Shown here in pieces: positions 1 to 64,000 of a DNA stretch of 64,000 bases. Both the position numbers and the translations under genes were made by a program. This DNA is from Flectonema sp. DT1601 (lineage: Eukaryota; Euglenozoa; Diplonemea; Diplonemida; Diplonemidae): assembly GCA_964019425.1 (NCBI GenBank), contig OZ025807.1:1-64000 (forward strand), given 5' to 3'. The notes under the pieces were generated by a model that was given only the letters and a program-made list of their open reading frames with translations, made no database searches and had not been told where the DNA came from. Position 1 is the first letter of the stretch. Each line of letters starts with the position of its first letter.

Positions 1-298
1 CTAGGTTTTCAGCAACGCTGCGGCATGCAAACCTAAGAAGCACACAAAGGCCCCTGCTTGCGGGTGCCTGCAAACACCCAAAAAAAATGCCAATATGGAA
101 CCCCACCAGGAAGAGTGAGGCTCAGCCTTAACATTAACGGTAACAAGGGAGCGGCGAAAATTACGTCTTTCGGGGCGAAAAGCCAAAAGAAGAATATATT
201 AAATAATATAAATTAAATTTTTAACATAAAAATAGGAAACACGGTGATAAGTCCCCGTTCATTTTCTTCTGCTTGGCAAACAGAGGTACGCGGGCAAT

Positions 299-304
299 AA
301 AAAA
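299..304 (-). terminator. T-run downstream of SL RNA (one per unit)
   Basis: A run of six T on the minus strand directly follows the third predicted hairpin of the SL RNA. In kinetoplastids a T-tract after the last stem directs SL RNA 3'-end formation or termination, so the same role is inferred here. It recurs every 436 bp. Confidence 0.6.
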
Positions 305-416
305 GCCCCAAAAGAAGAGAATTCTTCCTAAGAGGTTAGCTAAATATTCTAAGCAAGCTTAGATATTGAGACTGTACCAATAAAGTACAGAAACTGTAGC
401 TTTAGAATCGTTGGTT
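305..416 (-). ncRNA. SL RNA: Spliced leader (SL) RNA gene, first copy; repeats every 436 bp
   Basis: This donates the 5' leader exon joined to all trans-spliced mRNAs. The 39-nt exon is 378-416, read on the minus strand from 416. It begins AACCAACG, ends TTTCTGTACTTTATTG and is followed at 377 by a GT donor. The RNA-like region then folds as expected: a 6-bp stem across the splice site (CTGTAC/GTACAG, 372-390), a second hairpin (CTAAG/CTTAG), a single-stranded AATATTTAG that could be the Sm site, and a third hairpin (GAAGA/TCTTC with an outer CCTC/GGGG). A T6 run comes next. The RNA would be about 112 nt. Other copies lie at 305+436k to 416+436k for k = 1 to 61. The exon end and donor are certain; the 3' end is inferred from the T-run. 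Confidence 0.95.
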
Positions 417-3400
417 AACCTTAAAAAGTAGTTACCCTAGGTTTTCAGCAACGCTGCGGCATGCAAACCTAAGAAGCACACAAAGGCCCCTGCTTGCGGG
501 TGCCTGCAAACACCCAAAAAAAATGCCAATATGGAACCCCACCAGGAAGAGTGAGGCTCAGCCTTAACATTAACGGTAACAAGGGAGCGGCGAAAATTAC
601 GTCTTTCGGGGCGAAAAGCCAAAAGAAGAATATATTAAATAATATAAATTAAATTTTTAACATAAAAATAGGAAACACGGTGATAAGTCCCCGTTCATTT
701 TCTTCTGCTTGGCAAACAGAGGTACGCGGGCAATAAAAAAGCCCCAAAAGAAGAGAATTCTTCCTAAGAGGTTAGCTAAATATTCTAAGCAAGCTTAGAT
801 ATTGAGACTGTACCAATAAAGTACAGAAACTGTAGCTTTAGAATCGTTGGTTAACCTTAAAAAGTAGTTACCCTAGGTTTTCAGCAACGCTGCGGCATGC
901 AAACCTAAGAAGCACACAAAGGCCCCTGCTTGCGGGTGCCTGCAAACACCCAAAAAAAATGCCAATATGGAACCCCACCAGGAAGAGTGAGGCTCAGCCT
1001 TAACATTAACGGTAACAAGGGAGCGGCGAAAATTACGTCTTTCGGGGCGAAAAGCCAAAAGAAGAATATATTAAATAATATAAATTAAATTTTTAACATA
1101 AAAATAGGAAACACGGTGATAAGTCCCCGTTCATTTTCTTCTGCTTGGCAAACAGAGGTACGCGGGCAATAAAAAAGCCCCAAAAGAAGAGAATTCTTCC
1201 TAAGAGGTTAGCTAAATATTCTAAGCAAGCTTAGATATTGAGACTGTACCAATAAAGTACAGAAACTGTAGCTTTAGAATCGTTGGTTAACCTTAAAAAG
1301 TAGTTACCCTAGGTTTTCAGCAACGCTGCGGCATGCAAACCTAAGAAGCACACAAAGGCCCCTGCTTGCGGGTGCCTGCAAACACCCAAAAAAAATGCCA
1401 ATATGGAACCCCACCAGGAAGAGTGAGGCTCAGCCTTAACATTAACGGTAACAAGGGAGCGGCGAAAATTACGTCTTTCGGGGCGAAAAGCCAAAAGAAG
1501 AATATATTAAATAATATAAATTAAATTTTTAACATAAAAATAGGAAACACGGTGATAAGTCCCCGTTCATTTTCTTCTGCTTGGCAAACAGAGGTACGCG
1601 GGCAATAAAAAAGCCCCAAAAGAAGAGAATTCTTCCTAAGAGGTTAGCTAAATATTCTAAGCAAGCTTAGATATTGAGACTGTACCAATAAAGTACAGAA
1701 ACTGTAGCTTTAGAATCGTTGGTTAACCTTAAAAAGTAGTTACCCTAGGTTTTCAGCAACGCTGCGGCATGCAAACCTAAGAAGCACACAAAGGCCCCTG
1801 CTTGCGGGTGCCTGCAAACACCCAAAAAAAATGCCAATATGGAACCCCACCAGGAAGAGTGAGGCTCAGCCTTAACATTAACGGTAACAAGGGAGCGGCG
1901 AAAATTACGTCTTTCGGGGCGAAAAGCCAAAAGAAGAATATATTAAATAATATAAATTAAATTTTTAACATAAAAATAGGAAACACGGTGATAAGTCCCC
2001 GTTCATTTTCTTCTGCTTGGCAAACAGAGGTACGCGGGCAATAAAAAAGCCCCAAAAGAAGAGAATTCTTCCTAAGAGGTTAGCTAAATATTCTAAGCAA
2101 GCTTAGATATTGAGACTGTACCAATAAAGTACAGAAACTGTAGCTTTAGAATCGTTGGTTAACCTTAAAAAGTAGTTACCCTAGGTTTTCAGCAACGCTG
2201 CGGCATGCAAACCTAAGAAGCACACAAAGGCCCCTGCTTGCGGGTGCCTGCAAACACCCAAAAAAAATGCCAATATGGAACCCCACCAGGAAGAGTGAGG
2301 CTCAGCCTTAACATTAACGGTAACAAGGGAGCGGCGAAAATTACGTCTTTCGGGGCGAAAAGCCAAAAGAAGAATATATTAAATAATATAAATTAAATTT
2401 TTAACATAAAAATAGGAAACACGGTGATAAGTCCCCGTTCATTTTCTTCTGCTTGGCAAACAGAGGTACGCGGGCAATAAAAAAGCCCCAAAAGAAGAGA
2501 ATTCTTCCTAAGAGGTTAGCTAAATATTCTAAGCAAGCTTAGATATTGAGACTGTACCAATAAAGTACAGAAACTGTAGCTTTAGAATCGTTGGTTAACC
2601 TTAAAAAGTAGTTACCCTAGGTTTTCAGCAACGCTGCGGCATGCAAACCTAAGAAGCACACAAAGGCCCCTGCTTGCGGGTGCCTGCAAACACCCAAAAA
2701 AAATGCCAATATGGAACCCCACCAGGAAGAGTGAGGCTCAGCCTTAACATTAACGGTAACAAGGGAGCGGCGAAAATTACGTCTTTCGGGGCGAAAAGCC
2801 AAAAGAAGAATATATTAAATAATATAAATTAAATTTTTAACATAAAAATAGGAAACACGGTGATAAGTCCCCGTTCATTTTCTTCTGCTTGGCAAACAGA
2901 GGTACGCGGGCAATAAAAAAGCCCCAAAAGAAGAGAATTCTTCCTAAGAGGTTAGCTAAATATTCTAAGCAAGCTTAGATATTGAGACTGTACCAATAAA
3001 GTACAGAAACTGTAGCTTTAGAATCGTTGGTTAACCTTAAAAAGTAGTTACCCTAGGTTTTCAGCAACGCTGCGGCATGCAAACCTAAGAAGCACACAAA
3101 GGCCCCTGCTTGCGGGTGCCTGCAAACACCCAAAAAAAATGCCAATATGGAACCCCACCAGGAAGAGTGAGGCTCAGCCTTAACATTAACGGTAACAAGG
3201 GAGCGGCGAAAATTACGTCTTTCGGGGCGAAAAGCCAAAAGAAGAATATATTAAATAATATAAATTAAATTTTTAACATAAAAATAGGAAACACGGTGAT
3301 AAGTCCCCGTTCATTTTCTTCTGCTTGGCAAACAGAGGTACGCGGGCAATAAAAAAGCCCCAAAAGAAGAGAATTCTTCCTAAGAGGTTAGCTAAATATT

Positions 3401-6400
3401 CTAAGCAAGCTTAGATATTGAGACTGTACCAATAAAGTACAGAAACTGTAGCTTTAGAATCGTTGGTTAACCTTAAAAAGTAGTTACCCTAGGTTTTCAG
3501 CAACGCTGCGGCATGCAAACCTAAGAAGCACACAAAGGCCCCTGCTTGCGGGTGCCTGCAAACACCCAAAAAAAATGCCAATATGGAACCCCACCAGGAA
3601 GAGTGAGGCTCAGCCTTAACATTAGCGGTAACAAGGGAGCGGCGAAAATTACGTCTTTCGGGGCGAAAAGCCAAAAGAAGAATATATTAAATAATATAAA
3701 TTAAATTTTTAACATAAAAATAGGAAACACGGTGATAAGTCCCCGTTCATTTTCTTCTGCTTGGCAAACAGAGGTACGCGGGCAATAAAAAAGCCCCAAA
3801 AGAAGAGAATTCTTCCTAAGAGGTTAGCTAAATATTCTAAGCAAGCTTAGATATTGAGACTGTACCAATAAAGTACAGAAACTGTAGCTTTAGAATCGTT
3901 GGTTAACCTTAAAAAGTAGTTACCCTAGGTTTTCAGCAACGCTGCGGCATGCAAACCTAAGAAGCACACAAAGGCCCCTGCTTGCGGGTGCCTGCAAACA
4001 CCCAAAAAAAATGCCAATATGGAACCCCACCAGGAAGAGTGAGGCTCAGCCTTAACATTAACGGTAACAAGGGAGCGGCGAAAATTACGTCTTTCGGGGC
4101 GAAAAGCCAAAAGAAGAATATATTAAATAATATAAATTAAATTTTTAACATAAAAATAGGAAACACGGTGATAAGTCCCCGTTCATTTTCTTCTGCTTGG
4201 CAAACAGAGGTACGCGGGCAATAAAAAAGCCCCAAAAGAAGAGAATTCTTCCTAAGAGGTTAGCTAAATATTCTAAGCAAGCTTAGATATTGAGACTGTA
4301 CCAATAAAGTACAGAAACTGTAGCTTTAGAATCGTTGGTTAACCTTAAAAAGTAGTTACCCTAGGTTTTCAGCAACGCTGCGGCATGCAAACCTAAGAAG
4401 CACACAAAGGCCCCTGCTTGCGGGTGCCTGCAAACACCCAAAAAAAATGCCAATATGGAACCCCACCAGGAAGAGTGAGGCTCAGCCTTAACATTAACGG
4501 TAACAAGGGAGCGGCGAAAATTACGTCTTTCGGGGCGAAAAGCCAAAAGAAGAATATATTAAATAATATAAATTAAATTTTTAACATAAAAATAGGAAAC
4601 ACGGTGATAAGTCCCCGTTCATTTTCTTCTGCTTGGCAAACAGAGGTACGCGGGCAATAAAAAAGCCCCAAAAGAAGAGAATTCTTCCTAAGAGGTTAGC
4701 TAAATATTCTAAGCAAGCTTAGATATTGAGACTGTACCAATAAAGTACAGAAACTGTAGCTTTAGAATCGTTGGTTAACCTTAAAAAGTAGTTACCCTAG
4801 GTTTTCAGCAACGCTGCGGCATGCAAACCTAAGAAGCACACAAAGGCCCCTGCTTGCGGGTGCCTGCAAACACCCAAAAAAAATGCCAATATGGAACCCC
4901 ACCAGGAAGAGTGAGGCTCAGCCTTAACATTAACGGTAACAAGGGAGCGGCGAAAATTACGTCTTTCGGGGCGAAAAGCCAAAAGAAGAATATATTAAAT
5001 AATATAAATTAAATTTTTAACATAAAAATAGGAAACACGGTGATAAGTCCCCGTTCATTTTCTTCTGCTTGGCAAACAGAGGTACGCGGGCAATAAAAAA
5101 GCCCCAAAAGAAGAGAATTCTTCCTAAGAGGTTAGCTAAATATTCTAAGCAAGCTTAGATATTGAGACTGTACCAATAAAGTACAGAAACTGTAGCTTTA
5201 GAATCGTTGGTTAACCTTAAAAAGTAGTTACCCTAGGTTTTCAGCAACGCTGCGGCATGCAAACCTAAGAAGCACACAAAGGCCCCTGCTTGCGGGTGCC
5301 TGCAAACACCCAAAAAAAATGCCAATATGGAACCCCACCAGGAAGAGTGAGGCTCAGCCTTAACATTAACGGTAACAAGGGAGCGGCGAAAATTACGTCT
5401 TTCGGGGCGAAAAGCCAAAAGAAGAATATATTAAATAATATAAATTAAATTTTTAACATAAAAATAGGAAACACGGTGATAAGTCCCCGTTCATTTTCTT
5501 CTGCTTGGCAAACAGAGGTACGCGGGCAATAAAAAAGCCCCAAAAGAAGAGAATTCTTCCTAAGAGGTTAGCTAAATATTCTAAGCAAGCTTAGATATTG
5601 AGACTGTACCAATAAAGTACAGAAACTGTAGCTTTAGAATCGTTGGTTAACCTTAAAAAGTAGTTACCCTAGGTTTTCAGCAACGCTGCGGCATGCAAAC
5701 CTAAGAAGCACACAAAGGCCCCTGCTTGCGGGTGCCTGCAAACACCCAAAAAAAATGCCAATATGGAACCCCACCAGGAAGAGTGAGGCTCAGCCTTAAC
5801 ATTAACGGTAACAAGGGAGCGGCGAAAATTACGTCTTTCGGGGCGAAAAGCCAAAAGAAGAATATATTAAATAATATAAATTAAATTTTTAACATAAAAA
5901 TAGGAAACACGGTGATAAGTCCCCGTTCATTTTCTTCTGCTTGGCAAACAGAGGTACGCGGGCAATAAAAAAGCCCCAAAAGAAGAGAATTCTTCCTAAG
6001 AGGTTAGCTAAATATTCTAAGCAAGCTTAGATATTGAGACTGTACCAATAAAGTACAGAAACTGTAGCTTTAGAATCGTTGGTTAACCTTAAAAAGTAGT
6101 TACCCTAGGTTTTCAGCAACGCTGCGGCATGCAAACCTAAGAAGCACACAAAGGCCCCTGCTTGCGGGTGCCTGCAAACACCCAAAAAAAATGCCAATAT
6201 GGAACCCCACCAGGAAGAGTGAGGCTCAGCCTTAACATTAACGGTAACAAGGGAGCGGCGAAAATTACGTCTTTCGGGGCGAAAAGCCAAAAGAAGAATA
6301 TATTAAATAATATAAATTAAATTTTTAACATAAAAATAGGAAACACGGTGATAAGTCCCCGTTCATTTTCTTCTGCTTGGCAAACAGAGGTACGCGGGCA

Positions 6401-9400
6401 ATAAAAAAGCCCCAAAAGAAGAGAATTCTTCCTAAGAGGTTAGCTAAATATTCTAAGCAAGCTTAGATATTGAGACTGTACCAATAAAGTACAGAAACTG
6501 TAGCTTTAGAATCGTTGGTTAACCTTAAAAAGTAGTTACCCTAGGTTTTCAGCAACGCTGCGGCATGCAAACCTAAGAAGCACACAAAGGCCCCTGCTTG
6601 CGGGTGCCTGCAAACACCCAAAAAAAATGCCAATATGGAACCCCACCAGGAAGAGTGAGGCTCAGCCTTAACATTAACGGTAACAAGGGAGCGGCGAAAA
6701 TTACGTCTTTCGGGGCGAAAAGCCAAAAGAAGAATATATTAAATAATATAAATTAAATTTTTAACATAAAAATAGGAAACACGGTGATAAGTCCCCGTTC
6801 ATTTTCTTCTGCTTGGCAAACAGAGGTACGCGGGCAATAAAAAAGCCCCAAAAGAAGAGAATTCTTCCTAAGAGGTTAGCTAAATATTCTAAGCAAGCTT
6901 AGATATTGAGACTGTACCAATAAAGTACAGAAACTGTAGCTTTAGAATCGTTGGTTAACCTTAAAAAGTAGTTACCCTAGGTTTTCAGCAACGCTGCGGC
7001 ATGCAAACCTAAGAAGCACACAAAGGCCCCTGCTTGCGGGTGCCTGCAAACACCCAAAAAAAATGCCAATATGGAACCCCACCAGGAAGAGTGAGGCCCA
7101 GCCTTAACATTAACGGTAACAAGGGAGCGGCGAAAATTACGTCTTTCGGGGCGAAAAGCCAAAAGAAGAATATATTAAATAATATAAATTAAATTTTTAA
7201 CATAAAAATAGGAAACACGGTGATAAGTCCCCGTTCATTTTCTTCTGCTTGGCAAACAGAGGTACGCGGGCAATAAAAAAGCCCCAAAAGAAGAGAATTC
7301 TTCCTAAGAGGTTAGCTAAATATTCTAAGCAAGCTTAGATATTGAGACTGTACCAATAAAGTACAGAAACTGTAGCTTTAGAATCGTTGGTTAACCTTAA
7401 AAAGTAGTTACCCTAGGTTTTCAGCAACGCTGCGGCATGCAAACCTAAGAAGCACACAAAGGCCCCTGCTTGCGGGTGCCTGCAAACACCCAAAAAAAAT
7501 GCCAATATGGAACCCCACCAGGAAGAGTGAGGCTCAGCCTTAACATTAACGGTAACAAGGGAGCGGCGAAAATTACGTCTTTCGGGGCGAAAAGCCAAAA
7601 GAAGAATATATTAAATAATATAAATTAAATTTTTAACATAAAAATAGGAAACACGGTGATAAGTCCCCGTTCATTTTCTTCTGCTTGGCAAACAGAGGTA
7701 CGCGGGCAATAAAAAAGCCCCAAAAGAAGAGAATTCTTCCTAAGAGGTTAGCTAAATATTCTAAGCAAGCTTAGATATTGAGACTGTACCAATAAAGTAC
7801 AGAAACTGTAGCTTTAGAATCGTTGGTTAACCTTAAAAAGTAGTTACCCTAGGTTTTCAGCAACGCTGCGGCATGCAAACCTAAGAAGCACACAAAGGCC
7901 CCTGCTTGCGGGTGCCTGCAAACACCCAAAAAAAATGCCAATATGGAACCCCACCAGGAAGAGTGAGGCTCAGCCTTAACATTAACGGTAACAAGGGAGC
8001 GGCGAAAATTACGTCTTTCGGGGCGAAAAGCCAAAAGAAGAATATATTAAATAATATAAATTAAATTTTTAACATAAAAATAGGAAACACGGTGATAAGT
8101 CCCCGTTCATTTTCTTCTGCTTGGCAAACAGAGGTACGCGGGCAATAAAAAAGCCCCAAAAGAAGAGAATTCTTCCTAAGAGGTTAGCTAAATATTCTAA
8201 GCAAGCTTAGATATTGAGACTGTACCAATAAAGTACAGAAACTGTAGCTTTAGAATCGTTGGTTAACCTTAAAAAGTAGTTACCCTAGGTTTTCAGCAAC
8301 GCTGCGGCATGCAAACCTAAGAAGCACACAAAGGCCCCTGCTTGCGGGTGCCTGCAAACACCCAAAAAAAATGCCAATATGGAACCCCACCAGGAAGAGT
8401 GAGGCTCAGCCTTAACATTAACGGTAACAAGGGAGCGGCGAAAATTACGTCTTTCGGGGCGAAAAGCCAAAAGAAGAATATATTAAATAATATAAATTAA
8501 ATTTTTAACATAAAAATAGGAAACACGGTGATAAGTCCCCGTTCATTTTCTTCTGCTTGGCAAACAGAGGTACGCGGGCAATAAAAAAGCCCCAAAAGAA
8601 GAGAATTCTTCCTAAGAGGTTAGCTAAATATTCTAAGCAAGCTTAGATATTGAGACTGTACCAATAAAGTACAGAAACTGTAGCTTTAGAATCGTTGGTT
8701 AACCTTAAAAAGTAGTTACCCTAGGTTTTCAGCAACGCTGCGGCATGCAAACCTAAGAAGCACACAAAGGCCCCTGCTTGCGGGTGCCTGCAAACACCCA
8801 AAAGAAATGCCAATATGGAACCCCACCAGGAAGAGTGAGGCCCAGCCTTAACATTAACGGTAACAAGGGAGCGGCGAAAATTACGTCTTTCGGGGCGAAA
8901 AGCCAAAAGAAGAATATATTAAATAATATAAATTAAATTTTTAACATAAAAATAGGAAACACGGTGATAAGTCCCCGTTCATTTTCTTCTGCTTGGCAAA
9001 CAGAGGTACGCGGGCAATAAAAAAGCCCCAAAAGAAGAGAATTCTTCCTAAGAGGTTAGCTAAATATTCTAAGCAAGCTTAGATATTGAGACTGTACCAA
9101 TAAAGTACAGAAACTGTAGCTTTAGAATCGTTGGTTAACCTTAAAAAGTAGTTACCCTAGGTTTTCAGCAACGCTGCGGCATGCAAACCTAAGAAGCACA
9201 CAAAGGCCCCTGCTTGCGGGTGCCTGCAAACACCCAAAAAAAATGCCAATATGGAACCCCACCAGGAAGAGTGAGGCTCAGCCTTAACATTAACGGTAAC
9301 AAGGGAGCGGCGAAAATTACGTCTTTCGGGGCGAAAAGCCAAAAGAAGAATATATTAAATAATATAAATTAAATTTTTAACATAAAAATAGGAAACACGG

Positions 9401-12400
9401 TGATAAGTCCCCGTTCATTTTCTTCTGCTTGGCAAACAGAGGTACGCGGGCAATAAAAAAGCCCCAAAAGAAGAGAATTCTTCCTAAGAGGTTAGCTAAA
9501 TATTCTAAGCAAGCTTAGATATTGAGACTGTACCAATAAAGTACAGAAACTGTAGCTTTAGAATCGTTGGTTAACCTTAAAAAGTAGTTACCCTAGGTTT
9601 TCAGCAACGCTGCGGCATGCAAACCTAAGAAGCACACAAAGGCCCCTGCTTGCGGGTGCCTGCAAACACCCAAAAAAAATGCCAATATGGAACCCCACCA
9701 GGAAGAGTGAGGCTCAGCCTTAACATTAACGGTAACAAGGGAGCGGCGAAAATTACGTCTTTCGGGGCGAAAAGCCAAAAGAAGAATATATTAAATAATA
9801 TAAATTAAATTTTTAACATAAAAATAGGAAACACGGTGATAAGTCCCCGTTCATTTTCTTCTGCTTGGCAAACAGAGGTACGCGGGCAATAAAAAAGCCC
9901 CAAAAGAAGAGAATTCTTCCTAAGAGGTTAGCTAAATATTCTAAGCAAGCTTAGATATTGAGACTGTACCAATAAAGTACAGAAACTGTAGCTTTAGAAT
10001 CGTTGGTTAACCTTAAAAAGTAGTTACCCTAGGTTTTCAGCAACGCTGCGGCATGCAAACCTAAGAAGCACACAAAGGCCCCTGCTTGCGGGTGCCTGCA
10101 AACACCCAAAAAAAATGCCAATATGGAACCCCACCAGGAAGAGTGAGGCTCAGCCTTAACATTAACGGTAACAAGGGAGCGGCGAAAATTACGTCTTTCG
10201 GGGCGAAAAGCCAAAAGAAGAATATATTAAATAATATAAATTAAATTTTTAACATAAAAATAGGAAACACGGTGATAAGTCCCCGTTCATTTTCTTCTGC
10301 TTGGCAAACAGAGGTACGCGGGCAATAAAAAAGCCCCAAAAGAAGAGAATTCTTCCTAAGAGGTTAGCTAAATATTCTAAGCAAGCTTAGATATTGAGAC
10401 TGTACCAATAAAGTACAGAAACTGTAGCTTTAGAATCGTTGGTTAACCTTAAAAAGTAGTTACCCTAGGTTTTCAGCAACGCTGCGGCATGCAAACCTAA
10501 GAAGCACACAAAGGCCCCTGCTTGCGGGTGCCTGCAAACACCCAAAAGAAATGCCAATATGGAACCCCACCAGGAAGAGTGAGGCCCAGCCTTAACATTA
10601 ACGGTAACAAGGGAGCGGCGAAAATTACGTCTTTCGGGGCGAAAAGCCAAAAGAAGAATATATTAAATAATATAAATTAAATTTTTAACATAAAAATAGG
10701 AAACACGGTGATAAGTCCCCGTTCATTTTCTTCTGCTTGGCAAACAGAGGTACGCGGGCAATAAAAAAGCCCCAAAAGAAGAGAATTCTTCCTAAGAGGT
10801 TAGCTAAATATTCTAAGCAAGCTTAGATATTGAGACTGTACCAATAAAGTACAGAAACTGTAGCTTTAGAATCGTTGGTTAACCTTAAAAAGTAGTTACC
10901 CTAGGTTTTCAGCAACGCTGCGGCATGCAAACCTAAGAAGCACACAAAGGCCCCTGCTTGCGGGTGCCTGCAAACACCCAAAAAAAATGCCAATATGGAA
11001 CCCCACCAGGAAGAGTGAGGCTCAGCCTTAACATTAACGGTAACAAGGGAGCGGCGAAAATTACGTCTTTCGGGGCGAAAAGCCAAAAGAAGAATATATT
11101 AAATAATATAAATTAAATTTTTAACATAAAAATAGGAAACACGGTGATAAGTCCCCGTTCATTTTCTTCTGCTTGGCAAACAGAGGTACGCGGGCAATAA
11201 AAAAGCCCCAAAAGAAGAGAATTCTTCCTAAGAGGTTAGCTAAATATTCTAAGCAAGCTTAGATATTGAGACTGTACCAATAAAGTACAGAAACTGTAGC
11301 TTTAGAATCGTTGGTTAACCTTAAAAAGTAGTTACCCTAGGTTTTCAGCAACGCTGCGGCATGCAAACCTAAGAAGCACACAAAGGCCCCTGCTTGCGGG
11401 TGCCTGCAAACACCCAAAAAAAATGCCAATATGGAACCCCACCAGGAAGAGTGAGGCTCAGCCTTAACATTAACGGTAACAAGGGAGCGGCGAAAATTAC
11501 GTCTTTCGGGGCGAAAAGCCAAAAGAAGAATATATTAAATAATATAAATTAAATTTTTAACATAAAAATAGGAAACACGGTGATAAGTCCCCGTTCATTT
11601 TCTTCTGCTTGGCAAACAGAGGTACGCGGGCAATAAAAAAGCCCCAAAAGAAGAGAATTCTTCCTAAGAGGTTAGCTAAATATTCTAAGCAAGCTTAGAT
11701 ATTGAGACTGTACCAATAAAGTACAGAAACTGTAGCTTTAGAATCGTTGGTTAACCTTAAAAAGTAGTTACCCTAGGTTTTCAGCAACGCTGCGGCATGC
11801 AAACCTAAGAAGCACACAAAGGCCCCTGCTTGCGGGTGCCTGCAAACACCCAAAAAAAATGCCAATATGGAACCCCACCAGGAAGAGTGAGGCTCAGCCT
11901 TAACATTAACGGTAACAAGGGAGCGGCGAAAATTACGTCTTTCGGGGCGAAAAGCCAAAAGAAGAATATATTAAATAATATAAATTAAATTTTTAACATA
12001 AAAATAGGAAACACGGTGATAAGTCCCCGTTCATTTTCTTCTGCTTGGCAAACAGAGGTACGCGGGCAATAAAAAAGCCCCAAAAGAAGAGAATTCTTCC
12101 TAAGAGGTTAGCTAAATATTCTAAGCAAGCTTAGATATTGAGACTGTACCAATAAAGTACAGAAACTGTAGCTTTAGAATCGTTGGTTAACCTTAAAAAG
12201 TAGTTACCCTAGGTTTTCAGCAACGCTGCGGCATGCAAACCTAAGAAGCACACAAAGGCCCCTGCTTGCGGGTGCCTGCAAACACCCAAAAAAAATGCCA
12301 ATATGGAACCCCACCAGGAAGAGTGAGGCTCAGCCTTAACATTAACGGTAACAAGGGAGCGGCGAAAATTACGTCTTTCGGGGCGAAAAGCCAAAAGAAG

Positions 12401-15400
12401 AATATATTAAATAATATAAATTAAATTTTTAACATAAAAATAGGAAACACGGTGATAAGTCCCCGTTCATTTTCTTCTGCTTGGCAAACAGAGGTACGCG
12501 GGCAATAAAAAAGCCCCAAAAGAAGAGAATTCTTCCTAAGAGGTTAGCTAAATATTCTAAGCAAGCTTAGATATTGAGACTGTACCAATAAAGTACAGAA
12601 ACTGTAGCTTTAGAATCGTTGGTTAACCTTAAAAAGTAGTTACCCTAGGTTTTCAGCAACGCTGCGGCATGCAAACCTAAGAAGCACACAAAGGCCCCTG
12701 CTTGCGGGTGCCTGCAAACACCCAAAAAAAATGCCAATATGGAACCCCACCAGGAAGAGTGAGGCTCAGCCTTAACATTAACGGTAACAAGGGAGCGGCG
12801 AAAATTACGTCTTTCGGGGCGAAAAGCCAAAAGAAGAATATATTAAATAATATAAATTAAATTTTTAACATAAAAATAGGAAACACGGTGATAAGTCCCC
12901 GTTCATTTTCTTCTGCTTGGCAAACAGAGGTACGCGGGCAATAAAAAAGCCCCAAAAGAAGAGAATTCTTCCTAAGAGGTTAGCTAAATATTCTAAGCAA
13001 GCTTAGATATTGAGACTGTACCAATAAAGTACAGAAACTGTAGCTTTAGAATCGTTGGTTAACCTTAAAAAGTAGTTACCCTAGGTTTTCAGCAACGCTG
13101 CGGCATGCAAACCTAAGAAGCACACAAAGGCCCCTGCTTGCGGGTGCCTGCAAACACCCAAAAAAAATGCCAATATGGAACCCCACCAGGAAGAGTGAGG
13201 CTCAGCCTTAACATTAACGGTAACAAGGGAGCGGCGAAAATTACGTCTTTCGGGGCGAAAAGCCAAAAGAAGAATATATTAAATAATATAAATTAAATTT
13301 TTAACATAAAAATAGGAAACACGGTGATAAGTCCCCGTTCATTTTCTTCTGCTTGGCAAACAGAGGTACGCGGGCAATAAAAAAGCCCCAAAAGAAGAGA
13401 ATTCTTCCTAAGAGGTTAGCTAAATATTCTAAGCAAGCTTAGATATTGAGACTGTACCAATAAAGTACAGAAACTGTAGCTTTAGAATCGTTGGTTAACC
13501 TTAAAAAGTAGTTACCCTAGGTTTTCAGCAACGCTGCGGCATGCAAACCTAAGAAGCACACAAAGGCCCCTGCTTGCGGGTGCCTGCAAACACCCAAAAA
13601 AAATGCCAATATGGAACCCCACCAGGAAGAGTGAGGCTCAGCCTTAACATTAACGGTAACAAGGGAGCGGCGAAAATTACGTCTTTCGGGGCGAAAAGCC
13701 AAAAGAAGAATATATTAAATAATATAAATTAAATTTTTAACATAAAAATAGGAAACACGGTGATAAGTCCCCGTTCATTTTCTTCTGCTTGGCAAACAGA
13801 GGTACGCGGGCAATAAAAAAGCCCCAAAAGAAGAGAATTCTTCCTAAGAGGTTAGCTAAATATTCTAAGCAAGCTTAGATATTGAGACTGTACCAATAAA
13901 GTACAGAAACTGTAGCTTTAGAATCGTTGGTTAACCTTAAAAAGTAGTTACCCTAGGTTTTCAGCAACGCTGCGGCATGCAAACCTAAGAAGCACACAAA
14001 GGCCCCTGCTTGCGGGTGCCTGCAAACACCCAAAAAAAATGCCAATATGGAACCCCACCAGGAAGAGTGAGGCTCAGCCTTAACATTAACGGTAACAAGG
14101 GAGCGGCGAAAATTACGTCTTTCGGGGCGAAAAGCCAAAAGAAGAATATATTAAATAATATAAATTAAATTTTTAACATAAAAATAGGAAACACGGTGAT
14201 AAGTCCCCGTTCATTTTCTTCTGCTTGGCAAACAGAGGTACGCGGGCAATAAAAAAGCCCCAAAAGAAGAGAATTCTTCCTAAGAGGTTAGCTAAATATT
14301 CTAAGCAAGCTTAGATATTGAGACTGTACCAATAAAGTACAGAAACTGTAGCTTTAGAATCGTTGGTTAACCTTAAAAAGTAGTTACCCTAGGTTTTCAG
14401 CAACGCTGCGGCATGCAAACCTAAGAAGCACACAAAGGCCCCTGCTTGCGGGTGCCTGCAAACACCCAAAAAAAATGCCAATATGGAACCCCACCAGGAA
14501 GAGTGAGGCTCAGCCTTAACATTAACGGTAACAAGGGAGCGGCGAAAATTACGTCTTTCGGGGCGAAAAGCCAAAAGAAGAATATATTAAATAATATAAA
14601 TTAAATTTTTAACATAAAAATAGGAAACACGGTGATAAGTCCCCGTTCATTTTCTTCTGCTTGGCAAACAGAGGTACGCGGGCAATAAAAAAGCCCCAAA
14701 AGAAGAGAATTCTTCCTAAGAGGTTAGCTAAATATTCTAAGCAAGCTTAGATATTGAGACTGTACCAATAAAGTACAGAAACTGTAGCTTTAGAATCGTT
14801 GGTTAACCTTAAAAAGTAGTTACCCTAGGTTTTCAGCAACGCTGCGGCATGCAAACCTAAGAAGCACACAAAGGCCCCTGCTTGCGGGTGCCTGCAAACA
14901 CCCAAAAAAAATGCCAATATGGAACCCCACCAGGAAGAGTGAGGCTCAGCCTTAACATTAACGGTAACAAGGGAGCGGCGAAAATTACGTCTTTCGGGGC
15001 GAAAAGCCAAAAGAAGAATATATTAAATAATATAAATTAAATTTTTAACATAAAAATAGGAAACACGGTGATAAGTCCCCGTTCATTTTCTTCTGCTTGG
15101 CAAACAGAGGTACGCGGGCAATAAAAAAGCCCCAAAAGAAGAGAATTCTTCCTAAGAGGTTAGCTAAATATTCTAAGCAAGCTTAGATATTGAGACTGTA
15201 CCAATAAAGTACAGAAACTGTAGCTTTAGAATCGTTGGTTAACCTTAAAAAGTAGTTACCCTAGGTTTTCAGCAACGCTGCGGCATGCAAACCTAAGAAG
15301 CACACAAAGGCCCCTGCTTGCGGGTGCCTGCAAACACCCAAAAAAAATGCCAATATGGAACCCCACCAGGAAGAGTGAGGCTCAGCCTTAACATTAACGG

Positions 15401-18400
15401 TAACAAGGGAGCGGCGAAAATTACGTCTTTCGGGGCGAAAAGCCAAAAGAAGAATATATTAAATAATATAAATTAAATTTTTAACATAAAAATAGGAAAC
15501 ACGGTGATAAGTCCCCGTTCATTTTCTTCTGCTTGGCAAACAGAGGTACGCGGGCAATAAAAAAGCCCCAAAAGAAGAGAATTCTTCCTAAGAGGTTAGC
15601 TAAATATTCTAAGCAAGCTTAGATATTGAGACTGTACCAATAAAGTACAGAAACTGTAGCTTTAGAATCGTTGGTTAACCTTAAAAAGTAGTTACCCTAG
15701 GTTTTCAGCAACGCTGCGGCATGCAAACCTAAGAAGCACACAAAGGCCCCTGCTTGCGGGTGCCTGCAAACACCCAAAAAAAATGCCAATATGGAACCCC
15801 ACCAGGAAGAGTGAGGCTCAGCCTTAACATTAACGGTAACAAGGGAGCGGCGAAAATTACGTCTTTCGGGGCGAAAAGCCAAAAGAAGAATATATTAAAT
15901 AATATAAATTAAATTTTTAACATAAAAATAGGAAACACGGTGATAAGTCCCCGTTCATTTTCTTCTGCTTGGCAAACAGAGGTACGCGGGCAATAAAAAA
16001 GCCCCAAAAGAAGAGAATTCTTCCTAAGAGGTTAGCTAAATATTCTAAGCAAGCTTAGATATTGAGACTGTACCAATAAAGTACAGAAACTGTAGCTTTA
16101 GAATCGTTGGTTAACCTTAAAAAGTAGTTACCCTAGGTTTTCAGCAACGCTGCGGCATGCAAACCTAAGAAGCACACAAAGGCCCCTGCTTGCGGGTGCC
16201 TGCAAACACCCAAAAAAAATGCCAATATGGAACCCCACCAGGAAGAGTGAGGCTCAGCCTTAACATTAACGGTAACAAGGGAGCGGCGAAAATTACGTCT
16301 TTCGGGGCGAAAAGCCAAAAGAAGAATATATTAAATAATATAAATTAAATTTTTAACATAAAAATAGGAAACACGGTGATAAGTCCCCGTTCATTTTCTT
16401 CTGCTTGGCAAACAGAGGTACGCGGGCAATAAAAAAGCCCCAAAAGAAGAGAATTCTTCCTAAGAGGTTAGCTAAATATTCTAAGCAAGCTTAGATATTG
16501 AGACTGTACCAATAAAGTACAGAAACTGTAGCTTTAGAATCGTTGGTTAACCTTAAAAAGTAGTTACCCTAGGTTTTCAGCAACGCTGCGGCATGCAAAC
16601 CTAAGAAGCACACAAAGGCCCCTGCTTGCGGGTGCCTGCAAACACCCAAAAAAAATGCCAATATGGAACCCCACCAGGAAGAGTGAGGCTCAGCCTTAAC
16701 ATTAACGGTAACAAGGGAGCGGCGAAAATTACGTCTTTCGGGGCGAAAAGCCAAAAGAAGAATATATTAAATAATATAAATTAAATTTTTAACATAAAAA
16801 TAGGAAACACGGTGATAAGTCCCCGTTCATTTTCTTCTGCTTGGCAAACAGAGGTACGCGGGCAATAAAAAAGCCCCAAAAGAAGAGAATTCTTCCTAAG
16901 AGGTTAGCTAAATATTCTAAGCAAGCTTAGATATTGAGACTGTACCAATAAAGTACAGAAACTGTAGCTTTAGAATCGTTGGTTAACCTTAAAAAGTAGT
17001 TACCCTAGGTTTTCAGCAACGCTGCGGCATGCAAACCTAAGAAGCACACAAAGGCCCCTGCTTGCGGGTGCCTGCAAACACCCAAAAAAAATGCCAATAT
17101 GGAACCCCACCAGGAAGAGTGAGGCTCAGCCTTAACATTAACGGTAACAAGGGAGCGGCGAAAATTACGTCTTTCGGGGCGAAAAGCCAAAAGAAGAATA
17201 TATTAAATAATATAAATTAAATTTTTAACATAAAAATAGGAAACACGGTGATAAGTCCCCGTTCATTTTCTTCTGCTTGGCAAACAGAGGTACGCGGGCA
17301 ATAAAAAAGCCCCAAAAGAAGAGAATTCTTCCTAAGAGGTTAGCTAAATATTCTAAGCAAGCTTAGATATTGAGACTGTACCAATAAAGTACAGAAACTG
17401 TAGCTTTAGAATCGTTGGTTAACCTTAAAAAGTAGTTACCCTAGGTTTTCAGCAACGCTGCGGCATGCAAACCTAAGAAGCACACAAAGGCCCCTGCTTG
17501 CGGGTGCCTGCAAACACCCAAAAAAAATGCCAATATGGAACCCCACCAGGAAGAGTGAGGCCCAGCCTTAACATTAACGGTAACAAGGGAGCGGCGAAAA
17601 TTACGTCTTTCGGGGCGAAAAGCCAAAAGAAGAATATATTAAATAATATAAATTAAATTTTTAACATAAAAATAGGAAACACGGTGATAAGTCCCCGTTC
17701 ATTTTCTTCTGCTTGGCAAACAGAGGTACGCGGGCAATAAAAAAGCCCCAAAAGAAGAGAATTCTTCCTAAGAGGTTAGCTAAATATTCTAAGCAAGCTT
17801 AGATATTGAGACTGTACCAATAAAGTACAGAAACTGTAGCTTTAGAATCGTTGGTTAACCTTAAAAAGTAGTTACCCTAGGTTTTCAGCAACGCTGCGGC
17901 ATGCAAACCTAAGAAGCACACAAAGGCCCCTGCTTGCGGGTGCCTGCAAACACCCAAAAAAAATGCCAATATGGAACCCCACCAGGAAGAGTGAGGCTCA
18001 GCCTTAACATTAACGGTAACAAGGGAGCGGCGAAAATTACGTCTTTCGGGGCGAAAAGCCAAAAGAAGAATATATTAAATAATATAAATTAAATTTTTAA
18101 CATAAAAATAGGAAACACGGTGATAAGTCCCCGTTCATTTTCTTCTGCTTGGCAAACAGAGGTACGCGGGCAATAAAAAAGCCCCAAAAGAAGAGAATTC
18201 TTCCTAAGAGGTTAGCTAAATATTCTAAGCAAGCTTAGATATTGAGACTGTACCAATAAAGTACAGAAACTGTAGCTTTAGAATCGTTGGTTAACCTTAA
18301 AAAGTAGTTACCCTAGGTTTTCAGCAACGCTGCGGCATGCAAACCTAAGAAGCACACAAAGGCCCCTGCTTGCGGGTGCCTGCAAACACCCAAAAAAAAT

Positions 18401-21400
18401 GCCAATATGGAACCCCACCAGGAAGAGTGAGGCTCAGCCTTAACATTAACGGTAACAAGGGAGCGGCGAAAATTACGTCTTTCGGGGCGAAAAGCCAAAA
18501 GAAGAATATATTAAATAATATAAATTAAATTTTTAACATAAAAATAGGAAACACGGTGATAAGTCCCCGTTCATTTTCTTCTGCTTGGCAAACAGAGGTA
18601 CGCGGGCAATAAAAAAGCCCCAAAAGAAGAGAATTCTTCCTAAGAGGTTAGCTAAATATTCTAAGCAAGCTTAGATATTGAGACTGTACCAATAAAGTAC
18701 AGAAACTGTAGCTTTAGAATCGTTGGTTAACCTTAAAAAGTAGTTACCCTAGGTTTTCAGCAACGCTGCGGCATGCAAACCTAAGAAGCACACAAAGGCC
18801 CCTGCTTGCGGGTGCCTGCAAACACCCAAAAGAAATGCCAATATGGAACCCCACCAGGAAGAGTGAGGCCCAGCCTTAACATTAACGGTAACAAGGGAGC
18901 GGCGAAAATTACGTCTTTCGGGGCGAAAAGCCAAAAGAAGAATATATTAAATAATATAAATTAAATTTTTAACATAAAAATAGGAAACACGGTGATAAGT
19001 CCCCGTTCATTTTCTTCTGCTTGGCAAACAGAGGTACGCGGGCAATAAAAAAGCCCCAAAAGAAGAGAATTCTTCCTAAGAGGTTAGCTAAATATTCTAA
19101 GCAAGCTTAGATATTGAGACTGTACCAATAAAGTACAGAAACTGTAGCTTTAGAATCGTTGGTTAACCTTAAAAAGTAGTTACCCTAGGTTTTCAGCAAC
19201 GCTGCGGCATGCAAACCTAAGAAGCACACAAAGGCCCCTGCTTGCGGGTGCCTGCAAACACCCAAAAGAAATGCCAATATGGAACCCCACCAGGAAGAGT
19301 GAGGCCCAGCCTTAACATTAACGGTAACAAGGGAGCGGCGAAAATTACGTCTTTCGGGGCGAAAAGCCAAAAGAAGAATATATTAAATAATATAAATTAA
19401 ATTTTTAACATAAAAATAGGAAACACGGTGATAAGTCCCCGTTCATTTTCTTCTGCTTGGCAAACAGAGGTACGCGGGCAATAAAAAAGCCCCAAAAGAA
19501 GAGAATTCTTCCTAAGAGGTTAGCTAAATATTCTAAGCAAGCTTAGATATTGAGACTGTACCAATAAAGTACAGAAACTGTAGCTTTAGAATCGTTGGTT
19601 AACCTTAAAAAGTAGTTACCCTAGGTTTTCAGCAACGCTGCGGCATGCAAACCTAAGAAGCACACAAAGGCCCCTGCTTGCGGGTGCCTGCAAACACCCA
19701 AAAAAAATGCCAATATGGAACCCCACCAGGAAGAGTGAGGCTCAGCCTTAACATTAACGGTAACAAGGGAGCGGCGAAAATTACGTCTTTCGGGGCGAAA
19801 AGCCAAAAGAAGAATATATTAAATAATATAAATTAAATTTTTAACATAAAAATAGGAAACACGGTGATAAGTCCCCGTTCATTTTCTTCTGCTTGGCAAA
19901 CAGAGGTACGCGGGCAATAAAAAAGCCCCAAAAGAAGAGAATTCTTCCTAAGAGGTTAGCTAAATATTCTAAGCAAGCTTAGATATTGAGACTGTACCAA
20001 TAAAGTACAGAAACTGTAGCTTTAGAATCGTTGGTTAACCTTAAAAAGTAGTTACCCTAGGTTTTCAGCAACGCTGCGGCATGCAAACCTAAGAAGCACA
20101 CAAAGGCCCCTGCTTGCGGGTGCCTGCAAACACCCAAAAAAAATGCCAATATGGAACCCCACCAGGAAGAGTGAGGCTCAGCCTTAACATTAACGGTAAC
20201 AAGGGAGCGGCGAAAATTACGTCTTTCGGGGCGAAAAGCCAAAAGAAGAATATATTAAATAATATAAATTAAATTTTTAACATAAAAATAGGAAACACGG
20301 TGATAAGTCCCCGTTCATTTTCTTCTGCTTGGCAAACAGAGGTACGCGGGCAATAAAAAAGCCCCAAAAGAAGAGAATTCTTCCTAAGAGGTTAGCTAAA
20401 TATTCTAAGCAAGCTTAGATATTGAGACTGTACCAATAAAGTACAGAAACTGTAGCTTTAGAATCGTTGGTTAACCTTAAAAAGTAGTTACCCTAGGTTT
20501 TCAGCAACGCTGCGGCATGCAAACCTAAGAAGCACACAAAGGCCCCTGCTTGCGGGTGCCTGCAAACACCCAAAAAAAATGCCAATATGGAACCCCACCA
20601 GGAAGAGTGAGGCTCAGCCTTAACATTAACGGTAACAAGGGAGCGGCGAAAATTACGTCTTTCGGGGCGAAAAGCCAAAAGAAGAATATATTAAATAATA
20701 TAAATTAAATTTTTAACATAAAAATAGGAAACACGGTGATAAGTCCCCGTTCATTTTCTTCTGCTTGGCAAACAGAGGTACGCGGGCAATAAAAAAGCCC
20801 CAAAAGAAGAGAATTCTTCCTAAGAGGTTAGCTAAATATTCTAAGCAAGCTTAGATATTGAGACTGTACCAATAAAGTACAGAAACTGTAGCTTTAGAAT
20901 CGTTGGTTAACCTTAAAAAGTAGTTACCCTAGGTTTTCAGCAACGCTGCGGCATGCAAACCTAAGAAGCACACAAAGGCCCCTGCTTGCGGGTGCCTGCA
21001 AACACCCAAAAAAAATGCCAATATGGAACCCCACCAGGAAGAGTGAGGCTCAGCCTTAACATTAACGGTAACAAGGGAGCGGCGAAAATTACGTCTTTCG
21101 GGGCGAAAAGCCAAAAGAAGAATATATTAAATAATATAAATTAAATTTTTAACATAAAAATAGGAAACACGGTGATAAGTCCCCGTTCATTTTCTTCTGC
21201 TTGGCAAACAGAGGTACGCGGGCAATAAAAAAGCCCCAAAAGAAGAGAATTCTTCCTAAGAGGTTAGCTAAATATTCTAAGCAAGCTTAGATATTGAGAC
21301 TGTACCAATAAAGTACAGAAACTGTAGCTTTAGAATCGTTGGTTAACCTTAAAAAGTAGTTACCCTAGGTTTTCAGCAACGCTGCGGCATGCAAACCTAA

Positions 21401-24400
21401 GAAGCACACAAAGGCCCCTGCTTGCGGGTGCCTGCAAACACCCAAAAAAAATGCCAATATGGAACCCCACCAGGAAGAGTGAGGCTCAGCCTTAACATTA
21501 ACGGTAACAAGGGAGCGGCGAAAATTACGTCTTTCGGGGCGAAAAGCCAAAAGAAGAATATATTAAATAATATAAATTAAATTTTTAACATAAAAATAGG
21601 AAACACGGTGATAAGTCCCCGTTCATTTTCTTCTGCTTGGCAAACAGAGGTACGCGGGCAATAAAAAAGCCCCAAAAGAAGAGAATTCTTCCTAAGAGGT
21701 TAGCTAAATATTCTAAGCAAGCTTAGATATTGAGACTGTACCAATAAAGTACAGAAACTGTAGCTTTAGAATCGTTGGTTAACCTTAAAAAGTAGTTACC
21801 CTAGGTTTTCAGCAACGCTGCGGCATGCAAACCTAAGAAGCACACAAAGGCCCCTGCTTGCGGGTGCCTGCAAACACCCAAAAAAAATGCCAATATGGAA
21901 CCCCACCAGGAAGAGTGAGGCTCAGCCTTAACATTAACGGTAACAAGGGAGCGGCGAAAATTACGTCTTTCGGGGCGAAAAGCCAAAAGAAGAATATATT
22001 AAATAATATAAATTAAATTTTTAACATAAAAATAGGAAACACGGTGATAAGTCCCCGTTCATTTTCTTCTGCTTGGCAAACAGAGGTACGCGGGCAATAA
22101 AAAAGCCCCAAAAGAAGAGAATTCTTCCTAAGAGGTTAGCTAAATATTCTAAGCAAGCTTAGATATTGAGACTGTACCAATAAAGTACAGAAACTGTAGC
22201 TTTAGAATCGTTGGTTAACCTTAAAAAGTAGTTACCCTAGGTTTTCAGCAACGCTGCGGCATGCAAACCTAAGAAGCACACAAAGGCCCCTGCTTGCGGG
22301 TGCCTGCAAACACCCAAAAAAAATGCCAATATGGAACCCCACCAGGAAGAGTGAGGCTCAGCCTTAACATTAACGGTAACAAGGGAGCGGCGAAAATTAC
22401 GTCTTTCGGGGCGAAAAGCCAAAAGAAGAATATATTAAATAATATAAATTAAATTTTTAACATAAAAATAGGAAACACGGTGATAAGTCCCCGTTCATTT
22501 TCTTCTGCTTGGCAAACAGAGGTACGCGGGCAATAAAAAAGCCCCAAAAGAAGAGAATTCTTCCTAAGAGGTTAGCTAAATATTCTAAGCAAGCTTAGAT
22601 ATTGAGACTGTACCAATAAAGTACAGAAACTGTAGCTTTAGAATCGTTGGTTAACCTTAAAAAGTAGTTACCCTAGGTTTTCAGCAACGCTGCGGCATGC
22701 AAACCTAAGAAGCACACAAAGGCCCCTGCTTGCGGGTGCCTGCAAACACCCAAAAAAAATGCCAATATGGAACCCCACCAGGAAGAGTGAGGCTCAGCCT
22801 TAACATTAACGGTAACAAGGGAGCGGCGAAAATTACGTCTTTCGGGGCGAAAAGCCAAAAGAAGAATATATTAAATAATATAAATTAAATTTTTAACATA
22901 AAAATAGGAAACACGGTGATAAGTCCCCGTTCATTTTCTTCTGCTTGGCAAACAGAGGTACGCGGGCAATAAAAAAGCCCCAAAAGAAGAGAATTCTTCC
23001 TAAGAGGTTAGCTAAATATTCTAAGCAAGCTTAGATATTGAGACTGTACCAATAAAGTACAGAAACTGTAGCTTTAGAATCGTTGGTTAACCTTAAAAAG
23101 TAGTTACCCTAGGTTTTCAGCAACGCTGCGGCATGCAAACCTAAGAAGCACACAAAGGCCCCTGCTTGCGGGTGCCTGCAAACACCCAAAAAAAATGCCA
23201 ATATGGAACCCCACCAGGAAGAGTGAGGCTCAGCCTTAACATTAACGGTAACAAGGGAGCGGCGAAAATTACGTCTTTCGGGGCGAAAAGCCAAAAGAAG
23301 AATATATTAAATAATATAAATTAAATTTTTAACATAAAAATAGGAAACACGGTGATAAGTCCCCGTTCATTTTCTTCTGCTTGGCAAACAGAGGTACGCG
23401 GGCAATAAAAAAGCCCCAAAAGAAGAGAATTCTTCCTAAGAGGTTAGCTAAATATTCTAAGCAAGCTTAGATATTGAGACTGTACCAATAAAGTACAGAA
23501 ACTGTAGCTTTAGAATCGTTGGTTAACCTTAAAAAGTAGTTACCCTAGGTTTTCAGCAACGCTGCGGCATGCAAACCTAAGAAGCACACAAAGGCCCCTG
23601 CTTGCGGGTGCCTGCAAACACCCAAAAAAAATGCCAATATGGAACCCCACCAGGAAGAGTGAGGCTCAGCCTTAACATTAACGGTAACAAGGGAGCGGCG
23701 AAAATTACGTCTTTCGGGGCGAAAAGCCAAAAGAAGAATATATTAAATAATATAAATTAAATTTTTAACATAAAAATAGGAAACACGGTGATAAGTCCCC
23801 GTTCATTTTCTTCTGCTTGGCAAACAGAGGTACGCGGGCAATAAAAAAGCCCCAAAAGAAGAGAATTCTTCCTAAGAGGTTAGCTAAATATTCTAAGCAA
23901 GCTTAGATATTGAGACTGTACCAATAAAGTACAGAAACTGTAGCTTTAGAATCGTTGGTTAACCTTAAAAAGTAGTTACCCTAGGTTTTCAGCAACGCTG
24001 CGGCATGCAAACCTAAGAAGCACACAAAGGCCCCTGCTTGCGGGTGCCTGCAAACACCCAAAAAAAATGCCAATATGGAACCCCACCAGGAAGAGTGAGG
24101 CTCAGCCTTAACATTAACGGTAACAAGGGAGCGGCGAAAATTACGTCTTTCGGGGCGAAAAGCCAAAAGAAGAATATATTAAATAATATAAATTAAATTT
24201 TTAACATAAAAATAGGAAACACGGTGATAAGTCCCCGTTCATTTTCTTCTGCTTGGCAAACAGAGGTACGCGGGCAATAAAAAAGCCCCAAAAGAAGAGA
24301 ATTCTTCCTAAGAGGTTAGCTAAATATTCTAAGCAAGCTTAGATATTGAGACTGTACCAATAAAGTACAGAAACTGTAGCTTTAGAATCGTTGGTTAACC

Positions 24401-26900
24401 TTAAAAAGTAGTTACCCTAGGTTTTCAGCAACGCTGCGGCATGCAAACCTAAGAAGCACACAAAGGCCCCTGCTTGCGGGTGCCTGCAAACACCCAAAAA
24501 AAATGCCAATATGGAACCCCACCAGGAAGAGTGAGGCTCAGCCTTAACATTAACGGTAACAAGGGAGCGGCGAAAATTACGTCTTTCGGGGCGAAAAGCC
24601 AAAAGAAGAATATATTAAATAATATAAATTAAATTTTTAACATAAAAATAGGAAACACGGTGATAAGTCCCCGTTCATTTTCTTCTGCTTGGCAAACAGA
24701 GGTACGCGGGCAATAAAAAAGCCCCAAAAGAAGAGAATTCTTCCTAAGAGGTTAGCTAAATATTCTAAGCAAGCTTAGATATTGAGACTGTACCAATAAA
24801 GTACAGAAACTGTAGCTTTAGAATCGTTGGTTAACCTTAAAAAGTAGTTACCCTAGGTTTTCAGCAACGCTGCGGCATGCAAACCTAAGAAGCACACAAA
24901 GGCCCCTGCTTGCGGGTGCCTGCAAACACCCAAAAAAAATGCCAATATGGAACCCCACCAGGAAGAGTGAGGCTCAGCCTTAACATTAACGGTAACAAGG
25001 GAGCGGCGAAAATTACGTCTTTCGGGGCGAAAAGCCAAAAGAAGAATATATTAAATAATATAAATTAAATTTTTAACATAAAAATAGGAAACACGGTGAT
25101 AAGTCCCCGTTCATTTTCTTCTGCTTGGCAAACAGAGGTACGCGGGCAATAAAAAAGCCCCAAAAGAAGAGAATTCTTCCTAAGAGGTTAGCTAAATATT
25201 CTAAGCAAGCTTAGATATTGAGACTGTACCAATAAAGTACAGAAACTGTAGCTTTAGAATCGTTGGTTAACCTTAAAAAGTAGTTACCCTAGGTTTTCAG
25301 CAACGCTGCGGCATGCAAACCTAAGAAGCACACAAAGGCCCCTGCTTGCGGGTGCCTGCAAACACCCAAAAAAAATGCCAATATGGAACCCCACCAGGAA
25401 GAGTGAGGCTCAGCCTTAACATTAACGGTAACAAGGGAGCGGCGAAAATTACGTCTTTCGGGGCGAAAAGCCAAAAGAAGAATATATTAAATAATATAAA
25501 TTAAATTTTTAACATAAAAATAGGAAACACGGTGATAAGTCCCCGTTCATTTTCTTCTGCTTGGCAAACAGAGGTACGCGGGCAATAAAAAAGCCCCAAA
25601 AGAAGAGAATTCTTCCTAAGAGGTTAGCTAAATATTCTAAGCAAGCTTAGATATTGAGACTGTACCAATAAAGTACAGAAACTGTAGCTTTAGAATCGTT
25701 GGTTAACCTTAAAAAGTAGTTACCCTAGGTTTTCAGCAACGCTGCGGCATGCAAACCTAAGAAGCACACAAAGGCCCCTGCTTGCGGGTGCCTGCAAACA
25801 CCCAAAAAAAATGCCAATATGGAACCCCACCAGGAAGAGTGAGGCTCAGCCTTAACATTAACGGTAACAAGGGAGCGGCGAAAATTACGTCTTTCGGGGC
25901 GAAAAGCCAAAAGAAGAATATATTAAATAATATAAATTAAATTTTTAACATAAAAATAGGAAACACGGTGATAAGTCCCCGTTCATTTTCTTCTGCTTGG
26001 CAAACAGAGGTACGCGGGCAATAAAAAAGCCCCAAAAGAAGAGAATTCTTCCTAAGAGGTTAGCTAAATATTCTAAGCAAGCTTAGATATTGAGACTGTA
26101 CCAATAAAGTACAGAAACTGTAGCTTTAGAATCGTTGGTTAACCTTAAAAAGTAGTTACCCTAGGTTTTCAGCAACGCTGCGGCATGCAAACCTAAGAAG
26201 CACACAAAGGCCCCTGCTTGCGGGTGCCTGCAAACACCCAAAAAAAATGCCAATATGGAACCCCACCAGGAAGAGTGAGGCTCAGCCTTAACATTAACGG
26301 TAACAAGGGAGCGGCGAAAATTACGTCTTTCGGGGCGAAAAGCCAAAAGAAGAATATATTAAATAATATAAATTAAATTTTTAACATAAAAATAGGAAAC
26401 ACGGTGATAAGTCCCCGTTCATTTTCTTCTGCTTGGCAAACAGAGGTACGCGGGCAATAAAAAAGCCCCAAAAGAAGAGAATTCTTCCTAAGAGGTTAGC
26501 TAAATATTCTAAGCAAGCTTAGATATTGAGACTGTACCAATAAAGTACAGAAACTGTAGCTTTAGAATCGTTGGTTAACCTTAAAAAGTAGTTACCCTAG
26601 GTTTTCAGCAACGCTGCGGCATGCAAACCTAAGAAGCACACAAAGGCCCCTGCTTGCGGGTGCCTGCAAACACCCAAAAAAAATGCCAATATGGAACCCC
26701 ACCAGGAAGAGTGAGGCTCAGCCTTAACATTAACGGTAACAAGGGAGCGGCGAAAATTACGTCTTTCGGGGCGAAAAGCCAAAAGAAGAATATATTAAAT
26801 AATATAAATTAAATTTTTAACATAAAAATAGGAAACACGGTGATAAGTCCCCGTTCATTTTCTTCTGCTTGGCAAACAGAGGTACGCGGGCAATAAAAAA

Positions 26901-27012
26901 GCCCCAAAAGAAGAGAATTCTTCCTAAGAGGTTAGCTAAATATTCTAAGCAAGCTTAGATATTGAGACTGTACCAATAAAGTACAGAAACTGTAGCTTTA
27001 GAATCGTTGGTT
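26901..27012 (-). ncRNA. SL RNA: Spliced leader (SL) RNA gene, last (62nd) copy of the array
   Basis: This is the SL RNA gene nearest the array edge, with its exon at 26974-27012 and donor GT at 26972-26973. It is transcribed leftwards. Its whole upstream flank is supplied by the partial terminal unit (27033-27313), so about 300 bp of the normal 5' flank is present and the gene is probably as active as internal copies. Confidence 0.94.
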
Positions 27013-27032
27013 AACCTTAAAAAGTAGTTACC

Positions 27033-27313
27033 CTAGGTTTTCAGCAACGCTGCGGCATGCAAACCTAAGAAGCACACAAAGGCCCCTGCTTGCGGGTGCC
27101 TGCAAACACCCAAAAAAAATGCCAATATGGAACCCCACCAGGAAGAGTGAGGCTCAGCCTTAACATTAACGGTAACAAGGGAGCGGCGAAAATTACGTCT
27201 TTCGGGGCGAAAAGCCAAAAGAAGAATATATTAAATAATATAAATTAAATTTTTAACATAAAAATAGGAAACACGGTGATAAGTCCCCGTTCATTTTCTT
27301 CTGCTTGGCAAAC
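27033..27313 (-). repeat. Partial terminal SL repeat unit lacking the SL RNA gene
   Basis: The first 281 bases of the 436-bp unit are present and then identity stops abruptly at 27313/27314. The missing part is the SL RNA gene and its immediate flanks. On the minus strand this piece is the upstream flank of the last SL RNA gene. Confidence 0.93.
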
Positions 27314-28542
27314 GCTGATAGGGAATTTGCATACTGAAGCGCTTGTGGCAATGAATAAGACAGTGGTTTCTTCGTTTACTGGCAAGCTGTTCACTTCCAA
27401 GAGTCTTGCCCAGAGGTTTCGTCTCTTAGCCGATGTACTCGCTGCCCACATCTTCCCGACCACGTCGGCCAGCTTCTTCGAAGCGTCTTCCGCGCTTACG
27501 CCGTCCTCTGCATGTGCAGAGCGAGTTCGGTCTTTCTTCCCAAGAGGGTTTAAAATTTCCCTCGTCAGAATAGGCAGATCCGGTTGGGTCTCTTGGGTAG
27601 TAGGAAAAGTCAGTTGCAACCCGGACAATGGACTTTTCTGGTAATTTCGGCGCCATTTTAACTTTCGCGTGGCTGGTGCGCCCGTCCCCAACCACTTGCG
27701 TTCTTTTCATTGATGGGACCTGCCGCCCTTTGAAGCTTCGTTTTTTGAACCTCTAGAGACTTCTTTCCGCGCAGCGTAGTTTGACTTCACCTTAGCTGTG
27801 CTAGGGTTTTCTTTTTGTTTAAGTGTTTAATAGGACGAACCCGTCGGCTGAAAGAAAAGGAAAGGTAAACATGAGTTAAACAGCTCTAAATAAAATGAAA
27901 TATATTCAGATAGGATGTATCGATGCGCCAAAATGCGAGAAAATGATGCTGACGGCTGTACTTCGAAGTTCCGGTTCCCCGCTGTAGTTAGGTTTGCGGG
28001 TTTGCGGAAAAACAAGTTTAATTCAGAAAAACAAAAAATAAATAACTTTGCGTGAGCGGGTCTCTAGTGCGGGTTTACAGGCTTTGTTATATTATTACCA
28101 GTATTGGGGATTTTTTGGGTTCCAAGGAAATTGGGGGAAACAATGGACTCTTTTATATCATAAGCTAGCCGTCGTTTTCGTGCTAGCATTAGTACAACAA
28201 GAATTACAAATTTCATACAGAAAAACAAAAAGAAAAATAACTTTGCGCGAGCGAAGCGAGCCAAGTCGATTGGGTGATAATGACAACATAACCCATCAGT
28301 CGGAATTTGCCCTCCAACTGTGAATCTGTAAGGAGAAATAAGTGTTAACACAGGCATCCCTTAGAACTTCCGATCATTCAAAGATTAACATCCAGTACAT
28401 AGTTTCCAAACCTTAAGATTATTTCTTCAAATACACACAAATCTGCAGAAGACTGAAGACATTCACATGCTGGTGCCTGTTGGTGATTGCCACATACTAT
28501 GACTGTAAGCTGTATCTGTCTCCACTATCAAACATGCTAACA
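27314..28542. other. Gene-poor region between SL array and HNH reading frame
   Basis: No gene is recognised here. Bases 27314-27700 are more GC-rich and look partly coding on the minus strand, including a charged stretch with KRRNLWARLLEV. This weakly recalls the N-terminal core-binding part of tyrosine recombinases, but I cannot support a family call, and the block is cut off by the array junction. From 27720 to 28540 the DNA is AT-rich. A roughly 30-bp sequence around CAGAAAAACAAAAA and AATAACTTTGCG occurs twice, at about 28024-28056 and 28217-28250. Confidence 0.5.
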
Positions 28543-29322
28543 TCACGTCTTTTTTTTATTGTGTCCCTTTCTTATTCTTGGTTTTGCCTTTTTCCATGTA
28601 GCAGCCCCATCCTTCTGACCATAGAAGTTGATGAACTCCTTGTAAGTGAACTTCCCTGCTGATGGGTCGCTGGGATCCACCCGTTTCTCCTCATGTTTCT
28701 TGGATTCCTTTATTTTTGTGGGACCATCAGTAGGGGTAACATTGGCGGCCCAGTTCTGAATTGTTTGGTCTGTTGGTTTCATGTCCTCTGTCCCTAGCCT
28801 CACGGTTATGTCCCCTGCAAGACGGAAACTATTATTCAAACGACAATGCTCAAAATGAGAATGTATCGCACGTCGGTGTGGACTGCGGGAGAATGTCACC
28901 ACCTTGCCGTTATGAGGCCCTCCAATCACAATAAACTGTGTCTGGGTTTCATCATTAGGTACATGCAGAAATGACATTATCATTCTGTCAAACATCGCAT
29001 GGCATTTCCAAGATTTCGGAGGATCCTTTGACCGATATGTATCCCTAGTCCCACAAAGTAAGAGAACATTCTTGTTAGAGTCATAGTCTAACTGCAGTCG
29101 CTTAGCATCATTCCTCTCACGAATAATATGGGCACGAGTAACCCCTTCAGTAGCCCCGCAGACTTCGCATTTATTTGGAATCAAGGAGGGCCAAAGATCT
29201 GTTGCTTTTGTGGATGCAGTGCGCGATCGGTTAAATATGGTGGGGTCGATTCCTCTCGCACGCAATACCGGTGCCAATTCATAACCCTCTGGCAATTCAT
29301 GTTCGGTTTTGTTGCGTGTTTT
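28543..29322 (-). CDS. HNH-nuclease-like protein, 5' end unresolved
   Basis: The reading frame encodes about 250-260 residues with an HNH-type zinc/nuclease pattern: CEVCGATEG, then AHIIRER, then NVLLLC, then CHAMFD. This matches the Cys pair, the AH(I) position, the N-x-LLC segment and the CH..FD end of HNH modules. The C-terminal third is Lys-rich and contains a tryptophan/aromatic motif (FTYKEFINFYG...W). No ATG lies in frame before the HNH motif. The frame stays open upstream to a stop at about 29374-29376. A pyrimidine-rich stretch ending CCAACAG (AG at 29323-29324) could be a splice acceptor opening the coding exon at 29322. Either an upstream exon is missing from view or the gene is a 5'-truncated remnant. 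DNA cleavage is inferred from the motif only. Confidence 0.55.
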   Translation of the reverse strand, partial: KTRNKTEHELPEGYELAPVLRARGIDPTIFNRSRTASTKATDLWPSLIPNKCEVCGATEGVTRAHIIRERNDAKRLQLDYDSNKNVLLLCGTRDTYRSKDPPKSWKCHAMFDRMIMSFLHVPNDETQTQFIVIGGPHNGKVVTFSRSPHRRAIHSHFEHCRLNNSFRLAGDITVRLGTEDMKPTDQTIQNWAANVTPTDGPTKIKESKKHEEKRVDPSDPSAGKFTYKEFINFYGQKDGAATWKKAKPRIRKGHNKKKT

Positions 29323-29350
29323 CTGTTGGGATTGATTTATTGGGTGAGTA

Positions 29351-29379
29351 ACACAAAAAAAGGTTGGACCCGTTCAGAC
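29351..29379. repeat. 29-bp direct repeat, left copy
   Basis: Bases 29351-29379 match 35771-35799 at 26 of 29 positions in the same orientation; the shared core is GGACCCGTTCAGAC. The two copies lie outside the LINE, one on each side. They are too far from the element's ends to be its target duplication. Confidence 0.6.
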
Positions 29380-29642
29380 AAGGTTCATTATCTGTACTGA
29401 TTGATCTTAACCTTTTCTCTGAAATTGCTTTTTGGTTGGTATACAAGGGTTAAATGTGTTTCAAATATGGTTTCACTTTGACTGTAAGAAAACAATCAGT
29501 CCAAAGGGCTTTCGAGAAGCTTGCACTGAAATGTGCCAAAGAAAAGTAAATGAGCCGATCGCTCACCAGACAACTACGAATTCGTAGCCATTGCTTTCAA
29601 GCAATTTCTAAATGTGCGATAATCACGCTTAACCGTAAGAGA

Positions 29643-29649
29643 AACAATC
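29643..29649. repeat. Target-site duplication, left copy (AACAATC)
   Basis: The seven bases AACAATC directly abut the poly(T) (minus-strand poly(A)) end of the LINE. The same seven bases abut its other end at 35740-35746. Confidence 0.88.
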
Positions 29650-29675
29650 TTTTTTTTTTTTTTTTTTTTTTTTTT
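29650..29675 (-). other. Poly(A) tail of the LINE
   Basis: There are 26 consecutive T on the plus strand, i.e. A26 on the element's sense strand, directly next to the target duplication. It marks the reverse-transcribed 3' end. Confidence 0.9.
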
Positions 29676-29927
29676 GAGTGCACCACGACCCGTGAGTCTG
29701 TGATGCTGTTTGCGCTGTTAGGCGCGGCTGTTCTTTTTCTTTCTTTCTTTCTTACTTTCTTTGTTTTGGGGGTTGGGGGTGGGAATCCCGTAGGCTTCGT
29801 ATCTCCTTTCTTTGTTTTGATAACTTAAAACTAATACTACATTATTAATTGTCCACTTGGACGACTTCAGATGTGTTGCAATGATGCCTTCAATGTTGAT
29901 ATTCGAAATGTCGATGTTTTAATAATA

Positions 29928-32900
29928 CTACCGTCCTAATAGTTGTGCCAGTCTGTCTAAGGTTGTGACAAAACCAGTCATCTGCTGTTGATTCGCAGGT
30001 AAGTAGCAGTCCTCCAGTTGGCATGCTTCCTCTCCCTTGTCATTCATCATGTGACTGATGTATTTTTCTCTCAAGGTTTCTATACACCAATGTTCGCATA
30101 TAAATAATACATGATGTGCTGTCGCCTTTCCAAGTTTACAGAAAAAGCACAGCTCGTTCAGTCCTTTGATTATCAGAGATCTGCAATGTCCCACTCTAAA
30201 GCGTGACATCAGTACTTCCTCTGGTCGTGTTAGAGCTTCGATGTACGGAGGGTGTCTTACCTCTCCCGGTCCGATCCAGTTCTCCCGTTTTCTCCGCTTG
30301 TGAAACGTCATCAATGTTCCCATGTCAAGTTGAGTGGGCAGTTGTTTAATAATAACATCTTCGTGAGGTGGATCTTCCTTCAGGCCTGCAGCGAATTTCG
30401 CCAGTTGGTCCGCTACTTCGTTGTACCGCACGTTTCTGTGTGCCGGTACATACTGCATGTTGACTTGGATTCCCTTCTTCTCCAGTTTCATTGCCAACTT
30501 CCAGATCTTTTTGTTCATTGGGGACCTTTGTTTATATGGCCCTTGTTCCAATGCCTGCATGACTGACATCGAATCAGTCAACAGGTGCGTCGTTGTTGTT
30601 AGAGATTCATGTTCATCCTCCGCCACCTGAACTAAATTTTCCAACGCCAGTTTCACTGCAATCTGCTCGGTCCTATAAGAGGAACCCGCTACTGGTATTT
30701 TATATCCAAGTAGACGCATCTTGCTTTCGTTAACCATGACCACAGCGGCAGCCGCGTCTGTCATGTACGTGTTGGGTTTGTGTCTTATCGACCCGTCAGT
30801 GTAGACTTTCATCTCGTGGGCTGGTAGTTCAGTTTCTCGCTGTTCAGCCTCTTCCTTGTTACTTGAATATGTGAATCTCATCGCACTAGTACTTTCCCAT
30901 GGAGGGAGAGTGTAGTGTTCTGGGTTCACTTCCAGGTTGGTAATGCTCCGGTAATTGTCAAGGCCAGGGATACCAGAGACATAGTCTATCCAGACATTCC
31001 ATCCCCATTTCGATTTTTGAAATAATTCTGAACTCCCTGTTCTCGTCAGCTTGCGAGTCGGTAGGAACGGACTTAATTTGAAACGTTCATAGGTTCTACA
31101 CATCTTATACTGGATGTGTTCCTTCAGTCTTGGCGTGTCGGCTTCTTTGTAAAGTCTCTGTAGTTTGGTGCTCCGCAGACATCCAGTTACCAGCCTCACT
31201 GCCCTGTTTACCAGTAATTCCAGTTGTTCGAAGCACTCTTTTGGTAGCATCCAAGCAAAGCTTTCAACACCATAAAGCACCCTTGCTAACACCACCGTCA
31301 CCAGTATACTGATGAGTGTCCTCTTTCTGCAGCCTATCCTAGTGAGTCTAACCAACAAGCCTAGACCCTTGGAAGCAGCTGTCATCATCTTTTGAATTTG
31401 CGACTTAAAGGTTAACTTCTCGTCATAATGTACACCCAGGTACCGCACGGTATTCGTCTTGTGAACTTTTCGTCCAACCGCATAGGCAAATCCGTGTAAT
31501 CCGGGCCCCACTCTTTCCAGCATCTTATCTATTTCTGCCTTGTTGTGGACTTTCTTCAGTTGTGAGAAGCTGGCGCTCATCTTCATTGTTTTCAGTACCG
31601 CCGGTTTGTTCGGTAGCTTGACTTTGATCTTATGTTTTGGAACGACATACAGGTGAGTGATGGCGAATTCTTCTTTTGAAACTACAGTTGTTGAGTTATC
31701 ATCCTTCACAAGGTTACTCATTTGTTCTGCCGTGGCCACCACATATTTAAATGTGTGTTCTTCAGAGTATACTACTACTGGGGACTTGTCATGAGTTCCA
31801 CTTGGCCTCACGTGAATGTATTCCGTCTTGCCAGGGTTCTTATTGATTTTGATGTGTGAGTCAAGTGCCCACCTTTCAAATATTTTGACTGCGTTGTTAA
31901 CCTTGTTTTCTAAACAGCTGACAGTGCCCGCGGTTATTACTATTCCAACATCATCTGCAAAGACAGTCGGTTCGTACATCTCTAGTTTATCTATCAAATC
32001 GTTTATGAAGATAGAGAATAACTGGGGTCCCAGCACGCTTCCTTGTGGTACTCCTACTCGAATGTTCCGGAATGCTCCCTTCACTCCATTCACCCTTGTT
32101 GAAATCTTCCTACTAGTCAAGTAGTTTTGAACCCACCGTAGATATTTCGTTGGTAGTCCTATTTTGGACATCTTATTTAGAAGAGTTACCGGTTGAACTG
32201 CATCGAAGGCTTTTTGTAGGTCGAAGGTGATTAATATCGCTTCTTCCCCCATTGCCTTGGCACTTTTGAGTTTGTCTGTAACTATACAGAGATTTTCAAT
32301 GGAATCCCGTCCTCGTTTGTAGGCTGCTTGCCTCGGATTTATTCTGTCTTTCAACAGGTGGTGCATCCGTTCTACGACCATTCTTTCAAAGAGTTTCGAG
32401 ACGGTCGAGGTTAGTGCTATCGGTCTGTACGATAAGACTTGTTTCTTGTCTTTATCAGGTTTCAGTATGGGTATTACCATTCCACTTTTCCAGCACCTGG
32501 GTACTGCTGATCGTTGCCATGAGAGGTTGAATAGTCTTAGTAGTTGCTCGAGGAAAGCTTTTGGAAGTTGTTTTAACATCGAGTTCCAGATGTGGTCAGG
32601 TCCAGGTGCCTTCTTCTCTTTTGTTTTTGAAATTTGTCGTTCCAGTTCAGGCATTCCAAATTCCACCGAGTTATCATCAGGTATTCCTTGTAAGGTTGGT
32701 TCACCGTCTTCGAATTTGAATTGGTCTGCGTATGTTTTGGTGAAGACATCTGCCATCTCCCGCGGGTCGGTTAATTCCTTCTCACCGTCGACAATCTTAG
32801 TAATTGAATGGTCCATCATTCTACCTTCCAGTTGTTTAACTTTTCTAAAGGCCCATCGGTAGTCCATTCCAGTCATGTCGCACTCAATGATCTTCTGTTT

Positions 32901-33845
32901 GATCATGTTGATACCTCTTTCAATTGCTTCTGAGTCTGTCTTATCAGGGTCAGTCTCTGCCATTAAATCTTCCAATTCTGAATCCCTCACAGCGAAGGTA
33001 CTACTTGACTTCTTGTTGTAGCCTGGGATGGCCCTTCTCGCTGCTCTCAGAATCTCGTTGTTGATCCTATTAGCAAGTTTCTGCACATTCTTAATTCTTT
33101 CTAATTTGGGCGCTGCCCTTTCCAACAATATTTTATAATAATTCCAATCGGCACAATGCCACTTCCATTTCCATGTCCCAGAACTCTCTTTTGAATATTC
33201 ATCTGTTTTGATATCTTCGATTGTCAGTTTGAGTGGCAGGTGATCGCTGCCCCATCCCTTCATGAGTTCGATTTGTGCATCCAAAGAAATATCTAATGCA
33301 ATTACATCCGGAGAGGCTGAGCTCTGTGGTCTTGTGTGTTGTTGAGGTTTGTTTAGAATTTGAATTGCTGCTTCTAGTGACCAATCGTAGAAGCTGTTAC
33401 CAGTAATGTTCGTATTTCCATTTGACCAAGTTGAATGGTGTCCATTAATGTCACCCGCAATCAATGTGCCGGGCTCTGTTTTAAACTTCCATGTTGTTGC
33501 CTTGATTTCAGGCGGGTGGTAAACATTGTGAATTGTCAATGGCGGATTAGATTGAAGTACTACTGTTAATATCTCAGTTTGGTCATGTGAGATGTCGGGG
33601 TGTTTTAATATTATCTTATTTAAATCATTTCTGACCAGAGTGACGAGTCCTCGATGACCTGACTTGATGGTGCTGTCTCGCCTGTGGATTGCATACCCTT
33701 CAATAGCGAAGTGTTTTTCTTTAGATAACCACGTTTCCTGCAGTAGTACTACATCAGGCTTTTCTTCTTTCAGTGCCCAGTTCAATCGAAAGTAATTTTC
33801 TGGTTTCAGAACTGAGCGAATGTTATTTGACCAAATCACAATCAT
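29928..33845 (-). CDS. LINE ORF2: endonuclease / reverse transcriptase / RNase H polyprotein (1305 aa)
   Basis: This protein nicks target DNA and reverse-transcribes the element RNA. Residues 1-210 are an APE-like endonuclease with QETW at 36-39, GDINGHHS at 131-138 and SDH at 200-202. The reverse transcriptase spans about 455-820 and includes FDLQKAFDAV (541-550), GVPQGSVLGPQ (598-608) and FADD (629-632). RNase H spans about 1010-1155 with all four acidic positions visible: D1017 (YTDGS), E1060, D1091 (TDS) and D1146 (VADQLAK). A CX2C...H...C zinc knuckle lies at 1233-1250. An extra segment of about 115 residues (about 682-797) separates KTEYIHVR from VRYLGVHYDEKLTF, where related enzymes usually have a few tens of residues. 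The ATG overlaps the ORF1 stop as ATGA, suggesting termination-reinitiation. No internal stop is seen. Confidence 0.95.
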   Translation of the reverse strand: MIVIWSNNIRSVLKPENYFRLNWALKEEKPDVVLLQETWLSKEKHFAIEGYAIHRRDSTIKSGHRGLVTLVRNDLNKIILKHPDISHDQTEILTVVLQSNPPLTIHNVYHPPEIKATTWKFKTEPGTLIAGDINGHHSTWSNGNTNITGNSFYDWSLEAAIQILNKPQQHTRPQSSASPDVIALDISLDAQIELMKGWGSDHLPLKLTIEDIKTDEYSKESSGTWKWKWHCADWNYYKILLERAAPKLERIKNVQKLANRINNEILRAARRAIPGYNKKSSSTFAVRDSELEDLMAETDPDKTDSEAIERGINMIKQKIIECDMTGMDYRWAFRKVKQLEGRMMDHSITKIVDGEKELTDPREMADVFTKTYADQFKFEDGEPTLQGIPDDNSVEFGMPELERQISKTKEKKAPGPDHIWNSMLKQLPKAFLEQLLRLFNLSWQRSAVPRCWKSGMVIPILKPDKDKKQVLSYRPIALTSTVSKLFERMVVERMHHLLKDRINPRQAAYKRGRDSIENLCIVTDKLKSAKAMGEEAILITFDLQKAFDAVQPVTLLNKMSKIGLPTKYLRWVQNYLTSRKISTRVNGVKGAFRNIRVGVPQGSVLGPQLFSIFINDLIDKLEMYEPTVFADDVGIVITAGTVSCLENKVNNAVKIFERWALDSHIKINKNPGKTEYIHVRPSGTHDKSPVVVYSEEHTFKYVVATAEQMSNLVKDDNSTTVVSKEEFAITHLYVVPKHKIKVKLPNKPAVLKTMKMSASFSQLKKVHNKAEIDKMLERVGPGLHGFAYAVGRKVHKTNTVRYLGVHYDEKLTFKSQIQKMMTAASKGLGLLVRLTRIGCRKRTLISILVTVVLARVLYGVESFAWMLPKECFEQLELLVNRAVRLVTGCLRSTKLQRLYKEADTPRLKEHIQYKMCRTYERFKLSPFLPTRKLTRTGSSELFQKSKWGWNVWIDYVSGIPGLDNYRSITNLEVNPEHYTLPPWESTSAMRFTYSSNKEEAEQRETELPAHEMKVYTDGSIRHKPNTYMTDAAAAVVMVNESKMRLLGYKIPVAGSSYRTEQIAVKLALENLVQVAEDEHESLTTTTHLLTDSMSVMQALEQGPYKQRSPMNKKIWKLAMKLEKKGIQVNMQYVPAHRNVRYNEVADQLAKFAAGLKEDPPHEDVIIKQLPTQLDMGTLMTFHKRRKRENWIGPGEVRHPPYIEALTRPEEVLMSRFRVGHCRSLIIKGLNELCFFCKLGKATAHHVLFICEHWCIETLREKYISHMMNDKGEEACQLEDCYLPANQQQMTGFVTTLDRLAQLLGR

Positions 33846-35683
33846 GATTGGCCAGTGTTGTTCCTGTTGGTCGCACTTGTAGTAATCTTGTTCATACCAA
33901 GATTGTTCTCAATCCTCTTGACAGCTTCTATCAACGAAGTGATGGCTGTCGCCATGTTGTTGTTGGCTGCTTCGTTCTTTTTCGTAGTTTGCACCAGGGT
34001 TTCTACAATCCCGGTTATCTGTGCCATGCCTTCATCAAGTCGAACTTGCATGTCTTTCACTTCTTTCTGGAGACGTTCGATAGTCTCGTTCGTTTTCTCT
34101 CTCAGGCTGTTGACGTTGTTTTCCACAACCTGAACTTCGGCCGTTGGTTTCTTCGTTGTCGGGAGTGACCTCTTGACCGCGGCTGCGTACGATGTTCTAG
34201 CCTCACGGTACTTAACCACTACGGGTTTCGTTGTTTCCTTCGCCTTCACTTCTGTTTCTAACTTTTCAATGAGGATGACAATATCACCACACTGTACAAA
34301 CCTTGATTCTGGTTTCTTGTCCAGTGCGATGATAAAGTCACCTCTATCCATCCTGATAAACTTCGACTTCAGTCCTATCTCCAGTAGGATGTTCCGGAGT
34401 CTGTTGCCCCAGCTGTATGGTGCTCCACTGAGACGGTGAAGCCCTTCGCCAAACACTGTGGATGCATATTTTCCAGCACCCTTTCTCACCTTGTCAACAT
34501 CCTTCGTGTAAACCACCCTCAATCCAATCTTGCCATGTATGATGGTGAGTCCATGGCAGAGGTCATGTTGGGCTTTAAGTATGCCAACTGCCTCTTCGTT
34601 TGTTGTCTTGCGGTCCAGCCACACTGTGGTGTACTGAGTGGGTGTCTGTCCCGCCACTGATTTAATCCGGAAATAAACATTTCCTATACCGGAGTTTTTT
34701 AAAAGTGCGACAGCTGCTTCCACGTCGTTAGGGAGAACAGTGAGTTCTGCGAAGTCTTTGCCAACGTATCTGTAGGAGCGTTGATCGACTCTTCCGTGTT
34801 GTGCCACAACAACTTTGACAATTGCTGTTACAGCTGCTGGGTTTTGGACCTGTGACTTGGTCAACTCTTTAGTTGTTATCCACGCAATTAATTCGTGGGT
34901 CACAGGCGGGTTGATCTTCTTGGCGATCGTTAGAGTTGGCCGGTGGATCGTGCCAGACAGAGCAACGAACCACCAGCTTCTTATTCTTAATTGTCCATCA
35001 AATTGGACCGGCGTTTGTATCTGACTGCAGTCAGTTGCGTGTTGTAGGGCACGTTTTGGAGGTGGCCGTGTGAACACCATCGTCAGTTGCTTCGTTTTGC
35101 TGGCCTTTTCGAAGTATTGTTCGTCCAGGCTTCTTCCTTGTTGAGCCAATGAGAGTATAATTCCATTGGTCTTGCTGTTGAGGTCATCAGTTGGCTGGAG
35201 TATTTTGCAATTAAAATGCTCCTTGTTGAGTTTCGGTGGTGGTCCATTCATAATCACCGTTGATCTTCTTTGTGCCTCTTTGATTTGAGGGCTTGATTGG
35301 GGTGCCTCATTTGACGGAGGGCTTTGTTTCGTTTTTAAAAATACGCTTCCTTGTGCCTCTATGTTTTGAGGGCTTATTTGAATTGCCTCTTTGTTTTGAG
35401 GGCTTGTCTTCGTTTGAATTGCCTCCTTGTTTTGAGGGCTTGCTTGAAATGCCGCTGGAGGTCCTACTGCAATCACTTCTACTGAGATTCCTTCTGGCAC
35501 TTCTGGAGAGTCCATCTCCATTTCCTCCTGTTGCTGGGACTCTATCTCCTGCTGAGACCCCACTTCTTCTTCCCGGATCTCATTTCTGGCTTGTTCCCTC
35601 ATCATCTTCGCCTCTTTCCTTTCTCTTTCTCTCCTTTCCGCTGCCCTTCTATCTTGCGGACGCATTGCTTTCTTTCCAGCCAT
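33842..35683 (-). CDS. LINE ORF1 protein (613 aa), likely RNA-binding/assembly partner
   Basis: I place the start at the first ATG after the SL, giving MAGKKAMRPQ; the frame also runs upstream into the SL through non-ATG codons. The N-terminal 60 residues are very rich in Arg, Lys and Glu. Residues 80-145 hold several imperfect copies of SPQNKEAIQ. The middle has no domain I can name. Residues about 530-600 form heptad-like helix (NSLREKTNETIERLQKEV and following) suggesting a coiled coil, as in trimeric ORF1 proteins of other LINEs. No CCHC knuckle is visible. RNA binding and RNP assembly are inferred from position and family, not from a motif. Confidence 0.85.
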   Translation of the reverse strand: MAGKKAMRPQDRRAAERRERERKEAKMMREQARNEIREEEVGSQQEIESQQQEEMEMDSPEVPEGISVEVIAVGPPAAFQASPQNKEAIQTKTSPQNKEAIQISPQNIEAQGSVFLKTKQSPPSNEAPQSSPQIKEAQRRSTVIMNGPPPKLNKEHFNCKILQPTDDLNSKTNGIILSLAQQGRSLDEQYFEKASKTKQLTMVFTRPPPKRALQHATDCSQIQTPVQFDGQLRIRSWWFVALSGTIHRPTLTIAKKINPPVTHELIAWITTKELTKSQVQNPAAVTAIVKVVVAQHGRVDQRSYRYVGKDFAELTVLPNDVEAAVALLKNSGIGNVYFRIKSVAGQTPTQYTTVWLDRKTTNEEAVGILKAQHDLCHGLTIIHGKIGLRVVYTKDVDKVRKGAGKYASTVFGEGLHRLSGAPYSWGNRLRNILLEIGLKSKFIRMDRGDFIIALDKKPESRFVQCGDIVILIEKLETEVKAKETTKPVVVKYREARTSYAAAVKRSLPTTKKPTAEVQVVENNVNSLREKTNETIERLQKEVKDMQVRLDEGMAQITGIVETLVQTTKKNEAANNNMATAITSLIEAVKRIENNLGMNKITTSATNRNNTGQS

Positions 35684-35701
35684 TTTAAATTTTATTAACA
35701 G

Positions 35702-35739
35702 CAATAAAGTACAGAAACTGTAGCTTTAGAATCGTTGGT
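35702..35739 (-). other. Integrated spliced leader exon at the LINE 5' end (SL relic)
   Basis: Read on the minus strand from 35739, this matches nucleotides 2-39 of the array's SL exon without a mismatch and stops exactly at the exon end (TTTATTG). The next bases are CTGTTAATAAA, not the SL RNA intron. The junction is therefore that of a trans-spliced mRNA, not of an SL RNA gene. Only the first A is absent, which fits reverse transcription stopping at the modified cap-proximal nucleotide. Confidence 0.95.
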
Positions 35740-35746
35740 AACAATC
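35740..35746. repeat. Target-site duplication, right copy (AACAATC)
   Basis: The seven bases AACAATC directly follow the SL-derived 5' end of the LINE and are identical to 29643-29649. Finding the repeat exactly at both ends fixes the insertion boundaries. Confidence 0.88.
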
Positions 35747-35770
35747 AATCCTAGGGCTGTACTGTGACCA

Positions 35771-35799
35771 AAACAGAAAAAGGTCGGACCCGTTCAGAC
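35771..35799. repeat. 29-bp direct repeat, right copy
   Basis: This is the partner of the copy at 29351-29379. Here the core is followed by GGGT, giving a small hairpin (ACCCG/CGGGT) that is absent from the left copy. It may be a fragment of a dispersed repeat. Confidence 0.6.
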
Positions 35800-35857
35800 G
35801 GGTTTACCCGAAATGCGTTACAAACAAAAAGTAAAAGGTATACCTCAGAAGATTTCT

Positions 35858-35965
35858 TCAACAAGTCAAGTACTTGTTTTTATCCTGCTTCAGTTCCTCT
35901 AAGTCCTTGTTGTACTTGTCGTAATCTTCCTTCTGGATTTTTTCTTCAGGTGTTAGGACGGTGTT
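35858..35965 (-). other. Short charged open frame, possible terminal exon or gene remnant
   Basis: On the minus strand a 35-codon open stretch encodes LTPEEKIQKEDYDKYNKDL and a Lys/Glu-rich continuation, ending TC-stop. The composition looks coding, with a faint resemblance to the second half of an HMG box, but there is no ATG and no partner exon I can find. It sits directly upstream of the LINE insertion. The rest of 35747-36140 is A-rich and holds nothing else I recognise. Confidence 0.25.
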
Positions 35966-36140
35966 CTACCATGCCTACCATGTTTCCCGTGTTTTCGTCA
36001 GACTTTAACCAAAAGAAAGTGAAAAAGAAAGGCAAACATTGAAGTGAAAAACAACAAAACAAAGAAGACATTTTTTTTTTTCCCCCAGGAGTAACCAGAA
36101 AGAAGCGAGAAAAAAAAAGAAAAAAAAACTTCTTTTTGTA

Positions 36141-36212
36141 GACCGTGTGGCTCAATGGAAGAGCGCCTGACTACGGATCAGGCGGTTGCAGGTTCGAGTC
36201 CTGCCACGGTTG
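36141..36212 (+). tRNA. trnR(acg): tRNA-Arg (anticodon ACG)
   Basis: The 72-nt sequence folds as a complete cloverleaf: acceptor GACCGTG/CACGGTT (with a G-U at the first pair), D arm GCTC/GAGC, anticodon arm CCTGA/TCAGG with loop CTACGGA, 5-nt variable loop, and T arm GCAGG-TTCGAGT-CCTGC. The anticodon ACG reads CGU, and CGC/CGA if A34 is edited to inosine. No intron is present. It is on the opposite strand to every protein gene here and lies 21 bp beyond the stop of the WD40 gene. Confidence 0.96.
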
Positions 36213-36217
36213 TTTTT
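36213..36217 (+). terminator. Pol III T-run terminator of tRNA-Arg
   Basis: Five T directly follow the tRNA 3' end, the standard RNA polymerase III stop signal. Confidence 0.85.
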
Positions 36218-36233
36218 GCCAGTCAGTTATTTT

Positions 36234-37223
36234 TTACAACTCTTCAGGAAATAAGGGAACAGAATGAATACCAAGATTTCCTAAAATGTCACCAGTGATA
36301 ATTTGTTGTTGAGAGAAAATATGATTGTGGCAAATCGCAGATGCTGTGCACGGCAGCTGAAGAGCTGTAAGAATAAAAGGAGTTGGGTCCTCGGTGTCAG
36401 ATGTGTCGAATAGCTGGAGAAGACCGGATTTGTGTGAAGTCCAGAATGCATCTTCCTTTGCAACCCATGCTATGTCTTCAATTGAGTTCCCTTCAGAAGG
36501 TTTAAAAGCGATGATGGGATCCAGCTGTGTTGTGTCAAACAGCCAGAGTGTGCCATCAATGACACCAACAGCAGATTTGTTTTTGGAAATAGACATGCAA
36601 GTTGGAAGGGGAGGGTTTATTACTTGTCCTGCTAATTTAACAGCAGGAAGTTCAACTAACTCATGGGACTCGGAGTATCCAATTTTGCAATCCATCCCAA
36701 CACTCCATATGCTGTTGGAAGATGATGTAGCCACACCTGATACCACGTTGTCATGTTTTCTCAGTATTGAAGCGCTGCTATTGCTTCTCCAGTCAGATAC
36801 GATCACCAACCCATTATCAAGTCCGCTTGCAAGTATTCCGTCAGATGTCTCAGTCAAACACATTATCTCCTCGTCTCCCTCAACATCATTATAATTCACG
36901 GCTGTCAATAAGTTTTGCTCTCTGAAACAGCTCCTCATCACAACATCTTCTGAAGCCCGTTGATCGATCCAAGAGAGAGAACTACCCGCAGCTGCTGCGA
37001 GTACATTTTCGTCACACCAAATGATGTCATTAATATCCTGTTGGCTTTCCTTCCAGCAGTCGAAACCCCTTGTGTGTCTCCCAGTTACTAAATCAGTTAT
37101 TCTAACAGACGTGCTGCTTGAAGCAACACACGGCCTTCCAATACACTCAGTAATGCAATTTATAGATGCCTGGTGACCTTTCACCCACTGCGATACAGGC
37201 TGTCCCTCTTCCATATTTAGCAT
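36234..37223 (-). CDS. WD40-repeat protein, WDR53-like
   Basis: The 329-residue protein is made of diverged WD40 blades ending in weak versions of the usual W-D dipeptide, for example GLVIVSDWRS and GTLWLFDTT. Blade order and phrases such as ILASGLDNG, HDNVVSGVATS and QVINPPLPTCMSIS resemble human WDR53, a small seven-bladed protein whose role is poorly known but which can bind the DDB1-CUL4 ubiquitin ligase. A ligase-adaptor role is inference. The ATG used is the first after an AG at 37226-37227, five bases from the start codon; a second ATG lies at codon 4. The stop of the upstream gene is only 63 bp away, so polyadenylation and trans-splicing signals must share that space. Confidence 0.75.
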   Translation of the reverse strand: MLNMEEGQPVSQWVKGHQASINCITECIGRPCVASSSTSVRITDLVTGRHTRGFDCWKESQQDINDIIWCDENVLAAAAGSSLSWIDQRASEDVVMRSCFREQNLLTAVNYNDVEGDEEIMCLTETSDGILASGLDNGLVIVSDWRSNSSASILRKHDNVVSGVATSSSNSIWSVGMDCKIGYSESHELVELPAVKLAGQVINPPLPTCMSISKNKSAVGVIDGTLWLFDTTQLDPIIAFKPSEGNSIEDIAWVAKEDAFWTSHKSGLLQLFDTSDTEDPTPFILTALQLPCTASAICHNHIFSQQQIITGDILGNLGIHSVPLFPEEL

Positions 37224-37225
37224 GT

Positions 37226-37227
37226 CT
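37226..37227 (-). promoter_or_regulatory. Likely SL trans-splice acceptor, WDR53-like gene
   Basis: On the minus strand, TTATCTGCAG is followed by ACATG, which is the start codon. It is the nearest AG in the 63-bp gap. Confidence 0.55.
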
Positions 37228-37286
37228 GCAGATAACTAAGTTCAGTCAAATACAAATACTGAAAACTGCATCTTGTAATACTCACT

Positions 37287-38258
37287 TTAAACATGGTGCT
37301 CACTCTGTGGCGGTGAAGTTGGTTTCACCCTTTGCCTTGATACACACCTGTAAACCCAGTATAAAAGAGGGAATAAAATCAAGAAGTGCATGCTACTCCA
37401 ACTGCCAACACCAGGAACACCAGATACTGGTTTGGTGTCATGCTGCATGTAAAAGTGCTTCAGTGGAACTTGTGTGGGTTGGATTGGACGAGCATTGCCT
37501 TCAGATTCCGAGAATGACATCATTTTTCGGAACCTTTGCACTTGTTCTTTCGATACCTTGCGAGGCTTAACAATAACATTCCAATACAATCCAGTAGTGC
37601 ACGGAGGCGTTGTTAAAGAACCAGAGTACATAAAGCACTCCGTGCTTTTTTCTACACCAAATGGAGGGATGGCTTTCGTTACTCGCTTCGCTGTTGCTTT
37701 GAAAGATGTTTGAGATTCGTACACGGATTTCAGTTCATCGCGCTGCAGCGGAACTTGTTGTAAATTATCCCAAAATGTTGCAAGCCACGAATCACCTTCA
37801 TCAGCAGACTCTGCGGCATCAAAGAAGACGCCGAGAACAGCTATCTCACCCGCCTCGTTTACATTTACAAAATGCATTTCCATGTCATATCTTTTCCCCT
37901 CAACAGCATGTTCCGAAGGAGTGTGAAAGTGGTAGCTTTGGAGAACAAAGTTCCCATCCCTTTCACCAATCTTCAATTTGCATGCCCCCTTGGAAGTCCC
38001 AGTCGGTGTAATTTTTATCGTTGTCTGCACATTTTCAATCTCATATTCCTCAATTTGGTCGCACTTGTATTCAATTCCTTCACTTGCCTCAGATGCTCCC
38101 TCGAATAGCAAATTAATAGGAGACTGGCTTCCCTTCTTGCACGGCTCACCCCAATCATCCGGTCCCGTCATCCCTTTGCCAATGTCGAAGTGTGACCAAG
38201 TGGCCTGCAGAGAAGTTGTAATTTCCACAGCTGCAACTACCACCAACACTCTCAACAT
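37287..38258 (-). CDS. Alpha-carbonic anhydrase, secreted and membrane-anchored (323 aa)
   Basis: This catalyses CO2 + H2O to bicarbonate and proton. The start is the ATG at 38258 (MLRVLVVVAAVEI), which opens a signal peptide; the frame's upstream TTG is not used. The alpha-CA core is clear: KKGSQSPINL, three zinc histidines H110, H112 and H129 (SYHFHTPSEH, MEMHFV), and SLTTPPCTTG near the substrate pocket. Near the C-terminus FLILFPLLYWVYRC is a transmembrane helix followed by a basic 20-residue tail, so the enzyme is predicted to face the outside or an endomembrane lumen. It is the second of two tandem paralogs. Two acceptor AGs lie at 38275-38276 and 38285-38286. Confidence 0.93.
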   Translation of the reverse strand: MLRVLVVVAAVEITTSLQATWSHFDIGKGMTGPDDWGEPCKKGSQSPINLLFEGASEASEGIEYKCDQIEEYEIENVQTTIKITPTGTSKGACKLKIGERDGNFVLQSYHFHTPSEHAVEGKRYDMEMHFVNVNEAGEIAVLGVFFDAAESADEGDSWLATFWDNLQQVPLQRDELKSVYESQTSFKATAKRVTKAIPPFGVEKSTECFMYSGSLTTPPCTTGLYWNVIVKPRKVSKEQVQRFRKMMSFSESEGNARPIQPTQVPLKHFYMQHDTKPVSGVPGVGSWSSMHFLILFPLLYWVYRCVSRQRVKPTSPPQSEHHV

Positions 38259-38925
38259 TTTCAACCCGCCGCCGCTGTTAAGACCTGGAAGTACAAAAGT
38301 TGTAACAAGCCTCGCCGCATACTTCAGAAAGCTTAAGACTACAGCGACTCGAGGTTGTAAAAAAGAAATCAGAACAAAAAACGCTGGAGAGGGTTCCCTG
38401 CTAAAAGCAACAGGGTAACAGTCACAGCATTTGCGGGAGCCTAAAACAAAAAATAAAATAATTCACAGTACATCCCTTGCAGGCGGTCATTTATAACCTG
38501 CCTATCAAATGCAGTGAACAGCTGATAAATGATTTCACCAAGTGGCCAACCGATCGCAACGCAACGCTTTTCGTGCGCACTGAAATGCTGGCAACAGAAA
38601 GATTACTCACTTGAAGGGTCAAAACATGTACTCTGCAGAGAAGCATTAGCTGACTGCATTGTCAAAACGTGTACACAAAGAGGGAAAACGAAAATCTTGT
38701 GCTTATCTCAACAGACTTTGACTGTCATTTGATCATCAGAGCCGCGTTGAAATAAGGAAAAGGAAAACCTCCGTTTACGGGGGCGTTTTCGTTTATGTGG
38801 ATTGGGGGACAAAACTAAACTCTTGTTTCCAAGAAATATCATAATAGGCAACATAATGAATGATATAATGCTCTGCTTGCAAAGCAATACGAAGTTGAAG
38901 TTATCCATGTGTGGCAAATTAGAAA
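38259..38925. other. Intergenic region between the two carbonic anhydrases
   Basis: The 667 bp hold the 3' UTR of one carbonic anhydrase gene and the 5' flank of the other. Acceptor-like CTTTTGTACTTCCAG lies about 27 bp upstream of the ATG. I see no further gene. Confidence 0.5.
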
Positions 38926-39834
38926 TTACAAAGCTGAAAAGGAAGAGAGTGACACCGCAATGACAATAATTGCAATGATGATGAGATACGTGGCGGGCAT
39001 CCAAACAGAACGGAAGTGGCGCACAGCAGTGCGGGTAGGCTGAATAGGACGAGCATTTCCCTCAACACCTGTCTTATCAAATGCCATAGCATCTCTGAAC
39101 TGCTTCAGCTGAGCAGCAGAAATAGTCAGTGGCTCAACAACAACATTCCACTCCAACCCTGTAGTACAAGGTGGAGTTGTAAGGGAACCTTCATACATAA
39201 AACATTCTGCCCTCTTCGTAACTGAAAATGGTGGAATAGTACGAGTTGCATTTTTCGTGCTGCTCTCAAACATCTTTTTAGAAGCATACACGTCTCTGAG
39301 CTGCTCCAGATTGGACATTGGCACAGTTGGGAGGTCTCCCCAGAAAGTTGCCAGCCATTCGTTTTCCTCGTCAGGGTTCTCCTCGGACACCTGGAAGAAG
39401 ATACCAAGAACAGCAATCTCACCAGCTTTATTTTGGTTGACGAAGTGCATTTCCATGTCATAAACTTTTCCATTAATTGTGTGTTCAGCAGGAGTGTGGA
39501 AATGATAATGAAGTAATTGGTATTTCCCCAGTCCGGTTACCAACTCACAGGCACCAATGGATGAACCAGTTGGAGTAACTTTTATTGTTGTCTGTACATT
39601 CTCAAGTTCATAATCTGTAATTGAGTTACAGTGATATTCGACCCCGAGATCTGCCTCCTCTGCTCCAGTAAACTTCAGGTCGATAGGAGACTGACTTCCT
39701 TTCGTGCACTCGCTGTCCCAGTCGTCAATTCCTCCTTCTCCTGTTCCAAAGTCAGAGTGGTGCCACGATGCTTCAATCTCTGCTCCCAAACAAACCCCAC
39801 TAAATAATAACAGAAGCGACTTCACTGCGAACAT
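38926..39834 (-). CDS. Alpha-carbonic anhydrase, secreted and membrane-anchored (302 aa)
   Basis: This is the paralog of the neighbouring carbonic anhydrase with the same layout. A signal peptide (MFAVKSLLLLFSGVCLG) is followed by TKGSQSPIDL, zinc histidines H111, H113 and H130 (HYHFHTPAEH, MEMHFV), SLTTPPCTTG and a C-terminal hydrophobic helix (YLIIIAIIVIAVSLSSF). Unlike its neighbour it ends almost directly after the helix (SAL), so it may be a tail-anchored or GPI-like form. The start ATG lies 13 bp after an AG at 39848-39849 preceded by TTTCTACTT. The gap to the upstream gene is only 77 bp. Confidence 0.94.
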   Translation of the reverse strand: MFAVKSLLLLFSGVCLGAEIEASWHHSDFGTGEGGIDDWDSECTKGSQSPIDLKFTGAEEADLGVEYHCNSITDYELENVQTTIKVTPTGSSIGACELVTGLGKYQLLHYHFHTPAEHTINGKVYDMEMHFVNQNKAGEIAVLGIFFQVSEENPDEENEWLATFWGDLPTVPMSNLEQLRDVYASKKMFESSTKNATRTIPPFSVTKRAECFMYEGSLTTPPCTTGLEWNVVVEPLTISAAQLKQFRDAMAFDKTGVEGNARPIQPTRTAVRHFRSVWMPATYLIIIAIIVIAVSLSSFSAL

Positions 39835-39847
39835 GTTTTTGTGGTAG

Positions 39848-39849
39848 CT
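39848..39849 (-). promoter_or_regulatory. Likely SL trans-splice acceptor, second carbonic anhydrase gene
   Basis: The minus strand reads CTTTCTACTTAG, then a 13-nt leader and the ATG. It is the only well-placed AG in the 77-bp gap. Confidence 0.65.
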
Positions 39850-39911
39850 AAGTAGAAAGTTAAAATATCAAAACAATTAAAACTAAACTCTCCTAATTCG
39901 CTAATGTTGTA

Positions 39912-42900
39912 TTACCAACCGAACGGATCTTTGGTTTGAAGCACGGGGAGTTTCCTGCGGGGCTCGTCTGATAATAGTGCGTGAATTACTTCTTCGTGTC
40001 CGTGTGAGATCGCAAGATCAACGTAACTCTGAAGTTTCCCATCTGAAGTGATCAAGAGTGCTACCATTTCCGGTTCATTTCTTATAATAGCACACATAAT
40101 AGGTGTCTTACCATCAGAATTCTTAGTAGACCTCCTTCCTCCTCCACTAAGTACTATTTCCACACAGAGATATGATCCACTCTCTACAGCTCTGTGGAGA
40201 AGCGTATCTCCGTTAATTAGTCGCCTGTTAGTTTCACAAGATGATTGCTGTAACAAGAATTCAACGCATTTCGTCGCCTTGTGTGAAATTGCACTAGCTG
40301 GGAGTCCCTCGATTCCGTAATCTGACATCATAATGTTCTCAATTTTGACGCAGTTAATTAATCCACCGAGAATACTAACAGAGTCTGTCTCCAGACATTT
40401 CAATAAAACATACTCAACGTCTAGTGACTGAACCACTTTCTGAAATGCAATTCGAAAACAAAACCAATCGTCAATTACAATAATTCGATTAATAACATCT
40501 TTGCTTACAGAACGAAGCAATTTAATTAAATTGTGCGACACAAGGAGGGTGCATTTGCTTCCCATTTCTAAATATTCGAGTAATGTTTTTTCTATGGCTG
40601 AACCTGACCACTTCTGAAGGGATTCTTCAAACGTATGAATTAACAATCTGAGACAGAAGTCAGGTTTATGGCTTCTCGAAATTGTATATTTCATCAGTTG
40701 CGGGTAGTCTTCTTCTGTTATCTCATTCATACGGCACTCGGAAATCGCATCGAAAAAACACATCAAGGACGTTCTCGATAGTTTTATTACTGCGCTCTCC
40801 AAAACTGTTATTCCGCTGCTATTTCTGGTGCTGAGAGAACATCCTTTTAAGAGAAACATTTTAGTAATCGTGAACATGTGGTCTTGCCTTCTCTCTTTTA
40901 ATTCTGAATCGTCCACTTGGTTTAGTATTCTCCAATCTAATGGCGTCTTGTCAGAAGATGGGTTTCGGATGTTATTATCGTTCTCTATCAGCGCATGAAG
41001 AAGTCCATTTCCACTCGAATCGATTGGTTCAGAGTCACCTAATTGTTTTATGAGGAATTCTGCAACCTTCGCATCAGTGACATAAAATAACGCACTTCTA
41101 TTATTCTCATTTAAATAGTTTATTTTCCCTCCCCAACTTTGTAGTAGCTCCATGACCTCCAAGTTAGAGTGCTGAGTCACAGGCATCTTACAGATGTACT
41201 TGCAAGCTTTGTATATTAACTGAGAAGCATCACAGTCCAGGGATTCGTTTTTCTTTGACATCGTTCCAGAAAGTATTTTAGACAGCAAAGTATGAACAGA
41301 GTTCGAAGCGACAAGACGTTGTGAGCTGAGTACCGCATTAGTAACTGAGTCGAAGAGAGACTTCCGTACTGATTGAAGAGGGGCATCAGTAGTGGAGCGA
41401 GATGTTAGTAAATGAAAGTACAAAAACTGAACATTTTCAGTACAACCGCTGCCCGCTGCTATTGTCAGAATGCTATCGCCGTTGCTGTCTACAGTTTCCA
41501 TGTCTACGGGCAGCTTCTTAGAAATCAGAAACCTGATGACATCTAACCCACTCGGACTCGCTGCTGCGCTCATTATCAACGTTCTGCCTTTTGGGTTGCC
41601 AGTGCTCAGAGATCTTCTGTTTTGTTCATTTGATTTGCTCCAAATACTTTTAAAAACGTCCAAGTTATGAACAGCCACGTGCAAAGGTGAGTTCCCGATG
41701 TTCGGATCCGAACCGTTTTCCAGCAATCTCTGAAGTGTTAACTTGAAATTATTTAAATCTTCAGGAGTTCCCTTTGATTCTTGTCCACTCCCTGGGAAGT
41801 ACTTCGCGGATTGAGCCACCAGTGTGTACAGTGCGGTGTTTTTCGCAGAACACTTCTCGTTGATATTAACATTAGCAGATATAAATAGTGAGACGACGTT
41901 AGGACATAAAGGTCTTGTTAGCAGATGCATCAACGCACTGTTTCCGGCGTAGTCGCGAGCGTGCATGTTAGCATCTCCCCTAATGAATAGCTCTATAGTA
42001 TCCCACGTTGTTGAGAACATTAAGGGAGTGCGACCAATATCGTCGCGGGCAGCAACAGTTTTTCGAGATATCATTTTAGATAAGAAGGTTTCTTCCAGTC
42101 CAAGTCCAGCAGCCATCATTAGCGGCGTCACGCCATTGGGACCACGTGTATCGTGATATCCTTTTGAAAGTATTTTATTAATGATTTCCTTATTCCCCCA
42201 CTGAAGAGCAACATGCAATGCTGTCGTCCCATCAGCTGTTGCCAGACTTGTATCACAATCACCTGCAATCAGAGCTAACGCTGCTTCACTATTCTGTTTG
42301 TGACATGCTGCGAGTAGAGGTGTCATTCCACTGACTGTGTATTCATCAGGTCTGCATCCATTCTTTAATAACATGTTTATTATTTCTGGACGGTTAGCAT
42401 GAGCAGCAACATGCATTGCCCAGACTCCTTTTTCATTTGGAATATTCACTTCGTCAACAACGAACTCGATGTAGTCTTCCAATCTTTTGCTCTCACCAGT
42501 TTCTGCGAGTTGCAGAACTAAATTTCGATCTTGTGGAATACTTCTTTTCAGTGATTTACGTATCGCCGGTCCAGGTATCGGTTGCGCACTTGTCTTAAAC
42601 CACAGATTGCTCTCTTGTGCTTCTTCTTCAGATAGTTTTTTCGCCTCTTCAATAATTTTTGTTTTCTCTGGCTCTGGTATTTCTCCGATTGGAATTACAC
42701 TCTCGTCATGTTCGAGATCAGCACACCAACACTCATAACACACCATGTAATTACCTCTCTTTGAATAACAAATTAATTCGAGAGAGTGTTCAGGACATAG
42801 AGGGAGTTGTTGTGTTATTCCTTTTAAAACTATTACAGTCTCGCGAGATAGTTCAACATTTCCGACGATTTCACTGTCATTTGATAATATACGTCCATTG

Positions 42901-43091
42901 TAGGCTAGTCGCATGTCTTTCAAGTCTGATTTGTTGAAATGTTGGGGAAACCGTTGAACAATATCCTTCAGCACCTTTGACACCTTATCAGAACCTGACA
43001 CCTGTACTGTTCCGCTAAACTTTGATGGACACCATATGTGCATTGGGAACTGACCTTTCCTCGACTTCGTGCTATTCTTGGTTGGCCTCAT
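39912..43091 (-). CDS. Ubiquitin-like / zinc / ankyrin-repeat protein (1059 aa)
   Basis: Three parts are visible. Residues about 17-92 look like a ubiquitin-like fold (HIWCPSKFSGTVQV ... MRLAYNGRILSNDSEI ... VIVLKG). Residues 99-128 form a compact Cys/His cluster, C99-x2-H102, C108, C118-x2-C121 and H128, recalling a B-box-type zinc site. From about residue 220 to 1050 there are many ankyrin repeats, several near-consensus (GMTPLLAACHKQNSEAA, GTTALHVALQWGNKEI, GDTLLHRAVESGSYLC), with a more diverged helical middle. No RING, kinase or membrane segment is seen. The architecture suggests a scaffold around ubiquitin signalling, but that is inference and I do not recognise a named ortholog. A possible acceptor AG is at 43097-43098, with only a weak pyrimidine tract. 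Confidence 0.85.
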   Translation of the reverse strand: MRPTKNSTKSRKGQFPMHIWCPSKFSGTVQVSGSDKVSKVLKDIVQRFPQHFNKSDLKDMRLAYNGRILSNDSEIVGNVELSRETVIVLKGITQQLPLCPEHSLELICYSKRGNYMVCYECWCADLEHDESVIPIGEIPEPEKTKIIEEAKKLSEEEAQESNLWFKTSAQPIPGPAIRKSLKRSIPQDRNLVLQLAETGESKRLEDYIEFVVDEVNIPNEKGVWAMHVAAHANRPEIINMLLKNGCRPDEYTVSGMTPLLAACHKQNSEAALALIAGDCDTSLATADGTTALHVALQWGNKEIINKILSKGYHDTRGPNGVTPLMMAAGLGLEETFLSKMISRKTVAARDDIGRTPLMFSTTWDTIELFIRGDANMHARDYAGNSALMHLLTRPLCPNVVSLFISANVNINEKCSAKNTALYTLVAQSAKYFPGSGQESKGTPEDLNNFKLTLQRLLENGSDPNIGNSPLHVAVHNLDVFKSIWSKSNEQNRRSLSTGNPKGRTLIMSAAASPSGLDVIRFLISKKLPVDMETVDSNGDSILTIAAGSGCTENVQFLYFHLLTSRSTTDAPLQSVRKSLFDSVTNAVLSSQRLVASNSVHTLLSKILSGTMSKKNESLDCDASQLIYKACKYICKMPVTQHSNLEVMELLQSWGGKINYLNENNRSALFYVTDAKVAEFLIKQLGDSEPIDSSGNGLLHALIENDNNIRNPSSDKTPLDWRILNQVDDSELKERRQDHMFTITKMFLLKGCSLSTRNSSGITVLESAVIKLSRTSLMCFFDAISECRMNEITEEDYPQLMKYTISRSHKPDFCLRLLIHTFEESLQKWSGSAIEKTLLEYLEMGSKCTLLVSHNLIKLLRSVSKDVINRIIVIDDWFCFRIAFQKVVQSLDVEYVLLKCLETDSVSILGGLINCVKIENIMMSDYGIEGLPASAISHKATKCVEFLLQQSSCETNRRLINGDTLLHRAVESGSYLCVEIVLSGGGRRSTKNSDGKTPIMCAIIRNEPEMVALLITSDGKLQSYVDLAISHGHEEVIHALLSDEPRRKLPVLQTKDPFGW

Positions 43092-43391
43092 TACAGCTTA
43101 ATGTTGACAGGAGTGACAACAGTCTTATTAAATCATAAACATTTATTTATTCATCTGATAGAAATATAATATTAAAATCTCTGCAATCGATCTCACAAAA
43201 GTACATCCTCAGACAACGGAGGGAGCGAGACTCCAGCAGCCAAGGCAAAAATGTTAAAATACTTTCTGCTGCAAAAAAAGATGCAGCAGGAGAGGACTCT
43301 GAGAGGAAGTTTAAATGTGCTGGAGTGAGAGAGAGTCCAGCATTGCAATTGTGTTTTTATTTCAAGTTTTTTTTTTTTTTTTTTTAATGTA
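43092..43391. other. Intergenic region with an A19 tract
   Basis: The 300 bp hold the 3' flank of the MAPEG gene and the 5' flank of the ankyrin gene. Nineteen A on the minus strand (43385-43367) follow the MAPEG stop by a few bases. The MAPEG gene has an ordinary splice acceptor upstream and no SL relic, so this is a simple repeat in the 3' UTR, not a retrocopy tail. Confidence 0.5.
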
Positions 43392-43919
43392 CTAATTGAG
43401 AACATCGTACGCCGCTTTGATGTACAAGGCAAACGCACTTACCATCCCGCCCATGAAAAAGAAACTTCTCACGAAACTTAATTTTGGTGAGTCAGTAACT
43501 ATGTAGGCAATATTGTAGAAAAATCTGCACACCAGATTCACAATCACGAAAGCGTTCATGTAGTGAGGGTCAATTTGTGCGATCCAAGCGGCTGTTACTG
43601 CCGACACGAAAATAATAAATCCCTCCCATCCGTTTTCATGAGCACCCTGTGTCCTTCTGACAAGAGCAGCATCTGGGTGATCCTCGTTGTCCATTACTTC
43701 CTTAATAACTTTTCTAGGGTCTGGGTTTACCTCTGAAACAGATGGTGCTGTGATGCATTTATCACTATCTTCGTTAGCTGGACTCGACTGATCCGACTGA
43801 GCGCTAGGATTAAAAATCTTGTGAGCTCTAACAAATGCCGGACACATAACCAACAGCCAATATACAGGCATACCTACAGTGGCAGCTATGTAGTCCTCTG
43901 AATTGTTTAGGAATTGCAT
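43392..43919 (-). CDS. MAPEG-family membrane protein (175 aa)
   Basis: MAPEG proteins are small four-helix membrane proteins, some of which conjugate glutathione or reduce lipid peroxides. Four hydrophobic helices are visible at about 10-30, 101-119, 124-144 and 151-172. The family signature is present before helix 2: RRTQGAHENGWEGFIIF, matching R-x3-(A/G)-x2-N-x2-E-x3-(P)F. An insertion of about 60 polar residues separates helices 1 and 2, longer than in most relatives. The exact enzyme activity cannot be told. The ATG follows a strong acceptor (AG at 43948-43949). Confidence 0.85.
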   Translation of the reverse strand: MQFLNNSEDYIAATVGMPVYWLLVMCPAFVRAHKIFNPSAQSDQSSPANEDSDKCITAPSVSEVNPDPRKVIKEVMDNEDHPDAALVRRTQGAHENGWEGFIIFVSAVTAAWIAQIDPHYMNAFVIVNLVCRFFYNIAYIVTDSPKLSFVRSFFFMGGMVSAFALYIKAAYDVLN

Positions 43920-43947
43920 TTTTAGTTTTCTTTTGAAGGATTAATAC

Positions 43948-43949
43948 CT
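43948..43949 (-). promoter_or_regulatory. SL trans-splice acceptor, MAPEG gene
   Basis: The minus strand reads CTTCTTTTTTCCTCAG, a long pyrimidine tract ending in CAG, about 28 bp before the ATG. Confidence 0.75.
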
Positions 43950-44144
43950 GAGGAAAAAAGAAGTTGAAAGCTGACGTATCAAGTATCAGAAAAAAACGAT
44001 CGAAAACTTCCCGATGGCAGTTCATATGTTTGAATAGACTGGTTAAAGAAAGAATTCAAAACGACAATTTATCAGATTCAACAATTCGGACGTTTGGATT
44101 GGAAGTGAAGACCTCCAAAAGAAGAGTTGGCAGTCACCCTGTTC

Positions 44145-46961
44145 TTAGTAAGGGTCAGCATCGTCAACATCAATGTCAGATACTTCGACTTTCCTGATCT
44201 TTGTACCGCTGCTACTGCTTCGCTTATTCTTTTCGCTGTTCGTTTGTGTGTTCTTAACACACTTGTTGTTTACGTCTTCTTTCTTTGAAGAGCCACGCAA
44301 TCGCTGCGCCTTTTTTGCTGCAGCCTCTTCTTTCAACTGTTGTCGTTTCTCTCGTTTCTCCTCCTTCTCTTTTTCTTTCTGTTCCCGTTTTTCCTCCTCG
44401 TCAGCATCTACAACCCGACATACCTCACAAGGTATATTCATTTGAGTCAGTCTGGTCAGCCAGATTTCCTGTTTCGTACTCAGAGTGTCACCTGGTCCCT
44501 TCACTTCACTGACAAGTACCTCACGAGAAATTGGACTCCATAACAGCAAGTCTGGCATTCCTGACAACTGCATTTGACTGCAAAACTCGAGACACAACTT
44601 CCCAGTTCGAATGCTTCCGAGACAAGTCGCAACTTCGAGCAGTACATCAACAGGTGTACTGTCCCAAGTACAACTAAAAGCAGAAATACCTGCGTGTGCT
44701 TCGTAAGAAGTTTTTAATTGGCAGCAGAGGTCCTCTTCGGAAAAGCTTTCAATTTCTTTTGAGCGGGTTGTGAATTCTGGCAGTCTATTGAGAAACGAAG
44801 GAGAAGCAAAATCGATCGGAATTGACTGAAATCTCAAGGGGAGAACTTCTGAAGTAAAAATTACTTCCCACATGAGAAGTACGAAAATGAATTGAAGAGT
44901 GCCGCCTTCACAGTGTCGACCAGTCCAACCTTCGCCCTTTGAGCGACAGATTGCCTGTGTGGCGCATTCTTCAACATTCCCAAGTGTAGGGGGACGTTCT
45001 GTCAGAGGTGGAGGTGGTATGTCAACTGACGAGGTTTTAACAATCGCAGTCGCGCAGTCCCACATTGGCCACTTTGATCCTCTCCATTTCCTCCCAATAA
45101 CAATTCTTTTCAAAGGTGTGATTACAGTTGTTGAAAATACCTGCTCTGCTCCTTTCAAAGTTGGTAATTCTTTTTCTTTATCATCCTTCAACATTCTCAA
45201 GTAGCGCCGTTCCAGCCAAAGTCGGTCACTGCCTGCCATAAAACTGTTGTCTTTGTGCTCGAGTGACTGTCTGCAAGTCTGCAGAGCCTCTTCACTCTTT
45301 TTTAAGTGTCCGTAGTCGACGATAAGTCTTTGCCACCAACGCCCACGTCTTCTCGGTTTAAAACGACTACACTTTAGAATGAGATGAAGGAATCGAATGC
45401 AAGGCTCATATTTCTTTGCGGATTCCAGTGGGTGAACTCCTTCGAGAAGAACAAGTCTGCTGACATAACTCTTTCGAAAGATGTTGTCGAGTGGACTTTT
45501 GATATTCAAATGATCGCATTCACAACATTGTTGAGAACATTCAATTCGATCTCCATTTTCATTATTGAAACCAAACTCTTCTTCTGCTTCTGTTGGTCGT
45601 GTCGACTGATTAGATGGTTCAATCACAGGTCGTTTATTTGATTTCTTTAATGAAATAGAAGGCGAGTCGGTGTTTTTATTACCGTCAACTATATCTGAGT
45701 TCTCTGTAATTTGACTGCCTGACATCTGTGACAGGACGTCAACAATTTCATTGGCTGGTATCGAATCCGATTCGAAAGAAAAAGGACTGCAGCTACTGTT
45801 GTTTGAAATGGTGTCGGAATTGCAGTCGAGGATGAGTTTGTTTGGAGATACTGCGGCTGGTGAGTCATCATTGGAATCACTGACGACTACCACTTCTGGT
45901 GAAGAGTCTGCCTCATCATCAACATCAACAAAATTGACGGCAGTGATGTTTTTATTTATTTCGTTACTCTTACTGCCGCAAATAATTATTTCCTCTTCTG
46001 AAGTTCCTTTTACCGCAGTCTCGCTACTCTCAATAAGTTTGCAGTGATGCTCATCAACTCTGGAACAGAACTGTTCCAAGTACGCTGCGTGTTTTTCAAC
46101 AATTGGTTCAATAAGTTGGGTCATCTCTTCTCGTTGGCGGGGGAATTTCGCAGCTGCTTCAGTTACTGCAGCCAAGTCTGTGATTGCATCTTCGTAATCA
46201 TCAAATTCTCGTCTTGTTTTAAAAACCTTTTCTTGTTGTTGTTTTCGTCCAACGGGCCACTTTCTCATTCCGTTTAATAAAACTGTTGCTGGATGCCCAC
46301 GGAGGTTACCGCTCTCCATAAGTATGAATTCGATAGCATCAGAGGGGGTTTGTAATAGAAACAACTGATGAGCTACTCGGAGGGGGTTAACGAAATTAGG
46401 AAGCAGATGTATCGCAGGTCCGACAATCTCTGCGATCATTCGCAATGCAACTCTTTGAGACTTTGGAGGTCCTGTTGCGAATGAAAGTCGTTGTTGTCCA
46501 GAAGGTAGTTTACTGCGGAGAATAGTTTTTATTGATTTTATGAGCGACTCTCTTGGTAACGTTGAACTGTTTTGAACATTACACGACTTCGCAATCTCTC
46601 GAAGTTCTGGTGCCTGCAAAGATGACAACAGCGACATATCAGGCAGTCGAGGTGGCACAGCACCTTTCGTATTCATATCTGGCGGATGATACATTTTAAT
46701 GAAATTAACTTGTTGGAGTGCAAGAGCAGCGTTTATGATATCGGTGATGTCAGGATCCTCAATTCTTTGTAATCTAATCCATTGTCTCTTCCTACCATAC
46801 AATCTAGAAGATAGTACTTGTGCTCCTGTTGATAGCTGTTGATAACTTCGTAATACTTTCTTCTCTTCTGCAGACAGCAATGTACTATTCACACCTAATG
46901 CGTCTCCAACAACATTTCTAAAATCTAATAAGTGAAAGGGGAGCGGGCGACTGTCTTCCAT
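44145..46961 (-). CDS. FAN1: FAN1-type structure-specific nuclease (VRR-NUC) (938 aa)
   Basis: FAN1 cleaves 5' flaps and interstrand-crosslink intermediates. The start is the ATG giving MEDSRPLPFH; the frame's upstream GTG is followed by nothing family-like. Residues about 10-75 match the first conserved FAN1 block (QQLSTGAQVLSSRLYGRKRQW), about 110-150 a SAP-like segment, about 515-600 the TPR-like block with the hallmark RGRWWQRL (538-545), and 660-855 the VRR nuclease. Catalytic residues are visible: E685 (HCEGGTL), D804 (GMPDLLLW), E819 and K821 (SEVKGPGD). About 180 acidic Ser/Asn-rich residues (about 315-495) are inserted between the conserved blocks, with a charged Lys/Glu tail after 855. 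The N-terminal UBZ finger of animal FAN1 is absent. Confidence 0.93.
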   Translation of the reverse strand: MEDSRPLPFHLLDFRNVVGDALGVNSTLLSAEEKKVLRSYQQLSTGAQVLSSRLYGRKRQWIRLQRIEDPDITDIINAALALQQVNFIKMYHPPDMNTKGAVPPRLPDMSLLSSLQAPELREIAKSCNVQNSSTLPRESLIKSIKTILRSKLPSGQQRLSFATGPPKSQRVALRMIAEIVGPAIHLLPNFVNPLRVAHQLFLLQTPSDAIEFILMESGNLRGHPATVLLNGMRKWPVGRKQQQEKVFKTRREFDDYEDAITDLAAVTEAAAKFPRQREEMTQLIEPIVEKHAAYLEQFCSRVDEHHCKLIESSETAVKGTSEEEIIICGSKSNEINKNITAVNFVDVDDEADSSPEVVVVSDSNDDSPAAVSPNKLILDCNSDTISNNSSCSPFSFESDSIPANEIVDVLSQMSGSQITENSDIVDGNKNTDSPSISLKKSNKRPVIEPSNQSTRPTEAEEEFGFNNENGDRIECSQQCCECDHLNIKSPLDNIFRKSYVSRLVLLEGVHPLESAKKYEPCIRFLHLILKCSRFKPRRRGRWWQRLIVDYGHLKKSEEALQTCRQSLEHKDNSFMAGSDRLWLERRYLRMLKDDKEKELPTLKGAEQVFSTTVITPLKRIVIGRKWRGSKWPMWDCATAIVKTSSVDIPPPPLTERPPTLGNVEECATQAICRSKGEGWTGRHCEGGTLQFIFVLLMWEVIFTSEVLPLRFQSIPIDFASPSFLNRLPEFTTRSKEIESFSEEDLCCQLKTSYEAHAGISAFSCTWDSTPVDVLLEVATCLGSIRTGKLCLEFCSQMQLSGMPDLLLWSPISREVLVSEVKGPGDTLSTKQEIWLTRLTQMNIPCEVCRVVDADEEEKREQKEKEKEEKREKRQQLKEEAAAKKAQRLRGSSKKEDVNNKCVKNTQTNSEKNKRSSSSGTKIRKVEVSDIDVDDADPY

Positions 46962-47397
46962 CCAGACAGCTGTCACGACATCTGCTGCACGTTAAAAAGA
47001 AAATATCTCATCGCGTGCTGTCATCGTCTCTCTCAAAGTTCAGAAGAAATACAATAACACACAGATATTAATATAAACCACACACTTTACAGAATAAGCT
47101 CTTTAGCTACAAAAGATATGTTGGTACTCTGGAGAAAGGAAGTAACGAAATAAAGAACACCAAACATCTCAATAACAACTAACCTTATCTAAATATGACA
47201 ACTTTAAAGGTACGATACAATAACTCAGACTACGACTACTCGCGCTATTCAATTATTTAAAATCGGATTCCTTTGAGCAAACACAAAACCGGGACGGGGA
47301 AGAGATTCTCTAAAATGGGAATTGGAAATGTTAACAAACAGTTTTATTATTACAACACAACACGTTAAGTGAGATTATCTATCTGTTTGTTGGGTTG
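46962..47397. other. Intergenic region upstream of FAN1
   Basis: These 436 bp hold the 3' flank of the unrecognised upstream gene and the 5' flank of FAN1. TTTTCTTTTTAACGTGCAG on the minus strand is a plausible acceptor. Splicing there would leave a three-codon upstream ORF (ATG TCG TGA), which a second AG nearer the start would avoid. Nothing else is recognised. Confidence 0.4.
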
Positions 47398-49971
47398 TTA
47401 ATTATACATTTCTTCGAGGACGCTAGTGAATGCCTGCCAAGGTCGATTTTTCGATCTTCTAGATGACAGTGCACTCTCACTTCGCGTGCTGTACATCGAA
47501 GGAAGTGAAGTAGAAGCCGTAGACGTTGAGTTCAAAATATTGTGAGAAACCGGCGCCACAGCTGGCTGACCGCGAGGAGTTGTCATCTTTGAAATCTTGT
47601 TCCGAACTTCACTGCGGAGGTGAGCTCGTTCGTCGTACGGCCGAGGCAGTGCCGGCTGGTAGTCGAAATAATTATGTTGAAAGCTTTCGGAAGTATTCGA
47701 AACATAATCAGGAAGTGGAGGAAGAGGTCTAGCGACTGCTCTATTCTTTTGATTAATTATATCAATCGCAGCAAATGATGTCGTTGATGTGTTCCCAAAC
47801 TTTGGAATACTCGTAGCAGAAGCCGGTTCTTCAGGGAACTCCGTAGGTTGCGGTAATTCTGCAAAACTAAGACGATTTCTCGATTTATTTGCAATCGGTG
47901 ATGCGATGTACTCATCGCCCTCATCTCCGATAGCTGCCGACGGTAGCACTCCCAACGACTGCGACATCCTCTTCGAGTTTCTAACTGAACTGGAACCGCA
48001 CTCTTGTGATACTATGTGAAGAATATCCTGCAGCACAGAGTCTGGCACCTGAAGTGATGCTCTATCGCCTTCAGTAGTTGCGATATTTAAAGTATTCCAA
48101 GGAACTGCTACTTCTTTATCAGATGCTTCATTAGAAACAGAAGTTTGTTCCATTCCAGAACTCACATTTAAGTTAGCGGGCAAGGGGACAGTGACTCCGT
48201 GTGATGTCGTTGTATCCATACCACAGTTGCTGGTGTAGTTAATTCGACTTGGTGGTGGCAATGAACTCGAATTTGCTGAAGACATGGGAAGAGGAAGAGT
48301 ACTACTGCGAGTGTTATTACTGTTGCTGGTTCCGAAGAGCTGTGGATCCCAAACTGCGTCATCAGTTTGAACATTTCCAACATTAGGATGCAACGTTCTC
48401 GCTAAACTACCAACTCGGTAAGACTGATTCCTAACTTGCGTCAATTGCGTGTGGTGTTCAATCGCTGGCTGCTTTTTCTTTTTCTTCTTTTTTTTATGTG
48501 GGGAAGTTACGTTTGGAATTCGCAACGGTATGGGAGACTCTGTGAAGGCCGTACTTTCAAAACCCTGTAAAAACTGACCAGACTGCATTGACTGTGCTTG
48601 CATCAGCATCCGATGTTGAAGCTGACTTTCTTGCAAGGTTTCAAATGCAGTTGTTAAGATTCCCATTTGGCTAGCGTGGTCTTGAGCTCTTTTCTTTTGT
48701 ACTTGTTCGAGTTCTTTTTGTATCTTCTCGTTTCTTAACTCTAAAACTCTCGCTTGTAGGAACGGATCGACAGCAATCTGATTAGAGAAGGCACTGGGCG
48801 GAGTGTTTTCAAAGGCACTTCCCTCGTTCTGATCTTTCGAATCCTTCTCACTGTGATCAGTGATACTACTCGATTGTTTTGATGTTTGCTGCCCCTGTTC
48901 TTGTGTTTGATGAGCTGGTTTTGCCTCAACAGGTGGGTCATAAAGCAATCGGATATCGAGGGAGTCAGTTGACGATGCTAATGATGTCATTCCAACTGTT
49001 GCTAACATTTGATCATTTGGTTCTGAAGGGATTTGAACAATACTAGCAGTACCATCTTTAGATAAACTAGCTCTCCTATCTGAAGACTCCGCTATTATAA
49101 TCTCTTCACTAAATAATGAAACCCTTCTCTGTTCAGACAACGGAGCTGAAGGAAGAGTTGCTCTGCTGACGTTATAATTACTGTTGTTGTTCTTATTCTC
49201 TGCTGGTGATGGAGTAATCTTCTCAAAGCCATCACTCTCTTGAGTGTGTTGTGACACTAAAAGCTGCCGCTGCTGTGATGTGAAGGGAGCTACGGCGTTA
49301 CTCTTCGCATTGTCTCTGTAATCAACTTCACTCTTCTCAATTATAACATCAGAGATGACGGAAATGTTTTGTTGAATTTGAGTCACCCAATCGATTTCAT
49401 CTTTCTTTTTGCCATCGGGGAATTGAGAAGGCCACAACGTGCACACGTAATTCCAATCATCAATCGCCAGAACAACTGGAGGTGAGTTTGGATCAACAGA
49501 AGAGTGAGCGAGGCAACACCCGTCTGGAACACTTCGCTGCTCCTGTTCACTTGCATGTCCAACCGATCGAAGAAGAATCTCATGCCAAACAGCACCATGA
49601 ATGGTAATTGCTGTCTTAGTAAGAACTCCTCCTGAACTGATAGCTACCGCTAATGTGATTGGAAACTCTGCAGTCCAAGCTGCCATAAATGATCTTAAAA
49701 AGCCTCTGTTGACTGTCAAGGTTTCATTAGCTTCAGTGAATTCGATCTCAAATGTCGGTTCCATTCTCCCTTCTGGAGACACATCAATGAAACGAGTTAA
49801 GCATCTCCACCAGTTCGCATCAGCTTTGAATTTAAAATTATCATCATCAGGCATATCTCGCATCATTCCTTGAACTTTCGATAGATGTCCAACTCCCAAT
49901 GACATGCAAGGGATTCGGAGTTCTGGTCTCTTTGGGACATCAGCAACGGCTCTAGTGGCCGTCTGCGGCAT
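47398..49971 (-). CDS. Unrecognised Ser/Gln-rich protein with an N-terminal globular domain (857 aa)
   Basis: I do not recognise a family. Residues 1-210 look globular, with Trp-rich stretches (NWWRCLTRFID, VLAIDDWNYVCTLWPSQF). The remaining 640 residues are low-complexity Ser, Asn, Gln and Pro, with a short coiled-coil-like segment around 420-490 (LELRNEKIQKELEQVQKK) and a run of Lys at about 520-530 that could be a nuclear signal. The start chosen is the first ATG (MPQTATRAV) after a strong acceptor (TTTCACAG, AG at 49990-49991). An alternative 5' exon at 50048-50059 adding ten residues through a 58-nt intron is possible and listed separately. The C-terminal 40 residues (RPWQAFTSVLEEMYN) look more ordered. 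Confidence 0.7.
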   Translation of the reverse strand: MPQTATRAVADVPKRPELRIPCMSLGVGHLSKVQGMMRDMPDDDNFKFKADANWWRCLTRFIDVSPEGRMEPTFEIEFTEANETLTVNRGFLRSFMAAWTAEFPITLAVAISSGGVLTKTAITIHGAVWHEILLRSVGHASEQEQRSVPDGCCLAHSSVDPNSPPVVLAIDDWNYVCTLWPSQFPDGKKKDEIDWVTQIQQNISVISDVIIEKSEVDYRDNAKSNAVAPFTSQQRQLLVSQHTQESDGFEKITPSPAENKNNNSNYNVSRATLPSAPLSEQRRVSLFSEEIIIAESSDRRASLSKDGTASIVQIPSEPNDQMLATVGMTSLASSTDSLDIRLLYDPPVEAKPAHQTQEQGQQTSKQSSSITDHSEKDSKDQNEGSAFENTPPSAFSNQIAVDPFLQARVLELRNEKIQKELEQVQKKRAQDHASQMGILTTAFETLQESQLQHRMLMQAQSMQSGQFLQGFESTAFTESPIPLRIPNVTSPHKKKKKKKKQPAIEHHTQLTQVRNQSYRVGSLARTLHPNVGNVQTDDAVWDPQLFGTSNSNNTRSSTLPLPMSSANSSSLPPPSRINYTSNCGMDTTTSHGVTVPLPANLNVSSGMEQTSVSNEASDKEVAVPWNTLNIATTEGDRASLQVPDSVLQDILHIVSQECGSSSVRNSKRMSQSLGVLPSAAIGDEGDEYIASPIANKSRNRLSFAELPQPTEFPEEPASATSIPKFGNTSTTSFAAIDIINQKNRAVARPLPPLPDYVSNTSESFQHNYFDYQPALPRPYDERAHLRSEVRNKISKMTTPRGQPAVAPVSHNILNSTSTASTSLPSMYSTRSESALSSRRSKNRPWQAFTSVLEEMYN

Positions 49972-49989
49972 CTTAACAAGATACCGTTC

Positions 49990-50047
49990 CTGTGAAATGT
50001 GAATTATATAAACAACCGACGTAATCAAAACAACAACATTTACTCAC
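49990..50047 (-). other. Candidate 58-nt cis-intron, or trans-splice acceptor, at the 5' end of the unrecognised gene
   Basis: On the minus strand an ATG ACT CCT GCT exon (50059-50048) meets GTGAGT, and TTTCACAG precedes GAACGG at 49989. Joining keeps the reading frame into the long ORF (MTPA-ERYLVK-MPQTA). Further upstream, a run of 15 T with TTTCAG is an excellent trans-splice acceptor. Alternatively the inner AG is simply the trans-splice site and the gene starts at 49971. Two short upstream ATGs would precede the exon ATG, which weakens the intron model. Confidence 0.4.
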
Positions 50048-50059
50048 AGCAGGAGTCAT

Positions 50060-51477
50060 ACTTTCAATCTGGTCATTTTAACATCTGTTTGTCAGCTGAA
50101 AGTAAAAAAAAAAAAAAAGACTTAACAAAAAAAAACAGGAAAGCAATACTCTGCTAAATTATTTATTTACGAACGCCCAGGAAGCCAAAAAATCAGGAAA
50201 AGCTCAACAGGGGTAAACAATTAGATCGCTACTAGGCAACCGTGAGACTCTCACCGATGATAGGAGTGTAGAATAACCTGAAACAAATGGCTACCTAAGC
50301 CCACCCTCGAAATAAATAAGACATCAAAAAACAAAAACAAAAATAAAAAAAACTGACCATTTTATTATCACCTAATACAGCAATTAGTGAAGAGACACAA
50401 TTTAAGAAGGTAACTCACGCAATTAAAAAAAAAGGATATCCAAAAAGGATACCGAAAAGAAAAAAGAAGAAAAAAAAAAGAAAAAAAGCAGGCCATCAAT
50501 TTAAATACTGCTAGGTTAAGACAAGTCACACTGGGTTATACATGTTGGAAAGAGAACACCCCGCTGTTTAGCTTCGAAAATGACGACTAAATAATAACAA
50601 ACACTCCCCACCCTCAACGAAGGGGGGAAAGGCTTACTATGAACTAGCTGTCTATGCAGTGTCTATAAAAAATAAAAAAAAGGTATCCTTTATCTTGCAT
50701 TGTACGCACGTAGGGAAAAGGAAGGACATATCTCAACAAAATTAAGAATTCTTCAATGCGCAGGTTTGACGGTGTCAGCAAAAACGACGCAATTACTCTA
50801 TCTCATAAAGCTTTGAGGAAATATATAAAATAAAAAAAAAAGATGATTGGGAAGGGTCTGGGAAAGTCCCACACGGGAGTTAAACAAAAAAAATTTTTTT
50901 TAAAAAGAAACACGAGAGTCCTACCGAGTTGAATATAGGCTCAAAAAAGTTACGACTTAAAACAAACAAGAGAAGAAAAAAAAAAAAAAAAAAGGCGTCA
51001 CCAACGTGAGATGCCGCAGACACGCAAATATTACCAACCAAACTTTGACAAATGGAAACCTACCTTTCAATTCTCGTTATTGTTTTCTAAACATTCTCAA
51101 ATACGTCGCATCACACGTTGGGTTACTACAACTCGCATTTGCCGTTTGGAGAAAACAAAGAAAAAAAAAAAACACAATAAACACATGTTCACTTTTACTT
51201 TATTTCGCTAAAGTTAACATCCATCCGATCACCCGATTAAAACAAAAAAAAAAAAATTTCAAAGATTTTGATTTGTTGTGAGAGTCGTGAATACCGACTG
51301 GGGCTAACGAACAGCATCTTAAGAAAAAATAGGGAATAAAAAAAAATAAAAAAAAATACTTCTTCGGAAAGTTTTTTTTTGACGAAAAAAAAAAAACTTT
51401 AATTAAATTTCTCATCTGATTTTTTCAAATAAAAGTTTGAGTAAAGTCTCCTTCAGAGAAAACAATACAAAATAAGA
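50060..51477. other. A-rich intergenic region, 1.4 kb
   Basis: The stretch has many A-runs (for example 50105-50119, 50978-50993 and 51241-51256) and no reading frame I believe. It should contain the 3' UTR of the secreted Cys-rich gene on the right and the 5' flank of the unrecognised gene. I looked for tRNA, snRNA and 5S signals on both strands and saw none. Confidence 0.4.
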
Positions 51478-52956
51478 CTAATTGTCAGAAGGAGGAATTA
51501 CTTCAGGACATCCCCCCTTTGCTGGATCAGTCTCACTGAAGGACTTTAAGAATGCATCAGTTAGCGTCTGTGGCTTTATTGGTGCCCCTCCATCAAGTCC
51601 GAGTATGTTTGAAAACAGACAATCAACAACACAATTTGTCGAAATATTGCGAGGTTGCGAACAGGATTGGAAGCAAGTAGAGTTATAGTTGTAAACCGTA
51701 TCCACGACATTACCATCGACACAAGTTTGGTTAACAGTTCGAATAGGATCGTTAACATTCCACCAACAGTCATCAGTGATGGTTCCATTACAATATCCGT
51801 CAATTGTTGAACTGTACCAGGTTCCCTTCATCATACAAGCGAATGATTCAATCCAGTCAGAGTAAATATCACTTTTCTTACTTGGAGCATTGTACTCACA
51901 AGCGTAATTTACGTAACTCGTGTTGCAGTGTCCCATCTGCATTGCGTCTGTGCTCGCAAAAGCGCAATTTCTGCAGTCGTTTGTGTCCTTCATACCGCAG
52001 GTTTCAACAATCGTCTCGTTACACCTTCTGAACTCCGCGTGACAAAGAGAATGGATTGATGAACTGGTGCAGGATGGGATCTGTAACTTCTCAGCGCACG
52101 AAACGCAATCAGAAGTTCCAACACAGTGCTGAAATAACTGATCATTACACTCCCAATAAGGTGTGTTAGGTCTCGGATCTTCAACTGCAACAGATGATGA
52201 TCGGCGGTGACACATCGCATCAGTCTCTCGACCAACAGAAAGCTTAACGATAGCTTTGCACTGACATTCTGAACGAGAACAGTAATCATTAAATGTTTTG
52301 TTATACTCTCTGTCGTCATACCAACAGTCTGGTCCGTATCCACTCGATTTCACACCAGCCTTACATTTAGAAGACATTTGAGCTTGATTCCAATTAATTA
52401 AAGGTTCTGTTAGAAGCTGACAGTTGGTACCATTTCCGTCTGGCATGTTCCAACCAACGCATTTTGTGTCTGAGGTACAGGCTTCACAACAACTGCCCTC
52501 ATCCTTTATTGTGACTTCATCATAAATTGTTCCATTCAGACAGTCGTAGTTAAATACTTCGAATTTGCTGGAACATTGTTTTGGTACTCCAGGTACTGGT
52601 CCTGATGAACCTCCCCAATGCATACATTGAAATACTCCAGTCGTTTGGTTTGGATTGCAGGGTGAGTATTCTCCAAACGCATCTCTTGAATCTAAATGAA
52701 AGTTACTGTACACCATGTGAGCTGATCCACCACTTAGATACTGACGGTTCTGACACCACAAGAAGTCTGGGTCCAGAGGACACATAAATGGCAACAACAG
52801 TTGATTCAAACCAAACATTACATCACCAGCAGGGTCACTGCTGTCCATATTAACGAGTCCCGTGTAGTTAACTGGAGTCACGCGATAAACGACGTTACTC
52901 GTCCATCCAGCAGGCAGTCCCGATAAGGCCGCCGCAGTAAGAGCGATTGACAACAT
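51478..52956 (-). CDS. Secreted Cys-rich protein with PAN/apple-like segment, paralog 1 (492 aa)
   Basis: A signal peptide (MLSIALTAAALSGLPAG) leads into a Cys-rich, N-glycosylation-rich ectodomain. Residues about 139-190 resemble a PAN/apple module: GSCCEACTSDTKCVGWNM followed by GTNCQLL. Such modules bind protein or carbohydrate. Further CxxC pairs occur throughout, for example SDCVSCAEK and NDCRNCAF, and NGT/NST/NQT sequons are frequent. There is no transmembrane helix or GPI-type tail, so secretion is likely. The ATG follows directly after CTTAACAG. Its paralog lies 0.8 kb upstream. The function is unknown to me; a surface or secreted recognition role is inference. Confidence 0.8.
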   Translation of the reverse strand: MLSIALTAAALSGLPAGWTSNVVYRVTPVNYTGLVNMDSSDPAGDVMFGLNQLLLPFMCPLDPDFLWCQNRQYLSGGSAHMVYSNFHLDSRDAFGEYSPCNPNQTTGVFQCMHWGGSSGPVPGVPKQCSSKFEVFNYDCLNGTIYDEVTIKDEGSCCEACTSDTKCVGWNMPDGNGTNCQLLTEPLINWNQAQMSSKCKAGVKSSGYGPDCWYDDREYNKTFNDYCSRSECQCKAIVKLSVGRETDAMCHRRSSSVAVEDPRPNTPYWECNDQLFQHCVGTSDCVSCAEKLQIPSCTSSSIHSLCHAEFRRCNETIVETCGMKDTNDCRNCAFASTDAMQMGHCNTSYVNYACEYNAPSKKSDIYSDWIESFACMMKGTWYSSTIDGYCNGTITDDCWWNVNDPIRTVNQTCVDGNVVDTVYNYNSTCFQSCSQPRNISTNCVVDCLFSNILGLDGGAPIKPQTLTDAFLKSFSETDPAKGGCPEVIPPSDN

Positions 52957-53779
52957 CTGTTAAGGCTGTTAAAGAGTTTTAATTGAAATGAAGAACCAGA
53001 ATTCTTTTCAAATCAATACTCACTCGGTAATTATAATCACCTCACCTGGCACACTCATTGCAAGCTGTGAAATAATTTCAGTCCCTGTCGTCAACAAACA
53101 CTAGTAGGCAAATCATATAAAGAGAGCATCACAGACACAGAATGAACAAAAAAAAAAAAAAGAAAAAGAAACGTCACGTACACCACAAAAACATAGTGTC
53201 CCGCATAGGAAGAACTCTTAATTCCCTTCAATGATAAAAGACGACAGATAGCAGTGCAGATACCGATGTTTTCGTCACCTGCCGTACAATAAATTGAGCT
53301 CAAAGACTTCTTTACCGAATCCAACGACACAAACTATATCGACATCTGAAGGAGTGAATTCACTCGTGAGATTTAAACAAAGTGAGGAATATTTTGGTAT
53401 CGCTTCCTACTATCTGACTCGTGTCAGTCAGCTGTACCTGTCGAAGCTCACATAGTGGGCAGGCAATAAAAACTGATAACTAAAAACCAAACATTGATGC
53501 AGAATAAAAAAAGGGTGAGTAAGTGATGTGGACTTTGCTTCATCAACATGAAGTACGAGATCTCTGCTATGGAGAATATCAACTACTTCAATAACAGACA
53601 GGACAGGATCAGTTCTTTAATGTAAAAGATTCATTCATTACACTACACAAAGTGATTGCTTCAGCTCTGTTGGACTCAAATTCCAAACCTCACACACGTA
53701 CTAAAAAAAAATAGATAACTTTAATTTCATTATTTTATTTTATTCTGATAGCCAGAACATTATAATCTGAAGTGCAGAT
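52957..53779. other. Intergenic region between the secreted paralogs
   Basis: These 823 bp hold the 3' UTR of paralog 2 and the 5' flank of paralog 1. The acceptor for paralog 1 is CTTTAACAGCCTTAACAG immediately before its ATG. No other gene is recognised. Confidence 0.45.
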
Positions 53780-55306
53780 TTAATTATCAGCTGGTGGGGG
53801 GACGTGAACTTCAGGACAACCTCCCTTAGCAGGGTCTGTCTCGGTGAATGACTTTAAGAACGCGTCAGTCAATGAGCTCGGTTTCATTGGAATTCCTCCG
53901 TCTTCTCCGAAGATATTTGTGTAGAGACAATCGACAACACAGTTAGTTGAAATGTTGTGCGGTTGAGGACAGGATTGGAAACAAGTAGAGTTGTGATTAT
54001 AAACCGAGTTCACAACATTACCATCAACACAAGTTTGGTTAACAGTTCGAATAGCTTCATCAACATTCCACCAACAGTCATCAGTGATGGTTCCATTACA
54101 ATATCCGTCATCTGTAGTACTGTACCAGGTTCCGTTCATCATACATCCGAAGTTCAACATCCAATTCTCGTATTGGTCACCCTTATTAGGTGGAGCATTA
54201 TTAATACAAGCTTCATTTACTAAACTACTGTTACAGTGAGCAGACATCATTCTATTCTCAACATCTTCTGAGAAGGCGCACTCCCTGCAGGTACCAACAT
54301 CAGTCATACCACAAGAACTTACAACAGTTGAGTTACAAACATCTAATGAAGTACTACAGAGAGCATCAATCACAGTTTTGTCACAAGAGTTCTCAAGAGA
54401 GGATCTCTTAGCACATGATAAACAATGTTCCTTTTTAGTAATTGTGTCAGCACATTGTTGAAATAGTAACTCATTACATTTCCAGTAGTTGTGTGCCTTA
54501 TCACTTGTCTCACTCAAATCTGGAATGGGGTAAACTTTGTTTGATCTCTTTTCCGATGACTGGAAACACATCGGGTGGTGTTGTCTTCCAACAGAAAGCC
54601 ATCCGACAGCGCGACAGTTGCATTCAGAACGAGAACAGTACGGTGCGAAGGTAACATTGTATGTCGGGTCGTCGTACCAACAAGTGAATTCATCGTTGTG
54701 CATCTTTTGTGCGGAAGTACATTTCGGATTGACAGTACGCGCAGATCCCCAATCGACTATCGGATCAGTTAAAAGCTGGCAGTTCGTTCCATTGACATCC
54801 GGCATGTTCCATCCCTCACAATGATGATCATCAGAACAAGCACTACAACAATCTCCCATGTCTTGAACATTAATTTCCTTGTAGACTGTGCCATTGTAGC
54901 AGTCAAAGTGACTAACATAATAATTATTTCTGCACTGCTTTGGTAGTCCCGAAACATTTGTAAAATGGGTACACCCGAACACTCCAGTAACAGGGTCTGG
55001 GTTGCAGGCTGCGTAGTCTCCAAACGCATTTTTCGACTGTAAGTTGAACTTACTGTACACCATGTGAGCTGCCCCACCACTCAGGTACTGACGGTTCTGA
55101 CACCACAAGAAGTCTGGCTTCAGAGGACACATAAATGGCAACAACAGTTGATTCAAACCAAACATCACATCACCAGCAGCGTTGCTGCTGTCCATATTAA
55201 CGAGTCCCGTGTAGTTAACTGGAGTCACGCGATAAACGACGTTACTCGTCCATCCAGCAGGCAGTCCCGATAAGGCTGCCGCAGTGAGCGCAATTGATAA
55301 AAGCAT
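53780..55306 (-). CDS. Secreted Cys-rich protein with PAN/apple-like segment, paralog 2 (508 aa)
   Basis: The layout matches its neighbour: a signal peptide (MLLSIALTAAALSGLPAG), a Cys-rich ectodomain, a PAN/apple-like segment (DCCSACSDDHHCEGWNM followed by GTNCQLL), repeated CxxC pairs and the shared end GGCPEV plus a Pro-rich tail. I chose the start at 55306 rather than the ATG at 55423. It aligns with the paralog, opens a clean signal peptide and lies just after a strong acceptor (TTCTTTTCAAG, AG at 55323-55324); the extra 39 codons read through that splice signal. The first 70 and the last 110 residues are much closer to paralog 1 than the middle is. Confidence 0.82.
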   Translation of the reverse strand: MLLSIALTAAALSGLPAGWTSNVVYRVTPVNYTGLVNMDSSNAAGDVMFGLNQLLLPFMCPLKPDFLWCQNRQYLSGGAAHMVYSKFNLQSKNAFGDYAACNPDPVTGVFGCTHFTNVSGLPKQCRNNYYVSHFDCYNGTVYKEINVQDMGDCCSACSDDHHCEGWNMPDVNGTNCQLLTDPIVDWGSARTVNPKCTSAQKMHNDEFTCWYDDPTYNVTFAPYCSRSECNCRAVGWLSVGRQHHPMCFQSSEKRSNKVYPIPDLSETSDKAHNYWKCNELLFQQCADTITKKEHCLSCAKRSSLENSCDKTVIDALCSTSLDVCNSTVVSSCGMTDVGTCRECAFSEDVENRMMSAHCNSSLVNEACINNAPPNKGDQYENWMLNFGCMMNGTWYSTTDDGYCNGTITDDCWWNVDEAIRTVNQTCVDGNVVNSVYNHNSTCFQSCPQPHNISTNCVVDCLYTNIFGEDGGIPMKPSSLTDAFLKSFTETDPAKGGCPEVHVPPPADN

Positions 55307-55322
55307 TTTATTAAATTTATTA

Positions 55323-55324
55323 CT
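55323..55324 (-). promoter_or_regulatory. SL trans-splice acceptor that decides the start of secreted paralog 2
   Basis: A pyrimidine-rich stretch ending TTCTTTTCAAG is followed by a 16-nt AT-rich leader and the ATG at 55306. It excludes the longer upstream start. Confidence 0.7.
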
Positions 55325-55502
55325 TGAAAAGAATATAAAAATATCAGACGTTGGGAAAAAAAAACTAATAAATTCCATTGGCAACATTTCTCCACCAAAA
55401 TAGAGAACTGTTTTGGTATGCATTGATAGTTTAGTAAATTTATTTTATTTCTGCTTCTCATTCAATAAAAGAAATCAAGTTCAGCTATCGGGTTAGTCGA
55501 GC

Positions 55503-58500
55503 CTACTGATTTCTCTCAAGGAACGAAATGATTGGATTCAGAAGTTCCTCTTTTTGATCCGTAAAGTCACTCGGTTCACGAGATGATAACATAGCTGTCA
55601 GCTGCTTGTTGATCATTCCTCGCAGAGAGGAAGCGATGACTGACAGTTGTGCGGGTACATCAATCCAAATCCAATTATTTATAAACACTCCTCGTTTTCG
55701 ATGAACAATTTGAAGAGAATTCGAAAACATCAACAACACAGCAGCAGGTACTACAGTACAATCAGTAACAGTAATACGAGACGATAATTTCACTACCGTG
55801 TGGAAAACTGCGAATGGGTGCGGAGGTAAAGTTTCACCACCGTTGACACTGGCAGAGTGAATTCGAACTAAGTCGCCTCCCTGATGAGGAGGTAACTTCC
55901 ATTTGAAATCAACAGAGTGATTAATGACATTAGGTTGCATGGCGTAACAAACTGCTGCTTTCAATACGATCGCCTTCTTCACATTTCTGTTCCAAACTTC
56001 CTTCTCGCTGTCAAACGCTTTCCCAATTAAGTTCGAGTCCATCATCGAAAGAGCGAACTGTTGTCTCAGGTCAGCCAACATCTCCATCGTACTGTTGTTG
56101 AGTCCATTCTTACGACAGTAAGAGAAACGTTGACCACTTCTCTTTGGAAGTGCTGACCATTCTTTGAATGAAATAACTGCCGCTATATGATCTGAAAAGT
56201 GTTCACCAACTGGAGGAGTGATACCCTTCAGGTAGGGAGACTTGTATGAAAGTACCGCAGCGATGGTGAGCATCGGACTGACGACATCCAACATCACTGA
56301 GCTGAGAAGTAGTTTCCCAACTCGAACATCAACTGGTAGGTTAGCCAGGTGAGAACCGAGAACTGTTAATTCTAAGTTGTCGCTGTTGTCGAAGAAGGCT
56401 CCGATTTCAATGAGCGAGTCGACAGCATGTTTGATGGACAGTTCAGGAGGAGGTTCGATAACATTACTAATCGATTCGATTGGATTACTTTCTGGTTGAA
56501 TTACTTTAGCTTGTAGACAAAGATCAGTTAGAGGAACTCGAGATATTTCAGGTTCTGTGTAAGAACTAAACCTGTCGCTGTATCTTTTATTTGTGTACAA
56601 AGCAAAGTATTCTCCTTCACGGACTCGACCAGCACGACCTGCTCTTTGCTTTGAACTCGCTCTCGATACCCACGTCTCTTGCAGTGAAGAGATACCAGTT
56701 TTTGGGTTGAAAGCAACTTGTTTGACTCTCCCAGTATCGATAACATAAACAACATCATCTACTGTGATGGAAGTCTCCGCGATGTTTGTCGCCAGTACAA
56801 CCTTTCTAATACCACTCGGTGATGGTTTAAATGCGAGGTTTTGATGTTCTTGTGGAACAGTCGAATGCAGGCAGACAATTCGCATCGATTTCGATGATTT
56901 GGAAGACTCCAAAAGTGACTGCACGATATCAATATCTGAATAACCACTAAGAAATACTAATATTGCTCCTTTCTCATCCGAGTCAATATCAAACTTGTTA
57001 TGAATATGTTGAACTGTGAAGGCAACACAATCATAATCAATTACATCCTCTCGTAACATTGAAAGGTTTCGGTTAGTGTTCTTGTTGTAACCTTCGTATT
57101 GAGAAGGATTGTACTCAGGATTTAATATTTCATCAGCACCAGTGTCTTCATCAGACTCATAGTCATTACGATACGCTACTTTAACTGCTGCTTGACAGTT
57201 GGGATCTAATTCGTAACCAGTTTCTTCATAAATATCTTCAAGGAATCGAGATTCAACAGGAAACGTTCTTCCGCTTGCTTCGACAATTGGACATCCATAA
57301 CAATACTTTGAGAACATTCCAGGGTTTACTGTTGCAGACATTAATATTACTTTTAGCGGTCGTAAACTATTCATTCTACGATGTTGGGATATTGATCTCA
57401 ACTGGGCCAACAAGAAGTCAGATTGAACACTTCTTTCATGAACTTCATCTACTACGATGTGACTGATTCCTGACAAGTATTTATTGTGTGCTAACTTACG
57501 AAGAAGAATACCAGTTGTGCAGAATAATAACTTACAATCCTTTGTGACTTGTGCAAGGAATCGAACATGATAACCAACTCGTTGCTTTCTAATAGAAGAG
57601 CATCTCTCTGACTGGACTCGTTCAGCAACAGACGTGGCTGCAATTCTACGAGGCTGCGTACAGATGATGTTTGTGATGCCGCCCACGTTATCAATTGAGG
57701 CAGCGTCAAGTATGTATTGCGGCACTTGAGTAGTCTTTCCACAACCAGTTGCTCCAGCGACTACAATGAAATCTTGATCCTGAAGTTGTTGAAGAAGAGA
57801 ACTACGCACTTGTGATATCGGAAGAGATATTTTATTCTTCGGATCGCTGTCGAATGCAAGTTGTAATTTTGCTTCAGCTGCCATCTCACTGCTGACACGC
57901 TGCTCGGCATCTGTTTGCGGAGCATCAGTCGGCTTAACAGTTTTGTGATTCCCACTTGCGATCTCCTGATCTCTTGATTCTGTGACAGCAGACGGAATAC
58001 CAGTTCCAATAATAGCAGCAAACTCTCTAGACATTGACTCATTTTGTGCTTCGTAGTGTTTGTTTAAGTGATGGCCGAGCCATCTTTCCTTATTATCACT
58101 GGACATAAATATGTACCAAGGGTATCCACATCCTCTGTGAAATAGAACAAAAACTGCTAAAGCGTCCTGAGCTTCTAAGAAATTATCGAACTTTGTATCA
58201 TCACTACCGTCAACCAGATAGTCATCTTTCTTACTGGAAGACAATTGATATATTAAACGTCCTGTGGTAGAGCTGCTGTCTTTTCTGAACGTTCCAGCGA
58301 CGGCTTTATTCTTAGCAGCAAGTTTTGTGAGGAGGATTCGAGGATCAATCTCTGACCCATCTCTTTTCGGATCGATGCTCATGTCAAGCATGAATGCTGC
58401 TATTTCTTGTTTTGTTGGTTCGTAGAGTTCAGTTCTTACATTCTTTGAAGTTTCCGGCATGTCTGAAGAAAACAAATCCAACTCAGGATCTTCATCAGAC

Positions 58501-59453
58501 TGTTCTTCTGTAGCTGCCAGTTGTTTTTGTTTTTCAGATACTGCAGCTGCAAGGTCGCTGTCAGTGATGCTGTACGTAGACTTGAATTTGGCACTCGACC
58601 CCAGTAGCTTACCAAGCTTTGTTTTTTCAGTCGCATTTTTTGTCTTTTTCGCCTCTTCCATGTCCATTCGAAGTTGCAGCATTGCTTCGAACACAATCTG
58701 ACGCTTCTCCTCATCACTTTCTGTGAGATTTAACTTTTCGGATACCAAGTGTTCAAAGTTTTGTTGTTTTTCTTCTTTAACTTGTTCTTTGTGTACTTCT
58801 GTCTTAGATGGTTTCCCACCATAGCCAATATCTCTACTGAATAGCGCTGCTTCATCTTCCGAGTCGGTTTCGGATTCGTATTGCTGAGAAAGGATCCATT
58901 CACGTCTCTTTTGTTCTTCTTCTTTTTCCTTAAGTTTTGCTTTCTTTCTCGCTTCCAGTGTCGCGTCCATTAACTTTTCGTGTTCAGATAAATCAACTTC
59001 TCGTTCTTTCTTTGCAACAATCGGGTCTGCGTGTTTTTCTACCGCCTTTGTTGCCGAAGCTTTAAAAGTAATTGAAGTATCTTCAGCGGTAGCTACCAGT
59101 TGTTGTGAGAACACTCGAGGTAATTCTTTTAGATGAAGACAAAGGTAGTTGAGAGCAGCGTTTTCAACGTCTTTTTCAGTCTGATGAAGAGGGACCGTTT
59201 GTTTCAGAGCCTCTCTAATGTCATCAGCTGAGAACCCGTCTGCAATCATTCTTCCGATGATACGCTGCAACATCCAAACAACTTTCTCCTTTACTTTTCT
59301 AACTTCTCCAGTTGTAACTGCAGTTTTCGTTTCTTCCTTCACCATCTTCTTTAATGCTTCATCAGCAGTTGCAGATACTTTAACCTCTTTAGGTCTCATG
59401 GAGGTAGTCGCATACCGAGATGGGTCAACCTTCTTCTTTTTCTTTCCCGCCAT
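55503..59453 (-). CDS. DHX29: DHX29-type DExH-box RNA helicase (1316 aa)
   Basis: DHX29 binds the 40S subunit and helps 43S complexes scan through structured 5' UTRs. Length is close to the human protein. The Lys-rich N-terminus (MAGKKKKKVDPSRY) and the block YLCLHLKELPRVFSQQL at 103-119 match DHX29's N-terminal helical region. Residues 160-350 are charged coiled coil. The helicase core has motif I GATGCGKTT (567-575), motif II DEVH (669-672), motif III SAT (706-708) and motif VI QRAGRAGR, followed by winged-helix, ratchet and OB-fold regions to the end. The ATG is the first after an AG at 59470-59471 (TTTTCTTTTGAAG). DHX57 or DHX36 are alternatives, but the N-terminus favours DHX29. Confidence 0.88.
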   Translation of the reverse strand: MAGKKKKKVDPSRYATTSMRPKEVKVSATADEALKKMVKEETKTAVTTGEVRKVKEKVVWMLQRIIGRMIADGFSADDIREALKQTVPLHQTEKDVENAALNYLCLHLKELPRVFSQQLVATAEDTSITFKASATKAVEKHADPIVAKKEREVDLSEHEKLMDATLEARKKAKLKEKEEEQKRREWILSQQYESETDSEDEAALFSRDIGYGGKPSKTEVHKEQVKEEKQQNFEHLVSEKLNLTESDEEKRQIVFEAMLQLRMDMEEAKKTKNATEKTKLGKLLGSSAKFKSTYSITDSDLAAAVSEKQKQLAATEEQSDEDPELDLFSSDMPETSKNVRTELYEPTKQEIAAFMLDMSIDPKRDGSEIDPRILLTKLAAKNKAVAGTFRKDSSSTTGRLIYQLSSSKKDDYLVDGSDDTKFDNFLEAQDALAVFVLFHRGCGYPWYIFMSSDNKERWLGHHLNKHYEAQNESMSREFAAIIGTGIPSAVTESRDQEIASGNHKTVKPTDAPQTDAEQRVSSEMAAEAKLQLAFDSDPKNKISLPISQVRSSLLQQLQDQDFIVVAGATGCGKTTQVPQYILDAASIDNVGGITNIICTQPRRIAATSVAERVQSERCSSIRKQRVGYHVRFLAQVTKDCKLLFCTTGILLRKLAHNKYLSGISHIVVDEVHERSVQSDFLLAQLRSISQHRRMNSLRPLKVILMSATVNPGMFSKYCYGCPIVEASGRTFPVESRFLEDIYEETGYELDPNCQAAVKVAYRNDYESDEDTGADEILNPEYNPSQYEGYNKNTNRNLSMLREDVIDYDCVAFTVQHIHNKFDIDSDEKGAILVFLSGYSDIDIVQSLLESSKSSKSMRIVCLHSTVPQEHQNLAFKPSPSGIRKVVLATNIAETSITVDDVVYVIDTGRVKQVAFNPKTGISSLQETWVSRASSKQRAGRAGRVREGEYFALYTNKRYSDRFSSYTEPEISRVPLTDLCLQAKVIQPESNPIESISNVIEPPPELSIKHAVDSLIEIGAFFDNSDNLELTVLGSHLANLPVDVRVGKLLLSSVMLDVVSPMLTIAAVLSYKSPYLKGITPPVGEHFSDHIAAVISFKEWSALPKRSGQRFSYCRKNGLNNSTMEMLADLRQQFALSMMDSNLIGKAFDSEKEVWNRNVKKAIVLKAAVCYAMQPNVINHSVDFKWKLPPHQGGDLVRIHSASVNGGETLPPHPFAVFHTVVKLSSRITVTDCTVVPAAVLLMFSNSLQIVHRKRGVFINNWIWIDVPAQLSVIASSLRGMINKQLTAMLSSREPSDFTDQKEELLNPIISFLERNQ

Positions 59454-60436
59454 GTTGTGAGATGCGATACTTCAAAAGAAAATTTTAATAAGAAATCAAA
59501 ACGAAGGTCGGAAAACGGGTCAAAGTCGGAAGAGTTAAATGAGCGCAGGCGTTTCGAACTAAAGAAAAGGGCGGAAGCTCTTTATTGCTTCCGATCATCT
59601 CCACCAAAGTTCCGAAAGTTTAAAAAGAAATCTTTTGGAAAGTTGCGGAGAATTCGTTACATTACTTCAGATATTTCTGCAGCTCAAAACAAATGACACG
59701 AGTAGGATAACTAAACTAAAGAATACAAAAGAAGAGGAAACAGTACGCGTTATGCTATTCAGCGGGGTCACACTCACCAGAACAACTACTAGGTTGTCAT
59801 AAAGGGAATTGACCAAAAGCTTTTTATTTTTAATTTGGTTTAATTATTAACAAATTACATCAAAACAATGATGATGGACTAACCTGATTGACGAACTAAT
59901 GACTTAATTCAATTGTAGCAGAGGGTAAGTAAATTCTCTAAGACAAAAAAAAAAGGGGGGTAGATAACAATTAACAAAGATAAAAAGTCTTTTGCGAGCA
60001 TACTTTGCTCTAAAGCTCTCCCTCAGTGATAATCTACAGTTTGTATTTCAATATCGATATTTTTACTTAAAAAAAAAGAAAACGAACACTCCAATACGGT
60101 GCCGCAATCACTTCAGGAAGATAGATTTTTAAATTGACAACCGCGAAAGGTTAGTTAGGGTACAAAAAGAAAACAACAAAAAATCTGCAGAAAATATCTG
60201 ATTTGTGTCAAACAGTTATACGAAATAAGGTTCCAACAGATCTAATCAAAGAACTAAAAAGTTCAGAGTCACCCAGGAATGTATCACTGATGAGTGACTG
60301 TCAACTAGACACGATAACCATTCATTTAGTGGTAACAATAAATGTTGGTATCTTTTATAACATATTTACTGAGTGCGATGTATATAAAAACGTAATACAT
60401 GTAAGCGTGAAAATTATATGTAGGATGCGTGTATAG
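59454..60436. other. Intergenic region between Sec14-like and DHX29-type genes
   Basis: These 983 bp hold the 3' UTR of the Sec14-like gene and the 5' flank of the helicase gene. AT-rich with short A-runs. No RNA gene or convincing reading frame is seen; the short plus-strand frame near 59457-59696 is Lys/Arg-rich and unconvincing. Confidence 0.45.
59470..59471 (-). promoter_or_regulatory. SL trans-splice acceptor, DHX29-type gene
   Basis: On the minus strand TTTTCTTTTGAAG precedes a 16-nt leader and the ATG at 59453. Confidence 0.7.
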
Positions 60437-61666
60437 CTACTGAACAGTGCAGCAACTAGCGTCATGCTCTACGAGTTCTAATTCGATACTTGATGATGAG
60501 TATTCGAGTAGCTTTGTTGATGTTGGAAGGGGTTGGCCATTCGCACGAAGGTGAACTTTATTAGGAGCCATGTAGGAAGGAGTATTAGTAGCAATAACAA
60601 TCTGAGCAGTGGAGTGTTGATGAACTTTTATTTCAACCAAGTCACCAGCAGGACGACGGAGACAAATCGTCGGATGAGCTGGCTGTGGTGGTTCCTCTGA
60701 TTCTTCACTGTCGGCAACACTGTTGGCATCTGACTCACCTTCAGTCTCAAGTATCACATCTTCAACAGAACGCGGTGGGGGAGGTTCAACAAATGCAGAC
60801 GCTGTTATCACCGCTGCTGCTGCTAACATTGACCAACAGTACGGAGAATTCTGTTGAGGGATTAAACTAAAAAAACTTTTATAGAGAGGTGATGTCGTAC
60901 TATTTACAAATTGCGGACCTTCAATATCACCCCCAAAGTCCTTTTCAAACCATCGCATATCAAAACCCTCATCAGTGAAGTACGTTCTCATATCTCCAGA
61001 ACACCAAAGAACTTTCTTTGATGTCACTGGATCGATGAACCCTGACACCATTCCCCAAAAGACTTTAAATATATAAGGATAATTAACTAAATAGGCTCTG
61101 TGAAGGGATTCTGGACAGTGGTTACTCAGAATTTCAGTCCACTTCTTCGCCACAATAGTATCCCTCCGAGAGTTGGCCATCGTGAAACCGCTCAGGTCTA
61201 TTATATAAATAACCTTTTCTATTCCTTGAAAGATGGCTTCAAATTGTTGTGAGATTCTACTGGCATCTTCTAAATTGTGAATTATAACATCAAGTTTTTG
61301 ATCAGCATTTCCGACAGGATCTCGAGCATTTCTCATATAAACAATTGGGTGACCCTCACCATCAAATCCCCACAGATATGATGACAGCGCATCTACTTGA
61401 GATGAGATACCTGCATATTCTATTTCCCATGGTCGTCGCTCTTCCCTCCATTTGATTGTTCCTTGAATCATAGTCAGCGCTTTCTCAACATCCCACTGCC
61501 TCGCTCTTAAATACCTGCAGAGCATACCGTCAGCTAATGCCCACTTGCGCACTTCCGGTGTCTTAATTTGGAGGTTGCTGATTGCTTTCTGCAGTTGATC
61601 AAATTTCGCAGCCTTATCGGCGTCCAGCATACTTCTGGACTGCGCATCAACGAGTTTCCGTGGCAT
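60437..61666 (-). CDS. CRAL-TRIO (Sec14-like) protein with ubiquitin-like domain and CaaX-like end (409 aa)
   Basis: Residues about 40-80 are a CRAL-TRIO N-terminal segment (LCRYLRARQWDVEKAL) and about 95-250 the lipid-binding CRAL-TRIO domain (GEGHPIVYMRNARDP, VIYIIDLSGF, YLVNYPYIFKVFWGMVSGF, LPxxFGGD-like end KDFGGD). Sec14 proteins move or present phosphoinositides and phosphatidylcholine. A hydrophobic stretch (SMLAAAAVITASAF, 279-292) and an acidic linker follow. Residues 333-399 look ubiquitin-like (ICLRRPAGDLVEIKV ... VHLRANGQPLP ... SIELELVE). The last five residues are CCTVQ: a CaaX-like motif CTVQ with an extra Cys that could be acylated. The ATG follows an acceptor at 61679-61680. 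Lipid modification is inferred. Confidence 0.88.
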   Translation of the reverse strand: MPRKLVDAQSRSMLDADKAAKFDQLQKAISNLQIKTPEVRKWALADGMLCRYLRARQWDVEKALTMIQGTIKWREERRPWEIEYAGISSQVDALSSYLWGFDGEGHPIVYMRNARDPVGNADQKLDVIIHNLEDASRISQQFEAIFQGIEKVIYIIDLSGFTMANSRRDTIVAKKWTEILSNHCPESLHRAYLVNYPYIFKVFWGMVSGFIDPVTSKKVLWCSGDMRTYFTDEGFDMRWFEKDFGGDIEGPQFVNSTTSPLYKSFFSLIPQQNSPYCWSMLAAAAVITASAFVEPPPPRSVEDVILETEGESDANSVADSEESEEPPQPAHPTICLRRPAGDLVEIKVHQHSTAQIVIATNTPSYMAPNKVHLRANGQPLPTSTKLLEYSSSSIELELVEHDASCCTVQ

Positions 61667-62062
61667 GCTTGTGATTCTCTAGAAGTAATTAATGTATTTG
61701 GGTGTCGTGGAAACAAGTTTGAGAAAGACCAATATTCTCCATTAAATGGTCTGGATTAACAAGCATCTGCGTTTGTTGCAAAATAATTATCAAACTACGC
61801 TGCAAAAAAGAAAGAAAAAAAAAAGCAGAAAAAAGAAAACACGATGCGAATCCTTACCATCTCAATTATTTTTATTCAGAATCAAAGCAACTCAAAACCC
61901 ACTGAGGCCAAAGGTATTAAGCAAAGGCAAAGTCTCTTCATGATGCTTACAATAGTATTTGTAATTTCTGTTTTTTCAAAGCAGCCTTCGCAAGGTTCTC
62001 TTCTTTTAAACTCGATTTGCACTAACTGACTACGTACACTACTATTTTCGGTATATACCTCA
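61667..62062. other. Intergenic region between ProRS and Sec14-like genes
   Basis: The 396 bp comprise the 3' UTR of the prolyl-tRNA synthetase gene, counted from its spliced stop at 62063, and the acceptor region of the Sec14-like gene. Nothing else is recognised. Confidence 0.45.
61679..61680 (-). promoter_or_regulatory. Likely SL trans-splice acceptor, Sec14-like gene
   Basis: On the minus strand TTAATTACTTCTAG precedes a 12-nt leader and the ATG at 61666. Confidence 0.65.
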
Positions 62063-64000
62063 CTAGTAACTGCGACCGAACAACACCCAACTGTATTGAT
62101 TTAGATTTGTCGTTATTTATTGGTACAAAACATAACAATCCCCTCAAGTGAGAATTACAAGTACATACCTCTTCGCTTCATTGGTGCACTTCGGGTTGAA
62201 GCACTTCTTTCCGAGTTCCTGCTTTGGCTGATCGTATGGGATGCAGAGGGACTTGGCTCCCATCGAAGGGGCGCGCTCGTCAACCTCGCTCTCGTCCGCC
62301 GCCTCGGCCCCAGAGTCCTTCTTGATCTGCGTTTCGCAGTCCCCATCGAGGCAGAATGGAATCAGGCACACCTTCTTCTGGTTCAAGGTCGGCACGAAGC
62401 TCTTCCACTCCGTCAACACCTCCGTGCGCTGCTGCACAACCGCCCGCGCGTTCTCCAGCATCTGCTTCTGCATCTCGTCCAGGCAGCCCTGCACCGTCTT
62501 GTAGAAGTCCGCCTTCTCCCCGAGCTTCACCGTCCGCTTCTCCTTCGTGTGACGGAAGCACAGCAGCGCCTCCCCGTTCTCCAGCTCCCTAGGCCCGATC
62601 TCCAAACGCACCGGAACTCCCCGAAGCTCGTAGTGGTGGAACTTCGCCCCGTTGCTCACGTTGTCTCGCAGGTCCGCCGAAGCCCGCACTCCTCCACGCT
62701 TTAGCAGCTTCGCAATTTCCGCGATCTCGTCCTTGATCTCCTGCTGCTTCTCCTTCGACACGTCCTTGTTCATACCCGTCGCGATCAGCACCACCTGAGT
62801 AGGGGCCACCCGAGGAGGGATTACCAACCCCTTGTCGTCTCCGTGCACCATGATCATCACTCCGATCGTCCTCGTCGTCAGACCCCACGAGTTCTGGATC
62901 ACGTTCAAACCCTTCACGCACTTCTCGTTCTCGTATGTGATCTCGAACATCTTTGAGAAGTGGTCTCCCAGGCAATGCGACGTCGCTCCCTGTACCGATC
63001 TTCCCACAGTCGGCACGAACGCTTCCACGGTCGTCGTGTACAGCCCTCCCGCGAACTTCTCCTTCTCCGTCTTCCGCCCCTTCACCACAGGCACCGCAAG
63101 AAGGTCCTCGTACACCGACGCGTACAGGTCCAGGATCTCGTGCACCTCCTTCGAAGCCTCCTCTTCGGTCGCGAACGCCGAGTGTCCCTCCTGCCAAAGG
63201 AACTCACGTGTACGGATGAACGGCGTCGCGTGGGAGAATTCCCAACGCACCACGTTGCACCACTGGTTCAACCTCAGCGGCAGGTCCCGGTACGAACGGA
63301 TCCACTTTGCGAACGCTGGGTACATCACCGTCTCCGAAGTCGGACGGATCGCAATTGGGTTCTCCATCTCCGTGTCACCTGACTTCGTCACCCACGCCAC
63401 CTCAGCCGAGAACCCCTCCACATGGCTCTCTTCCTTCTTCAGCGCTTCCTGCGTCACGAACATCGGGAAGTAGCACGGCTCCACCCCCATGTCGCTGATC
63501 GCATCGTCGAAGTACCGGTGGATCTGTTTCCAGATGTTGAACGCGTTCGGCCTCAGGATGTAGCAACCCGACACGTCGTAGAACTCGATCAGCTCCGCCT
63601 TCGTGATCACCTGCTGGTACCACTTCGCGAAGTCTTCTTCCTTCCCAACCTGCAGTCCTTCCTTGCTCACTCCCTTCTTGTTCTCGTTCACCTTCTTCTC
63701 CTTCTTCGGTGCCGGTTTCTTCTCCTTCTTCGCAGCTGGCGCAGCTGCCACCGCAGCCGAAGCAGAAAGGTCAACCGACTGGTACTCCACCGAATTCTTC
63801 TTCATGAACTCCTCCAGCTCCCCCGCGCTCATGATCACCGTCTTCGAGTTCTCCATCGGGTGGAAGCACAACTTCTTCTCGCTCTTCAGCAGCGCCGCGT
63901 CGAAGCAAAGCTTTACCGACTTCTCCGAATCGTTGATGATCGCAAACGGGTTCACCGACCCCTTCTTCACTGCCAGCTTCTCCAGTAATATGTCCTCCGA
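62063..64000 (-). CDS. ProRS: Prolyl-tRNA synthetase with N-terminal ProX/YbaK-type editing domain (5' end beyond window)
   Basis: This charges tRNA-Pro. Coding runs from beyond 64000 to 62169 and, after a 78-nt intron, from 62090 to 62063. The visible N-terminus (ILLEKLAVKKGSVNPFAI, FHPMENSKTVIM) is the end of a trans-editing domain of the ProX/YbaK type, as in other protist ProRS. A Lys/Ala-rich linker follows, then the class II core of the eukaryotic/archaeal type (RPTSETVMYPAFAKWIRS, RTREFLWQEGHSAFAT, GDHFSKMFEI, NSWGLTTRTIG, HGDDKGLVIPP). After it come the anticodon-binding domain and the C-terminal zinc domain (FCLDGDC, KKCFNPKC). The spliced end is SWVLFGRSY, matching the universal FGRSY ending. 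Third codon positions are strikingly G/C-rich against its neighbours. Confidence 0.95.
62091..62168 (-). other. 78-nt GT-AG cis-intron near the 3' end of ProRS
   Basis: Without splicing the protein ends in the aberrant YVLVILT. The minus strand has AAGAG followed by GTATGT at 62168, and AATACAG ending at 62091. Joining gives AGT TGG GTG TTG TTC GGT CGC AGT TAC TAG, i.e. SWVLFGRSY-stop, the conserved ProRS terminus. The intron interrupts a codon after its second base. Confidence 0.92.

Follow-up and report, generated by a model that had tools for sequence, protein, structure and literature searches.

The window, a 64,000-nucleotide stretch of diplonemid DNA, contains a full-length LINE on the reverse strand that lies between an array of spliced leader (SL) RNA genes and a tRNA gene. 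Its features, in window coordinates, are as follows.

378-27012, reverse strand: SL RNA gene array of 62 units, exactly 436 bp each; a host comparison, not part of the LINE
29643-29649, no strand: 3'-side target-site duplication AACAATC, perfect over 7 bp
29650-35739, reverse strand: full-length LINE from SL to tail, 6,090 bp including both
29650-29675, reverse strand: A26 tail
29676-29927, reverse strand: 3' untranslated region, the interval from the ORF2 stop to the A-tail
29928-33845, reverse strand: ORF2, 1305 aa, with APE-type endonuclease, reverse transcriptase and RNase H (Pfam PF14529, PF03372, PF00078, PF00075)
33842-35683, reverse strand: ORF1, 613 aa, with nothing above the Pfam cut-off
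35684-35701, reverse strand: 18-nt leader CTGTTAATAAAATTTAAA, the interval between SL and ORF1, whose one genomic match (at most 2 mismatches) is itself
35702-35739, reverse strand: SL exon nucleotides 2-39, ACCAACGATTCTAAAGCTACAGTTTCTGTACTTTATTG, identical to the SL exons of the window array and of loci L113/L114
35740-35746, no strand: 5'-side target-site duplication AACAATC, present as a single copy in the empty paralogs L002 and L003
36141-36212, forward strand: tRNA-Arg(ACG), divergent to the LINE and about 400 bp from its 5' end

The start of ORF2 overlaps the stop of ORF1 in ATGA, and the nuclease domains that Pfam finds in ORF2 are the APE-type endonuclease and RNase H, with no other. 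All 62 units of the array contain the 39-nt SL exon (AACCAACG...TTATTG), and in all 62 it is followed by the intron sequence GTACAGTCTCAA; at the LINE it is followed by CTGTTAATAAAATTTAAAATGG. A 32-nt SL pattern, allowing up to 3 mismatches, matched the window 63 times (the 62 array units and the LINE) and 100 shuffled sequences not at all, which excludes a chance origin of the match. The original prediction, that the LINE begins with nucleotides 2-39 of the SL exon joined exactly at the trans-splice junction to an 18-nt leader and ORF1, was thus confirmed in the sequence. The euglenozoan SL with which we compared the exon is presumably that of Diplonema. The exon differs by two letters from that SL, as given in the available portion of PMC3795323. 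Other SL RNA arrays are present on contigs C16 and C20, where the units are mostly 623 and 610 bp and the one unit read from each array encloses a 5S rRNA gene; Rfam found no 5S rRNA in the window array of 436-bp units.

The predicted A26 terminus and perfect AACAATC duplication were likewise present, and the insertion site could be read in its empty state. When the two flanks of the LINE were joined, they aligned across the join to two paralogous sites, L002 (contig C10) and L003 (contig C42), at 95% identity over 299 bp. The few small gaps in the alignment lie away from the join, where both paralogs read AGAAACAATCAATCC. The entire 6,090 bp, SL included, is therefore the insert. The exact join at the SL exon end without intron, together with the duplication, the tail and the empty sites, supports the view that the template was a mature, trans-spliced and polyadenylated LINE mRNA. 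The target was another repeat outside the SL array, in keeping with the claim of an insertion away from the array, although no more than 2.6 kb separates the LINE 3' end from the array, which is on the same strand. The proposed difference from the trypanosomatid elements SLACS and CZAR, which insert into SL RNA genes, also held: besides the target being a different repeat, all 62 exon-intron junctions of the array are free of inserts.

To place this copy in its family, we searched the genome with motifs from both ends of the LINE. The 5' start motif (at most 2 mismatches) occurs at 57 places and the 3' end motif at 142, with no control matches for either. Of the 57 starts, 8 are headed by SL, 46 by a run of A without SL, and 3 fall outside both classes. 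We assigned to the A-run class those copies in which a run of A immediately precedes T(T)AAAATGG and SL from nucleotide 1, 2 or 4 is absent; the three others are C46:556362, which is without 5' flank sequence, and C17:717335 and C46:592461, each with a long A-run directly before ATGG. The A-run measures 7-16 nt in 37 of the 46 copies (range 3-47). In the SL-headed copies the SL begins at nucleotide 1, 2 or 4, and SL intron sequence is absent after it in all eight. What precedes the SL is the 3' end and A-tail of another LINE copy in four cases and other DNA in four; in no case is the SL internal to a longer conserved 5' region.

A tree of 46 of the 57 copies scatters the SL-headed copies over approximately six subclades, and the closest or equally close relative of each of the eight is an SL-less copy. 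Duplications of at least 4 bp flank 19 of the 35 copies that have both ends (mean 1.6 and maximum 5 in 500 shuffles), and duplications of at least 5 bp flank 15 of 35 (mean 0.7, maximum 4); these counts leave out the 22 copies without both ends, L045 (see below) among them. By class, duplications of at least 4 bp are present in 17 of 28 A-run copies and in 2 of 7 SL copies (the C28 copy and C25:136437). The original prediction had suggested a distinct lifestyle in which the LINE has its 5' end set by host trans-splicing, and had named many copies beginning with one or several tandem SL exons at independent target sites as what would support a family-wide mechanism. The SL-headed template stands, and there are eight SL-headed copies, three of them with a double SL, but 46 of 57 starts are A-runs and the 18-nt leader itself occurs in a single place. 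SL is not the family-wide definer of the 5' end: it heads 8 of 57 starts, and what marks these is the transduction of flanking DNA.

We did not count as SL copies eight of the 46 A-run copies that have 13-nt partial SL 3' ends upstream (C7:27269, C11:1498238, C11:1513468, C25:142682, C25:468922, C25:475383, C25:481864 and C54:525644). At C54:525644 the duplication GGTGAGAC places the partial SL in the target, as may be so for the other seven. Four of the eight have one upstream repeat in common, and the trio C25:468922-481864 is near-identical.

The interval between SL and element start is different in all eight SL copies, and it is therefore not a fixed leader of the element. For two of the eight, L040 and L036, we traced this interval to genomic DNA that lies directly after an AG. 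L040 (C3:496661, forward strand) reads SL followed by the 16-mer GAGAGGTAAGACACCC. This 16-mer occurs at 75 genomic places. One of them is within ORF2 of the window LINE (30250-30265), and others, such as C10:1517657 and C10:1518197, are equally far from the 3' end motif. An SL-less copy, L045 (C7:917387, reverse strand), sits inside a 5'-truncated LINE whose start is this same 16-mer. The 5' flank of L045 reads ...TTTTAGCCAG directly before GAGAGGTAAGACACCC; its 3' flank, CACCCTCCGTAC..., is the continuation of the truncated host LINE, with CACCC repeated, and the truncated LINE has CAGG both after its tail and at its start. Because the truncated LINE resumes 3' of L045, GAGAGGTAAGACACCC is target DNA there. 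From the leader onward L040 and L045 are identical at 1551 of 1551 nt, and also at 500 of 500 nt of ORF2; the comparison covers these 2,051 nt together with 53 contiguous nt of the 3' end, some A's of the tail among them. Upstream of the leader they have 1 nt in common. The copies next closest to the pair differ by 0.21% over 1,400 nt. Since the leader is explained by its surroundings at L045 only, the direction of descent is from L045 to L040, which has no clear target-site duplication.

The leader of L036 (C34:546338, reverse strand), TTGCATCCCCTCCTGTCTGTCC, has one other genomic place with at most 1 mismatch, C6:993423-993444. There it lies upstream of a tRNA-Phe gene and immediately follows CACTTAG, and what the two loci have in common beyond the leader is 1 nt upstream and 1 nt downstream. 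The genome-wide search with the 5' motif found no LINE start at this C6 place, and therefore the source copy of L036 is either missing from the assembly or lost; about 47 bp beyond lies a short LINE 3' piece (122 bp, 80%). A second genomic place for the window leader was not found with up to 2 mismatches, nor was its parent copy, and the nearest relative of the window LINE in the tree is the SL-less C73:12982, 0.57% apart. By analogy with L040 and L036, the window leader most likely begins with transduced flank of its parent. In mammalian L1 5' transduction, upstream flank DNA is carried into new copies; the transduced piece here differs in having SL in front of it and in beginning at a trans-splice acceptor. 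The remaining leaders were compared with other 5' flanks by eye. One candidate parent from these comparisons, L023 for L010, was rejected: the leader GGGTTTTCCC fits, but the two copies belong to different subclades and are about 3% apart in the tree, and the sequence they have in common, GGTTTTCCCAAAAAA, has 134 genomic places (control 2).

Three of the SL-headed copies, L010, L031 and L036, carry SL followed by TTTCTGTACTTTATTG, which is SL cut after its own internal CTACAG. This pattern occurs at 8 genomic places (control 0), 3 in the LINE family and 5 in other sequences. An SL joined to an SL cut at the internal CTACAG means that these three copies were spliced twice; a double SL is what would be expected if an SL-headed copy were spliced within the SL relic that it carries.

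Taken with the structure of the insertion, these observations lead us to conclude, with high confidence, that the window LINE arose by retrotransposition of a read-through mRNA that had been trans-spliced and polyadenylated, and that flank DNA was transduced at its 5' end. The trans-splicing, transcription start and translation of the LINE are processes that we infer from DNA. In the mechanism we propose, a parent copy elsewhere would have been transcribed from upstream DNA, and the host spliceosome would have joined SL to an AG just upstream of the parent, an AG that can be read from DNA for L040 and L036 and is presumed for the window copy. The later steps can be read from the DNA: the RNA received a poly(A) tail, reverse transcription ran as far as SL nucleotide 2, and the insertion produced the 7-bp duplication. 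The reverse transcription was presumably primed at the target, as is general for LINEs. The new copy would have SL at its start, then a little of the flank of its parent, then ORF1, and an SL-headed copy could be respliced at the AG in its own SL relic and move again, as the DNA of the three double-SL copies records. The A-run starts may represent a further site at which transcripts begin, or the reverse transcriptase may preferentially stop or jump between templates when it reaches the A-run.

We considered whether the SL could have been acquired at the DNA level. A source is at hand in the SL RNA array on the same strand nearby, from which recombination or gene conversion might have supplied the exon, yet the join at the LINE has neither intron nor upstream SL gene sequence, the duplication abuts SL nucleotide 2, empty paralogs exist, and the seven further SL copies are on other contigs with other leaders; we regard this origin as highly improbable. 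An assembly chimera of SL RNA sequence and LINE is a natural concern, since repeats are prone to misassembly, and the available text of a 2018 Schistosoma paper raised it for that study's own cases (PMC5832876). The perfect duplication, the empty paralogs, the joins at splice sites and the many loci across contigs make such an artefact scarcely credible. It is equally hard to believe that the SL-like 38 bp is an inherited portion of the LINE's own 5' UTR: although it stands at the 5' end of eight copies, the closest relatives of each include SL-less copies, no two of the eight have the same sequence between SL and ORF1, and the L045/L040 pair contradicts inheritance.

A more serious alternative accepts SL capture as real but holds that it is incidental, the main template being an SL-less A-run transcript, made by an internal promoter or by processing, with the SL copies a side product of read-through. 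The prevalence of the A-runs, with 7-16 A in 37 of the 46, favors this reading, as do the duplications around 17 of the 28 A-run copies with both ends, and random 5' truncation would be an unlikely cause of the pile-up, given 142 3' ends against 57 starts, 46 of which end at one short point. Against it, three SL copies have been through two or more rounds of splicing and movement, and L040 has acquired no change relative to L045 in the 2,051 nt compared; the twice-spliced copies and this identity indicate that SL RNAs yield full-length copies that stay productive. We consider an incidental role for SL possible, while leaning somewhat against it. We think it probable that SL trans-splicing is a general maker of retrotransposon 5' ends in this genome, with the window family, which has no acceptor of its own, riding on read-through, and with the tandem-unit groups described below having evolved acceptors of their own.

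To find other SL-carrying elements, we searched the genome for the 3'-terminal 26 nt of the SL exon, filtering for places where the next base is not G; SL RNA genes have G after the exon. There were 79 such places (control 0), six of which belong to the window LINE family; its members L040 and L065 have G after SL and lie outside the filter. SL followed by G occurs at 632 places; among the first 100 of these, nearly all are SL RNA genes, and SL relics followed by G are therefore undercounted. From the other 73 places we sampled 57 stretches, which cover 59 of the 73. By BLAST, 48 of the 57 stretches fall into seven multi-copy groups and 9 are single or odd; the assignment is loose for six (L135, L139, L140 and L173, about 66-82% alike, and L162 and L175, with 49 nt in common). 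Pfam searches of five long stretches, each representing a different group, found reverse transcriptase in three and no match in two. L155 encodes reverse transcriptase and OTU domains, and L156 and L158 encode endonuclease, reverse transcriptase and RNase H. A by-eye guess that L157 and L159 are DIRS-like was dropped, Pfam having given no match. Carrying SL is therefore not a feature of the window LINE alone.

Three of the groups, comprising 22 of the 57 stretches (among them L115, L126, L129, L131, L137, L139, L142, L146, L148 and L150), have tandem 5' units of approximately 234, 288 and 462 bp. A splice acceptor closes each unit, and SL stands at the outer end. In all ten stretches examined, the SL junction corresponds to a position that, in the next unit, comes right after a pyrimidine-rich stretch and AG; the copies of one group differ in which of two neighbouring AGs they use. 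The search for reverse transcriptase covered one of the three groups, where it was found (L155). The acceptor AG at these joins is independent evidence that SL was added by trans-splicing and not by recombination, and it suggests that tandem units with built-in acceptors are a retrotransposon adaptation to trans-splicing. If so, they would permit a fresh SL join after every round. In the window family, each SL round would stamp SL and the parent's flank on the new copy as a heritable record of lineage.

A retrotransposon in a host with polycistronic transcription and trans-splicing needs an mRNA that is both capped and complete, and needs it without relying on its own promoter; the SL joins, transduced flanks, parent-daughter pair and double SLs are the DNA record of one answer to that need. 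The SL relic is direct evidence of an RNA template, and it permits the tracing of descent within the LINE family.

Several known systems are comparable in part. As the original prediction noted, SL relics occur at the 5' ends of retrocopied mRNAs in dinoflagellates; the accessible portions of two papers describe retrogenes that have a relict DinoSL at the 5' end and show signs of having been spliced and retroposed repeatedly (PMC12014239, PMC8045281). There, too, an SL relic heads a reverse-transcribed mRNA, but the mRNA moved is, as described in those portions, that of a host gene, whereas here it is that of a LINE with its own reverse transcriptase, and in one case here flank DNA of an identified parent copy was carried along. 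In flatworms it has already been proposed that retrotransposon transcripts received SL and then integrated (excerpts of PMC12582326 and PMC5832876), and the 2018 Schistosoma work reported six SL exons merged to transposable elements (PMC5832876). The flatworm loci belong to another phylum with another SL, and the accessible text on them describes no parent-daughter pair, source flank, double SL or element-borne acceptor. SL capture by retrotransposons is thus an existing proposal; the parent-daughter pair with transduced flank and the tandem acceptor units are unreported in the text available from the literature searched, a body with most subscription journals outside it.

Among euglenozoan elements, the window LINE has the same domains as ingi and L1Tc of trypanosomatids, namely APE endonuclease, reverse transcriptase and RNase H (PMC12278014, in part). 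L1Tc carries the 5' promoter/ribozyme sequence Pr77 and has unspliced transcripts, according to the accessible part of PMC8190864; at the window LINE 5' end (35201-35900), Rfam found no ribozyme family, giving one weak sub-cut-off match to an unrelated family. SLACS, CZAR and CRE resemble the window LINE in being SL-linked euglenozoan LINEs, but they insert into SL RNA genes with a restriction-like endonuclease (PMC12278014, in part), whereas the endonuclease of the window LINE is of the APE type and its insertion site is not in the SL RNA array. The Diplonema papillatum genome paper includes LINE-1- and SLACS-like gene models and, in its available text, does not mention SL at LINE ends.

We also note a number of observations on individual loci. 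At L132, L145 and L168, SL and the upstream sequence of SL RNA genes (TTTTTAAGGTTAACCAACG) are joined directly to an element or gene body without an intron; it may be that promoters of SL RNA genes drive retroelements here, or that these loci are recombinants. The ORF2 frames of L156 and L158 contain GIEQNPGP and GDIHPNPGP near their starts, which resemble 2A peptides. At L128, L141 and L147, SL directly precedes what appear by eye to be host protein-coding frames, possibly SL-tagged retrogenes. Within the LINE family, L036, L067 and C18:1230212 are arranged head to tail, their SL or A-run directly behind the A-tail of the preceding copy, and template jumping between RNAs is a possible explanation of these joins.

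Finally, a tRNA gene lies within 200 nt in 12 of the 47 LINE copies with enough upstream sequence (L012, L014, L018, L020, L026, L027, L034, L037, L042, L045, L047 and L065), a raw count. All 18 tRNA matches up to 1.4 kb upstream of LINE copies are divergent to the LINE. Some Dictyostelium elements prefer DNA upstream of tRNA genes, and this LINE family likely does so as well.
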